Made by a program: the position numbers and the translations under genes
Shown here: positions 1 through 49,860 of the stretch, piece after piece
How the letters are laid out: each line of letters starts with the position of its first letter
Numbering within the stretch: the first letter of the stretch is position 1
Assembly (NCBI GenBank): GCA_022822785.1
Contig: JAJEAL010000010.1
Location: forward strand, 1-49,860
Direction of reading: 5' to 3'
Source of the DNA: Candidatus Poribacteria bacterium
GTDB taxonomy: Bacteria; Poribacteria; WGA-4E; PCPOR2b
Length of the DNA stretch: 49,860 nt
Notes under the pieces: generated by a model
Database searches by the model: none
What the model was told of the DNA's origin: nothing
Seen by the model: the letters and a program-made list of their open reading frames with translations, nothing else

Positions 1-156
1 TCGGGTGGCTTGATAGATTACCTTTTTCACGATTCCAATCTTTGATGGGGATTCATGAATCAGAGCAGCTTCACCAGACCCTTCTGTAAAAACTAAAAAT
101 TTATACTTAAACTTGCTTAACTATGGTGAGTTCAAAAATAAATAGCCACTTTCGCC

Positions 157-280
157 CCCGATAGTTGCGGTTTCCTAACCGTCCACACTCAATCCAACCC
201 GATAGTTGCGGTTTCCTAACTGCCCGGCACTCAATCCAACCCGGTAGGTGCGGTTTCCAACCGCACCGGTTTGGCGTATC
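157..280. repeat. Three tandem ~41-bp hairpin repeats
   Basis: Three successive units share the core TGCGGTTTCC and a trailing ACTCAATCCAAC-type spacer. They start near 157, 198 and 239. Only the third (243-267) keeps a full stem, GGTGCGG pairing with CCGCACC around TTTCCAA. The first two have decayed arms (TAACCGTCC, TAACTGCCC). The same hairpin recurs at 13147, 35825-35932 and 47327. The rest of 1-156 holds nothing recognisable. Confidence 0.8.
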
Positions 281-417
281 CCATTAATTCTAAGATCCAC
301 CATAAAAAGCCATAGGATTGACGCACTTGGTCAGAAAATAAGTTATAATAACGTAAGTTGCCAGCTGTGTGCAGCATGATAGAAATCACCCCCCATTACC
401 CACAGATCGGGCATCCC

Positions 418-625
418 CGATCCCGCCTGTCCCCCTAATCTCGATTTATCGGGACAGAGCGCAATGTGTATCGCAGGGGCTGTGTCCTCCAAGTCTTAAA
501 GCCCCAGCGGGGCGACATGTGTGCCTTTCGCTCCAGCGGAGCGATATGTCTATAGAAGGGCGATAGTCCAACCCCCGCGCTCCAGCGGAGTGCAATGTGT
601 GTCGCAGAGTATATCTAACCCAAGG
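418..625. repeat. Composite CCAGCGGAGCG repeat cluster
   Basis: The cluster contains CGCTCCAGCGGAGCG (529-543) followed by ATATGTCTATAG, then a second CGCTCCAGCGGAGTG copy, and CCCCAGCGGGGCGACATG. The same ordered series occurs at 9575-9810, 30130-30220 and 35375-35600, so this is a dispersed composite repeat. Short open frames here (for example 369-566) are made of repeat sequence and are not genes. Confidence 0.75.
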
Positions 626-697
626 CTCCAAAAGTACCAGCGAGGCTTTATTCTTTCAATGCAGCATCCGCCAATAATATGGTAAAATATCAGAATG

Positions 698-712
698 TGA
701 TTGGTACAATCA
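698..712. promoter_or_regulatory. Candidate operator upstream of the STAND NTPase
   Basis: A perfect 6-3-6 inverted repeat, TGATTG-GTA-CAATCA, lies in the AT-rich leader about 115 bp upstream of the large defence gene. Its position suits a repressor or activator site. No regulator gene is adjacent and no convincing -35/-10 pair with normal spacing was found beside it, so the role is a guess. Confidence 0.3.
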
Positions 713-825
713 TTCGATTTGCTTCAAATAAGAAAATGGTCTTGTTATGAATGCATCAAAAGAGAGCAAAATTCTGTGGTGTAATTAACTTCTAATTTGA
801 TTGTCTTCCAGTGTTAGAGGCAGAA

Positions 826-3800
826 ATGGCAAAGAAAAGAAAAAAAAGAAAACGCAAAAAGCGACGCCTAAAAGCAAACCCCAAACGTCAAGCACATGCC
901 CAGCTAAGAGGATACCTCTATCAAATCTGGCACAGTGTAGATGCTTGGTTGGACCTTGCCGACGATGAGGTGCTCTATCTGGAAGGTGCGGAAGACTTTG
1001 ACAAAATATCAGGTGACACAGCTACAGCAGTCCAAGTCAAAGACACACAGCACAAGATTACACTCAGATCTCAGGAAGTGAGTGATGCGATTAACAACTA
1101 TTGGGACTTGCGGGATAACAATCCCGATCTGAAGGTGAAATTCCGTTTTCTCACACGCTCCCAGATAGGTATGGAAAAAGGCAATCCATTTGGAAAGAGC
1201 CAACCGGGGCTTCATGTGTGGAGCCGTTGTTCAGGGGACGAAGCAGCTATCACAAAAATCTCCGAATTTTTACAAGCTGAAGGGAAAATATCACAGGAAG
1301 TAGCTGATTTTCTCAAACAGGCAGAACCTCAACAAATTTATGATCAACTCATCGAACCTATTACTTGGGAAACCGAGAGCAAACCCGCTAGTTCTGTTGA
1401 GAAATCCATAAGTGACAAACTAGTTCTGCATGGTAATCGACAAAATATCCCACCCTCTGATGCCAAGAAAGTTGTCAATCATCTTCTCGCAGAAACTTGG
1501 AGGATTGCAACACAAAAGGAAAACCGTGAACTTGCCAAGGCGCGTTTTCTTGAAATCTTCGAGGAGCAAACAACCCAAAGGGTCCCAAACCAGCATTGGC
1601 AGCAGTACCAGCAGGTGCTAACTGCAATGATGAATACTGTTAGCGCGTCATTTATCGGAGACTCATCTGATATTACTATTCAGTCTCAGTCTCCGATACA
1701 AACTGCTATACCTCCGCTCTATCGTGATGTTGTTCCAAGACCAGAGCTACTTGCGAGCATCCAAGCTACACTTCAGTCAGAAGGAATCGCTGTAATACAA
1801 GGAGGAACGGGAAGAGGAAAAACAACCCTTGCAAAATTGACCGCAAATGATATAAACGGCTCATGGCTCTGGCTGGATTTCAGAAATATAAAGTCAGAGC
1901 AGGTTGCCCCGCTTCTACGGCCGCTTGCTGCTGAAATCAGTAGTCAATCTTCACAGGTCAACATCGTTCTTGATAACTTGGACTTGCGCCCTCAAGAGTT
2001 GCAGAAGTATGAAGAAATCTTAGGTGTTGTGATTTATAGAGTCTTGGAACGTGGTGCAAAGTTGTTAATCACAAGTCAACATGAATTACCCAATAGCCTG
2101 ATTCGCCTCCTCGGTATACCACCCTCCGTAGTCCTCCCAGTTCCTAATTTTACCATATCCGAAATAGAGCAATTTGCACAACAATTGGGGTGTCCCACTG
2201 ATGACACAGAGGCTTGGGCGAAAGTAACTCAAGCACAGACAGGTGGGCATCCGATGCTTGTACACGCTCTATTCGCCCAATTACAGCAGGAAGATTGGAA
2301 GCGAGATATAATAGGAAGTATCTTACAACCACCCCCAGAATTGGTAGATGAGCGTGAACAAGCGCGACAATTGCTTCTAAACTTGCCAGAAGATCATCGG
2401 GAATTCCTCTACAGGCTTAGTCTGATGTCTACTGAACTCAGGCGAGATTACGTTCTCAACATTGGTGAGATACCAAAACCTATACCTCATCCAGGGGATG
2501 TTTTTAGTCAACTGATGGGTCCTTGGATAGATCGAGTTAATAAAACGTACTGCACAATCTCACCTTTATTAGCTAACGCAGCAGAGCAAGTTTGGCCCAA
2601 GGACAAGGTAAAAGGCTTTCATGCCCAAATCGCAAATGCAATCCTCAAAGCAAAAGATCTGACCACAATAGAAGCACAAGCTATCCTTGTACACAGTATG
2701 GCTGGACAGAACAAAGAAGGTCTTATTGCTGTTATTGAGTCATTGATGAGCACTTCAGAAGAAGATTGGAAAGGACTCAGCCAAGAATTCGCGTTGTGGA
2801 TGCATTTTAACACCAATCCCCCCCAAGAATTATTTCCTGGGGATGCCTTTGTAAATTCTCTGTTTCGATCATTTCAATATCGTATTGCGGTTGAGGTCGA
2901 ACCAGAGTCGGCACCGAAAATACTTGAAATTTGGGATGAAGAAACCAAGCCATACGAGCCACGTCAGTCGTATCTGTTGTCTCGTTTAATGCTAGCGACA
3001 CAAGCATTGAGATATTATCAAGTGTTACTTCCAGTCAAGCAGATGGTGGGCTATCTCGAAGAAATTATTGATATCATAGACAGCGACGAAAAGGTCCAAG
3101 AAGTATATGGTGATTTGACGGGACAATTTGCAGGATATCAAACTGATACAGCTAGCTTTCTCAGTTTCTTATTTAGTCTTATCTTTATGCCGCGTCCTAT
3201 TCATGCTCCGTTCGTCAGTGACCTTATTGATGCCCTAGATGAACTTGATCCAAAAATGAGGGCTTTAATATTGACTGATTTCGAGGAGGACAGTGCTGAA
3301 TCTCGGCTTTTGATTGATGGTGTCTGGTTGGCGGAAGCAAAACTTGAAAATCCGGATTGGACCAGATGCCTTCAAGTATTTGACAAAGTAATTGAAAGAG
3401 CTATCGCGTGGGGGTATCCCCATATCGCTGCGGCATCAGCAAGGGGTAAAGCCATTATCCACGATGAATACTCACATACCCCTGATGCCGCCCATAAGGT
3501 TCTGCAGGATATTTTATCAAAATTGGGTCCATTACCGGTAATAGAGGAAGAACAAGCATTCGTATATTTACACCAGAAGTGCTACAAAGAGGCACTCAGT
3601 ATTTACGAGCGGATTCTCCCTCAGTGGCATCCACCGTCAGAAAAATTAAACGTTGGACCTCTGGAGGAGTATCGTCGAGCTGCTATTTGCGCCGCATATT
3701 CGGACGATTGGAAGACAGCAGCAACCTTTTTTGAAGATGGTGCAAAAAGAGTTCAAAAGATTGAGAACACTGAAAGATATATCAGCTTGTATGCAGATGC

Positions 3801-5091
3801 GGGCTTTGCACAGTTTAAGGCGGGCAATATGCTGGATAGCATAAAGTTGTGGAATTTGGCATTGCAAAAATTTGAAATGCTCCCTCAAGACAATACAGAT
3901 CTCAAGTATTTTACCTTAAAGAAACGTTTGGCACACGCTATAAGATGGATGGCAGAGCATCAAAGTGAAAATGATCCTTCGGAATTTTTTGAACCACCAG
4001 TAGGTTTCTGTAGTAATCCAGAAACAGATGATAAAGTTTTAACCCTCCCTGATTTTCCAATCGGATATTCGTGGCTCTATTTAGCACGAATTGAGTACAA
4101 ATTTGGGTGTGGAACGACAGTTTTAGAGCATGCTTTGCAGATCACAAACCAGGCGGCATATCCAGAATTAAGCTTCCTCCTTGTCATCCTTGAGTTACAA
4201 CATGACTTTAGAAACAAAACCTTTGATAATCTGCCTCAACGTATACATCAGTTGGCGGAAGCGTCTAGCTCAATACAGAGGCATAATCAAACCGAGACAG
4301 AAATTGGAGAAAAGGGAGTTTATTCTAAATCTATCACTGATTCATCCAATGTCACTGATGTTAAGGAAATCATTGGTATATTAGTAGCAGCCCTCCTTGT
4401 TCGACTATCAGCAGGCATGGATACGCGCGAAATTCTATCTATATGGCGTGCGAATTCGTCGGAACTACCTATAGAAAATATGGTTATCGCTCTTGATCTG
4501 ATTGAAGCAATGTTATCCGGAAATGAAAATAATGCCCTAACAGTGATGAAAACACAGGAATCTAAATATGAAGAGCAGTTCTTAGCAGCATTAAAAATTG
4601 TTCATCATATCGAAACGAATCCAGAAAACCTCTTTTATGCACATACATTCATTACGACTTTTCTCATTGGCCTGACATGGTTAGATTCTGTCATGACAAG
4701 TTTAGCAGAACTTCTCTCTGCACAATGGCTTGAAAAAATAAAATTTCGCGCGACGTTGAAAACACCTATGATTACAGTGCCTCAGATAGAACAAGCCTGT
4801 AACAGCAGCGAGACCGGCAAGAAAAAAATAGGTCAGATTCTGCTTGCAGTACACCAAGCGGTTTCAGTTAGAGTAGCAGTTGAGACTTTACGGCAGTTCC
4901 GCAGTTGGATAGAATCAAGTTCAAGGCGGAAACAGGAACAGACAACGGGAAAGAATCCAATTGCACAACGCCTGATCACAGCGATGGAGAAGCCTCCACA
5001 TCTCACCGATGAAGACGTCGAAGCCCTGCGTCAGTCAATCGAAGAAGGGAAAATGCCCATAAAGTTCGATTCACCCTTTGATCCGGATTAA
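826..5091 (+). CDS. Avs/STAND-like defence NTPase with N-terminal Cap4 (DUF4297)-type nuclease
   Basis: A 1,421-aa protein. After a Lys/Arg-rich N-terminus (residues 3-16), residues 22-75 show a Cap4/DUF4297-like PD-(D/E)xK nuclease pattern: LRGYLYQIW, acidic E53/E56/D57, and Q70-V-K72. A Walker A, GGTGRGKT, is at 326-333 and a Walker B, IVLDNLD, at about 380-386, giving a STAND/NACHT-like P-loop ATPase. The remaining ~900 residues are helical and TPR-like, the usual sensor part of such proteins. Nuclease-STAND-repeat architecture is typical of Avs and related antiphage systems that cut DNA on sensing a phage protein; that role here is inferred. The ATG at 826 has AGAGG five bases upstream; a GTG at 811 is also possible. 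The gene is clearly more AT-rich than its neighbours, which suggests transfer. It lies 217 bp upstream of a type III RM operon. Confidence 0.8.
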   Translation: MAKKRKKRKRKKRRLKANPKRQAHAQLRGYLYQIWHSVDAWLDLADDEVLYLEGAEDFDKISGDTATAVQVKDTQHKITLRSQEVSDAINNYWDLRDNNPDLKVKFRFLTRSQIGMEKGNPFGKSQPGLHVWSRCSGDEAAITKISEFLQAEGKISQEVADFLKQAEPQQIYDQLIEPITWETESKPASSVEKSISDKLVLHGNRQNIPPSDAKKVVNHLLAETWRIATQKENRELAKARFLEIFEEQTTQRVPNQHWQQYQQVLTAMMNTVSASFIGDSSDITIQSQSPIQTAIPPLYRDVVPRPELLASIQATLQSEGIAVIQGGTGRGKTTLAKLTANDINGSWLWLDFRNIKSEQVAPLLRPLAAEISSQSSQVNIVLDNLDLRPQELQKYEEILGVVIYRVLERGAKLLITSQHELPNSLIRLLGIPPSVVLPVPNFTISEIEQFAQQLGCPTDDTEAWAKVTQAQTGGHPMLVHALFAQLQQEDWKRDIIGSILQPPPELVDEREQARQLLLNLPEDHREFLYRLSLMSTELRRDYVLNIGEIPKPIPHPGDVFSQLMGPWIDRVNKTYCTISPLLANAAEQVWPKDKVKGFHAQIANAILKAKDLTTIEAQAILVHSMAGQNKEGLIAVIESLMSTSEEDWKGLSQEFALWMHFNTNPPQELFPGDAFVNSLFRSFQYRIAVEVEPESAPKILEIWDEETKPYEPRQSYLLSRLMLATQALRYYQVLLPVKQMVGYLEEIIDIIDSDEKVQEVYGDLTGQFAGYQTDTASFLSFLFSLIFMPRPIHAPFVSDLIDALDELDPKMRALILTDFEEDSAESRLLIDGVWLAEAKLENPDWTRCLQVFDKVIERAIAWGYPHIAAASARGKAIIHDEYSHTPDAAHKVLQDILSKLGPLPVIEEEQAFVYLHQKCYKEALSIYERILPQWHPPSEKLNVGPLEEYRRAAICAAYSDDWKTAATFFEDGAKRVQKIENTERYISLYADAGFAQFKAGNMLDSIKLWNLALQKFEMLPQDNTDLKYFTLKKRLAHAIRWMAEHQSENDPSEFFEPPVGFCSNPETDDKVLTLPDFPIGYSWLYLARIEYKFGCGTTVLEHALQITNQAAYPELSFLLVILELQHDFRNKTFDNLPQRIHQLAEASSSIQRHNQTETEIGEKGVYSKSITDSSNVTDVKEIIGILVAALLVRLSAGMDTREILSIWRANSSELPIENMVIALDLIEAMLSGNENNALTVMKTQESKYEEQFLAALKIVHHIETNPENLFYAHTFITTFLIGLTWLDSVMTSLAELLSAQWLEKIKFRATLKTPMITVPQIEQACNSSETGKKKIGQILLAVHQAVSVRVAVETLRQFRSWIESSSRRKQEQTTGKNPIAQRLITAMEKPPHLTDEDVEALRQSIEEGKMPIKFDSPFDPD

Positions 5092-5117
5092 CACGAAAAA
5101 CAATGATAGGAGCTGTG

Positions 5118-5375
5118 CACTTCGGTTCGTAGTAGCGCAATTCATTGCGCGTTCCGACGGGCGGTGAGCGTTCAACCGCATAACTGCTATCCTGAAAATC
5201 CTTGAATCCTGAAAATCCTGATTCAGACAATTTATGTCATTCATTACATCTCACATATAGAGCAAATCGCCCCCGTTCCGATTTCAAAAACCCAAAGGGA
5301 ATTTCACCATGCCCACACTCGATTTCAAAGGAAAACAACACATCTACGCCCACCACCTCACCGTCCCCTACCGCC
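5118..5375. repeat. Direct repeat, copy 1 (leader and 5' end of mod)
   Basis: About 260 bp, from CACTTCGGTTCG through the mod leader into the first ~22 codons of mod, are nearly identical to 9889-10140 downstream of res. The leader includes TCCTGAAAATCCTGATTCAG, a form of a motif found upstream of several genes here. The pair flanks the whole mod-res operon in direct orientation, so recombination between the copies could delete it. Confidence 0.85.
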
Positions 5376-6922
5376 CGATTGAAACCGACGAAAGCCGTTC
5401 CTGCAACCCCTCTGGGGGCGACGACAATCTCATTATTCATGGTGATAACCTACACGCCCTCAAAGCCTTACTTCCCCGTTATGCAAACCGTATCAAATGT
5501 ATTTACATCGATCCCCCCTATAACACTGGTAACGAGGGATGGTGTTATAACGATAATGTGAACAGTCCGCTTATGCAAGAATGGCTTACGAAGACTGTTG
5601 ATAACGAAGACCTTGAACGGCACGACAAGTGGCTGTGTATAATGTGGCCCCGTCTGCATCTCTTGCGAGAGTTATTAGCGGAGGATGGGGTCATTTTTGT
5701 GTCAATCGACGATAACGAACAGCATCACCTACGGATGATGATGGACGAGATTTTTGGCGAGAGAAATTTTTTTGCAGTTCTCACAAGAAGGGCAATGCAC
5801 ACTGTTCGCAACTCTAGCAAGGATTTTAATCTGAATGCTGATTATACTTTGGCCTACGCCAAAGAGAAATCGTGGTTTGGCGAACACAAGAGTCGGTATA
5901 TTCGTCATATTGTTGATAAGTCATCGAGTTACCCCTACGATGATAATGATGGTAGAGGGAAGTATAAATTTGATCCTCTCAGTGCACGGAACTATTATGA
6001 GCCGTATACGTTTACTTTTGAAAATGGGGTTGAATGGCAGGCTCCTTCGGGTCGTTATCCAAGTTATTCAAAAGATACATTACGCTGGATGGAGCGCGAT
6101 GGTCGGATTGATTTCTCCGGAAGTGAACCAAGAGCAAAACGGTATTTAGCTGAAGTTCAAGAGGGACAGCCACCAAATGCCGTTCTCTCACCAGAGTTCG
6201 TAGGCTTTAATGCTGAAGGTACAAAGGAGCTTCGTAAAATATTCGGTCGAGGAGGCGTTTTTGCTCAACCTAAGCCTGTGAAATTTGTGAAGTTTTTACT
6301 GGAGTTGTTACGTAGTAAGGACGCCATCGTCCTCGACTCTTTTGCCGGCAGCGGTACAACAGCACACGCAGTCCTCGCATTGAACAAAGAAGATGGCGGC
6401 AATCGGAAGTTTATCCTCATTGAATGCGAAGATTATGCCGACACCATCACCGCCGAGCGGGTCCGCCGGGTTATCAACGGTGTTCCTGATGCCAGCGATA
6501 CCTTACTGCGCGAAGGCTTAGGGGGCTCCTTCACCTACGGCACACTGGGCAAACCGTTTGAAATAGAGGGGATGCTCACCGGGGAAGCACTCCCAGCTTA
6601 TGAATCACTCGCTGCCTGTCTACTGTCTACCGCCTCCGGGATTTCTGTTGGTGCGAATGTGTTAGAACAGAAAAACGATGACGGTCTCTTTCACAGCAGT
6701 GATAGAATTGACTACTACCTGCTCTACAAACCCGATCTCGAATACTTACAGAGCAACGAGGTGATACTTGACTTAGACAGAGCAGAACGCATCCGCGATG
6801 TCAATCATCAGAACGGGGTCAAGGCAATCGTTTATGCCCCGGGCAAATACATCGGTCAGCGGGAGCTCACAGGGATGGGCATAACATTCTGTCAACTCCC
6901 CCATGCCCTGCACGAAAGGTAG
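5309..6922 (+). CDS. mod: Type III restriction-modification DNA methyltransferase (Mod)
   Basis: A 537-aa adenine-N6/cytosine-N4 methyltransferase that uses S-adenosylmethionine. The catalytic motif IV, DPPY, is at residues 68-71 within YIDPPYNTG. The SAM-binding motif, FAGSGTT, is at 345-351. Catalytic motif before SAM motif is the beta-class order of type III Mod subunits. The ~270 residues between the motifs would hold the target-recognition domain, so the recognised sequence cannot be read from known motifs. It protects host DNA and supplies sequence specificity to the Res partner, which begins 12 bp downstream. The ATG follows AAGGGA at about nine bases. The leader and first codons are repeated downstream of res as a remnant. 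Confidence 0.93.
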   Translation: MPTLDFKGKQHIYAHHLTVPYRPIETDESRSCNPSGGDDNLIIHGDNLHALKALLPRYANRIKCIYIDPPYNTGNEGWCYNDNVNSPLMQEWLTKTVDNEDLERHDKWLCIMWPRLHLLRELLAEDGVIFVSIDDNEQHHLRMMMDEIFGERNFFAVLTRRAMHTVRNSSKDFNLNADYTLAYAKEKSWFGEHKSRYIRHIVDKSSSYPYDDNDGRGKYKFDPLSARNYYEPYTFTFENGVEWQAPSGRYPSYSKDTLRWMERDGRIDFSGSEPRAKRYLAEVQEGQPPNAVLSPEFVGFNAEGTKELRKIFGRGGVFAQPKPVKFVKFLLELLRSKDAIVLDSFAGSGTTAHAVLALNKEDGGNRKFILIECEDYADTITAERVRRVINGVPDASDTLLREGLGGSFTYGTLGKPFEIEGMLTGEALPAYESLAACLLSTASGISVGANVLEQKNDDGLFHSSDRIDYYLLYKPDLEYLQSNEVILDLDRAERIRDVNHQNGVKAIVYAPGKYIGQRELTGMGITFCQLPHALHER

Positions 6923-6934
6923 GGAGGTGGTGAC

Positions 6935-9484
6935 ATGATGGAATTGAAAACATATCAACTCACCGCGCTTGAGGCTTTTAGTCGTTGGCTAGAAGTGCTG
7001 AAAGAGGCACAGAATGAATCAGACACTGCGGTTGGGGCATTGAGAGGGACAGGGGTTAATATTTCAATCCTCAATGAGGCTGGTAATTATCCCAGAACGG
7101 CGTGGCAGAAATTGAAGGAAGAGGGGGGCTTGGCGGAGAGTGCGGGCGAATATATCAATCGTACCGATGAGGCGGGGCGCCCGATTCCGCATATCTGTTT
7201 CAAAGTGCCGACAGGCGGCGGTAAAACCTTGCTCGCTGCTGCCGCTCTAGAACGCCTCCATCGGCAGACCGGGCTAACATTGTGGATTGTGCCGAGCAAG
7301 GCTATCTACGAGCAAACCAAAGCCGCCCTATGGAATCGGGAACATCCCTATCGTCAAATGTTGGAGCGGGCAAGCGCGGGGCGGGTCAAAATGTTGGAAA
7401 AGGATGATCCGTTCAATAGTAACGATACTGCCAATTATCTGTGTGTTATGTTGCTCATGTTACCGGCGACAAACCGACAAAGAGGCAGAGAGTTTCTGCG
7501 TATGTTTAAGGATTCGGGGCGTTATCCTAGCTTCTTCCCAGATGGTGATGATCTCTTGAGCGACGGCCGCATGATGGAAACCTACCCCGACCTAGAGTGT
7601 AATTTTGAAGGGGGGACTATCAAGCACAGTCTGTTTAACGTGTTCAAGATATTGCGTCCCGTTGTTGTTCTTGACGAGGCACATAAAGCGTATGGATCAA
7701 AAAAGAAGGAGGCAAACGAAGAATTTGCCCGCTCCATCAACCGTCTGGACCCCCAGTTGGTCATCGAACTCTCTGCGACCCCGAACCGCGGCATAAGCAA
7801 TCTGCTCGTCGATATCGAAGGACCTGACCTAAAAAAGGAGGAGATGATCAAGCTGCCCGTGCAGGTGACATCTTTCCCAAATGCCGAATGGAGATCAACG
7901 TTAAGCGATGCGTTTGAAGAACTCGACCGCTTGGAAGCAGAAGCGCGGTCCCTTGAGCACACCACGGGACGTTATGTCCGTCCGATTGCCGTTGTGCGCG
8001 TTGAACGGACCGGTAACGATCAGAGAGATGGTGAGCGTATCCACGCAGAGGATGTGCGCGAATATCTCACGCAAAATTTGCACGTGCCTTCGGAGGCAGT
8101 TCGCGTCAAATCTGCTACAAACGATGAAATTGGCAGAGAAAATCTGCTCTCTGAATTTTCAGAGGTGCGATGGATCATCACAAAATCTGCACTCATGGAA
8201 GGGTGGGATTGTCCGTTTGCCTATCTGCTGGTGATGTTGGACAATACGCGAGCGCAACGAGCGATAACGCAACTCGTGGGGCGGGTGATGCGCCAACCGG
8301 GTGCACAACTCACCGGTAGAGAGTTGCTGGATCAGTGCTATGTCTATTGCAATAACGCCGAAGTGGGCACCGTCGTTGAGCAGGTCAAAAATGGACTGGA
8401 AGCAGAGGGGCTAACGGGGTTGGGCGACGAAGTGATGGGCGGGTTGGGCTCACAACAAGGGCAAGGCGAGATGCAGCAGCAGACTGTAAACCGCCGCGAG
8501 CGGTTTCAGGGACACGATATTTTTCTGCCGATGGTGCTCCATAAGAATGGCGACGATTGGGTACAACTCGATTATCAATCGCATATCCTACCGCATATAA
8601 ATTGGGCGGAAATCGAACCACCCGATCCGCAAGCATCGGCACCCAATAGCGCGAGACGACAATCCGCAACGGTTGATATGGATGAGACACCGCCGGTCTT
8701 CCACCCCGACCAAGCGTTGGATATTGACAAAACAGTCAAAGTCTCCCACTTTACACGCCATCTGTCCGACATTCTGCCCAATCCGTGGCAAGCCGCCCGC
8801 ATTGCAGACCAACTTATCACCCATCTAAAAGCGACCGGCGACACCAACGCCGATATCTACGACCGACGGGCTTATCTCACCCATCTGCTACGGGAACATG
8901 TCAAAAATGAAGTGGAAGCGCAAGCGGAGGAGGTTTTTCACCAAAAACTGAGGCAGGGCGAAATCCGCTTTGATTTGGAAGTTGGAAAACCAAATTTCCG
9001 TATGAAACATCACTATGAAATACAGGTTAGCTCCGATGAGAAGCCGTTATTAAGAAATTATGAACCTGTGCAGCTCACCCTGTTTGAGCCGGTCTTTGAA
9101 CGAGAATTCGATTCCGAATTGGAGAAGAAATTTGCGTGCTATCTTGACGAGCAGAGAGCGGTCCAATGGTGGCATCGAGTCGCAGTGCGTCAGCAGGGCG
9201 AGTATTATCTGCAAGGCTGGAAAAAGGGGCGAATTTACCCCGACTTCGTTGCGATGGCGAACGAAGAGCGTCTGCTAATTTTCGAGACAAAAGGTGAACA
9301 CTTAAGCGGCAACCCTGACACCGAGTACAAGCAAAAAGTGTTGAAAGCACTTGAGGGGGCGTTCAACGATGCCGGCACGATGAGACTCGGCGAATCACCC
9401 AATAGCATTTTTCGATTGGTCTTCAGCGAGCACGATTTCTCACCGATAGGCGAGCAACTGGGGACGGAATATTCGCATCGCTAG
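6935..9484 (+). CDS. res: Type III restriction enzyme helicase/endonuclease (Res)
   Basis: An 849-aa restriction subunit that translocates on DNA using ATP and cleaves with Mod when sites are unmethylated. Walker A, PTGGGKT, is at residues 92-98 and the DEAH box at 247-250. Superfamily 2 helicase motifs continue through SATPNRG, KSALMEGWDCP and QLVGRVMRQP. The C-terminal nuclease has the PD-ExK pattern P769-D770 and E784-T-K786. Both halves appear intact, so cleavage activity is likely retained. A strong GGGAGGTGG ribosome binding site lies just upstream of tandem ATGs at 6935 and 6938. It is co-transcribed with mod (12-bp gap). Length is within the usual range of the family. Confidence 0.95.
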   Translation: MMELKTYQLTALEAFSRWLEVLKEAQNESDTAVGALRGTGVNISILNEAGNYPRTAWQKLKEEGGLAESAGEYINRTDEAGRPIPHICFKVPTGGGKTLLAAAALERLHRQTGLTLWIVPSKAIYEQTKAALWNREHPYRQMLERASAGRVKMLEKDDPFNSNDTANYLCVMLLMLPATNRQRGREFLRMFKDSGRYPSFFPDGDDLLSDGRMMETYPDLECNFEGGTIKHSLFNVFKILRPVVVLDEAHKAYGSKKKEANEEFARSINRLDPQLVIELSATPNRGISNLLVDIEGPDLKKEEMIKLPVQVTSFPNAEWRSTLSDAFEELDRLEAEARSLEHTTGRYVRPIAVVRVERTGNDQRDGERIHAEDVREYLTQNLHVPSEAVRVKSATNDEIGRENLLSEFSEVRWIITKSALMEGWDCPFAYLLVMLDNTRAQRAITQLVGRVMRQPGAQLTGRELLDQCYVYCNNAEVGTVVEQVKNGLEAEGLTGLGDEVMGGLGSQQGQGEMQQQTVNRRERFQGHDIFLPMVLHKNGDDWVQLDYQSHILPHINWAEIEPPDPQASAPNSARRQSATVDMDETPPVFHPDQALDIDKTVKVSHFTRHLSDILPNPWQAARIADQLITHLKATGDTNADIYDRRAYLTHLLREHVKNEVEAQAEEVFHQKLRQGEIRFDLEVGKPNFRMKHHYEIQVSSDEKPLLRNYEPVQLTLFEPVFEREFDSELEKKFACYLDEQRAVQWWHRVAVRQQGEYYLQGWKKGRIYPDFVAMANEERLLIFETKGEHLSGNPDTEYKQKVLKALEGAFNDAGTMRLGESPNSIFRLVFSEHDFSPIGEQLGTEYSHR

Positions 9485-9835
9485 GAAACAGCATGTAGGT
9501 CAATTTTCCAAAATTGACGTTTCTGCGTCGAGATATGAATCTCAACCGACAGACGCGCTTTTCGCTCCAGTTGCTGTGAATCCCGCCTGTCCCGATGTAT
9601 CGGGAATTTATCGGGGCGGGGCGACATGTGTGTCTTTCGCTCCAGCGGAGCGATATGTCTATAGAACGCCGATGGCTCCAATCCTCGCGCTCCAGCGGAG
9701 CGCAATGTGTGTCTCAGAGGATATTTAATCCAAGTCTTAAAGCCCCAGCGGGCCGATATGTGTATAGCAATACCGAATCCCCACACCCAAAGCCCCAGCG
9801 GGCCGACAGGTGTATAGATATCTCGGAGGTCTCAC
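9485..9835. repeat. Palindrome and CCAGCGGAGCG composite repeat region
   Basis: This gene-free stretch starts with a palindrome at 9495-9518 (GTAGG lead-in, GTCAATTTTCC pairing with AAAATTGAC). It continues with GTCGAGATATGAATCTC and then the composite CGCTCCAGCGGAGCG series also seen at 418-625. It ends with a real-looking ribosome binding site (GGAGGT, 9825-9830) in front of the remnant ORF at 9836. Confidence 0.7.
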
Positions 9836-9976
9836 ATGGAATCAAAACAGGAGCAAAAAAAAAAGAATCCAATAGCACAACGCCTAATCACTTCGGTTCG
9901 TAGTAGCGCAATTCATTGCGCGTTCCGACGGGCGGTGAACGTTCAACCGCATAACTGCTATCCTGAAAATCCTTGA
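9836..9976 (+). pseudogene. Remnant of the STAND NTPase 3' end
   Basis: A 46-codon frame with ATG and a GGAGGT ribosome binding site. Residues 4-19 (KQEQ-KKKNPIAQRLIT) match the C-terminal part of the large NTPase (KQEQTTGKNPIAQRLIT, encoded around 4930-4979). The match then jumps at a shared CAC to sequence 139 bp further on (5118 onward), so the true C-terminus and stop are missing. It is a deletion-scarred piece of a second copy of that gene, probably without function, although a short peptide could still be made. Confidence 0.75.
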
Positions 9977-10140
9977 ATCCTGAAAATCCTGATTCAGACA
10001 ATCTATGTCATTCATTACATCTCACATATAGAGCAAATCGCACCCGTTCCGACTCCAAAAAACCCAAAGAGAATTTCACCATGCCCACACTCGATTCCAA
10101 AGGAAAACAACACATCAATGCCTACCGTCCCCTATCCACC
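9889..10140. repeat. Direct repeat, copy 2 (leader and 5' end of mod)
   Basis: Nearly identical to 5118-5375, with scattered substitutions and a small deletion inside the mod-like coding part. It begins exactly at the CAC junction with the NTPase remnant and ends where unrelated - strand coding-like sequence begins. Confidence 0.85.
10081..10140 (+). pseudogene. Remnant of mod 5' end
   Basis: It starts MPTLDSKGKQHI, against MPTLDFKGKQHI in the intact mod, with the same leader and a similar GAGAA-type ribosome binding site. Similarity stops after about 20 codons. No methyltransferase motif follows, so it is a broken copy. Confidence 0.8.
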
Positions 10141-10149
10141 AAGCGGAGC

Positions 10150-10416
10150 GGACGATCGGAATCCACGGTAACCCCCAGCGAAGGTAGTTATCATGCCCTT
10201 CTTAACACCGAAGACCTTTGTCAAGACCGTTTCCACCAACTCGGCGGCAGCTGATATATCCGTTCCTACATCTGCCTCAAGGAATACATGCGGATCCGTT
10301 TTCGGGTACAGGATTTCGCGCTCTGGTGCATTTCGGAAAGGCGAGATCTGCTCAAGCTGTTCCTCTCCCAAGAGGTTAACCTGATGGTGTAGTATCGCTT
10401 TGACAGGGCAATCAGC
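10150..10416 (-). pseudogene. Coding-like fragment, possibly the C-terminal part of a P-loop/APS-kinase-like protein
   Basis: The - strand frame reads DCPVKAILHHQVNLLGEEQL, then a run with ISPFRNAPEREILYPKTDP, HVFLEADVG and AAELVETVLTKVFG. This composition looks like real protein rather than repeat. The arrangement 'DCPV...PFR.P....P...LEAD...ELVETVL' resembles the C-terminal end of adenylylsulfate kinases. That resemblance is weak and was judged by eye. There is no start, no P-loop and an in-frame stop (TAG) at 10417-10419, so it is a truncated remnant caught between the mod remnant and intergenic repeats. Confidence 0.35.
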
Positions 10417-10702
10417 CTAAATGATAACAAGACATATCTCAAGGAACAATATAAAAACAGTGGGCCAGCGCAAGTTGAGCGCAGCGAAATCCCGATCTCA
10501 TCGGGGACCCGCCCCTACATAGGATTGATTCTTGTAGTCACCCCGTCGGTTGCGTAGAGCGATAGCGAAACCCAACAATCTACTTACGCATCACGTATTA
10601 CGCATTATTCTTTTTACCCATCCCGTTTCACTCCTATATCGCCGTCCTACCCCCCTGACAAGGGGGGCAAGGGGGGTTAGATGAACCAATAAACGCTTAA
10701 CC
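10417..10702. other. Intergenic region with degenerate repeats
   Basis: No gene is seen. It contains GC-rich repeat debris (a CATCGGGGACCCGCCCCTAC-type unit, GCGTAGAGCGATAGCGAAAC) and, at 10649-10680, a CCCCCTGACAAGGGGG hairpin. That hairpin belongs to a family also at 17241, 23816, 32477 and 39030. Confidence 0.6.
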
Positions 10703-11215
10703 ATGGCACACGCATACATCGGCTTCGGATCTAACATCGACGACCGCCTCCATTACATCACTCAAGCATTACGGTTACTATTAAATGCGGCGGATATCTC
10801 GCTGATAAAAATCTCCTCACTCTACGAAACCGAGCCCGTCGGCTATGAGGAACAGGGCTGGTTCCTAAACGGTGTTGTTGCTATTGAAACCAGTCTACCG
10901 GTCCATCAGTTGCTGACGTTGCTGAAGCGGATTGAAGCTGCTGTTGGACGGCAGCATCGGGTACGCTGGGGACCGCGAGAGGTCGATCTCGACCTCCTAA
11001 TCTACGACCACTGTTGCATCGATACGCCGAAACTGACCGTGCCACACCCCGAAATGCACCAACGCAGCTTTGTCCTCGTTCCATTCGCCGAGATTGCCCC
11101 AGATGTCCGCCACCCACTCCTTGGACAGAACGTCCGAACCCTCCTGTCCAACCTAAATGACGCGAAAACCGTCAAACTTGCAGCACCTCCACCAAAAATT
11201 GATGCAAGGATGTGA
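10703..11215 (+). CDS. folK: 2-amino-4-hydroxy-6-hydroxymethyldihydropteridine diphosphokinase
   Basis: A 170-aa HPPK of the folate pathway, which transfers pyrophosphate from ATP to 6-hydroxymethyl-7,8-dihydropterin. The N-terminus AYIGFGSNIDDR is the family hallmark. It is followed by SSLYETEPVGYEEQGWFLN for pterin binding, and by RWGPREVDLDLLIY with the paired acidic Mg-ATP ligands, then VPHPEMHQRSFVLVP. Length fits the family (~160-170). The ATG at 10703 lacks a strong ribosome binding site. The XPB-type helicase starts three bases after the stop, so the two are probably co-transcribed; no functional link is obvious. No other folate gene is in the window. Confidence 0.96.
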   Translation: MAHAYIGFGSNIDDRLHYITQALRLLLNAADISLIKISSLYETEPVGYEEQGWFLNGVVAIETSLPVHQLLTLLKRIEAAVGRQHRVRWGPREVDLDLLIYDHCCIDTPKLTVPHPEMHQRSFVLVPFAEIAPDVRHPLLGQNVRTLLSNLNDAKTVKLAAPPPKIDARM

Positions 11216-11218
11216 CCA

Positions 11219-12928
11219 ATGCCGTATAACCCACAAAATCCCCTGATTGTCCAGAGCGATCGGACAATCCTCCTCGAAGTTGACAGTCCACTGTATGAAG
11301 CCGCGCGCGACGCACTCGCTAGCTTTGCGGAGCTAGAAAAGAGTCCCGAACATATCCACACCTATCGCATTACCCCCCTATCGTTGTGGAACGCCGCCGC
11401 TGCAGGGATGGCAATTGAAGAGATCTTAGATGCACTCAACAGGTACACCAAATATGATGTGCCCCAAAACATAATCGTCGAGATAACCGACTATGTATCT
11501 CGCTACGGACGGGTCAAATTGATGAAGGGCGCCGACCTGAATCCCGATAGCGCCGGGGATAACGACCTAGTTCTGTACTCCGAGGACCCGGTGCTCATGG
11601 CGGAAATCACCCACAGTGAATCGGTAAGCAGCTTGCTAGGCAAGCAGATTGATTCCCAGACCATCTCCGTTCCCTACCAACTTCGGGGACACATCAAACA
11701 GGCGTTAATCAAAATCGGTTTTCCCGTGGAAGACCTTGCAGGCTATGTCAGCGGAAGTTATCTGGAAATTGCGCCTCGGTCGAAAACCCTGTCGGGCGAG
11801 GCTTTCGGTCTGCGCGACTACCAACGCGATGCGGCGGAGGTCTTTCATCTGGGCGGCGATGTGCGCGGCGGCAGCGGTGTAATCGTTCTCCCTTGTGGCG
11901 CGGGCAAGACCATCGTCGGGCTTGGTATTCTATTCGAGACCCGGTGCCATACCCTAATCCTTTCGACAAACACAATCGCTGTGCGCCAGTGGATCGATGA
12001 ATTCCTTGATAAGACGACGATTGCGCCGGAGGAGATCGGCGAATACACCGGCGACCGTAAAGAAATCCGTCCTATCACCGTCACTACCTACCAAATCCTA
12101 ACCTATCGCCGACGCAAATCGGAGAACTTTGTCCATCTGGGACTCTTCTCCGAGATGGATTGGGGCTTGATTATCTACGATGAGGTCCACCTGTTACCTG
12201 CACCCGTCTTTCGGATGACTGCGGAGATTCAGGGGAAGCGGCGTCTCGGACTGACCGCGACCCTCGTGCGAGAGGATGGCAGAGAAGACGATGTGTTCAG
12301 CCTAATCGGACCCAAAAAGTATGATGTCCCCTGGCGAGAACTAGAGCAACAAGGCTGGATTGCGACCGCCGAATGCACCGAGATCCGCGTTGACCTGCCC
12401 GAACACCTCCGAATGAGCTACGCGGTCGCCACCCAAAGGCAGAAGTTCCGCATCGCGTCCGAGAACCCGGACAAATTCCCCGTCGTGTGCGAACTGCTTG
12501 AACGGCACAAAGGCGATCAGATCCTTGTTATTGGGCAATATATCGAGCAACTCAAGGGGATAGCGGTGAACCTGAACGCGCCGCTAATTATGGGGCAAAC
12601 CCCGAACCGTGAGCGTGGCAAACTGTATGACCAATTTCGGCGAGGCGAGATTCAGCTGCTTGTCGTCTCCAAGGTCGCCAACTTCGCCGTCGACCTACCC
12701 GACGCAAACGTCGCGATTCAGGTGTCCGGCACCTTCGGCTCACGCCAAGAAGAGGCGCAACGCCTCGGACGCATCCTTCGGCCCAAAACCGACGGCTCGC
12801 TCGCGCACTTCTACTCGCTTGTCACCCGCGATTCGCGGGATCAGGAGTTTGCAATCAACCGCCAACTGTTCCTCACCGAGCAAGGTTACCGCTACACCAT
12901 CCGCTACGGCCACGAATATGATGCTTGA
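11219..12928 (+). CDS. XPB/Rad25-type DEAH helicase
   Basis: A 569-aa superfamily 2 DNA helicase of the bacterial XPB type. The N-terminal ~190 residues match the helicase-associated region of XPB (SPLYEAARDALASFAELEKS, HTYRITPLSLWNAAAAG). Walker A, LPCGAGKT, is at 224-231 and the DEVH box at 321-324. TATLVREDG (motif III with the RED element known from XPB) and QRLGRILRPK (motif VI) follow. Archaeal and bacterial XPB proteins unwind DNA in repair, often with a nuclease partner (Bax1); no such partner is present here. It starts just after folK. The only upstream signal is AAGGA within the end of folK. Confidence 0.92.
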   Translation: MPYNPQNPLIVQSDRTILLEVDSPLYEAARDALASFAELEKSPEHIHTYRITPLSLWNAAAAGMAIEEILDALNRYTKYDVPQNIIVEITDYVSRYGRVKLMKGADLNPDSAGDNDLVLYSEDPVLMAEITHSESVSSLLGKQIDSQTISVPYQLRGHIKQALIKIGFPVEDLAGYVSGSYLEIAPRSKTLSGEAFGLRDYQRDAAEVFHLGGDVRGGSGVIVLPCGAGKTIVGLGILFETRCHTLILSTNTIAVRQWIDEFLDKTTIAPEEIGEYTGDRKEIRPITVTTYQILTYRRRKSENFVHLGLFSEMDWGLIIYDEVHLLPAPVFRMTAEIQGKRRLGLTATLVREDGREDDVFSLIGPKKYDVPWRELEQQGWIATAECTEIRVDLPEHLRMSYAVATQRQKFRIASENPDKFPVVCELLERHKGDQILVIGQYIEQLKGIAVNLNAPLIMGQTPNRERGKLYDQFRRGEIQLLVVSKVANFAVDLPDANVAIQVSGTFGSRQEEAQRLGRILRPKTDGSLAHFYSLVTRDSRDQEFAINRQLFLTEQGYRYTIRYGHEYDA

Positions 12929-13013
12929 AAGACGGGGAGCTTTTCTTGATAACTTTACCTTCGTTTATCTCCTTGACTAAATTTCCCCTATGAGGCTATA
13001 ATTTCTCAAGTTG

Positions 13014-13035
13014 CTAGGGCGTGTTGACATTTCGA
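13014..13035. repeat. Solitary IS5-like terminal sequence
   Basis: CTAG followed by GGCGTGTTGACATTTC matches the left end of the miniature elements at 20985 and 49782, including the preceding GTTG shared with 20985. No matching right end follows, so this is a truncated copy. Confidence 0.55.
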
Positions 13036-13085
13036 GTCTGCTGATTCGTCAAATCCTGTAATCATCGGGCAATCTGACAAATGTA

Positions 13086-13225
13086 GCGCAAACTGTATGA
13101 GGTTTTAGAAAATAATTCGGTAATTCTATATTTCCCCCAGGGGCCCGGTAGGTGCGGTTTCCAACCGCACCGGGCATCGCTCGACGATTACCGAATTAAT
13201 AAATTAATCTTCATACAGATTGTAG
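13086..13225. mobile_element. Palindromic miniature element (single-hairpin form)
   Basis: Degenerate terminal inverted repeats: GCAAACTGTATGAGG...AATTCGGTAATTC at the left and GATTACCGAATTAAT...CTTCATACAGATTG at the right. They enclose one GGTGCGG...CCGCACC hairpin (13147-13171) and GGGCATCGCTCG. A second copy at 35766-35977 holds three hairpins. It codes for no protein. No clear target duplication was found. It occupies most of the gap between the XPB helicase and the DUF2283 gene. Confidence 0.7.
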
Positions 13226-13248
13226 TACAAAAAAACCATTTTTATGAT
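13220..13248 (+). promoter_or_regulatory. Candidate sigma70-type promoter for the DUF2283 pair
   Basis: TTGTAG (13220-13225) and TATGAT (13243-13248) are separated by 17 bases, about 100 bp upstream of the DUF2283 start. The -35 hexamer overlaps the right end of the miniature element, so the element may have supplied half of the promoter. Confidence 0.4.
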
Positions 13249-13263
13249 ATAAGTTGTCCTATT

Positions 13264-13287
13264 GTAGGTCGATTTTCCAAAATTGAC
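13264..13287. repeat. GTAGG-led palindrome
   Basis: GTCGATTTTCCAAAATTGAC preceded by GTAG, lying in the leader of the DUF2283 gene. It is one of about ten copies; the others are near 9495, 14101, 36035, 44264, 46374 and 48656, with alternative-stem versions at 30057, 32902 and 42791. Confidence 0.8.
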
Positions 13288-13346
13288 GTTTGTTTGCTGA
13301 CCAAATCCGTCAACATTCTGGTAACGGCAACGGGAGGAGACGTTGA

Positions 13347-13595
13347 ATGGGAACGCACTTGACATTTCAATATGACCGTGAAGCAGATATTCTATATATA
13401 AATACCCGCGCCCCGTATCCAGAGCAGGAGAGCGAAGAACTTGAGGATGAAGTCATCGCACGATTTAATCCTGAGACCGACGAAATCGAAAATCTTGAGG
13501 TTCTGTTCTTTTCTACGCGATTATTGCGTCAAGAACTTTTTCAATTACCAATTTCCGCGCATCTACGGAGGGATTCAGTAGATGGGTCAATATAA
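13347..13595 (+). CDS. DUF2283 domain protein
   Basis: An 82-aa protein that is nearly all DUF2283: a short beta-rich fold with the typical FQYDREADILYI start, an acidic stretch (EQESEELEDEVIARFN) and the closing ETDEIENLEVLFFSTRLL. The family's function is unknown; members often sit next to other small proteins in accessory regions. A GGGAGGAG ribosome binding site precedes the ATG. The next gene overlaps it by 14 bp and takes its own ribosome binding site (GGAGGG) from inside this gene, so the two are translationally coupled. Confidence 0.85.
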   Translation: MGTHLTFQYDREADILYINTRAPYPEQESEELEDEVIARFNPETDEIENLEVLFFSTRLLRQELFQLPISAHLRRDSVDGSI

Positions 13596-13995
13596 AATCA
13601 ACTCTTACACGAAAATTATCAAAAATCTGATGGGCGAGAAGTCGCACATTCTCTCGAAAGCACATGCGTTGTCAGAGATAGGAATGTTAGAAACTGTGCA
13701 GCCACTCTGGGTGTCTGCCGCTGCGTATGAGGAGTCCATTGCGCCCTTACTAGATGGTCTTGGTCGAGAGTTGGAAGCGGCTGTTCATCGAATCAGCGCG
13801 GCATCATGTTATCAGAAGGCAGGCGACTTCATTCGTGCCGTGAATCTCTATCGAGCCGCTCTTGCCGGACCTCTACGTGATGATACTCGCCAAGAAGTAG
13901 ATAAAATGATCGCCGATTGCCTTTCCCAATTGACCCTCCAGCCAACCAAACTGGTCCCACGACCTTATGCACAGACTCCGCCGGTAGTAGTGTAG
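13582..13995 (+). CDS. Hypothetical helical (TPR-like) protein coupled to DUF2283
   Basis: A 137-aa protein of no recognised family. Residues ~65-115 (HRISAASCYQKAGDFIRAVN, LYRAALAGP) read like one or two TPR helices, and the rest is predicted helical. The N-terminus is basic and polar with no signal peptide or membrane segment. The ATG at 13582 follows GGAGGG by nine bases and overlaps the DUF2283 frame, so the pair probably works together. A small scaffolding, toxin-antitoxin-like or regulatory pair are all possible; the sequence does not decide. Confidence 0.7.
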   Translation: MGQYKINSYTKIIKNLMGEKSHILSKAHALSEIGMLETVQPLWVSAAAYEESIAPLLDGLGRELEAAVHRISAASCYQKAGDFIRAVNLYRAALAGPLRDDTRQEVDKMIADCLSQLTLQPTKLVPRPYAQTPPVVV

Positions 13996-14100
13996 GTTGG
14001 GTTGAACGGTTAAAAGCACATTCCTATCAACAACAAAAGGATTTCCGCTATTCAACAACAGCCGCTTATAGATAGATTTAGTGAAACCCAACGTCAGTCA

Positions 14101-14124
14101 GTAGGTCGATTTTCCAAAATCGAC
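14101..14124. repeat. GTAGG-led palindrome in a PhyH leader
   Basis: GTCGATTTTCCAAAATCGAC preceded by GTAG, followed by GTTTGGGTGTTGAGATATGA, the same tail as the copy at 36035. A TTG-initiated extension of the PhyH frame would run through this tail. It was not used as the start because the sequence is repeat-derived. Confidence 0.8.
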
Positions 14125-14184
14125 GTTTGGGTGTTGAGATATGAATTAACCTACAGGCGTGAAAGAGACGGACGATTACCCCCG

Positions 14185-15057
14185 ATGGATGAAAACACAC
14201 AAGACTATCTGTTTGACCTCCAAGGCTATCTGGTCTTAGAAAACGCAATCTCGGCTGAGGATCTGGACGAGATGAACCGGTGGATAGACGATCACGAATC
14301 CTATGTCGAAGAGCCATGGGCCGCCACTGATAATCCCCGTGAAAGAAGTCGCTGGATCGGGAACGTCGAAACGCACACATACAACGAAGAAAACGGCGTC
14401 AACTTCCAGAATATCATTGAAGGCGGCCCCGTCTTTGAACGGTTAATCGACTATCCCGCTTGGATCGACCTGGTCAAAAAGTACATCCACTCCGCCGTAA
14501 ATGGGCTCTCCATCCACGAAAACTTCCTCAATGTCCGCGGTCCCGGCGGCTACATCCACATCCACTGCGGTGGACACGTCCCGCTTAGCTACCTGACGTT
14601 CCGCCAGAACAACACCGGCGCATGGATGGTGGGGCAGATTAACGTATTGATGGCACTCAACGATATCGGCGAAGGCGACGGCCCAACCGTCCTCATACCA
14701 GGCAGCCACAAATGCACCGAAATTCACCCTCGACTTGAGGTAGACGGCAAGGGCTTGGTCTACGACGGCGTGAGCGGCAAGCCCGCCGGAACAGCGGTCG
14801 CTGTCAAGGAGATGTATCTGAACGCTGGCGACGTGTTGATGTTCACCGATGCCATCACGCACGGCTCCGCAGAACGCACCAATCCCGGCTACCGTCGAAC
14901 CATTGTCTACCGCTACTCACCAAGGTATGTGCGTGAGCGATTCAACTATCAGACTTCAGAGGCACTGCTGAGACGCTTGACCCCAGAAAGACGCACAATT
15001 ATCGAGCCAATCGCACCACGACGACCGCCAGCCTATAGCGCGACAGTTCAACCCTAG
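14185..15057 (+). CDS. PhyH-type dioxygenase with His-x-Gly in place of His-x-Asp
   Basis: A 290-aa phytanoyl-CoA dioxygenase-family protein (non-haem Fe(II), 2-oxoglutarate). The fold markers are DLQGYLVLENAIS at the N-terminus, DIGEGDGPTVLIPGSHK in the middle, distal H226 (ITHGS) and the 2-oxoglutarate-binding Arg near 237-238 (GYRRT). At the iron site the sequence is H125-I-H127-C-G129-G, with no Asp or Glu two residues after either His. Replacement of that carboxylate by Gly or Ala is known in Fe/2OG halogenases. Whether this is a halogenase, an inactive protein or uses another ligand is open. The start at the ATG excludes an upstream repeat-derived extension. The Nudix gene begins 12 bp after the stop. 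Confidence 0.88.
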   Translation: MDENTQDYLFDLQGYLVLENAISAEDLDEMNRWIDDHESYVEEPWAATDNPRERSRWIGNVETHTYNEENGVNFQNIIEGGPVFERLIDYPAWIDLVKKYIHSAVNGLSIHENFLNVRGPGGYIHIHCGGHVPLSYLTFRQNNTGAWMVGQINVLMALNDIGEGDGPTVLIPGSHKCTEIHPRLEVDGKGLVYDGVSGKPAGTAVAVKEMYLNAGDVLMFTDAITHGSAERTNPGYRRTIVYRYSPRYVRERFNYQTSEALLRRLTPERRTIIEPIAPRRPPAYSATVQP

Positions 15058-15068
15058 GGACCAAGCCG

Positions 15069-15524
15069 ATGAGATACGGCATCAGCGCCGCTGCCTTGAT
15101 CACACTTCACAATCGACTCCTGCTAGTCAATCACCAGAAGAACGGGCAATACGATTTTTGGGTGCCGCCGGGCGGCAAGTTACAGGGGGGCGAATCCATC
15201 TTCGACTGTGCGCGACGTGAGACGATGGAGGAAACCGGGCTATCCGTTGAATTAGACCGCATCGTCTACATCGTCGAATATGCCGATTCGAGCTACCACT
15301 TCTGCAAGTTCTTCATTCGATGTGCAACGTTCAACGGAAGGCTTACCCTTGCCAACAGAGAGCAGGCGGAGACGTTCCTCGTCGATGCCCGTTTCCTCTC
15401 AAAGGGAGATATGGAAAGGCTCGATGTGCGTCCCGCCGTTCTGAAAGATCGCTTTTGGGATGACCTCGATACAGGATTTCCCGAGACACGATACTTAGGA
15501 CTTGAACAAATAAAGACCCGCTAA
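15069..15524 (+). CDS. Nudix hydrolase
   Basis: A 151-aa Nudix protein that hydrolyses a nucleoside diphosphate linked to some other group. The Nudix box GX5EX7REUXEEXGU is complete: G36, E42, R50-E51, E54-E55 and G57. It is preceded by ITLHNRLLLVNH and FWVPPGGKL, typical of the fold. Nothing in the sequence fixes the substrate. A ribosome binding site (AGGGA) overlaps the end of the PhyH gene upstream, and the ThDP-enzyme gene follows, so the three are probably one transcript. Length is normal for a single-domain Nudix. Confidence 0.93.
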   Translation: MRYGISAAALITLHNRLLLVNHQKNGQYDFWVPPGGKLQGGESIFDCARRETMEETGLSVELDRIVYIVEYADSSYHFCKFFIRCATFNGRLTLANREQAETFLVDARFLSKGDMERLDVRPAVLKDRFWDDLDTGFPETRYLGLEQIKTR

Positions 15525-15603
15525 AGTTGTAATGCCACAACCCGTCCAATGTCCCACGCTTCGGGTTGAGAGACGTTGGGTCGGTAGATATAGAGGTAAT
15601 CCG

Positions 15604-17229
15604 ATGCCAAAAACCGGCGCAGAACTGCTCATAGAATCCCTAATCGCCGCGGGGGTCAAACATCTCTTCTCACTCTCCGGTAACCAAATCCTCTCTCTTT
15701 ACGATGCGAGCATTGGACGCGACATTAATCTTATCCACACACGCCACGAGGCAGCAGCCGTACACATGGCGGACGGATGGGGACGCCTGACCGAACAGCC
15801 GGGCGTCGCACTGCTGACCGCCGGCCCCGGCCACTGTAACGCCATCTCCGCGCTCTACGGCGCACTGATGGCGGAGTCGCCGATGCTGCTGCTGAGCGGC
15901 CACTCCCCACACGCACAAATCGGCACCGGCGCGTTTCAGGAGGTAGATCAGGTCGGCGTTGCTAAACCGGTCACAAAAGCCGCGTGGCTGGTCGAAAACC
16001 CCCACCATCTGGAGGAAGCGGTCACTACCGCCCTCGCGCTAGCCTGCGAAGGACGCCCCGGTCCCGTCCATCTGAGTCTGCCTACCGATGTCTTGGAAGC
16101 CACTGTTTCTCCGCAACTGCTTCAAGAAAGGACTGGGGCTGCTGCGTCCACAGATGCCGTCCCGTCAAGCGATGTGGACGATATACTTCAGCATCTTACC
16201 GACGCAAAGCGTCCACTCATCTTGGTCGGGCCCGCGATGGGACGGCCCTTACGATGGACAGCGGTGGAACAGCTAGCCGAAGTAGGGGGCATCCCCGCCC
16301 TCCCGATGGAAAGTCCCCGCGGAATCAACGACCCATGGCTACATGGAGCGACAAACTGCCTCAGCCAAGCGGATCTGGTCCTGTTAGCGGGTAAGAAACT
16401 CGACTTCTCCCTCCGTTTCGGGCAGCCGCCCTTCTTCTCTGAGGCGTGCCGTTTCATACAGATTGACGCCGATGCGTCACAGCTGCGCCCGGCGGAACCC
16501 GTAATCCTAACGGTACACGCGGAACCGACGCACATCCTGCGTCAGATCGCGGCCGCAGCACAAACGCTTAAAGGTTCAGAAAGGGAGGGACAGCGTGATG
16601 CATGGCGGGCGGAGGTCACGGCTGCGCGACAAGCTACCCCTCCCGAATGGGAGCAACTCCGGAGCGCAGCGGAACAACCGATTCACCCGTTGCGGGTCTG
16701 TGAAGCGCTTCAACCATTCCTCAATAGAGATGCGGTATTCGTCAGCGACGGCGGGGAGTTCGGGCAGTGGGTCCAAGCGGGGATGGAAGCGCAGCAACGG
16801 CTCATCAATGGTCCGGCGGGCTCAATCGGCAGTTCAATCCCATTGGGACTCGCAGCGAAGCTAGCGCATCCGCAACGACCCGTCTTCGTTTTCTTAGGCG
16901 ATGGTACATTCGGTTACCACGCGATGGAGTTCGATACCGCGCTACGGTATCAGCTGCCCATCATCGCGATTGTCGGGAACGACGCGCGTTGGAATGCAGA
17001 ACACCAACTGCAGATTCAGAATTATGGGGAAGAACGCACAATCGGCTGCGAGCTGTTGCCGTCACGTTACGACAAAGTGATTGAAGCGCTGGGAGGGCAC
17101 GGCGAATTTGTCGGGCATCCGGACAACCTGACCCCTGCGGTAGAACGCGCACTAGCGTCCGGATTGCCCGCCTGCATCAATATCGCCATCGAAGCCGCCG
17201 CCGCACCAACATTCCGAGCGAACAGTTAA
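15604..17229 (+). CDS. Thiamine diphosphate-dependent enzyme (acetolactate synthase/oxalyl-CoA decarboxylase-like)
   Basis: A 541-aa three-domain ThDP enzyme. The N-terminal Pyr domain carries the cofactor-activating E49 (RHEAAAVHMADG) and LLTAGPGHCNAISALYGALM. The central domain follows. The C-terminal PP domain has the Mg-ThDP motif beginning GDG at 432-434 and ending GND at 458-460. It could be an acetolactate synthase large subunit-like enzyme, an oxalyl-CoA or 2-hydroxyacyl-CoA lyase, or a benzoylformate decarboxylase relative; no small subunit gene is adjacent. The ATG at 15604 has AGAGGTAA five bases upstream and was preferred to an upstream in-frame ATG at 15532. Context suggests carbon-carbon lyase chemistry on a product of the PhyH step, which is speculative. 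Confidence 0.88.
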   Translation: MPKTGAELLIESLIAAGVKHLFSLSGNQILSLYDASIGRDINLIHTRHEAAAVHMADGWGRLTEQPGVALLTAGPGHCNAISALYGALMAESPMLLLSGHSPHAQIGTGAFQEVDQVGVAKPVTKAAWLVENPHHLEEAVTTALALACEGRPGPVHLSLPTDVLEATVSPQLLQERTGAAASTDAVPSSDVDDILQHLTDAKRPLILVGPAMGRPLRWTAVEQLAEVGGIPALPMESPRGINDPWLHGATNCLSQADLVLLAGKKLDFSLRFGQPPFFSEACRFIQIDADASQLRPAEPVILTVHAEPTHILRQIAAAAQTLKGSEREGQRDAWRAEVTAARQATPPEWEQLRSAAEQPIHPLRVCEALQPFLNRDAVFVSDGGEFGQWVQAGMEAQQRLINGPAGSIGSSIPLGLAAKLAHPQRPVFVFLGDGTFGYHAMEFDTALRYQLPIIAIVGNDARWNAEHQLQIQNYGEERTIGCELLPSRYDKVIEALGGHGEFVGHPDNLTPAVERALASGLPACINIAIEAAAAPTFRANS

Positions 17230-17238
17230 GACCATCAA

Positions 17239-17316
17239 GTCCCCCTGACAAGGGGGATTTAGGGGGTTATTCATTGGGAGCATCTAAGTAATTCTAAACC
17301 CTACCATAATCAATGA
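17239..17316. repeat. CCCCCTGACAAGGGGG repeat between convergent genes
   Basis: A 6-bp stem, 4-base-loop hairpin (17241-17256) followed by ATTTAGGGGGTT and, further on, TCTAAGTAATTCTAAACC. The hairpin and tail recur at 23813-23920 and 32475-32555. It lies between the ends of the ThDP-enzyme gene (+) and hisF (-) and could act as a two-way terminator, though no U-tract follows. Confidence 0.6.
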
Positions 17317-17333
17317 ACCAATATACCAATCCA

Positions 17334-18113
17334 CTACCACGTATTCCGGACCGGCACCCCTTCCTTCTCAAGGTAGTCCTTGATATGCGCGATTGAGAAC
17401 TCACCGTAATGCGTAATCGAAGCGACAATGGCGGCATCCGCGTTGCTCTCAACGAAAACATCGCGGATATGTTGCGGATTCCCCGCACCACCGGACGCAA
17501 TCACAGGCACCGGAACGGACGCTGCAATCGCTCTGGTCAACGGTATGTCATACCCCGCTTTCGTGCCGTCTTGGTCGATGCTGTTCACCACAATCTCGCC
17601 TGCTCCCAATTCCACACCGCGCTGCGCCCACTGAAGCGCGTCTAACCCCATCGGACGGCGCCCGCCATCGATATAGATTTCAAACCCGCTTGGGATTTCA
17701 TCGGTTTTCGGAACCCGTTTGACCTGCATACTCAACACAACACACTGGCTTCCAAACGCTTTTGCGCCCTCGGCAAGAAGGTCTGGATTTCGCACCGCGC
17801 CGGAGTCGATACTCACCTTCTCCGCGCCGGCGAGCAAGACGCGACGCATATCCTCTAACGTGCGTAACCCACCGCCTACCGAGAACGGGATAAAAATCTC
17901 CGCCGCGACCGCTGAAACCACATCAATCATAATGTCGCGCCGCTCATTGCTGGCAGTGATGTCATAAAACACAAGCTCGTCCACGCCGCCTTCGTAGTAT
18001 GCACGTGCCATCGCTACCGGATCGCCGACATCAACGTTGCCTTTGAAAGCGACCCCTTTCGTAACTTTGCCCGCCCGAACATCGAGGCACGGAATAATGC
18101 GTTTGGTAATCAT
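17334..18113 (-). CDS. hisF: Imidazole glycerol phosphate synthase cyclase subunit
   Basis: A 259-aa (beta/alpha)8 barrel that with HisH turns PRFAR and ammonia into imidazole glycerol phosphate and AICAR (histidine and purine pathways). Diagnostic segments are [19 protein letters not shown] with catalytic D11, FYDITAS, the FSVGGGLRT phosphate loop, [20 protein letters not shown] and PVIASGGAG. At position 130, where the family's second catalytic Asp sits (usually IDAKRV), this protein has Q130 (SMQVKRV). The ATG at 18113 matches the conserved [12 protein letters not shown] start; an upstream frame extension is not needed. The gene lies 25 bp downstream of ctpA on the same strand. No hisH is in the window. 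Confidence 0.94.
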
Positions 18114-18138
18114 GAAGCAGTTCTCAACTGTTAATCGA

Positions 18139-19608
18139 TTAGTCCGAGTCGTCACCTTTCAGTACCGACTCGTAAAGTCTGAACGCACGCAACTGATCGA
18201 TCGCCCGGATTATCCGCGGATCATACTCATACTCATCGACGGTGTCTTCCGTCTCACGCGCGATCGCGAGCTTCAACCCAACGCTGCTCAAAATAATACC
18301 CTCTTCCGTGAAAGAATCGACCAACCGTTGGTACTTTCTCATCAGTGCTGCAGCGTCGGTATCCTCTCTTGAAGCGTGCTCCGCTTTGTCTAACTGAGTG
18401 AGGATATCATCCCCGTTTTCTGCGATGAATGTCTTAATCTTCTCGTGGTTTTGCAGCTTCCGCAACATCTGAATCTCCGAACGGCTGAACCACGGATCCT
18501 CAATGTCCGGGACGATGCCAACCTTGTCAATATTAACCCCCTTCGGGCTATAGTAGTGTGCCACTGTCAGCTTCACCGCCGCACCAGCACTTAGCGCAAA
18601 AACCTGCTGTACGGAGGCTTTCCCGAAGGTCTTCTCGCCCATAACCAAGCCGTGACCGTTATCTTTGATTGCACCCGCAACAATCTCGGACGCGCTTGCA
18701 CTGCCGTTATTGACTAGCACGATAAGCGGATACTGTTTCTGCTGTTTGCCCCTCTCCGCACGGAACTCCTCGCGGGGCGTCTTGCCTTGTGTGTACACAA
18801 TTAGTTCGCCCGAATCCACAAAATCGCTAGCCACCTCAACCGCAGATCGAAGCAGACCGCCCGGGTTAGAGCGAAGATCCAAGATGATGCCCTCAATCCC
18901 CTGCTGATTAAAGGTCTCAAACGCTTTATCGACATCGTTAGCGGTATTATCCCGAAACTGGTTAACCCGTATATATCCAATAGTTCCCTTCAGCACCATT
19001 GATTCGACACTCGGAAATTGGATAACATCTCGCGTCAAGGTGATTGCTAACGGCCTAGGTTCACCCTCGCGGATTATCGTAATCGTAACATCGGTTCCCG
19101 GCTCGCCCCGAAGCACTTCAACGGCGTCTGTCGTGGTCATATTTCTTGTCGATTCGCCTTCAATCTGGCTGATTATGTCGTTGCTCTGAAGTCCCGCTTC
19201 ATCGGCAGGCGTGCCCTTGAACGGCGAGATGATAGTAAGCCGGTCGTCCCGAATACCAATCTCCATCCCCAGGCCGCCATAAGTCCCGCGGCTCTCTGTC
19301 CGAAAGTCCGTATAGTTTTCCGCAGGCAGAAATTGGCTGTACGGGTCCAAGGTCCGCAACATCCCGCGGATCGCACCGTGCATGAGCGGCTCGGAATCAG
19401 GGGGAGCCAGATGGTTCTGCTGAATATGCGCTAACACCTCTGACAGCAGCGCGATATTCTCTAATAGCTCATCATCTAAACCCTCGGCAGTGACCCGCTC
19501 TGTCTGTGCCGGTCCTAGTGTGGGGTGTAACAGTAAGATAAACGCCAAAACAGTGAGACAACCTAGTAAACTAAATCCACAGCGTTGATGCGATTTCTGT
19601 TTTTGCAT
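18139..19608 (-). CDS. ctpA: S41 carboxyl-terminal processing peptidase
   Basis: A 489-aa exported serine protease. A signal peptide or anchor (residues ~12-33, [20 protein letters not shown]) is followed by a helical N-terminal region, a PDZ domain (~80-165: [35 protein letters not shown]) and the S41 catalytic core. The Ser-Lys dyad is visible as S305 in GSASASEI and K330 in EKTFGKA, 25 residues apart as in the family. Such enzymes trim C-termini of periplasmic or thylakoid-type proteins. The start lies 8 bp after the stop of the upstream membrane-protein gene, implying coupling, and hisF follows 25 bp downstream. The order ctpA-hisF has no obvious metabolic logic. Confidence 0.94.
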
Positions 19609-19616
19609 AGCGATTG

Positions 19617-20102
19617 TTATCCCGTCCTAAAAAAAAAGTGATATATACGCCTACTGTAAGATATGCGGAACGCAATATATGCCGAGACCACATAGTAGAG
19701 CAGATCCATCCACTCCATACGTTGGCGCATCAGCTCCCAGACCGATGTACCCGACCCGCGTCTCTCCACCAGCTTCGGTTGGTCTGAGGACGTATCCTGT
19801 TTCTCGATAATTGCGACTGTGATTGTTTCTGGAGCGTTCCACTGGACATCCAGATATTTCCCCGCCAGAATTCCCAGTACAGCAAACAGCGCAGCGACAA
19901 GACTGATAGAAACCCGCCGGGACCGACCGACAAGCAACACACCGACACCGGTAAAGATGCCAATGGCAAGCGCAATCCACCCGGCGGTGAGCCCTGTCCA
20001 TTGGATATATTTAGCCCAAAGCGCGCCACCAAGCAGCGCACCCGCTAACCCGCCCAACGGTGCGAAAGGAAGATGGCGTGGAGATGTATATGTGCCGTTC
20101 AT
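19617..20102 (-). CDS. Hypothetical membrane protein
   Basis: A 161-aa protein with no recognised family. Three hydrophobic segments lie at about residues 14-30 (GGLAGALLGGALW), 36-55 (TAGWIALAIGIFTGVGVLLV) and 62-80 (ISLVAALFAVLGILAG). A soluble ~45-residue stretch with charged and Ser/Thr residues follows, then a final amphipathic helix (LLYYVVSAYIAFRISYS). The ATG at 20102 is preceded by GGAAAGG at about eight bases; a longer frame upstream lacks such a signal. It is placed directly ahead of ctpA (8 bp), so the protein may be a substrate, partner or membrane anchor for that protease. Confidence 0.75.
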   Translation of the reverse strand: MNGTYTSPRHLPFAPLGGLAGALLGGALWAKYIQWTGLTAGWIALAIGIFTGVGVLLVGRSRRVSISLVAALFAVLGILAGKYLDVQWNAPETITVAIIEKQDTSSDQPKLVERRGSGTSVWELMRQRMEWMDLLYYVVSAYIAFRISYSRRIYHFFFRTG

Positions 20103-20156
20103 TCTGTTTGACCTTTCCGAAGATAGGCAGATACGCAAATCTGCCATTTCATCTGT

Positions 20157-20954
20157 TTAGCTGCGTTCCTCCTCTAAAGCAGCCAATTGTGTGCGGAGCT
20201 GTTCTAATTCTAACTCTACCTGTTGGCGGCGATGTGCTTCCTGTTGCGCTGCCAATTCTGCCTGTTGCGCCCGTGTTTCTGCCTCCTCTCGCAGCTGCAC
20301 CTCCTCTGCGGAGGTGGGAATAGGTGTCCCATCAGGCAGGTAGGGTCGTAAAAGCCGCACATTGCCGATGTAATCCTCCCAACGGAGCCATAGATTCAAA
20401 CTCTGACTAAATAATCCCCCTTCAGCGTCCGGTGGAATCCCCTCGATTTCGCCGGAGGGACTGCGACGCCAGCCGCGAAATTCGGGTGGTTTGTCCCCTT
20501 CGGGTTGATGGATAAAATACTCCGCCACTCCGATGTCAAGGAGGTATTGTCTCAGCTTTGCTCCACGGTCCTGAGCGGCGGTGGAATCGGAGAGAAATTC
20601 AAACACAACCGTCGGCACAGCACCCTCTGCCCAAGTGTAGAAACTGCGCCGCTCCGGATACTTCTCTACTCCCAAGACAATGTAGATGTCAGGGGCGACG
20701 AATTTCGTTCGGTCCCCTTCGTAATAGTAGATAAAACTGTCAATACCGATATAGACAGATGATTCGGTGTTGAAGTAACGCGCAAGTTGGTCGCTGAAGG
20801 TCCGAATCTGCACGCCGTGGAATCCGGTCGCAGCCATTGGCTCATCGTCCTCCGAGGGGTAGCCTTCAATGTAAACCGTGGGCTTTCCAGTCGCCCTTGG
20901 AAAGACCGGCATATATTTGTTTCGCTTGAAATCGTAACCGTTTACGGCATCCAT
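20157..20954 (-). CDS. Uma2 family (DUF820) PD-(D/E)xK nuclease-fold protein
   Basis: A 265-aa protein. The Uma2 core is visible as VAPDIYIVLGV, PTVVFEFLSDST, DRGAKLRQYLLDIGVAEYFI and WRRSP, with the acidic D and E of the PD-(D/E)xK-like fold. A long C-terminal coiled coil of Glu/Gln/Ala/Arg heptads follows (~residues 210-260). The family is greatly expanded in cyanobacteria and related lineages; its biological role is not established. The ATG at 20954 has GGAGGG just upstream, so it was preferred to a non-ATG start 12 bases earlier. It lies 54 bp upstream of the membrane-protein gene, and the miniature element at 20985 lies immediately upstream. Confidence 0.88.
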   Translation of the reverse strand: MDAVNGYDFKRNKYMPVFPRATGKPTVYIEGYPSEDDEPMAATGFHGVQIRTFSDQLARYFNTESSVYIGIDSFIYYYEGDRTKFVAPDIYIVLGVEKYPERRSFYTWAEGAVPTVVFEFLSDSTAAQDRGAKLRQYLLDIGVAEYFIHQPEGDKPPEFRGWRRSPSGEIEGIPPDAEGGLFSQSLNLWLRWEDYIGNVRLLRPYLPDGTPIPTSAEEVQLREEAETRAQQAELAAQQEAHRRQQVELELEQLRTQLAALEEERS

Positions 20955-20984
20955 GAGTCCCTCCACGCTTAATAACCTTTGTTG

Positions 20985-21160
20985 CTAGGGCGTGTTGACA
21001 TTTTGCTTGTGCTGTCGCGAGAAACGCTCAAATCACTGGAAAAGCTGCCAGAAACCGAGTTTTTTCTTCAAAACTCGGTTTCTTTTCTGGGGTTTTCCGT
21101 CAGTGGACCGATTTATGTCTCTCTATTATCTGGTTGCAATAAAGTGTCAACAGAACCTAG
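20985..21160. mobile_element. IS5-like miniature inverted-repeat element with CTAG duplication
   Basis: CTAG sits at both ends (20985-20988 and 21157-21160), the 4-bp YTAR target typical of the IS5 group. Inside it, GGCGTGTTGACATTTT pairs with the right end AAAGTGTCAACAGAAC at 12 of 16 positions. The ~168-bp interior is a nested palindrome with a GAAACCGAG...CTCGGTTTC core and no coding frame. A partial copy starts at 49782 and a lone left end lies at 13014. The remaining sequence up to gatA (21161-21307) is tandem debris of a TTGGTTCATTAATG type with no gene. Confidence 0.7.
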
Positions 21161-21307
21161 TTGGTGAGGATGTTGTTTCCGCCCCTTGGTCCATTTTTTT
21201 CGTTCATTAGTTGATTGGTTCATTAATGTACTATGAACTCTTGAACCAACGAACTCGTTCTTACTAAACCCATGAACCAATTGTTTTCACGTTTTACGTT
21301 TCACGTT

Positions 21308-22777
21308 TCACTGTGAGGATAGGTTTGGTCGCTTCCGATGGTGGTCGGTATGCTGCTCAAACGTATAAGCCACCCGCAAAATCTTCTCCTCCTCAAACGG
21401 GGCGGCGAGGATCTGCAAGCCGATCGGTAAATCGTCCGACGTCAATCCACACGGTATAGAAATCCCCGGCAAACCCGCAAGGTTCGCCGGGGTTGTCAGC
21501 ACGTCGGAGAGGTACATCTGCAGCGGATCCGCTGTCCGTTCCCCAATTTTGAACGCCGCCGTCGGTGAGGTCGGTGTTACAACCACATCCACCTTCTCAA
21601 AGGCTTGATCGAAATCGGACTTAATCAATGTTCTCACCTTCTGCGCTTTCAGATAATAGGCATCGTAATATCCCGAACTGAGCGCGTAAGTGCCCAACAT
21701 GACGCGCCGCTTAACCTCTTCCCCAAAACCTTGGCTCCGCGTCTGTCTGTACATATCGCCTAAATCGTCAACCTCGTCAGCACGGAAACCGTACCGGACC
21801 CCATCATACCGCGCTAAATTCGCACTCGCTTCAGCCGGTGCAATGATATAGTATGTCGCCATTGCGTAGTCCGTGTGGGGCAGTGAGACCTCCTCAATGC
21901 GTGCCCCGTTCTCCTCAAGCACCGCAATCGCACGCCGGACGCTCTCCCCCACCTCTGCGTCAATACCTGCCGTAAAATACTCGTGCGGGATACCGACCTT
22001 GACCCCTTCGATATCGTTAATCAAGGACTCGGTAAAATCGGGGACAGGCAAATTCGCCGACGTTGAATCCATCGGATCATGCCCACAGGTAGCATTAAGC
22101 AGTAACGCGCAATCGGTCACATCCCGCGTGAAAGGGCCAATCTGATCCAAGGACGATGCGAACGCCACCAACCCGAACCGCGAAATGCGTCCATAAGTCG
22201 GCTTCATCCCCACAACACCACACAGCGAGGCAGGTTGCCGAATCGAGCCGCCGGTGTCCGATCCGAGCGAGCAGATCGCTTCGCCCGCAGCGACAACGGC
22301 TGCAGAGCCACCGCTCGAACCGCCGGGGATAGCTTCCAAATTCCACGGGTTGTGGGTGGTCTGGTACGCCGAATTTTCTGTCGATGACCCCATCGCGAAC
22401 TCGTCCATGTTCGTCTTGCCGAGCATCACCGCGCCCTGCTGATGCAGCTTGGTCATCACCGTCGCGTCGTAGGGCGAGACAAAGTTGCCCAAAATCTCAG
22501 AGCCACATGTTGTCAACACCCCTTTGGTGCAGATCACATCCTTAATCGCTATCGGGATGCCTGCCAATGGGGGCATCTCATCGCCGCGTTCAAAGCCTGC
22601 GTCCACAGCTGCGGCGCTCTCAAGGGCAATATCCTTGGTCAGTGTTAGGTAGCCTTTTATCTGCTCTTCGACAGCACCAATGCGATCATACATAGACTGC
22701 GTCAGCTCGACGGCAGTAATCTCCCGCGCCTTCAACTGCTCATGAAGCACATGGGCTGTCAGTTCATATAACGACAT
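21308..22777 (-). CDS. gatA: Asp-tRNA(Asn)/Glu-tRNA(Gln) amidotransferase subunit A
   Basis: A 489-aa amidase-signature enzyme. With GatB and GatC it makes Gln-tRNA(Gln) and/or Asn-tRNA(Asn) from the misacylated forms by releasing ammonia from glutamine. The catalytic triad is K79 (IPIAIKD), cis-S154 (PGGSSGGS) and S178 (GSDTGGSIR). The length and the start [19 protein letters not shown] are normal. It is in the gatC-x-gatA order with a 98-aa unknown gene between; gatB is not in the window. The upstream spacer carries an AAAGGAG-like ribosome binding site (GGAGTAAATT region). Confidence 0.96.
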
Positions 22778-22799
22778 CTAAAATTTACTCCTTTGAGGA

Positions 22800-23096
22800 T
22801 CATTCTGGCAGCGCGTTGACCGCTTTTTTCAGTAGAGGTTTCAAATTTTTCATATGGTGAAGCATGTGCAGGACAGAGATCTCCAATTCTCCCATACAGT
22901 CAGCCAAATCAGCCGCAGATACGTCCTCGCTTTGTACGAGCGCGGTGTAACATTTCTCAAAATTTGGTATTTCTCCAGCAATATCGCTCAAGTGAAGAGC
23001 AATCATAGCGCGTTTCGCCACTTTAAGCGTGGGCAGACGCTTTTCTAACACGGTGTCCAAACGATACAGCTGCTCGCTCGGTTGTATCGAATCCAT
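22800..23096 (-). CDS. Hypothetical small helical protein between gatC and gatA
   Basis: A 98-aa protein of unrecognised family, almost entirely amphipathic helix (RLDTVLEKRLPTLKVAKRAM, DLADCMGELEISVLHMLHHM). It has no signal peptide, membrane segment or metal motif. The ATG at 23096 has AGGAGAT a few bases upstream and follows a TTG codon that could also start. It ends 22 bp before gatA and is probably co-transcribed with it. The position could mean a GatCAB-associated factor or simply an inserted gene; a helical-bundle (HEPN-like or four-helix) fold is conceivable but not shown. Confidence 0.7.
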   Translation of the reverse strand: MDSIQPSEQLYRLDTVLEKRLPTLKVAKRAMIALHLSDIAGEIPNFEKCYTALVQSEDVSAADLADCMGELEISVLHMLHHMKNLKPLLKKAVNALPE

Positions 23097-23165
23097 CAAC
23101 CTATCTCCTCTAACGCCTTAATTAACGCTACAGAGTACGGGTAAGAACGCCCCACTCTTCTGGTT

Positions 23166-23273
23166 TAGGTGTTGGCTCATGTAAAAAGAAAGTGCAAAGC
23201 ACAACGAGAAACCGAGTTTTTTCTTGAAAACTCGGTTTCTGTTGCACGATTTCTTAACATGAGCGTAGGTGTT
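23166..23273. mobile_element. 92-bp palindromic miniature element with 8-bp target duplication (copy 1)
   Basis: TAGGTGTT flanks the element on both sides (23166-23173 and 23266-23273, 8/8 identical). The element (23174-23265) begins GGCTCATGTAAAAAGAAAG and ends TTTCTTAACATGAGCG, near-perfect inverted repeats, around a GAAACCGAG...CTCGGTTTC core hairpin. It has no coding frame. It sits between gatC and the 98-aa gene; the rest of 23097-23463 shows only a degenerate AACGCAAAGACGCAAAG-type repeat and no gene. Confidence 0.85.
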
Positions 23274-23463
23274 TTTAACGCAAAGACGCAAAGAAGATTG
23301 GGAGAGGAGTAGACTCAACCTTCCAATTTTCCAACCTTTTCTTTTTCTTTCCTAGCTCGCTTGCATCTTATTAAAGTTTGTAATGACTTATTCTGAAAAA
23401 CATTGCGTCGTTGTGTCATTGCGCCTTGGCGTTTCATTTCCCTCGCCATTGATTAAAAATAAG

Positions 23464-23754
23464 TTACTCAATTACCTTTGGCACCTCAAAGTACCCTTCC
23501 TCCGCGCTCGGCGCCCCGTCCAAAACAACCTCCCGGTCGTATGACGACTTGGCGACATCTTCCTTGACCACGTTGCGGATAGGAAGGGGATGCGATGTCG
23601 GCGGCACATCCGCCGTATCCAATTCGTTTAATTTACCGATATAATCCAAAATCCGAGCGAGTTGGTGCGTGAACTGCTCTATCTCTTCCTCGTTAAACTC
23701 AAGCCGCGCAAGCGTCGCAACATGTTGTACGTCATCCCTTGTAATCGTTGCCAT
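23464..23754 (-). CDS. gatC: Asp-tRNA(Asn)/Glu-tRNA(Gln) amidotransferase subunit C
   Basis: A 96-aa GatC, the small subunit that wraps around GatA and stabilises the GatCAB complex. Hallmarks are the N-terminal VQHVATLARLEFNEEEIEQF, the following LARILDYIGKLNELDT, and the extended C-terminal tail with VKEDVAKSS and APSAEEGYFEVPKVIE. Length is typical. It is upstream of the 98-aa gene and gatA on the same strand but separated from them by ~370 bp that include a miniature element, so the original gatCA operon appears to have been split. Confidence 0.95.
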   Translation of the reverse strand: MATITRDDVQHVATLARLEFNEEEIEQFTHQLARILDYIGKLNELDTADVPPTSHPLPIRNVVKEDVAKSSYDREVVLDGAPSAEEGYFEVPKVIE

Positions 23755-23812
23755 CTAACGTTCTCCATTATCGTATTATGGTGAATTAGACAAATAAGTG
23801 AACATTTCCCAA

Positions 23813-23920
23813 AGTCCCCCTGATAAGGGGGATTTAGGGGGTTGTTTGTGGGTGCAGATTTCCAAATTTGTACATGTGCATCGGCAGTGTCTAAGCAATT
23901 CTATAATCTACCATAAATCA
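23813..23920. repeat. CCCCCTGATAAGGGGG repeat
   Basis: The same hairpin and tail as at 17239, with GTGTCTAAGCAATTCTATAATC and CTACCATAAA at its end. It lies just past the 3' end of uvrD and upstream of gatC, both on the - strand, so it may end uvrD transcription. Confidence 0.6.
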
Positions 23921-23966
23921 GGCTAACTCGTCTCAAAAAGACGGTTTCACCTTTCATGTCTCCATT

Positions 23967-26900
23967 TCACTCCATCCGCTGCAACCGCGCAAACGCCGCA
24001 TCCAACACCTTCTCAGAACCGCGTTCAAACCGTACCGTGATACGCATATCGAATCCGCGCCCACTGATAGCAGTAACCCTACCCCTACCGAACTTCGCGT
24101 GATACACAACGTCCCCAACGTCGTAATAGGACTGTACCTCGTCCTCATAATCGGGTTCGTCGGGGTCATAGGACGACACCACCCGGCGCCGAGGCGATTC
24201 TTCGACCATGCCCTGATCCACCAATTCGGGCGGAATCTCCTCAATGAAGCGCGAAGGGATGCGATAATCGAGGTCACGATACAGCCGTCGTGAACGGGCA
24301 TAGGTCAGGTAGACATGCTCCTGCGCCCGTGTGAGCCCAACGTAACATAACCGACGCTCCTCCTCAAGCTCGGCTTCGCTGTTATAAGAGCGTTGGTGCG
24401 GCAGCAGCCCCTCCTCAATCCCGACCATAAACACAATCGGAAATTCTAACCCTTTGGCACTGTGCAACGTCATCATCGTCACCACGTCGCTCTTATCTTC
24501 CATGTTGTCAATATCGGAAGTCAACGTAATCTTCTCCAAGAAACCCGACAGCGTCGGCTCCGGCTCGCTCTCTTCGTATTCCGCAACCGCTGCGATTAAC
24601 TCACCGAGGTTCTCTTCACGGCTCTGCGCCTCAATTGAGCCCTCGCTCCTCAAGGCTTGCAGATAGCCGCTGCGATCAAGTATATCCTCCGCTGTCCGTG
24701 CCGGCGGATCGTCCGGGTAAAACGACGTAATCAGTTCGGCGAATTCGCGCACCTTGTTCTTCGCGCCGTTGTTGAGGGTTGATATATCATTGACGCGCTG
24801 AATCGCGGCAAATAGCGGGATGCCTTCGTCGTAAGCGAAATCCTCAATCTTCTGCACCGTCGCGACCCCAATCCCACGGCGCGGGGTATTGATGATCCGC
24901 TTGATGCTTACCGTGTCAGCGGGGTTCACTATCACCCGCATATACGCCATAATATCCTTGACCTCCATCCGCTCGTAGAACCGGATCCCGCCCACAATCT
25001 GATACGGGATATTGGCGCCGCGCAGCGCATCCTCAAATGTACGGGATTGAGCGTTGATCCGATAAAAGATAACACAATCGCCATATTTCCGTCTACGTGA
25101 CCGCCACTCCCGAATCTGACGCAACACATAGTCCGCTTCCCTGATGTCGTCCGTCGCTTCATGGAGGGTGATTGCATTCCCCTGCCTGTTGGCCGTCCAG
25201 ATCTGCTTCTCCTTGCGCTTTTGGTTATTGCTGATTACATGATACGCCGCTTCCAGGATATTCTTCGTCGAGCGGTAGTTCTGCTCTAAACGTAACACCT
25301 TCGTATCCGGATAGTCATCCTCAAAATCAAGGATATTGTTGATGTCCGCACCTCGCCATGAGTAAATCGAATTATGAACACAGATCCCGTTCGCGATATA
25401 GTTGTGCAGACAGTTGACATCTAAGTCGTAAACATATCCTTGATAATCTTCCCATTCGACGGATTCAACCAAATCTTCAACAAGTTTGCCGTCTTGTTCC
25501 ACAGCTACGTACATCATCGGCTGGATCTGGCTCGCTGGCTGGAAATCGTACTTTCGACCATCCACCAAAAATGCGCTAGATTGAATCTCTAAATCGCCTG
25601 CCGCGTGAGCGATCTGGTTCGCAAATTTGACCGCTTCCTCATAGTCCAAGCGAACCTTCTCAATCCGCCATGTGTCTCGCCTTCCTGGTCTGGTATAATG
25701 CCCGTGCGACTGCAACCGTTTTTCGAGTTGGCGATCGGTGGTACTCAACGAAACACGGTGGGCATGCCAAGGACTTCGCTGGCTCACCCGCTTATCGCTA
25801 AACATTGTGAAATTGACAATCTGCCGATCAGGGGACCTGTTCCCCGAAATACCTTTCGGACGATAGCTCGGATAGTCGTGGAATAGATAAAGATCACGCA
25901 TCAGCCGTTTAGCGTTTGACGCCGTATCAATATTTTCATAGATGAAATTGATGTGATGCTGCTGAACCAGGGCATCATGACCCGCTACATCGAAAACTGT
26001 TGTGGGAATACCGTACTCAAAGGCGTAATACTGTTCCCACAGCTGTGCCTCAGCGCGGGTTCGGCAGGTTTTCAGAATCCATAGCTTATCCGCTTTCTCC
26101 TGGACGCACCGTTGACGAATCCCCGTCTGGAGCGGACGGTCTTTGAACCCATCGCTACGGGTGCCCTTGGATATGCCGATCCGATAGCCTCTGTCCCGCC
26201 TGAACATCAGATAAACATGATGCAGGTCCGGCGCGTTGCTTAAACATGAGAACAGCACGTGATTTGGGGTCGCACGCACTGTGGCACCGCTGCGCGTCCT
26301 AATCTTGACCAATTTCCCTGCGTACCACTTTCGGTGGAGGCCGATAACCTCTGTCTTAAGGGTTTTGCTTCTACCGGCTCCTGCAACAACGTCATCTTCC
26401 CAGCGTAGATCTTCAATCGGTGTTGGTCCGTCAGGGGTCTGAACCAACGTGCCTTCGGGCAAACACTGATCGTCGTCCCCCACCACGCAGATGTTCTGGT
26501 GTTTCTGTGCCAACGCATTCACCAACAGATACTGACCGCGATTGGTGTCCTGATACTCATCAACGAGGATATATTGGAACTTGTCCTGATAATACGCCAA
26601 TACATTCGGGTTCGATTCAAACAGCTCAACTGTCAGCTTGATCAGGTCATCGAAATCGAGGGCGTTATTTTGCCGGAGGAAATCCTGATACATCGGATAA
26701 AGCGTTGCCACAGACTCCTCGAAGAACCCTATTGCTTTGCTCGCATACGCTTCAGGCGAGACAAAGTCGCTCTTGGCTCTGCTAATCTCGCCGATGACGG
26801 GACCCGGATTATTCAGCGAGAGTTGGAGCGTCTTGATCAACTCCTTAATCAGCGTTTGCTGGTCCGCGGTATCGTAAATTGTGAACGAGCGATCGTAGCC

Positions 26901-27203
26901 GAGATGATGGATGTCCCGGCGCAAAATCTGAGCGCACGTCGAATGGAACGTCGCCACCCACAGCTGGCTCTGACCGATGAGCCGTTCAAGGCGGGTCCGC
27001 ATCTCTTCCGCGGCTTTGTTTGTGAACGTTACCGCGAGGATATTATACGGGGACACGCCGTGATGCCGGATGAGATGGGCGATTCGATGGGTTATCACGC
27101 GGGTCTTGCCGCTGCCCGCGCCTGACAGGATGAGCAGCGGCCCATCGGTATGCTGTACCGCTTCGCGTTGAACGGGGTTCAAGGATTCGAGGAGATCGGT
27201 CAT
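23967..27203 (-). CDS. pcrA: UvrD/PcrA-type superfamily 1 DNA helicase interrupted by an intein
   Basis: A 1,078-aa precursor; without the intein (residues 247-611) the mature helicase would be 713 aa, normal for UvrD/PcrA. It unwinds 3'-5' in nucleotide excision repair and replication-fork maintenance. Motif I, GAGSGKT, is at 28-34, Q motif LNPVQREAV at the N-terminus, motif II as VDEYQDTNRGQY, and the motif III region VGDDDQ/SIYSWRGAD is the split point. Downstream are EQNYRST, TLHSAKGLEF and VGLTRAQE (motif VI). The C-terminal YDVGDVVYHAKFGRGRV is the Tudor-like PcrA tail. The ATG at 27203 has GGAAGGA about eight bases upstream. It is monocistronic; pbpC diverges upstream. Confidence 0.95.
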   Translation of the reverse strand: MTDLLESLNPVQREAVQHTDGPLLILSGAGSGKTRVITHRIAHLIRHHGVSPYNILAVTFTNKAAEEMRTRLERLIGQSQLWVATFHSTCAQILRRDIHHLGYDRSFTIYDTADQQTLIKELIKTLQLSLNNPGPVIGEISRAKSDFVSPEAYASKAIGFFEESVATLYPMYQDFLRQNNALDFDDLIKLTVELFESNPNVLAYYQDKFQYILVDEYQDTNRGQYLLVNALAQKHQNICVVGDDDQCLPEGTLVQTPDGPTPIEDLRWEDDVVAGAGRSKTLKTEVIGLHRKWYAGKLVKIRTRSGATVRATPNHVLFSCLSNAPDLHHVYLMFRRDRGYRIGISKGTRSDGFKDRPLQTGIRQRCVQEKADKLWILKTCRTRAEAQLWEQYYAFEYGIPTTVFDVAGHDALVQQHHINFIYENIDTASNAKRLMRDLYLFHDYPSYRPKGISGNRSPDRQIVNFTMFSDKRVSQRSPWHAHRVSLSTTDRQLEKRLQSHGHYTRPGRRDTWRIEKVRLDYEEAVKFANQIAHAAGDLEIQSSAFLVDGRKYDFQPASQIQPMMYVAVEQDGKLVEDLVESVEWEDYQGYVYDLDVNCLHNYIANGICVHNSIYSWRGADINNILDFEDDYPDTKVLRLEQNYRSTKNILEAAYHVISNNQKRKEKQIWTANRQGNAITLHEATDDIREADYVLRQIREWRSRRRKYGDCVIFYRINAQSRTFEDALRGANIPYQIVGGIRFYERMEVKDIMAYMRVIVNPADTVSIKRIINTPRRGIGVATVQKIEDFAYDEGIPLFAAIQRVNDISTLNNGAKNKVREFAELITSFYPDDPPARTAEDILDRSGYLQALRSEGSIEAQSREENLGELIAAVAEYEESEPEPTLSGFLEKITLTSDIDNMEDKSDVVTMMTLHSAKGLEFPIVFMVGIEEGLLPHQRSYNSEAELEEERRLCYVGLTRAQEHVYLTYARSRRLYRDLDYRIPSRFIEEIPPELVDQGMVEESPRRRVVSSYDPDEPDYEDEVQSYYDVGDVVYHAKFGRGRVTAISGRGFDMRITVRFERGSEKVLDAAFARLQRME
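25371..26465 (-). mobile_element. 365-aa intein with GIY-YIG-like endonuclease insert in the UvrD/PcrA helicase
   Basis: It sits exactly inside the helicase motif GDDDQ^SIYSW. The first residue is Cys1 (CLPEGTLVQTPDG, block A). Block B is T66-P-N-H69 and the end is CLHNYIANGICVHN (blocks F/G, penultimate His and terminal Asn); the +1 extein residue is Ser. All residues needed for protein splicing are present. Between blocks B and F is a ~230-aa insert beginning HHVYLMF (residues 82-88) then YRIGIS (94-99) and later AQLWEQYY with E144. This resembles a GIY-YIG nuclease (VYL/YRIG, catalytic Arg/Glu region) rather than the usual LAGLIDADG type; LAGLIDADG motifs are not seen. Assignment of the insert is by eye. 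Confidence 0.9.
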
Positions 27204-27378
27204 CAAGAGGTCCTTCCAATTTGTAGGGTGGCACGCTTCTTTCAACTGAAAGTATAAACGATCTGTTCCATATTGGCAAGGTAGAAATTCACACACTATT
27301 GAGACATTTAACGCTCATCTTTTATACAGAAAATCAGCGCATCTACACAATTTGGATCAGGTGTGCTAAAATAAAGTA

Positions 27379-27398
27379 GTAGGCATACGCCGTATGCC
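27379..27398. repeat. GTAGGCATAC palindrome upstream of pbpC
   Basis: GTAGGCATACGCCGTATGCC, a palindrome repeated at 32602-32621 and 34190-34209 with TC or TCT in the middle. It lies in the pbpC leader, ~30 bp before the start codon, where a hairpin could affect translation. A diverged form is at 47230. Confidence 0.75.
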
Positions 27399-27424
27399 GT
27401 CACTCGCGTAAAAAGGGTAGAACC

Positions 27425-29800
27425 ATGAAATCAAATCTTCCAAAACACCTCAAACCTATCTTGAAAAGCCTTGTCATCAGCGCAGGGCTCCTGATAACAG
27501 GAATCACGCTGCTGCTGTTCCACGAAGTCCACGATCTGAGCAAATTGGTTTCGCCACCGGCGACACCGCTTTTCACCGATCGATACGGGACATTTCTAGC
27601 CGAAGGGGCGGACGACGAGAACGCGCCGCTCGGTTTTTGGGACCCACCACAGGCCTTACCCAAGCGAATCGTTTCCTGCCTGTTAGCCGTTGAGGACAAA
27701 CGCTACTACCACCATTTTGGCGTCGATCTCCGTGCTCTCCTGCGGGCTCTCGTCAATAACCTCAGCGGCCACCCGCGGCAGGGCGCCTCCACCATCGCTA
27801 TGCAGGTGGCGCGACTACAGCGCCCCGGCAAACGAACCCTCTGGCGAAAAGTGTGTGAGATGGGAACAGCGGCCTGGCTCATCCGAAAATACGGACATGA
27901 AAACGTCCTTCGTCACTACCTAAAAATTGTGCCGCAAGGCAACCGTATGCACGGCGTCGCCTATGCCGCGAGACGATATTTCCAGAAACCTGTGGCGGAC
28001 TTAAGTTGGGCGGAAGCAGCGGTGTTAGCAAGCCTGCCCAGAGCGCCGGGCAGAATGAACCTTTACCAGTCTGAAGGTCGGCGAAAAGCGTTTGAACGCG
28101 CAGAACTGATTCTCGGCCTGCTCCACCAGAACCGGATACTCGACGCGGAAACCCTCGCAATCAGCCAACGCCAGCTGAGGTCGTTAGAGATACCTATCAA
28201 AGAATCGCGACCCTATCACAGCTACCACGCTATCCTACGTCTCCAAGAGGCGGTCAACGGGGCGAACGCCTATACGAAACCGATAACTACCAGCGTAGAC
28301 CTCCCTTTGCAGGAAATGGTGGATAGCCTCGCCGGTGAGGCGATAGAACGCCTCCGAGAGCGCGGTGCGGGCAACGTCGCAGTCATCGTCGCAGAAAAGG
28401 AGACCGGCGCGATTCGGAGTTACCTCGGCTCTGACCTGTACGCGGACAAAAATTTCGCCGGTGCCATCAACTACGCCACAACCCGGCGTTCTGCCGGCAG
28501 CACCCTGAAGCCGTTCATCTACGCCTTGGGTATGGAAACCGGGGCGTTCTCTCCGGCCACTGTTCTAGCGGACCTGCCGTTTAATCTATCGCATCCGGGC
28601 GGTCAATACAGCGTCGCTAACTATGATGAACGGTATCTCGGACCGCTCCTATATCGGAAAGCGCTTGCCAACAGCCGAAATGTCCCAGCGGTTCAGGTCC
28701 TGAAAACTGTTGGGGTCGCGGGGGCATACGACCTGTTTCGCCAGTTGGGACTCGCAACGGACGATAAATCCGCCAGCGTTTATGGACTTGGATTGGCAAT
28801 CGGGGGCTTGTACGTGACCCTAGAAGACCTCGTCGCCGCTTACGGCGTATTGGCGAACGACGGAAGGGCGTTTACGTTACGCTGGTTTGATACACCGGAG
28901 GCTACAGCGCGGACGCAGCTGATTCCTGAAGATGTCGCCCGGCAGATTACCCTCTTCCTCGCCGATCCGCTCGCGCGACTACCCACCTTCGGACGCATGG
29001 GACCACTGGAATATCCCTTCCCGGTCGCGGTGAAAACCGGCACCTCCCAGGGCTTCCGAGATGCGTGGGCGGTGGCGTATAGCGCGGAATACATCGTCGG
29101 CGCATGGATCGGACACCCCGACCATGACCGGATGAAACAGGTGAATGGACTCGATGCCGCGCAGCTGGTGAAAGGGATTCTGCTGTTCTTACACCCTAAG
29201 CAACGTCGAGGCGTGAACGAGGTGCCTTTCCCACCGCCCCAGGACGCTATGGGTTATCAACTGTCTAAACTCTGCCAACTGTCCGGGGAACTCGCGACCG
29301 CACGCTGTTCCCAAGCTGTCTTGGAATACCTAGCGACCGGACCGAGCACCCACTGCCGCGTTCACCAATCGTTTGCGGTTGACCGACGCACGGAAACGCT
29401 GGCCATTCCCGCGACCCCATTAGAAAACGTGGAGATCAGGAGTTATGCCGTCCTACCGCCACAGTTCGCGGCGTGGGCGGGGGTGCACGGCTACAGTCCG
29501 CCCCCTTCACCCGTGAACGAATCGCCGTTCGCCGGTATCGCCATTGAGGCGCCGGTTGATGGAACCGTCTTCCGATTTCACCCAGATACCCCACGCCAAT
29601 TACAGAGCATCGCCCTCAGAGCCAGCGTCACTCCCAACGTCCCGGAAATCGTCTGGTATGTAGATGGGGAACCCTTTCAAAAGGTGGCTTACCCCTACAC
29701 AACGCGATGGCATCTCCGTGCAGGCTCATACGCGCTCCAAGCCCGGTTCCCCCACGCCAATATACAGAGCGACACCATCAATATAACCGTAGCACCGTAA
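27425..29800 (+). CDS. pbpC: Penicillin-binding protein 1C
   Basis: A 791-aa bifunctional peptidoglycan synthase. A signal anchor lies at about residues 14-36 (LKSLVISAGLLITGITLLLF). The GT51 glycosyltransferase domain follows, with catalytic E90 in VEDKRYYHHFGVD and RQGASTIAMQVARL. The transpeptidase domain has S359-T-L-K362, NSRNVPAVQVL (SxN) and K537-T-G539. The C-terminal ~90 residues (from ~690) are the PBP1C-type beta domain (biPBP_C). All active-site motifs are intact. PBP1C proteins are usually accessory cell-wall enzymes; the alpha-2-macroglobulin gene often paired with pbpC in proteobacteria is absent here. The start is the first ATG after GTAAAAAGGGTAGAACC, with AAGGG as ribosome binding site. 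Confidence 0.95.
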   Translation: MKSNLPKHLKPILKSLVISAGLLITGITLLLFHEVHDLSKLVSPPATPLFTDRYGTFLAEGADDENAPLGFWDPPQALPKRIVSCLLAVEDKRYYHHFGVDLRALLRALVNNLSGHPRQGASTIAMQVARLQRPGKRTLWRKVCEMGTAAWLIRKYGHENVLRHYLKIVPQGNRMHGVAYAARRYFQKPVADLSWAEAAVLASLPRAPGRMNLYQSEGRRKAFERAELILGLLHQNRILDAETLAISQRQLRSLEIPIKESRPYHSYHAILRLQEAVNGANAYTKPITTSVDLPLQEMVDSLAGEAIERLRERGAGNVAVIVAEKETGAIRSYLGSDLYADKNFAGAINYATTRRSAGSTLKPFIYALGMETGAFSPATVLADLPFNLSHPGGQYSVANYDERYLGPLLYRKALANSRNVPAVQVLKTVGVAGAYDLFRQLGLATDDKSASVYGLGLAIGGLYVTLEDLVAAYGVLANDGRAFTLRWFDTPEATARTQLIPEDVARQITLFLADPLARLPTFGRMGPLEYPFPVAVKTGTSQGFRDAWAVAYSAEYIVGAWIGHPDHDRMKQVNGLDAAQLVKGILLFLHPKQRRGVNEVPFPPPQDAMGYQLSKLCQLSGELATARCSQAVLEYLATGPSTHCRVHQSFAVDRRTETLAIPATPLENVEIRSYAVLPPQFAAWAGVHGYSPPPSPVNESPFAGIAIEAPVDGTVFRFHPDTPRQLQSIALRASVTPNVPEIVWYVDGEPFQKVAYPYTTRWHLRAGSYALQARFPHANIQSDTINITVAP

Positions 29801-30309
29801 GGCGTGCCGCCACTTATGTGAACAGTGTCCATGATTCGATGATAAACTCCCAGTCCTAAAGGTAAGGTCCCTTACCCTTGTTCTAGGTACTTGTGGGAGG
29901 AGCTTCCTAGCCCCGATAGAACCTAACTACGACGCCACCGAAATACATTCTTGAAATAGAGTTCAACCCGTGATATGATACCATATCCTCGGTATTACTA
30001 GTGTGTATCAAAAGACACAAACCCAGCGCGGCGACTTCAACAAACCAATGAACTGTCGGTCGAGATTGGAATCTCGACGGTTTCTGTTAAAGCTATCAAC
30101 CCATTGTAATGTAGGGTCCGGTCTTGTACCTGCCCGACTGTCTTTCGCTCTAGCGGAGCGATATGTCTATAGAAGAGCGCCATGTGGACAACCCGCACTC
30201 CAGCGGAGTGCAATGTGTAGGATTTACCAATTCAATAACCGTATGAACCACTACACACGCATCATACATTACCTTCACCATCCCAATGAACCAACAAAGG
30301 AGAATAATC
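29801..30309. other. Intergenic region without a gene
   Basis: No conserved frame. It holds a hairpin of the GTCGAGATTGGAATCTCGAC type (30057-30078), a composite CGCTCTAGCGGAGCGATATG/ACTCCAGCGGAGTGCAATG pair (30141-30213) and CAATGAACCAACAAAGGAG leading into the next gene's ribosome binding site. The open frame at 30003-30350 is made of these repeats. Confidence 0.6.
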
Positions 30310-31245
30310 ATGGGCCAAACAATGCGATATCTATCCGACGGGCGCGTTGAAGTTATCCGACACGACGTGCCCGATCCCAGCACACATGAAGTACAAGTCA
30401 CCGGCGGCGCGTGCGGAATCTGCTCGTGGGATCTGGCAACAGCCAAACTAGGCGACCAAATGAACCCCATGGCACCGCCCGGACACGAAGGCGTCGGCTA
30501 CGTAAGCAAAATTGGCGCCGGCGTCACCGGCATGAAAGAAGGCGACCGCGTCGCAGGCGGCGGCTTCGCGACCGTCCGAAACCTGTCCGCAGAGAGGCTA
30601 TACAAAATCCCTGAATCCGAAAAACCGGATGAATACTGGATTGTGGAGCCCGTTTCCTGTGCAGTCACCGGCGTCGATCACTGCCAAATTAAAGGCGGAG
30701 ACCGGATCGCCGTCGTCGGGTGTGGATTCATGGGACTGCTGATTACGCAAGGCTTGCTACACCATCCGCTCGATCAGCTGATTGCCATTGATGTGGTCCA
30801 AAACCGTCTGGATCTCGCAAAACAGCTCGGCGTGGACGAAGTCTACAACACAGCCGAAATCGATCCGACGGAACTCGCCGCAGACCTAAAGGCACGGGAA
30901 ATCGATGTCGTTGTCGATACATCGGGGCATCAGGGCGGTCTGGACCTCTCCACCGATATCGTCAAGCGCGGCGGACGGATCAACCTGTTCGGCTGGCTCA
31001 AGGGCGCGACCGCTACCTTCGACCCAACCAAATGGCACATGGGCGGCTTCACAATCGTCAACTCCTCGCCATCGTCGAAGATTCGCGACACCTTTGAAGC
31101 CGCTATCCGAATGATGCACAACGGCGTGTTCAATCTCGAACCGTTGGTCACGCATACGGCGACTTTGGAGGAGTATCCGAACCTGATGCAACAGCTGGTC
31201 GCAGGCGATCCCAGCTACATCAAAGGGGTTATCACACTCGGCTAG
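30310..31245 (+). CDS. Zinc-type medium-chain dehydrogenase/reductase
   Basis: A 311-aa MDR-superfamily oxidoreductase using NAD(P). The catalytic domain shows GACGICSWDLATAK (zinc-ligand Cys) and PPGHEGVGYV with the HE pair. The Rossmann part has IAVVGCGFMGLLITQGLL and an acidic IAIDVVQNR, which favours NAD over NADP. The four-Cys structural-zinc loop of classic alcohol dehydrogenases is missing and the protein is ~30 residues short, as in some sugar-acid or polyol dehydrogenases of this group. The ATG at 30310 has AAAGGAG about eight bases upstream. The substrate is unknown; its neighbours are a serine hydrolase, PhyH and Gfo/Idh genes. Confidence 0.88.
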   Translation: MGQTMRYLSDGRVEVIRHDVPDPSTHEVQVTGGACGICSWDLATAKLGDQMNPMAPPGHEGVGYVSKIGAGVTGMKEGDRVAGGGFATVRNLSAERLYKIPESEKPDEYWIVEPVSCAVTGVDHCQIKGGDRIAVVGCGFMGLLITQGLLHHPLDQLIAIDVVQNRLDLAKQLGVDEVYNTAEIDPTELAADLKAREIDVVVDTSGHQGGLDLSTDIVKRGGRINLFGWLKGATATFDPTKWHMGGFTIVNSSPSSKIRDTFEAAIRMMHNGVFNLEPLVTHTATLEEYPNLMQQLVAGDPSYIKGVITLG

Positions 31246-31265
31246 CTCGTGCTCGCAAACGCAAA

Positions 31266-31373
31266 AAAACGAACGCTCATGTAAAGAAATCGTGCAAAGA
31301 AACCGAGTTTTTTCTTGAAAACTCGGTTTCTCCAAGTCGCTCTGCACTCTCTTTTGACATAAGCCAAAACAAA
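31266..31373. mobile_element. 92-bp palindromic miniature element with 8-bp target duplication (copy 2)
   Basis: AAAACGAA (31266-31273) and AAAACAAA (31366-31373) flank 31274-31365, a 7/8 match. Ends are CGCTCATGTAAAGAAATCG and CTCTTTTGACATAAGCC with the GAAACCGAG...CTCGGTTTC core. It lies between the dehydrogenase stop and the hydrolase start, where the core hairpin may work as a terminator. Confidence 0.8.
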
Positions 31374-31386
31374 ATGAGGTCCTACA

Positions 31387-32439
31387 ATGCTCGATAAGAC
31401 ATTTCCGAAAGCGGAGTGGCAGATCGCTCCCCCCGCCGATGTAGGGATGAACCCTGAGAAGTTAGAGCGTGCCAAGGCGTGGCTCGACGCAAAGTTTGAA
31501 GACGCTCAATACCGTGTGGCGATTGTGCGGAACGGCTATCTCGTCGCGGAATGGACGCATAACAGTCCAAGCGCGGAAAAACGTCACATCGCCTCCGCCA
31601 ATAAGTCAATCCTGTCGAGTATGCTAGGGGTAGCGATTGCGGAAGGCAAAATCGGTAGCGCCGACGACCTCGCTGTGGACTACTATCCGGAGCTCATGGA
31701 GGTGCCAGAGGGCGAAGGCCCCAAAGAAGGACGGTGGGCGTTTGAAGCGAACCGTGGGATCACACTGCGCCACCTAATCTGTAACGTGTCGGGATATATG
31801 AAACCGGACGAAGCGCCGGGACAGGTGTTCAATTATCAGACCAACGGGATGTGTGTGCTCTCACACTGCATCGAGAAAGCGTACGGGCTGTACGATGTCA
31901 ACCGTCCGGAAGAATCGCCGAAAATCGGGCCCCTTTACAAGGAGAAAATCGCTGATGTCATCGGTGCCGATTGGGAGTATACATCGGGCTCCCAAAAAAT
32001 GCACGACAAAGCACGGCTCCACATCTTCGGCTGGGGCTCCGCGATTCTCACCAGCTTAGAAGCACTGGCACGTCTCGGTTGGCTCTGGTGCAACTGGGGC
32101 AGCTGGCAAGGGCAATCCGTCATCCCCGAAAGCTGGCTACGAGAGGCAACGGTCGTCGCGCCCGATATTCTGGCGAACAGCCCTGAGAATATGTGGCGAT
32201 ATGGACACGGGTTCTGGACCAACCAGAAAGGCGGACTCTGGCACAACCTCCCAAGCGAGGGGTATACCGCCTGGGGCGCAGGTGGACATTATGTGATTCT
32301 GTTTCCCAGCTACCAGCTGGTCGTAGTAATGAACCCGACCCCCTACCCCGGCGCATCGCAACCCTACGAAACGCACACCGTCACATGGCTACAGCAGCAG
32401 GAGGTCTTGGAGCTCATCCTCAATGCCTGTGATGCGTGA
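31387..32439 (+). CDS. Serine hydrolase, beta-lactamase class C/esterase family
   Basis: A 350-aa PF00144-type hydrolase. The nucleophile motif S70-A-N-K73 is in RHIASANKSILSSMLG, the Tyr region is FNYQTNGMCVLSHCIE, and the third region is around AWGAGGHYVILFPSYQLVVV (the KTG-like HxG position). No signal peptide is seen, which favours a cytoplasmic esterase or amidase over a secreted beta-lactamase. Length (~350) fits. A GAGG signal (ATGAGGTCCTACA) precedes the ATG. It may process an ester or amide of the compounds handled by the neighbouring dehydrogenase and PhyH genes; no substrate can be named. Confidence 0.88.
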   Translation: MLDKTFPKAEWQIAPPADVGMNPEKLERAKAWLDAKFEDAQYRVAIVRNGYLVAEWTHNSPSAEKRHIASANKSILSSMLGVAIAEGKIGSADDLAVDYYPELMEVPEGEGPKEGRWAFEANRGITLRHLICNVSGYMKPDEAPGQVFNYQTNGMCVLSHCIEKAYGLYDVNRPEESPKIGPLYKEKIADVIGADWEYTSGSQKMHDKARLHIFGWGSAILTSLEALARLGWLWCNWGSWQGQSVIPESWLREATVVAPDILANSPENMWRYGHGFWTNQKGGLWHNLPSEGYTAWGAGGHYVILFPSYQLVVVMNPTPYPGASQPYETHTVTWLQQQEVLELILNACDA

Positions 32440-32993
32440 AAAAGGCAGATCAAAAGTGTGCTACCGTTTCCCAAGTCCCCCTGATAAGGGGGATTTAGGG
32501 GGTTAGCTTTGCATTGGGTGTGCCTTACTGATTCTAAAATTACCATAACCTACCGGGGCCAGCGCCGGTTCCCCGCACTCCTGTAGGTTAGGATTAATGT
32601 AGTAGGCATACTCCGTATGCCGTAACCTTTGTGCAAATTACGGCACGACACCCAACGGATTACTATGTGTGCCTAATCGTAGGGGCGGGGTTTCCCACCC
32701 GCCAGGTGTCCTACCTTTCGTTCCAGTTTTTATCGGGGCGGAGCGCAAGGCTTATTGAAGATGAGCGGATATTGAAGGACGGGCGGTTAGATGCGTCGGG
32801 GTTGGTATCCAATCTCCCACGATTGCCAACTGAAATGCAGCATCATGCGTAAATAGGAATCGAAATTGGCGTATTTAGCCCCGGCAGGACAACAGTAGCC
32901 CGTAGGTCGAGATTCATATCTCGACGTTCTATGTTGATTTTAGCGAGTGAAGAACGGAACCCGCACCATATTCGTGGATAAGGAGGTTTATCA
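32440..32993. repeat. Repeat-rich intergenic region
   Basis: No gene. In order: a CCCCCTGATAAGGGGG repeat with its tail (32475-32555), the GTAGGCATACTCCGTATGCC palindrome (32602-32621), a GTAGGGGCGGGG/CCCGCC hairpin near 32683-32703, and the palindrome with alternative stem GTCGAGATTCATATCTCGAC (32906-32925). A GGAGGT ribosome binding site for the next gene ends the region. Confidence 0.7.
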
Positions 32994-34190
32994 ATGACCG
33001 AATCAAGGAAACGCGAGCTACAAGCAGAACTCGACAGCCTAACCGTCCATCGGGAAACACAGGTCGGATGGGACGAAAATACCCCGCCCAACGAGACCCT
33101 AGACCAATACGGCAACCTTTTGGCGAGCAACCGCGGAGTGGTGCCCGTGCCGGACAACCGATCCCCCAAACGCCGCGTTTACGACGATCCGGACGTCGAA
33201 GCGTTGCGGGCACACCTCCGAGAGCACAACGGCATCCGCGGTCTCGAAATCTGCGATCCCAGCGAAGTCAAACGCGCCGCTCGGATTTTCCGCCGAGACG
33301 GATTTGTTGTGGTACGTGACCTGCTCAACCCCGAACAACTGGAGCGCTGGAGAGCAGGCTGTGCCGAGGCACTAAGACAAATCCTCGAAACCCCCGGACC
33401 CGGCGAAAGAAAATATATGACCGAAACCGGACGCCTGCCACACCGATATAGCTACGGCACCTGCTCCGCGTCAAGGCAGATGCTCCACCATCGCGCATGG
33501 GCGAGGATGCTTGACCTACCCACAACAACCCCTATCGTCACGGAAATCTTCGGCTCGTCCGATTACCGGGTATGGGGCTCCGGCGGCGATCTCTGCCTGC
33601 CGGGCGCAATCGAGTATCAACACCTACACTCCGACGGTAGGGACGGGCAACACCTCTCGGAAGCGCGTGTCGAGCAGGCGAGACGGGTCGGCGTCGAATT
33701 CAATACCGACAGTGCGGGAAACTTCGACGTGCCGACAATCAAACTGATCATGGAGATGACGCCGCCAACGGTCACCATCAATTTCCTGATGGCAGACCTC
33801 ACGTGGGAGAACGGTCCTATCCGTCAGATACCGGGTACACATGCTGCACAACAGCCACCACCTCACACCGACGATGAACCGGACTGGATGCGGCATTCGA
33901 CACTAGTCGGAGCACCCGCCGGCGCAGGCGTCTTCCGCGATAACCGAGCATGGCACGGTGCGACCCCCAATCTATCTAAAGAGGTCAGGGCATTGCCAAA
34001 CGTCGAGTACGCCGCCCCGTGGCGCACCCAAGACGGATTTAAGGTGGTCATGCCCCATGAAATCTGGGAGACGCTGACACCACATGCTCAGAAATTGTGC
34101 GACTGGATCAAAGCCGAGCCCGGCGTCTGGCCCCCCGGCGCCGGTATCATGCACCCCCTCGCCGCTGCGCGAGAAGAAGCAGCAAAATAG
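32994..34190 (+). CDS. PhyH-type Fe(II)/2-oxoglutarate dioxygenase
   Basis: A 398-aa phytanoyl-CoA dioxygenase-family protein that couples decarboxylation of 2-oxoglutarate to oxidation of an unknown substrate. The iron site is complete: H212-S-D214 (QHLHSDGRDG) and distal H321 (RAWHGATPN). Preceding parts include RRDGFVVVRDLLNPEQLERW; later GPIRQIPGTHAAQQ. It is longer than the other PhyH proteins here because of an N-terminal ~95-residue polar extension (LDSLTVHRETQVGWDENTPP). A GGAGGT ribosome binding site precedes the ATG. Its TAG stop is the first triplet of a TAGTAGGCATAC repeat, so the repeat overlaps the gene end. Confidence 0.92.
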   Translation: MTESRKRELQAELDSLTVHRETQVGWDENTPPNETLDQYGNLLASNRGVVPVPDNRSPKRRVYDDPDVEALRAHLREHNGIRGLEICDPSEVKRAARIFRRDGFVVVRDLLNPEQLERWRAGCAEALRQILETPGPGERKYMTETGRLPHRYSYGTCSASRQMLHHRAWARMLDLPTTTPIVTEIFGSSDYRVWGSGGDLCLPGAIEYQHLHSDGRDGQHLSEARVEQARRVGVEFNTDSAGNFDVPTIKLIMEMTPPTVTINFLMADLTWENGPIRQIPGTHAAQQPPPHTDDEPDWMRHSTLVGAPAGAGVFRDNRAWHGATPNLSKEVRALPNVEYAAPWRTQDGFKVVMPHEIWETLTPHAQKLCDWIKAEPGVWPPGAGIMHPLAAAREEAAK

Positions 34191-34258
34191 TAGGCATACT
34201 CTGTATGCCGTAACCACTCACCAGCAATGAACCAATGAACCTACTTAGGAGGAAACCG

Positions 34259-35299
34259 ATGCTAAACTGGGGCGTCATGAGCGCCGGCGGCATCGCCTAC
34301 GTCTTCTGTAACGCGATGCGTTTTACCGACTCCGGGGATATTCTTGCGGTCGCGAGCCGCACCCAATCCCGTATGGACAGACTGGCGGACGATTTCGGAA
34401 TCCCCCGGCAATACACTAGCTACGACGAACTGCTAGCGGACGACGATATCGATGCCATCTACATCGCAACAATCCACCCACTCCACGCCGAATGGGCGAT
34501 AAAATGCGCCGAAGCCGGCAAGCACATCCTCGTCGAAAAACCAATCAGCATGAATCACGCCGAAGCCGCAGCGATGGTTGACGCTGCACGAGAGAACGAT
34601 GTGTTCCTGATGGAGGCGTTTATGTATCGGTGCCACCCACAGATCCAGCGACTCGTTCAGCTCATACAAGACGGGGTAATCGGCGATATACACGTGGTGC
34701 GAGCGACCTTCGGTGGACAGGTCGGTTTCAACCCACAGAGCCGTATCTACAACCGGGAAATGGGCGGCGGCGGTATCCTCGATCTGGGGTGCTATACCGC
34801 TTCGGTCGTCCGCCTCATCGCCGGGGCCGCCGACGGTAAACTGTTCCTGCATCCGACGGTGATAAGAGCCACCGGGAAAGTCGGCCCCACAGGGGTAGAC
34901 CACGTCGCCGCAGCCGCGCTCAAGTTTGAGAATGACATCGTCGCGGATATCGTTGCCGCCGTCGAAGGGAACGTTGGAAGAGGCGTCTCCGTCCACGGCT
35001 CAGAGGGCGTAATCACCGTCCCAAATCCGTGGCTGCCCTCATCGCCGTGTCGTGGTGCAAAAGAACCGCTGCCACTTGACACCGTCTTCCCCTCATCGAC
35101 GATTATCGTCCAACCTCATGGCGAGGGCGAACCTACTGAGATTGAAGTGCCTGTTGACCGTGACCTCTTCACCTATGAAGCGGATACCGTAGCCAATCAC
35201 ATCAACGCACGCCAAGCACCCGCCATGTCTTGGGACGACACGCTCTCAAATATGCAGCTCTTGGACATGTGGTGCGAACAGGTTGGGGTCGTCCATTAG
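34259..35299 (+). CDS. Gfo/Idh/MocA family NAD(P)-dependent oxidoreductase
   Basis: A 346-aa sugar-type dehydrogenase. The Rossmann domain has WGVMSAGGIAYVF and VASRTQSRMDRLADDFG; the hinge/catalytic segment is GKHILVEKPISMN with the conserved EKP lysine. The C-terminal alpha/beta domain includes FMYRCHPQIQRLVQLIQDG and GGGILDLGCYTASVVRLIAG with the expected Asp and Tyr. The family oxidises or epimerises sugars, inositols and trans-dihydrodiols. AGGAGG stands seven bases before the ATG at 34259. It lies ~70 bp after the PhyH gene; both probably belong to one catabolic theme. Confidence 0.93.
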   Translation: MLNWGVMSAGGIAYVFCNAMRFTDSGDILAVASRTQSRMDRLADDFGIPRQYTSYDELLADDDIDAIYIATIHPLHAEWAIKCAEAGKHILVEKPISMNHAEAAAMVDAARENDVFLMEAFMYRCHPQIQRLVQLIQDGVIGDIHVVRATFGGQVGFNPQSRIYNREMGGGGILDLGCYTASVVRLIAGAADGKLFLHPTVIRATGKVGPTGVDHVAAAALKFENDIVADIVAAVEGNVGRGVSVHGSEGVITVPNPWLPSSPCRGAKEPLPLDTVFPSSTIIVQPHGEGEPTEIEVPVDRDLFTYEADTVANHINARQAPAMSWDDTLSNMQLLDMWCEQVGVVH

Positions 35300-35374
35300 T
35301 TCATTGGTTCCTTGAACAGATTGTTTTCACGTTTCACGCGTCACTATCGTTCTTTGACCGGTGAGCGTATCCAC

Positions 35375-35600
35375 GATTGCGAACTAGCAGCATTGTGCCG
35401 TAGGGTTGAGGCTGCCTCGTCTGTAAACTGCTCTGCTTTCCGCTCCAGCGGAGCGATATGTCTATAGCCGGTCGATATTTTTAATTTCTGTGCTCCAGCG
35501 GAGCACCATGTGGAGGAGTTTTCAATCCAATGCGCCACCCTATCCCCAGTTGCTTTGAATCCCGCCTGTCCCGATGTATCAGGGATTTATCGGGACGGAG
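35375..35600. repeat. Composite CCAGCGGAGCG repeat cluster
   Basis: CGCTCCAGCGGAGCGATATG, then TGCTCCAGCGGAGCACCATG, then a CCTGTCCCGATGTATCAGGG unit. This is the same order as at 418-625 and 9575-9810. No gene is seen between the Gfo/Idh stop and 35600. Confidence 0.7.
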
Positions 35601-35738
35601 ATGTGCATCGCACTCTATGAGCCCTCGCTCGGCGGCATGACCCCCGTCGATCTCCCGATAACCGAACGCACCAATTATAAGGGTATGGTCCACGACGACT
35701 ATCACGAAACATTTGGTCACGCCCCACACGAAATTTGA
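35601..35738 (+). pseudogene. Coding-like fragment of an unknown protein (45 codons)
   Basis: ATG to TGA frame reading MCIALYEPSLGGMTPVDLPI, then ending DDYHETFGHAPHEI. Composition is that of real protein (balanced, with conserved-looking GGMTPVDLP and HDDYHETFGH) rather than repeat. A GGACGGAG stretch precedes the ATG but comes from the repeat cluster. It is probably the tail of a lost gene; a genuine 45-aa peptide gene is less likely. The family is not recognised. Confidence 0.35.
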
Positions 35739-35765
35739 GTTGATTCACGAGTGCTGACAAATGTA

Positions 35766-35977
35766 GCGCAAACTGTATGAGGTTTCAAAAAATAATTCGA
35801 TAATTCTATATTTTCCCCAAACCCGGTAGGTGCGGTTTCCAACCACACTTTCCCCAGACCCGGTAGGTGCGGTTTCCAACCGCACTTTCCCCAAACCCGG
35901 TAGGTGCGGTTTCCAACCGCACCGGGCATCGCTCGAAGATGACCCAATTAAAAAAATAATCTTCATTTAACTTGCGC
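35766..35977. mobile_element. Palindromic miniature element (three-hairpin form)
   Basis: It shares CTGACAAATGTAGCGCAAAC and TGTATGAGG...AATAATTCG at its left end with 13068-13130, and CGGGCATCGCTCG plus AATAATCTTCAT...TTGCGC at its right end. The inner hairpin unit is amplified to three copies with a 37-bp period starting at 35821, 35858 and 35895; the first has one mismatch in its stem (CCACAC). A reading frame through these repeats gives a repetitive peptide and is not a gene. Confidence 0.75.
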
Positions 35978-36034
35978 CCTCGGATCGCAATCTAACAGAT
36001 CGTGGTGCAAAAGACTATTTCTATCAAGTCTTCT

Positions 36035-36058
36035 GTAGGTCGATTTTCCAAAACCGAC
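36035..36058. repeat. GTAGG-led palindrome
   Basis: GTCGATTTTCCAAAACCGAC after GTAG, with the GTTTGGGTATCGAAATATGA tail shared with the copy at 14101. It sits in the leader of the next PhyH gene, as at 14101. Confidence 0.75.
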
Positions 36059-36146
36059 GTTTGGGTATCGAAATATGAATCTTGACCTACAATTGAACCA
36101 ATCAATATGCCAATGAAAAGATGAACAAATCCGGGAGGTAATACCG

Positions 36147-37349
36147 ATGCCAAAAGACGAGATTTTTCAAGAAACCGTTACCCGCGTTGAAAAGCCGTCA
36201 TCACACTACACGTTACTCCGCGCACCCAACGGCGATTTCCTCGGCGCGTCCGATGACGGATTGGGGACCTTCGACTATGTAGACGATAAGGCGATATGGG
36301 ATGCCGACGGAGAAACCTATCGCCATGTGGCAACCGGTCTCGTCGTTGAAACGGAATCCCCGTGCTCTAAAGATGGACGCTACCTCCGGCATGGGGCGAA
36401 ATGGCTCGCCAGTGACGGGACGCTCAGCGATGCCGCCGCGCTGTTCACCACCGGACACGGGCCCGCACACCTGCCATCAGAATACCTGAAATCGTTCAGG
36501 GAGAACGGATGGGTCTGTTTCCCGTCAATCATCGCCCCTGACATCATTGAGGAGTTGGAACGGGTCAGCTACACCGGACGATGGGAGGAAAGCGGCGAGT
36601 TTGATCGGAGCATGGCGCCGATGCTCCAGACCGCAGCCGTCGCAAAAATCGCGACGGAGCCGGTCTCCCTGTGGCTGATGCGCCAATATATGGGGGTCCA
36701 AGACATTCGGCTCGGACATTCGCCCGGCTTTGCGATACTCCCCAAAGACGACGGCAAACGGAACGTCCAAGGCTGGCATTCCGATTTCCCGTACCTCTGG
36801 GGCATCGCCGGTAGGATACCCGACCGGATACCTGTGCATCAGGTTGATGGATTGGTCCTCGGCGTCCAGCGCAACCTGTGCGTTTCCGAGTTTCGCAAGG
36901 AAAATGGGGCGACCTGTTTCAAACTCGGCTCACACGCAAGCGGCGAAGGACCACCAGCTGAGTGGGGCACCGGAAACGCAAACAAAACGCCGGGACATCG
37001 GGAAGCCAGAGGCTTGCCCTACACCGGCCCCGATGCCGATGTCGTTGAGGCACCACCGGGCAGCTATATCGTCTACGATTCTCGGACATGGCATCGTGCA
37101 GGCGTGAATCGCACCCCACATAAACGTGCCGCCATGCTACAAGCCGTGATCCCGATGTTCATGTTGCCGTTCAGGGACACTAGTCGCATCTACAAGCAAT
37201 TCATCAACGGCCCCTTTCCCGACGAACTGACCGAACTGGAGAAAAGGGAGCTCGAAGCACTCATGGTGAGCAGGATGCTCAGTCCCGACGGACCACTGGC
37301 GATCACCATCGACGACGAGCTCACCGAGCGAATTCGTCTCCCTGAATGA
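36147..37349 (+). CDS. PhyH-type dioxygenase with N-terminal beta-rich domain
   Basis: A 400-aa Fe(II)/2-oxoglutarate enzyme. Residues ~1-105 form an added domain (YTLLRAPNGDFLGASDDGLG, then YRHVATGLVVE and HGAKWLASDGTLSD) whose pattern of short strands and repeated 'G-x-L/Y-x-A-S-D-G' suggests a beta-trefoil or fascin-like binding fold; this is a guess. The PhyH part follows, from FRENGWVCFPSIIAPD, with H211-S-D213 (GWHSDFPYLW), KENGATCFKLGSH and distal His in SRTWHRAGVNRTPHKR. The iron site is complete. CGGGAGGTAA precedes the ATG. It lies alone between repeats. Confidence 0.9.
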   Translation: MPKDEIFQETVTRVEKPSSHYTLLRAPNGDFLGASDDGLGTFDYVDDKAIWDADGETYRHVATGLVVETESPCSKDGRYLRHGAKWLASDGTLSDAAALFTTGHGPAHLPSEYLKSFRENGWVCFPSIIAPDIIEELERVSYTGRWEESGEFDRSMAPMLQTAAVAKIATEPVSLWLMRQYMGVQDIRLGHSPGFAILPKDDGKRNVQGWHSDFPYLWGIAGRIPDRIPVHQVDGLVLGVQRNLCVSEFRKENGATCFKLGSHASGEGPPAEWGTGNANKTPGHREARGLPYTGPDADVVEAPPGSYIVYDSRTWHRAGVNRTPHKRAAMLQAVIPMFMLPFRDTSRIYKQFINGPFPDELTELEKRELEALMVSRMLSPDGPLAITIDDELTERIRLPE

Positions 37350-37448
37350 TGCTGCAGGACGAAGAATATCCTATTGTGTTAAATTATCTGAGCCCGGATT
37401 TTCACGATGGAAGGATAAACAGGATCAGAAAGGTGTCGTCCAAAGACT

Positions 37449-37559
37449 GAAGGCGTAAATATCGTCCACGGATTTCATAACGAATACGCGGGCAGCCCAG
37501 ACTTTGAGCGGAGAAGCGGGGTCAAGCTGCCAGAAGACATCGCGGAAGTGTTGCTTTGA
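37449..37559 (+). pseudogene. Coding-like 3' fragment
   Basis: A frame ending in TGA reads EGVNIVHGFHNEYAGSPDFE, then RRSGVKLPEDIAEVLL. It has a natural protein composition with no nearby start, so it is probably the C-terminal remnant of a lost gene. The rest of 37350-37708 contains repeat pieces (GGATAAACAGGAT, ATCCGCGGTTCAGACAATC) and the leader of the next gene. Confidence 0.3.
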
Positions 37560-37649
37560 ATCCTGATCTTATCGGGGCTCATACCCCAAAAGACGGATTG
37601 AAATCCGCGGTTCAGACAATCCAGAAATCGGCCTCGTGCGGAGAAATCA

Positions 37650-37679
37650 TTGCCGTGCGGCGATAAATAGTAGTATCAT
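37650..37679 (+). promoter_or_regulatory. Candidate promoter for the binding-protein gene
   Basis: TTGCCG (37650-37655) and TATCAT (37674-37679) with an 18-base spacer, ~30 bp before the start codon. A plausible sigma70-type site seen by eye only. Confidence 0.3.
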
Positions 37680-37708
37680 TAATATCTTCAACCGAAAGGA
37701 AAATTCCT

Positions 37709-38911
37709 ATGACGCTCAAACAAAATAGAGTAATGCCCAGCTATACTTCGATTTACGGAACTTTTATCCTGTTTTTCTTATTGGCCATTTCCCTGTTAGG
37801 GTGCGACCTAGTTCAACAGCTTGTTCCACCCGACACCCCTGACAGCGTAACTTCAGTCAACATCGGCTTCATCTACAGTCCACCCGATCCGGGCACAACT
37901 CGGAACGGCGCTGAGTTAGCGGTTGCCCTCGCAAACGAGGCAGGCGGCGTCAATGGATTACCGGTAGAACTGCTCATCATGGATGATCAAGGTGATCCGG
38001 CAATGGGGGTCCAACGCGCGAAGCAGCTCATTGATGCCGGTGCCCTAGCAATCGTGGGCCCGGACTACAGTGTAATCGCTGTGGAGGTCGGAGCAATTGC
38101 CCAACAACACGGCATACCGATGGTAACCACCTATCCGACCAATCCGAATGTGACACGAAACGGAAATTTCTCCTTCATGGGCGCTTTCATAGATCCGTAT
38201 CAGGCGGGTGTGATGGCGCATTTTGCGATACAGGAACTGGACACGACAACCGCCGCAGTCCTCACGGAGACAGGCAGCAGCTATTCAGAGGGTTTATCAA
38301 ACACTTTCATTGAACGATTTACTGCACTAGGCGGTACAATTGCAGCGCGTCAATTTTACGAGACAGGGACTCTCGACTTCACCGAGCAGTTGACCGCAAT
38401 CGCGGCAGTAGATCCACCCGTCAATGTTATCTTTCTGCCAGGCTTGGGTCCTGAGTTCCCGCTAGCAGTTAAAGGGGCAAAATCGACCGAGATCGGTATT
38501 ACCGCCACCTTCCTCGGTGGCGACGGTTGGGATCGACCCGACTTAGTTGAAATTGGCGGGACGGCGCTTGAACGGAGTTTCTTTGCAAACCACTTTGCGG
38601 CCAACAGACCACCAGATCAGTTAAGTGAAGAAGCACATCAATTCATTGACGCTTATACGGCACGATTTGGTATTGCCCCCGATGGTCCCGCGGCACTCGG
38701 CTACGATTCCACGGCTATTGTCATTGAAGCGATGCGCCGAGCCGCTGACTTGACCCCTGCGGCAATTCGCGACCAAATTGAGGCGACCCAGAACTATAGC
38801 GGGGCGACAATACTATCCCACTTTGATGACAATCGACATGCAATCAAAGGTTTGATCGTCAACACCGTTAAGGACGGCGAGATACAATTCCACCAAGCCC
38901 TGTTACCGTAA
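37709..38911 (+). CDS. ABC-type branched-chain amino acid-like substrate-binding lipoprotein
   Basis: A 400-aa Peripla_BP_6-family protein. It has a lipoprotein signal peptide with lipobox LLGC (Cys32) preceded by a hydrophobic run from ~17. The mature part begins with NIGFIYSPPDPGTTRNGAEL and AVALANEAGGVNGLPVELLI, then GALAIVGPDYSVIAVEVGAI, the LivK-type binding fold. A role as receptor for an amino acid, amide or urea-like solute is usual. No permease or ATPase gene is adjacent, so it is an orphan here, either serving a transporter elsewhere or acting as a sensor. AAAGGAA stands before the ATG. Confidence 0.92.
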   Translation: MTLKQNRVMPSYTSIYGTFILFFLLAISLLGCDLVQQLVPPDTPDSVTSVNIGFIYSPPDPGTTRNGAELAVALANEAGGVNGLPVELLIMDDQGDPAMGVQRAKQLIDAGALAIVGPDYSVIAVEVGAIAQQHGIPMVTTYPTNPNVTRNGNFSFMGAFIDPYQAGVMAHFAIQELDTTTAAVLTETGSSYSEGLSNTFIERFTALGGTIAARQFYETGTLDFTEQLTAIAAVDPPVNVIFLPGLGPEFPLAVKGAKSTEIGITATFLGGDGWDRPDLVEIGGTALERSFFANHFAANRPPDQLSEEAHQFIDAYTARFGIAPDGPAALGYDSTAIVIEAMRRAADLTPAAIRDQIEATQNYSGATILSHFDDNRHAIKGLIVNTVKDGEIQFHQALLP

Positions 38912-39273
38912 TGCGCTGAGCTTGGCAGTCTTATTCAGACTACATCTCAGCAATCGGTACCACCGACGACGAATCTTCTTAAATCCGCGATTCAGACAGG
39001 CGTTTACCAATTCAATTAACCAATGAAGTCCCCCTGACAAGGGGGATTTAGGGGGTTGTCTTGATTGTAGGAGCACCTTAACTTGTGTCAGATAAATACC
39101 GCCATGCTTTATATTTAGGCGGTTGCCTTGATTGTAGGGGCACCCTTTGTGTTTGCCCGCCGTTTGTCGATTTTGGATGATTGAGGCTACTGTTGTGTAT
39201 GACAGAAGCGGGTCAGGTTATCCTATTTTTTTAATCCGCGTCAATCCGCGATTCAGACAATCGGAGAAACAGA
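38912..39273. repeat. Intergenic region with CCCCCTGACAAGGGGG and AATCCGCG repeats
   Basis: No gene. A CCCCCTGACAAGGGGG hairpin is at 39030-39045. Two ATCCGCGATTCAGACA units lie at 38979-38996 and 39233-39261, the second directly before the ribosome binding site (GGAGA) of the next PhyH gene. Between them are GTAGGGGCACCCTTTGTG-like repeat pieces. Confidence 0.65.
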
Positions 39274-40062
39274 ATGAGTGCCACAAACACAGATAAAAAC
39301 TGGCAAACCGAAACGACGGTCACCGACCAACAAGTCGCGTTCTACAACGAGAACGGCTACCTCAAATTCGGCAGAATCTTCACCCAACCTGAATTGGACG
39401 CGCTGCGCGATTACGTCGACGACATGATCGCAGCGCTCCCCGAAGGCAAACGCCCGGAGCAGATGGACGTGCCCCACTTCGAGCACCCCTATCTCTTCAA
39501 ATACCTCACCGACCCGCGGGTGCTTGATGTAATCGAACGCTTCATCGGCTCCGATATCCTGCTCTGGTCAAGCCATTTCATCAGCAAGCGCACCAGCGAC
39601 GGGCTAGCCGTGCCGTGGCATCAGGACGGCGTCTACTGGGGCGATCGGTTACAACCGATGCACGTTATCACCATGTGGCTCGCCGTTGATGAATCTAACG
39701 TCGAAAACGGCTGTATGCGCGTAATCGCCGGCAGCCATAAACTCAGGGATCGGCGATACGAGTCGGTCGATCGGGAAAAGCACCTGTTCGGCAGCGAAGT
39801 CATCGCCGAAGATATGGATACGTCAAAGGTTGTCGATTTGGAGTTAGCGGTCGGTGAATGCCACTTCCACGATGCGTTCACCATCCACGGTTCCACCCCA
39901 AACACCTCACAGAAACGTCGATGCGGTTACACCATGCGCTATATGCCGGCAAATGTCCGCTGCCACGACCCCTCACTGAGGCCGAATCATCACATCTATC
40001 TCCTGCGCGGTCAGGATCGGACGGACGGCTTCAACACCTACACCCCGCTGCCAGATTTCTAA
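39274..40062 (+). CDS. PhyH-type Fe(II)/2-oxoglutarate dioxygenase
   Basis: A 262-aa, canonical member of the family. H116-Q-D118 (PWHQDGVYW) and distal H205 (AFTIHGSTPN) give the iron triad, and the 2-oxoglutarate Arg lies in KRRCGYTMRYMP. ENGCMRVIAGSHK is the family's conserved loop. The N-terminus (VAFYNENGYLKFGRIFTQPE) has no signal peptide, so the enzyme is cytoplasmic. Of the six in this window it is closest to the textbook family pattern. The ATG follows GGAGAAACAGA. Substrates for such bacterial PhyH enzymes are rarely predictable; none is suggested by neighbours. Confidence 0.94.
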   Translation: MSATNTDKNWQTETTVTDQQVAFYNENGYLKFGRIFTQPELDALRDYVDDMIAALPEGKRPEQMDVPHFEHPYLFKYLTDPRVLDVIERFIGSDILLWSSHFISKRTSDGLAVPWHQDGVYWGDRLQPMHVITMWLAVDESNVENGCMRVIAGSHKLRDRRYESVDREKHLFGSEVIAEDMDTSKVVDLELAVGECHFHDAFTIHGSTPNTSQKRRCGYTMRYMPANVRCHDPSLRPNHHIYLLRGQDRTDGFNTYTPLPDF

Positions 40063-40090
40063 CTCGGATATACCGAAAACACAAGTATCG

Positions 40091-40122
40091 GAAACCGAGT
40101 TTTTTCTTGAAAACTCGGTTTC
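40091..40122. repeat. Free-standing GAAACCGAG...CTCGGTTTC hairpin
   Basis: A 13-bp stem around TTCTTG, identical to the core of the 92-bp miniature elements but without their outer inverted ends. It is 29 bp past the PhyH stop and could serve as its terminator. The rest of 40123-40413 is low-complexity AT-rich sequence with TTGCGCCTTTGCTTCCTTGC-like debris and no gene. Confidence 0.75.
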
Positions 40123-40413
40123 TCTATCTTTATTAACGGTTTTCACCTCGAAGAAATAGTCGAAAACCTGTACTTCTTACACATTACCAACTTACGGGTT
40201 ACCTATCATGCAAAACGAAAAATAATTGAACGCAAAATCGTTAAAACGATAGGGCGTAGAGCAGGAAGAAAAATAACAAAAATTCTTATCTTTTTTTCCC
40301 TTGCGCCTTTGCTTCCTTGCGTCTTTGCGTTGATGTCTTCTTTCTTTATGTTTTGCACCTTCTTTTGCACAAGTCTACTTTTTTACGCATTACCAACTTA
40401 CAGGTTACAAACC

Positions 40414-40902
40414 ATGCTAAACAAAAAAATATATCCTCGGAACCAACTAATCGAAATTGTCCAGCAGTTAAAAGCAGACGGCAAAACCGTCGTAACCACC
40501 AACGGCTGTTTCGATGTGCTCCACGTCGGGCATCTCCGTTACCTGCAAGCCGCACAAGCACTCGGTGACCTCCTCGTTGTCGGCGTCAACAGCGACGACT
40601 CCGTCCGTGTCCTCAAGGGCGAAAACCGACCCCTCGTCCCCGAAGACGAACGCGCCGAAATGCTCGCCGGGCTTGCATGTGTCGATTACGTCACAGTTTT
40701 TCCAGAACTCGATCCGATCGACCTACTCTCCGCCCTCAAGCCGAACATCCACGTCAAAGGCGGCGACTACACCATCGAGCAAGTCATCGAACGGCACGTC
40801 GTCGAATCCAACGGCGGCAAAGTGATTGTCGGCTTAAACGTCCCCGGCAAATCAACCACCGACCTCATCGAAACTATCCAAGAAAGATATAATGAGGCGT
40901 AA
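40414..40902 (+). CDS. rfaE2: D-glycero-beta-D-manno-heptose 1-phosphate adenylyltransferase
   Basis: A 162-aa nucleotidyltransferase (HldE C-terminal domain as a stand-alone protein) that makes ADP-heptose for lipopolysaccharide inner core or related glycans. The family signature is clear: TTNGCFDVLHVGHLRYLQAA with HVGH at 37-40, VGVNSDDSVRVLKGENRPLV and VKGGDYTIEQVIERHVVESN. A heptose-based envelope glycan is therefore likely. The ATG at 40414 matches the family start; a longer frame upstream would add a nonsensical Cys/Phe-rich leader. Only a weak AGG precedes it. The kinase part (rfaE1) and other heptose genes are not in the window. Confidence 0.94.
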   Translation: MLNKKIYPRNQLIEIVQQLKADGKTVVTTNGCFDVLHVGHLRYLQAAQALGDLLVVGVNSDDSVRVLKGENRPLVPEDERAEMLAGLACVDYVTVFPELDPIDLLSALKPNIHVKGGDYTIEQVIERHVVESNGGKVIVGLNVPGKSTTDLIETIQERYNEA

Positions 40903-40974
40903 ACGCAGAAAGCAATATGTAAGGTTCATCCGTTCAATCCACCGACCCACCAATGAACCTATAAATCAAACTAG

Positions 40975-41062
40975 CCCCAGCGGGACGACATGTTTATAGC
41001 ACAAGGGATACTGTTTTTTATCCGCATAATCCCTTAATCCGCGTCAATCCGCGATTCAGACA
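40975..41062. repeat. CCCCAGCGGGACGACATG and AATCCGCG repeats upstream of pepA
   Basis: One CCCCAGCGGGACGACATGTT unit (40975-40995) and an AATCCGCGTCAATCCGCG unit continuing GATTCAGACAAC (41036-41062), placed ~55 bp before the pepA start, like the copies ahead of the PhyH gene at 39274 and of mod. Confidence 0.65.
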
Positions 41063-41116
41063 ACTTTACATCAATTCAATCAATCAATGAACCAACAACC
41101 GAAAGGAAATCATAGG

Positions 41117-42604
41117 ATGCAAATCAACGTCAAAGTTGGAGATTTCAAAACCGAACCCGCCGATGCCATTATACTCGGCATATTTGAAGACGAACCCCTT
41201 GTCAGCGTAGTGGGCGCCGCCGATGAAGCAACCGATGGCGCAATTAGTGCACTCATCGACACCGGCGACTTCAAAGGCGAGCACAAACAGACCGCGCTGC
41301 TCTACACCAGAGACGCAATTACCGCCTCACGAATCGCACTAGTCGGTCTAGGAAAAAACGAGGACCTCGATATAGAGAAGGTGCGTCAGGCAGCCGGCAA
41401 ATTAGTCCAAGAACTACGAGATATGGGGCTAAAAACCGTTGTTATTGCGTTGGCTCCTGAAACCCCACCAGAGATAGCCCAGGCAGCCGCCGAAGCTAGC
41501 CGACTCGCGCTCTACCAGTTCAACCAGCACAAGACAGAAGGACTCGACAAGGTCAAGGCGCTCGATGCCATCACCTTCCTCGTAACAGACGAAGCTACCA
41601 AGTCGTTGGTCGAAGAAGGCGTTGCGATCGGGGACGCGATTGCGAAAGGGACAAACCTCGCGCGCGACCTGAGCAACCAACCGCCGAACCACCTCACCCC
41701 AACGTTACTCGCTGACAAAGCGGTCGAAGTCGCAAATGAGGTCGGGTTGAAATGCGAAATCTTTGACCTCGCACAGCTTCAAGAGAAAGGGTTCCGCACA
41801 CTAATCGGCGTGTCTCAAGGAAGCGTCGAAGAACCACGATTCATCATCTTGGAGCATATCCCTGACGGTGAAGGGAGGGACACCGTCGCGTTTGTTGGGA
41901 AGGGCATCACCTTCGATAGCGGTGGGTTGTCGCTCAAGTCCGGCTCCGGTATGATGGACATGAAGCACGATATGTCCGGTGCAGCGGCAGTGCTCGGCGC
42001 GATGCACGTCGTTGGGGTGCTTAAACCCGACCTCCACGTCGTCGGGCTCATCGCAGCGAGCGAAAACATGCCGAGCGCAACCGCGCAGCGTCCCGGCGAT
42101 GTCGTCGAAACCTACGGCGGCAAGACGATTGAAATCCTCAATACAGACGCGGAAGGCCGATTGGTGTTGGCGGACGCATTAGGCTATGCCGCTCATTACA
42201 ATCCGAAGGCGGCGGTAGATCTCGCAACCCTCACCGGCGCCGTGGTCACCGCTTTGGGTAATCTTGCCTGTGGGATGATGGGAACGGATGACGCACTAAT
42301 GGACAAGATCAGAACCGCCGCCGACAAAACACATGAACGGGTGTGGGAACTCCCGTTGTGGGACGATTACGACGAGTTAATCAAGAGCGATATAGCTGAC
42401 GTGAAAAATATCGGTGACGGAACCGCGGGCACCATCGTCGGGGCAGCGGTCTTGAAGAAATTTGCCGAAGGTTATCCGTGGGTACATCTCGACATCGCCG
42501 GCACCGCATGGGATGTCAAAGGTTCATCCTACATCCCCAGCAAAGGCGGCACCGGCTACGGTGTGCGACTCTTGGTACAACTCGCACGCGACTGGACCTC
42601 CTAA
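41117..42604 (+). CDS. pepA: Leucyl aminopeptidase (M17)
   Basis: A 495-aa cytosolic aminopeptidase with two metal ions, normally a hexamer, that removes N-terminal residues from peptides. The signature NTDAEGR is at 342-348. The metal-binding and catalytic stretch FVGKGITFDSGGLSLKSG and MKHDMSGAAAVLGAMHV are present, followed by ATLTGAVVTALG and HLDIAGTAWDVKG. The N-terminal macro-like domain (INVKVGDFKTEPADAIILGI) is complete. The ATG at 41117 is preceded by GAAAGGAAATCATAGG; an upstream in-frame ATG at 41087 lies in repeat-type CAATGAACC sequence and was not chosen. In some bacteria PepA also binds DNA, which cannot be judged here. Confidence 0.96.
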   Translation: MQINVKVGDFKTEPADAIILGIFEDEPLVSVVGAADEATDGAISALIDTGDFKGEHKQTALLYTRDAITASRIALVGLGKNEDLDIEKVRQAAGKLVQELRDMGLKTVVIALAPETPPEIAQAAAEASRLALYQFNQHKTEGLDKVKALDAITFLVTDEATKSLVEEGVAIGDAIAKGTNLARDLSNQPPNHLTPTLLADKAVEVANEVGLKCEIFDLAQLQEKGFRTLIGVSQGSVEEPRFIILEHIPDGEGRDTVAFVGKGITFDSGGLSLKSGSGMMDMKHDMSGAAAVLGAMHVVGVLKPDLHVVGLIAASENMPSATAQRPGDVVETYGGKTIEILNTDAEGRLVLADALGYAAHYNPKAAVDLATLTGAVVTALGNLACGMMGTDDALMDKIRTAADKTHERVWELPLWDDYDELIKSDIADVKNIGDGTAGTIVGAAVLKKFAEGYPWVHLDIAGTAWDVKGSSYIPSKGGTGYGVRLLVQLARDWTS

Positions 42605-43135
42605 TCCCCTATCGACACCCATACGTCAAGGGGGCGCGTTGGAAACCCAACAATGACCTAAAGAATTATCAGCCCGTAGGTCCGGCATCTTGCCCGACCC
42701 TAACCTCTAGGGCGATTAATTCCTAGGGAACGCAGATCTGCGTTCTGTCTCTGCTTACTTATTACATATCATGCTTCATTAATCCCAGTCTGTAGGTCGA
42801 GATTCCCATCTCGACATAAGACTTTGCACTTGAAGTTAAAATCGACAGCCGGTTTGCACGGTATAGGGCAATCTCTAACCCATCTCCGAGCCAAAGGCCT
42901 CCATTTCAGGACAGTCTTAAGGACAAAGTTATTCAAAGTGTGTAAATAAGTCGGATAGCATGTCACTCCACAACCATACCCGTAACTTCGCAAACCCTTT
43001 GTAGGGAACGATTCCTATTCGGTTTTGACGATGAGATCCGCCGGTTTGAGGAATCTACAAATTATCCTGACTAGATTTCTCATACTCAATGGGTGTTTGG
43101 CACAGAATTTGATAAGTATTTACAGAAGTCGATTT
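42605..43135. other. Intergenic region with scattered palindromes
   Basis: No gene seen. It contains a perfect 18-bp palindrome, GAACGCAGATCTGCGTTC (42728-42745), a GTAGG-led palindrome with alternative stem, GTCGAGATTCCCATCTCGAC (42795-42814), and a GTAGGTCCGGCATCTTGCCC hairpin near 42675. The - strand frame at 42769-42993 has no recognisable features. Confidence 0.55.
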
Positions 43136-43242
43136 TACCGGGCGGCTTATGTAAAAAGAAAGTGCAGAGCACGAACAGAAACCGAGTTTTTTCTTGAAAA
43201 CTCGGCTTCTTTGCACTATTTCTTAACATGGGCGTACTGGGC
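43136..43242. mobile_element. 91-bp palindromic miniature element with 8-bp target duplication (copy 3)
   Basis: TACCGGGC (43136-43143) and TACTGGGC (43235-43242) flank 43144-43234, a 7/8 match. The ends are GGCTTATGTAAAAAGAAAG and ATTTCTTAACATGGGCG, and the core is GAAACCGAG...CTCGGCTTC with one stem change. No frame of its own. Confidence 0.8.
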
Positions 43243-43322
43243 TTGTCTCCTAAGTCAATTAACACAAAATCAAGGATTAAGACTGTCTATCAAAGGTTGC
43301 CTATAATAAAGGAGGGTTGATT

Positions 43323-43710
43323 ATGCTACTGCGCTTTGTCTGTATCACCTGCTTGTGCATACTAATCGTGGGCGATGTCTCTGGCAAGGTTGTCTTTTCG
43401 TCATCCCGTCCCCGACATGAAGGTTGATCCCATGTTTGATAGGAACCAAGGATTCCTGAAGAAGCAGATACGGATGCCCATCCGGTTTGCGAATCCAACA
43501 TTCGGGGCAGATGGAAAGTCTATCCTCTTTTCCGGGCATGGTGGCGGCAAGCGTTGGCATCTCTATCGCATGTATCTTGAGAATGAGCGGTTCATTCAGT
43601 TGACCTTTGGTGATTTCGTTGACACTGATCCACAAGAATGGAAGTCTCCCTTGTCGGTTTTACCGCGCAAAAAAGTGCCCTTGCTTTGGGGAGAGATTAA
43701 GGAGAAGTGA
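43323..43710 (+). pseudogene. Frameshifted secreted TolB/PD40-like beta-propeller protein
   Basis: A ribosome binding site (AAAGGAGG) and ATG start a signal peptide (MLLRFVCITCLCILIVGDVS) followed by GKVVFSSSRPRHEG and a stop at 43425. In another frame, from about 43375, coding sequence continues to 43710: RFANPTFGADGKSILFSGHG, HLYRMYLENERFIQLTFGDF, VDTDPQEW. These are typical PD40 blades ('P-x-F/W-x-A-D-G-K-x-I-x-F', 'L/I-Y-x-M', 'Q-L-T'). The two parts are joined by a frameshift between 43375 and 43427. The end (WGEIKEK, TGA) touches the start of the lipoprotein gene. Confidence 0.65.
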
Positions 43711-43712
43711 TT

Positions 43713-44249
43713 ATGCTACTCCGCTTTGTCTGTATTGTGTGTCTGTCACTCCTACTATCCGGGTGCGCTCCCCCCATACCGCAACTCGACCTGACACCCG
43801 AACAGATGAACGGGATCGACAATCTGATTGGAGCAAACTTCGTCACCTTTCACACCGACATCGAATCCATACTCGGAGAAGCGCATAAAACAATAGAAAA
43901 CGATACACCCACCTACGATTTCGGAGATAAATATCGATTCAGAGGGCTGACCGCAGGGCTGCTCCACAACAAAGTCGTGATGCTCTCATTCTATGCCCAC
44001 AGAACGCTAACTCCGCACGAAGCTATCTATGCGCTGGGCTACCGGGAATTACCAGAAACCCACTGGATCGATGGACGACCCGTATACCAGCTCGACACCC
44101 ACAACGGCAAACGCATCTTCATTGTAACCCGGCAGTCAGGCTGGACATTTGTCCGAATCTTCGCTCACGCAGAAAACGTCAGAAAACATTTCAACCTACA
44201 GATCACACCGTTTCCATACCCAGCATTCTATTTCTCAGAGTCGGACTAG
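43713..44249 (+). CDS. Hypothetical lipoprotein
   Basis: A 178-aa lipoprotein: signal peptide MLLRFVCIVCLSLLLSGC with Cys18 as the modified residue. The mature part, TPEQMNGIDNLIGANFVTFH onward, is alpha/beta with no recognised family; it may be exposed on the periplasmic face or outer membrane. The ATG at 43713 has AAGGAGA seven bases upstream and overlaps the end of the broken propeller gene. The first ~12 codons and the ribosome binding site are near-identical to those of that upstream gene, so one signal-peptide module seems to have been copied. Confidence 0.8.
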   Translation: MLLRFVCIVCLSLLLSGCAPPIPQLDLTPEQMNGIDNLIGANFVTFHTDIESILGEAHKTIENDTPTYDFGDKYRFRGLTAGLLHNKVVMLSFYAHRTLTPHEAIYALGYRELPETHWIDGRPVYQLDTHNGKRIFIVTRQSGWTFVRIFAHAENVRKHFNLQITPFPYPAFYFSESD

Positions 44250-44263
44250 GTTCTACCGACAGC

Positions 44264-44288
44264 GATAGGTCTATTTTCCAAAATCGAC
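44264..44288. repeat. Degenerate GTCGATTTTCCAAAATCGAC palindrome
   Basis: GGTCTATTTTCCAAAATCGAC with one stem mismatch, 15 bp after the lipoprotein stop. Confidence 0.65.
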
Positions 44289-44354
44289 AGTCTCAGATTA
44301 GCGGACTTTAGAGAGAATCTCTACGGGAGCGCGTTAATTCACGGAGGGGGCCAA

Positions 44355-44516
44355 ATGAAGCGTAAATTGTACTATCTCTTACTGACCGTGGGACTCGGCA
44401 TCTTGTCTCTTTTTATGGTGGCCGGACTTTTGGGGGCCTATCCCATCTTTTCTATGATCGGTTACATTGGGATTGCTATTATGATGCTAGCGCTCCATTT
44501 TACGGATAAGCAATGA
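44355..44516 (+). CDS. Small two-helix membrane protein (53 aa)
   Basis: MKRKLYYLLLTVGLGILSLF, then VAGLLGAYPIFSMIGYIGIA, ending MMLALHFTDKQ. It has two hydrophobic segments (~6-27 and ~31-47) separated by Gly-Ala-Tyr-Pro, a basic N-terminus and a polar tail, so both ends probably face the cytoplasm. GGAGGGGG stands five bases before the ATG, strong support for translation. No family is recognised. It is downstream of the lipoprotein gene, 105 bp away on the same strand, and could be part of the same transcript. Confidence 0.65.
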   Translation: MKRKLYYLLLTVGLGILSLFMVAGLLGAYPIFSMIGYIGIAIMMLALHFTDKQ

Positions 44517-44611
44517 GCTGAACGAGTAAGAGGGACTTCAGTGCTGCTTTTCGTTGGGGAACGGAACCCGTGAAAACCGACTGAACGCATAAACCAAACG
44601 CTTTTCACGTT

Positions 44612-45475
44612 TCACGCAAGCACCTCAATCCCTAGCGCCGCCGCTGTCTGATGCAGAAAATCGCTCACCGCCGGCAACTCGTCCTCTCGGGCGCCTTCAG
44701 TAATCAACGGATACTCCGGATCCAGCGCGTGCATCCGACGGATATACGTCTTGAAGTCCAGCATCCCCTTACCCGGCGCACAGGTCGGTAGATGAAGCGT
44801 ATGCGCGTTGGTGAGAAGGATATCCTTCGCATGACCACTCACAATGTGGTTGCCAAGGACATCGAATATGCGATCGATGTACTCGCCCGTCCAATAGACC
44901 GTCTTGAGCGTGACCCAGTTTGCCGGGTCCAAATCCGATCTGACCCACGGTGAAGCCACCGCATCAAGAATCTCTTTCGTCACATCCTCATTTTCGAGCA
45001 CGACCAGCTGATGCCCCTCCAAGCTTAGATAGACCTGATTATCCTCCGCCGCTGTCACACACTCCCTCAGACTCTTAATTAACTGCTCACGGCTCCGTTG
45101 ACTCCAGTTGTCCGGATGCGGATTCCACGGACCCGTTGGATCCATCGACCCCGGTCCCGTATCAATCCCACGCGCCCCAATATCACCCGCAACCCTGAGT
45201 GCCGCCTGCACCGTGCGAACCGCTTGCTTCCGTTCCGTCTCGTCAGGGTGGATCAAGCACTGCCAGTACCCCGTCGTCTGATACATCCGAATGCCCTCAT
45301 CCGCGAGGACATCCCGCACCCGGTGACATTGCGCGGTCGTCGTTTCAAATGGATCGTTCTCCCGAAAACGGGTGAACACCCCTGAAAATCCCAATTCCTT
45401 CACCCGCTTAGCGATTGCCGGCGTGAAGTCATCCATATTGCTCGGCAAAAATGTTCCGCTCAGTCCAAAACGCAT
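44612..45475 (-). CDS. Sugar phosphate isomerase/epimerase-like TIM barrel protein
   Basis: A 287-aa protein of the xylose isomerase-like TIM barrel (AP endonuclease 2) group. It starts MRFGLSGTFLPSNMDDF. The metal-site residues expected in this fold are seen in GARGIDTGPGS, VYLSLEGHQLVV (Glu), WVRSDLDPANWVTLK (Asp) and HIVSGHAKDILL (His). It likely isomerises or epimerises a sugar or cyclitol; the family rarely allows a firm substrate. The ATG at 45475 has GGGAGGG directly upstream, so the eight-residue longer frame was not used. Two PhyH genes lie upstream on the same strand with ~70-120-bp gaps. Confidence 0.88.
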   Translation of the reverse strand: MRFGLSGTFLPSNMDDFTPAIAKRVKELGFSGVFTRFRENDPFETTTAQCHRVRDVLADEGIRMYQTTGYWQCLIHPDETERKQAVRTVQAALRVAGDIGARGIDTGPGSMDPTGPWNPHPDNWSQRSREQLIKSLRECVTAAEDNQVYLSLEGHQLVVLENEDVTKEILDAVASPWVRSDLDPANWVTLKTVYWTGEYIDRIFDVLGNHIVSGHAKDILLTNAHTLHLPTCAPGKGMLDFKTYIRRMHALDPEYPLITEGAREDELPAVSDFLHQTAAALGIEVLA

Positions 45476-45544
45476 AACGCCCTCCCTATGTTGGTTCAAG
45501 AGCTCATCGGTTTACCGGTTCATTTTTCACGTTTGACGTCCCCT

Positions 45545-46279
45545 CTACTCTTCCTGAACGACATCGGGACGATTGCCGATAGAGGGCGGAGATAGAATCC
45601 GTTCCTGCTGCGCTGTCAACTCACCATACTCGCTGAGGTCGTAGAATCTGCCGGACCAGGCAGAGTGGCCAGGGCTATATTTGTAGAGCAGCGATCGCCT
45701 TTCATGGGCCGCCCGCCACGGCATCGTGCCGTGGATGACCGCTTCCGTGAAGAAAATCACATCACCCGCTTTGGCAGCCGGCTGCGCAACGTAATGGGCT
45801 GGTCGCTCAAAACCCCGCACATCGGCGGGCAGGTAGGTCGCGAAGTTACTCTTGTGACTCCCCGGAACACACGCGAACCCGCCATCGCCTTCCCCCACGT
45901 CCGCTAGGCAGTAGGTCATCACAATCAACCCATTTCGGATCACCCCATCACGGTACTTATACCAGTGATCCCCCTCAGGGCCACCAGGACGACCGCCATC
46001 CTCGCCACCGTGCAACCGCCCACGACTTTCACCCTGACTCATAAAAATAGCGTAATCGTGATCGAGCCGGAATTTGGGACCGAGTAACTCAATGAGATAA
46101 GGAAGCACCTTTGGGTGGTCAATCAACCTTCTGAACGGTTCGCCCCACTGCGTCGGATGCCCAGAGCGATCCCCTTGATCTATGATTGTGTTCAGTTCAT
46201 CAACTTCGTCTGCCGTCAGGACATCCTTGATAACCAGATACCCTTCGAGATCGACGAGGAATTTTTCTTCGTTTGTCAT
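45545..46279 (-). CDS. PhyH-type dioxygenase with His-x-Gly in place of His-x-Asp
   Basis: A 244-aa paralogue of the protein at 14185: both begin with 'F-x-x-D-L-x-G-Y-L-V' and share D-x-GEGDG-x-x-x-x-x-PGSHK. At the iron site the sequence is H90-G-G92-E-D, so the carboxylate two residues after the His is Gly. An E93-D94 pair follows immediately and might take over. Distal H183 (AVIHGT) and Arg (HERRSLLYKY) are intact. The ATG at 46279 is preceded by GAAAGGA; a 41-residue longer frame upstream runs through a repeat and was rejected. Halogenase-like chemistry is possible but not shown. Confidence 0.88.
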   Translation of the reverse strand: MTNEEKFLVDLEGYLVIKDVLTADEVDELNTIIDQGDRSGHPTQWGEPFRRLIDHPKVLPYLIELLGPKFRLDHDYAIFMSQGESRGRLHGGEDGGRPGGPEGDHWYKYRDGVIRNGLIVMTYCLADVGEGDGGFACVPGSHKSNFATYLPADVRGFERPAHYVAQPAAKAGDVIFFTEAVIHGTMPWRAAHERRSLLYKYSPGHSAWSGRFYDLSEYGELTAQQERILSPPSIGNRPDVVQEE

Positions 46280-46398
46280 AATAATCGTCCTTTCTGAGAC
46301 TATGGTAGTAAGAAAAACAAGCGGACACTCCCAATAACTCCGTAGACTCACCCCTTGTGTTTGCCCGACCGGAGGGCGATTTTCCAAAATCGACATCT

Positions 46399-47205
46399 TC
46401 ACTGCAAATCCTGCAGCTGCGTGATAGGTCCCGTATTCCCAAAACCCAACTCAATCGCCCGTTCCAACATCCGCTGCCGACGGGGACCCGCCGTCGAAAT
46501 CAAGCGATCACTATAAAATCGTCCCCAACCCTTCGTCTCACCAGCGAGAAACCCAATCAACCAATCAAAATGTTCCCGATTCCGCTCAGGTGTCGTATTC
46601 GGGACGCAGTTGATGTGGATAGCACGTCTGCCGTAATTGTCACTCAACGCAGCGTGATACGTCTTATGGTTCATAAACAGCACATCCCCCGGTTCATTGC
46701 AGAGCGGATAACGCCCCGGCATATCGTCAGGAAGCCCACCGAGCTCATCTCTCATCTGATTAAGCGCTTCCCCAAACTCCTTGAAATGGCTCCCCGGAAT
46801 AACCGTCAGACATCCATCCTCAGGGCCGAGCGGATCGAGATAGATCGCTGCCCGCATACTAAAGAACCCCTCCGGCGCATAGGCATCGTGATGCCACCCG
46901 CTGCCGCCGGTATGGATAATTCCTTCGCTGAGGGTTAGGATGAAATCTTCACCCATCAAACCCGCAAAAACATCTACAATCTTCTCGTGGTCCAGCAGTG
47001 GGTAAAGCACCTCCGGATAGTAGTCGAAGAACGGGATAATCTGCTGCCTACGCTCTCCCGGTCCCGGCGGCGGCGCACCCTTACGTGCCAACCGCATCCC
47101 CTCGTCGAAAGCATCCGAAATCACCGCTATCTCCTCAGACGAGAGCAGACCCTTGTACTGAATAAATCCGAGCCGCTGGAAATAGTTAATATCTGCCTGA
47201 TCCAT
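46399..47205 (-). CDS. PhyH-type Fe(II)/2-oxoglutarate dioxygenase
   Basis: A 268-aa member with a complete iron site: H105-H-D107 (GWHHDAYAPEGF) and distal H184 (NHKTYHAAL), with RRAIH following. GPEDGCLTVIPGSHFKEFGE is the family loop. The N-terminus FQRLGFIQYKGLLSSEE is typical and has no signal peptide. The ATG at 47205 has GGGGAAAGG upstream; the longer frame was not used. A palindrome (46374-46394) separates it from the next PhyH gene. It is the upstream gene of the PhyH-PhyH-isomerase run on the - strand. Confidence 0.93.
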   Translation of the reverse strand: MDQADINYFQRLGFIQYKGLLSSEEIAVISDAFDEGMRLARKGAPPPGPGERRQQIIPFFDYYPEVLYPLLDHEKIVDVFAGLMGEDFILTLSEGIIHTGGSGWHHDAYAPEGFFSMRAAIYLDPLGPEDGCLTVIPGSHFKEFGEALNQMRDELGGLPDDMPGRYPLCNEPGDVLFMNHKTYHAALSDNYGRRAIHINCVPNTTPERNREHFDWLIGFLAGETKGWGRFYSDRLISTAGPRRQRMLERAIELGFGNTGPITQLQDLQ

Positions 47206-47229
47206 GCCTTTCCCCTCTACACACAAAAG

Positions 47230-47351
47230 TAGTAGGCATCCTCCGTAGGGGCGTGTGGTTGCCCTACTATAGTAGATTTTAGAATTAATGAGACACTCCA
47301 AACCGAACCGCATTGTCCCCGGACCCGGTAGGTGCGGTTTTTAACCGCACC
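47230..47351. repeat. Two hairpin repeats between PhyH and the enolase-superfamily gene
   Basis: A diverged GTAGGCATCCTCCGTAGGGG unit at ~47230 and a GGTGCGG...CCGCACC hairpin at 47331-47351, with a half-copy (AACCGCATTGTCCCCGGACC) just before it. Nothing else is seen in 47206-47437. Confidence 0.6.
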
Positions 47352-47437
47352 GCAGCCCGACGAGTCCCCAATTACATCGGGACAGGACACAGGGAGCGAA
47401 AGGGTCTTGTTAGGATTTACTATAGTTGAATTTCGGT

Positions 47438-48523
47438 CTACACCTCAAGATTGACACGGTGCCGATTCACGAAATCCCAATCCAACGCTAACCCCAACCC
47501 CGGTTTATCCGTCATCGTAATCTGTCCATCCACCACCTCAAACGCCGGATCGTACAGCTTCGACCAAATCTGGAACGGCTCACAGCTCGGACACGCCGGC
47601 ACCATCAATCCGTTAGGCACCGCCGCCACAAGATGGCAGTTGACATCCGGAAACTGGGCACCGTGAGGTGCGATCGGTATGTGATACGCCTCGCAGAGCG
47701 CAGCGATCCGCATAAGCCCCGTATAGCCGCCGCCAATCAGAATATCCGTCTGCACCAGCTGAAGTGCACCTTCATCAATGAGTCGCCTTATGCCGTAGAG
47801 CGTCCCTTCACCCTCCGCGCCAGCGACTATCGCACTCGTCGCTTCCTGCACCATCCGCATATAGAACGGTTCATCGTCGTGCCGGACAGGCTCCTCTATC
47901 CAATACAGCTGATAAGGTTCAAGCTCACGAACAGTCTCCACCGCCACCTTCCCCGACCACGCACGGGACACATCTATCATCAGTTTCTTATCAGGTCCAA
48001 GGACCTCCCGCGAAAGGCGCACCTTATCCAACACTTCCTGCGGTGTGCAGCTGTTAAAATGCAGCTTAATCGCATCAAACCCCAGACCAGCGTGCTCTTG
48101 CACCTCCGCAGCCACCTCCGATGCGGACTGATCGATGTAACCGATACCGTCCGCATAGGCTGGAACGACCGCCGCATAACCGCCCAACAGCCGCCACACC
48201 GGCTGACCGCACGCCTTGCCATACAGATCCCACAACGCAATATCCAACGCACCTATCGTGGACATCGCACCACGTCCCGGGCCCCGATACCGCCACGCTG
48301 ATTCATACATCTCATCCCAGAGCCGGGCAATCTGTCGCGGATCCTGACCGATGAGAACAGGAGCGAAATCCCGCGCAATCAGCTGCGGGTTGCCCCCTCG
48401 ACCAATCCCTGTCAAACCTTCATCGGTATGTATGAGAACGTTGGTCCAATCCCTATTCACCCCGGTTTCAGGCGCTCCAAATGGATGTTTCAGCACAATC
48501 GATTCTACCTGTGTGATACGCAC
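47438..48523 (-). CDS. Mandelate racemase/muconate lactonizing enzyme family protein (enolase superfamily)
   Basis: A 361-aa enzyme with the N-terminal capping domain and a (beta/alpha)7beta barrel. Metal ligands are D184 (MIDVSRAW), E210 in WIEEP and a Glu in GAEGEG. Acid/base residues are suggested by KLHFN (one Lys rather than a full KxK), QTD and APHG, consistent with sugar-acid dehydratases or racemases of the mandelate racemase subgroup. The start is taken as the GTG at 48523 (VRITQVES) because GGAGGT lies seven bases upstream; an earlier GTG at 48538 overlaps that site. It probably acts on a sugar acid, in line with the neighbouring isomerase-like and transporter genes. Confidence 0.88.
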   Translation of the reverse strand: MRITQVESIVLKHPFGAPETGVNRDWTNVLIHTDEGLTGIGRGGNPQLIARDFAPVLIGQDPRQIARLWDEMYESAWRYRGPGRGAMSTIGALDIALWDLYGKACGQPVWRLLGGYAAVVPAYADGIGYIDQSASEVAAEVQEHAGLGFDAIKLHFNSCTPQEVLDKVRLSREVLGPDKKLMIDVSRAWSGKVAVETVRELEPYQLYWIEEPVRHDDEPFYMRMVQEATSAIVAGAEGEGTLYGIRRLIDEGALQLVQTDILIGGGYTGLMRIAALCEAYHIPIAPHGAQFPDVNCHLVAAVPNGLMVPACPSCEPFQIWSKLYDPAFEVVDGQITMTDKPGLGLALDWDFVNRHRVNLEV

Positions 48524-48655
48524 CGATATTACCTCCACACGTCACAAATGTCTGCTAGCCGTTGCCTTATCGTCTCGTTTTGATTATAGACAAATCCCCA
48601 CCTAGGTCAAGAAAAAAATGGACGCTATAGGTTCACCCATTGCAATCACACGATT

Positions 48656-48752
48656 GTAGGTCGATTTTCCAAAATCGACTTCATTTCTGCTGAATCCCGT
48701 AATTATGTACCACCAATATAACCCCAATCCGCGTCAATCCGTGATTCAAACA
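48656..48752. repeat. Palindrome and AATCCGCG repeat near the transporter 3' end
   Basis: GTCGATTTTCCAAAATCGAC (48660-48679) and, after a short gap, an AATCCGCGTCAATCCGTGAT unit ending TCAAACAA. No gene in 48524-48765. Confidence 0.65.
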
Positions 48753-48765
48753 AATAACCAATGAA

Positions 48766-49734
48766 CTAACCCAAATCTGTTGGTGCAGCCCTTGCAGATG
48801 CCCGCGGCTTCTGGCGAATCGCCTCGCGGCTACTCGGAGAACGGTTAATCGTATAAATTCCGAGCGCAACCAACACCGCCCCAATACTCAAACCAACCGT
48901 AATCGGCTCACCGATGAGGATGTTACTGAGTAAAATGCCCCAGAGCGGCGTCGTAAAAAAGAACACCGAGAGACGGCTCGGCGGATAGTCCTTCAGCAAG
49001 AGCGTCCATGCGACGAAACAGAACCCCGCAATCCCAGCGCCCTGATACAAAATCGCAAACAGCGCAGGAAAGGAAAACCCGTATCCCGCTCTACCCTCAA
49101 AAATCGCGCTCAAGGTGAAAAAGGCAGGAACACCGATGACCATTTGCGACACCAATACACAGTAGGTATTGATACGCTGAATGAGACGGTTGGTGACAAC
49201 GATAAGCAGCCCCAGTAGAAACCCACCCAACAGCGTCAATAGGTCGCCAATCAAAAACTCTCCGAGCCCACCGACGAAGTTATCCCGAAACACGAAACAG
49301 ATGCCGCCGAAAGCGAAAGCCAATCCAAGCGCCTTCCGGCGCGTCATGTAATCGCCCGGAACAACGAAGTGTGCGATAAGCGCGACAAAGAGCGGGTAGG
49401 TATTCGTCATGACAGCTGTTCTACCCGCACGCGTAAAGTTCGCTCCCAGATTCAGCGCAGCAATCTGGACGACAAATAGGAGGGCACTCAAAAAGAGCGG
49501 CAGATATTCGTGACGCTGCAGCTTAAGCGATACGCCGTTAGCCAATGCCCAGCTTGTGATCAGCGTGAGCCCAATCGAAAACCGTAATCCCGCCGACGCA
49601 AATGGCGAGAATTCTGCCAGTCCAATCTTCAGGGAAACCGCGTTGCCACCCCAAAGCATCGCCAGAAAAAGGACAAAGAAAATAACTCGAGGTGGGATAA
49701 CATTTTTGTTAATTGGGTGAACTGTTTTGCTCAT
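48766..49734 (-). CDS. EamA-type (DMT superfamily) transporter
   Basis: A 322-aa inner-membrane carrier with ten predicted helices in two EamA repeats. The first starts FFVLFLAMLWGGNAVSLKIG, and helices continue through GLTLITSWALANG, FLIGDLLTLLGGFLLGLLIV, FFTLSAIFEGR, GIAGFCFVAWTLLL and LSIGAVLVALGIYTI. The family exports or imports metabolites such as amino acids or nucleotide sugars; no substrate can be given. The ATG and the Ser codon after it lie inside a GCTCATGTCAAGAAAAAGTG stretch that matches the end of the 92-bp miniature element, so the leader is repeat-derived and shows no clear ribosome binding site. Confidence 0.9.
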   Translation of the reverse strand: MSKTVHPINKNVIPPRVIFFVLFLAMLWGGNAVSLKIGLAEFSPFASAGLRFSIGLTLITSWALANGVSLKLQRHEYLPLFLSALLFVVQIAALNLGANFTRAGRTAVMTNTYPLFVALIAHFVVPGDYMTRRKALGLAFAFGGICFVFRDNFVGGLGEFLIGDLLTLLGGFLLGLLIVVTNRLIQRINTYCVLVSQMVIGVPAFFTLSAIFEGRAGYGFSFPALFAILYQGAGIAGFCFVAWTLLLKDYPPSRLSVFFFTTPLWGILLSNILIGEPITVGLSIGAVLVALGIYTINRSPSSREAIRQKPRASARAAPTDLG

Positions 49735-49781
49735 GTCAAGAAAAAGTGCAAAGAGCGGGAAACGTGATGCGTGATACGCGA

Positions 49782-49860
49782 TTAGGGCGTGTTGACATTT
49801 TGTTTTTGCTGTCGCGAGAAACCCTCAAATCACTGGAAAAGATGCCAGAAACCGAGTTTT
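49782..49860. mobile_element. IS5-like miniature element, cut by the window end
   Basis: TTAG then GGCGTGTTGACATTTTG, followed by interior sequence nearly the same as 21001-21064 (GCTGTCGCGAGAAAC, TCAAATCACTGGAAAAG, TGCCAGAAACCGAG). The right end is outside the window. Confidence 0.65.

Follow-up and report, generated by a model that had tools for sequence, protein, structure and literature searches.

Inteins generally carry LAGLIDADG homing nucleases, with one HNH-bearing intein also cited (PMC5050341), and LAGLIDADG is elsewhere described as the usual intein nuclease (PMC7765530). The GIY-YIG layout places the GIY and YIG motifs near the N-terminus, followed by an arginine and then a glutamate, in a fold of three strands and three surrounding helices; Dunin-Horkawicz 2006 did not find GIY-YIG in inteins (PMC1564403). 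An intein in the UvrD helicase of SPO1-type phages is already known, and its presence varies between close phages: CampHawk and Goe2 have it and SP8 lacks it (PMC8785237; PMC3868849). A search of the open-access literature found no report of an intein with an embedded GIY-YIG domain.

The window analyzed here, a 49,860-nucleotide stretch of a Candidatus Poribacteria contig, contains a pcrA gene interrupted by a 365-amino-acid intein. This element is probably a mobile, self-splicing PcrA intein with a divergent GIY-YIG core that belongs to a nuclease family found, among the loci checked, only in inteins. Its features are as follows.

23967..27203, minus strand: intein-interrupted precursor of PcrA, a UvrD/Rep-type DNA helicase; matches TIGR01073 pcrA and Pfam UvrD-helicase and UvrD_C, with the start placed by N-terminal alignment with relatives
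26466..27203, minus strand: N-extein, last residues ...VGDDDQ
25371..26465, minus strand: intein, 365 amino acids, Cys1 to His364-Asn365, of the same length in four other poribacterial species
26238..26465, minus strand: N-terminal splicing (Hint) part, residues 1-76, with Cys1 and block B TPNH; matches Pfam Intein_splicing and NCBIfam intein_Nterm, and the full model matches Hint structures
25866..26228, minus strand: GIY-YIG-like nuclease core, residues 80-200; modeled by AlphaFold2 at about 90-98 confidence for the greater part
26172..26216, minus strand: VYLM...YRIGI motif, residues 84-98 (Tyr85, Tyr94, Arg95, Gly97); Tyr85, Gly97 and an aromatic at 94 each in 49/49 members, Arg95 in 48/49
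26109..26111, minus strand: Arg119, candidate catalytic arginine in helix 1 (residues 115-122), conserved in 48/49
26034..26036, minus strand: Glu144 in AQLWEQYY, candidate metal-binding glutamate in helix 137-151, conserved in 49/49; hhalign places it in the region of the conserved Glu in GIY-YIG proteins
25530..25865, minus strand: extra long-form domain, residues 201-312, a probable DNA-binding part; absent from short forms, conserved in five Poribacteria, strands and helices predicted at low confidence
25371..25529, minus strand: C-terminal splicing part, residues 313-365, with His354 and His364-Asn365; Pfam and NCBIfam profile matches
23967..25370, minus strand: C-extein, starting SIYSWRGAD (Ser+1)

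The pcrA open reading frame spans 23967-27296 on the minus strand, with a probable ATG start at 27203. TIGR01073 scores 899 bits against the host protein (cut-off 911), a match that the insert splits in two. A sequence-only reading had proposed an intein in a UvrD/PcrA gene at 25371-26465, and 365 codons with Hint profile matches lie exactly there on the minus strand; Cys1, the TPNH block B, the terminal HN and Ser+1, all named in that reading, are found in the translation (Cys1, T66-P-N-H69, H354, H364-N365, Ser+1). Pfam Intein_splicing matches the intein at E=1e-15, and the two NCBIfam models, intein_Nterm and intein_Cterm, score above their cut-offs. The full structural model matches solved inteins and the Hedgehog Hint domain with E-values down to 2e-8 and target-normalized TM scores up to 0.85. 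With Cys1, T66/H69 in block B, H364-N365, Ser+1 and the Hint profiles, the element is by its sequence a class 1 intein in PcrA, one that would splice itself out of its host.

The insertion point is GDDDQ^SIYSW, as the sequence-only reading had it, but the motif it described as the most conserved ATPase motif is helicase motif III, and neither Walker A nor Walker B. The non-splicing insert it had sized at 230 residues measures about 236 (residues 77-312) and consists of two parts, the nuclease core and the extra domain. Elsewhere in the window, a 1426-amino-acid open reading frame at 811-5091 on the plus strand has no Pfam match at E<=1e-6 and is followed by helicase-like genes at 6935-9484 (ResIII/DEAD) and 11219-12928 (XPB/ERCC3-type helicase).

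The motifs first noticed in the insert, HHVYLMF...YRIGIS and AQLWEQYY, lie at residues 82-99 and 140-147. Six core residues are near-invariant across 49 relatives: Tyr85, Gly97, Trp129 and Glu144 occur in 49/49, and Arg95 and Arg119 in 48/49 (Arg119 being Lys in one). The order of the GIY tyrosine, the YIG glycine, an arginine and a glutamate is that of GIY-YIG nucleases. The second Tyr of the YIG motif is replaced by Arg in 48/49, with an aromatic residue just before it, at position 94, in all 49, and the Arg119-Glu144 spacing of 25 residues is short for GIY-YIG. AlphaFold2 modeling with the family alignment predicts strands at 82-89 and 93-100, a helix at 115-122 carrying Arg119, a strand at 127-134, a helix at 137-151 carrying Glu144, and further helices at 169-177 and 181-191, with a low-confidence loop near residues 103-113. 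This predicted strand-strand-helix-strand-helix order fits the GIY-YIG fold.

Five poribacterial species keep the reading frame of the intein open, with intein identities of 63-86%, and pairwise dN/dS values in the nuclease core are 0.03-0.15 among them. Both observations show that the insert is more than chance, and the codon comparison indicates that the nuclease core is under purifying selection.

Profile and fold comparisons bear on whether this core is a GIY-YIG nuclease. No GIY-YIG model or other profile in Pfam, NCBIfam or PHROGs convincingly matches the insert. PF01541 does not match the window protein, and only one of 49 relatives reaches even E=0.4. A LAGLIDADG or HNH identity was considered and rejected: neither motif nor profile of either family matches the insert, and the absence of a LAGLIDADG motif noted earlier from the letters stands; PF14528 has no match anywhere in genome G000. 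A PDB sequence search of the insert returned no match. The PDB fold search with the insert-only model gave no significant match, and GIY-YIG is absent among the 50 matches listed. The first reading had called for profile searches and a structure prediction; the former agree with it on HNH and LAGLIDADG but bring no convincing GIY-YIG match, and the latter gives the strand and helix order of GIY-YIG but no GIY-YIG protein among those 50 PDB matches.

Profile-profile comparison is more favorable. In hhalign, the core aligns to a GIY-YIG alignment (home-made, from poribacterial proteins found by PF01541) with a probability of 85% and a score of 32.3, placing VYLM on VYIL and the Glu144 helix on the region of the conserved Glu; none of 60 column-shuffled versions scores above 14.3, and reversing the alignment gives 9.3. 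When 2105 reading frames are ranked with the core HMM, six of the 25 GIY-YIG frames fall in the top 17 (P=2e-8), five of these six being URI-type, while none of the single core-HMM scores against GIY-YIG proteins is significant (E 0.5 or worse). A fold search of BFVD yields three significant matches, a phage methyltransferase and a helicase among them, all three presumably family members, and below the threshold about one third of the next roughly 45 matches are named as GIY-YIG, Seg-like (SegE-like), NUMOD or intron endonucleases. Two candidates for a closer affiliation were set aside: MUG113 (PF13455) has a similar K-I-G motif, but hhalign gives 10% and a score of 20.4, near the shuffled maximum of 18.3, and UvrC-type GIY-YIG proteins align weakly, at 17%. 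Conserved residues, topology, hhalign, HMM ranks and viral fold matches thus favor the GIY-YIG-like nuclease first claimed, and curated profiles and the PDB fold search do not; the name "GIY-YIG-like" is used because conservation, topology and hhalign agree but the curated profiles and the PDB fold search do not. On this evidence as a whole, the core is likely a true, divergent member of the GIY-YIG superfamily.

The second part of the insert separates two forms of the family. Long forms comprise the poribacterial inteins (365 amino acids) and the phi92-type inteins (346 amino acids), which have about 90-110 additional residues ahead of the C-terminal splicing part; nearly all other complete members are short forms of about 270-304 amino acids that lack the extra domain. 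In the full-length model, the extra domain is predicted at low confidence as beta-beta-alpha-beta-beta-alpha. It probably helps bind target DNA. An origin from a LAGLIDADG half is faintly hinted at and was not adopted: hhalign of the extra domain against the C-terminal half of a LAGLIDADG domain gives a probability of only 4-9%, and the few LAGLIDADG meganucleases in the PDB fold search appear at E 1.4-2.3. A more far-reaching reading is rather unlikely: that these nucleases make up a separate homing endonuclease class confined to inteins, with the poribacterial and phi92 long form joining a GIY-YIG cutting head to a degenerate, binding-only LAGLIDADG half.

Within Poribacteria, the 365-amino-acid intein occupies the same PcrA site in 5/85 genomes: G000, G001 and G005 of one genus, G007 of another genus and G063 of another family. 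Close relatives, among them G002, G003 and G004, carry empty pcrA alleles, GDDDQ^SIYS[WF], with extein identities to the window of 86%, 80% and 88.5%, respectively. The empty alleles of G004 (L194) and G003 (L196) read SIYSF and that of G002 (L195) SIYSW; all five occupied alleles read SIYSW. In a PcrA tree built with the intein left out, the occupied G005 and the empty G004 are sisters (support 98/96), and well-supported branches force at least four intein gains or losses. Compared with the window, intein identity exceeds extein identity in G007 (79% vs 75%) and G063 (67% vs 59%), an excess that stronger constraint on the intein could explain in part. For the window and G005, the insert is 88% identical and the N-terminal splicing part 76%. 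Patchy presence, empty alleles and higher intein than extein identity together form, at the level of sequence comparison, the pattern of a mobile intein. A different intein, with an insert that is presumably LAGLIDADG judging by eye, occurs in an RtcB-like protein at a GGIGYDLNC site in two genomes of the same genus, G002 and G004 (L103, L104).

Relatives of the intein are abundant in phages. A tblastn search with the intein found 68 phage records, 38 of them at 80% coverage or more; phi92-type Escherichia phages give the best matches, in their UvrD helicases, with 28-29% identity. Searching with the insert only also matches Klebsiella phage KP2025, Vibrio phage RYC, gp34.33 of Bacillus phage SPO1, and methyltransferase/ParB-like proteins of Streptococcus suis phages. 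On plasmids, the matches come from Nostoc, Thermobispora and Stanieria, in UvrD-type or AAA ATPase proteins, and from Providencia, in a methyltransferase-like frame. Full-length relatives in phages and plasmids are mostly 26-34% identical. The bacterial distribution outside Poribacteria is drawn from four plasmids and one contig scan that reaches close relatives only.

Viral scans returned nothing with the 365-amino-acid protein as query and one phi92-type contig with the long-form alignment; the mixed core alignment is too diverse to serve as a query. The short-form alignment recovered 96 confirmed loci from IMG/VR, of which 80 were kept. Host genes there, named by reading the flanking sequence, are mostly DNA methyltransferases (HE[PW]^C) and UvrD helicases at several sites, with a terminase-like site (DELQD^C) and a clamp-like protein among the others; host counts are approximate, and the pattern tally mislabels a few UvrD sites as methyltransferase. 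By the same flank reading, loci L019, L021, L030 and L034 have unusual hosts: PD-(D/E)XK/Cas4-like, terminase-like DELQD^C, SAM-methyltransferase-like and clamp-like. Loci L318-L320 and L322 show two variant junctions, a C-terminal YVTGN^S at a UvrD-like IYGF site, with Gly replacing the penultimate His, and VVHN^S[FT]KGAE at another UvrD-like site, after G-T-x-H.

Searching IMG/VR separately with the nuclease core alone gave 94 loci, 80 of which were kept, and all 67 that were checked lie inside an intein. The open frame and splicing signals were recognized by a simple pattern in 62 of them and by eye in four with variant junctions; one is cut by a contig edge. In this viral-contig sample, the nuclease therefore occurs only within inteins. 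Inteins with this nuclease are widespread, mostly in phages, and their nucleases make up an apparently unnamed family of putative intein-dedicated homing endonucleases.

Several other explanations can be set against this evidence. The insert could be a homing endonuclease whose fold is separate and unnamed and whose likeness to GIY-YIG goes no further than motif order; splicing and homing would then proceed alike, with different catalytic chemistry. The lack of matches in Pfam, NCBIfam, PHROGs and the PDB, by sequence or by fold, and the Arg in place of Tyr at YIG speak for such a nuclease, which we nevertheless regard as improbable: the hhalign score is far above its shuffled controls, secondary structure and residue order both fit GIY-YIG, and GIY-YIG names are enriched among the sub-threshold viral fold matches and the HMM ranks. 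Loss of function would leave a degenerate nuclease within a fixed, splicing-only intein. Some homing nucleases decay after fixation, as the homing cycle runs its course, and among the genomes searched, close forms occur in one phylum only. An intact frame in all five carriers, the insert's greater conservation over the N-terminal splicing part in the window-G005 pair, low dN/dS in the nuclease core and the continued abundance of empty alleles make this very unlikely.

The sequence-only reading had also suggested an uncommon intein-GIY-YIG combination, perhaps from a recent endonuclease swap, that is, a LAGLIDADG intein whose nuclease was replaced in the poribacterial lineage. LAGLIDADG is indeed the usual intein nuclease (PMC5050341; PMC7765530), and the faint hhalign and fold-search signals for LAGLIDADG noted above point the same way. 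Neither suggestion is supported, and a recent swap is exceedingly unlikely: phages, plasmids and Poribacteria all have this nuclease in inteins of one kind, where it is inherited together with the Hint domain over the full length, mostly at 26-34% identity; the extra domain is missing from nearly all members, which are short forms; and all checked core loci lie within inteins. The combination of Hint and nuclease is therefore old. A nuclease swap at the origin of the family is possible.

Under the favored reading, a mobile class 1 intein with a divergent GIY-YIG core, the element would splice itself out of the PcrA helicase, and its nuclease would cut intein-less pcrA alleles around GDDDQ^SIYSW, after which repair templated by the intein-bearing copy would spread it. 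Tyr85 would correspond to the Tyr of GIY, with aromatic-Arg-[Ile/Val]-Gly standing in for YIG; the catalytic Arg would be Arg119, and Glu144 would bind the metal. In the long form of Poribacteria and phi92-type phages, the extra domain (201-312) would probably aid target-site binding. Roughly a hundred or more inteins with one embedded GIY-YIG-like nuclease would, as a family, add a nuclease type to those of inteins. Among its phage hosts are helicases, methyltransferases, terminase-like proteins and a clamp-like protein, so the family could account in part for the wide range of phage genes that inteins have entered, and its members are small candidates for site-specific nucleases. Because the family libraries searched miss the nuclease domain, many of these inteins are probably on record with no endonuclease assigned.

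Compared with the GIY-YIG superfamily (I-TevI, Seg, UvrC, URI-type), the core shares the order of Tyr, Gly, Arg and Glu and the predicted order of strands and helices, but differs in its Arg for Tyr in YIG, in the conserved Trp129 and in going unrecognized by Pfam PF01541. It also differs from LAGLIDADG and HNH inteins, whose profiles do not match the insert. The nearest precedent in the literature searched is the AceL NrdHF split class 3 intein, which is likewise linked with a GIY-YIG-type homing nuclease (PMC7891396); there the nuclease is an intervening gene between the two halves of the intein, in a fractured gene, whereas the PcrA nuclease is embedded in a single class 1 intein polypeptide. 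The intein in SPO1 gp34.33, a UvrD helicase, and the related ones in CampHawk and Goe2 resemble the PcrA intein in host kind, splicing domain and nuclease motif, and sit at GDDDQ^SMYSF. Unlike the PcrA intein, they are short forms of 275 amino acids that lack the extra domain; neither the SPO1 record nor the cited text gives a nuclease class. The UvrD intein of phi92-type phages (Justusliebigvirus, e.g. Escherichia phage JohannJBalmer) is homologous along the full 365-residue length, part of the extra domain included, and occupies the equivalent host site VGDEFQ^CIYQFR. It differs in its 28-29% identity, its length of 346 amino acids and its Cys+1, and it is annotated as "intein" or just as "DNA helicase".
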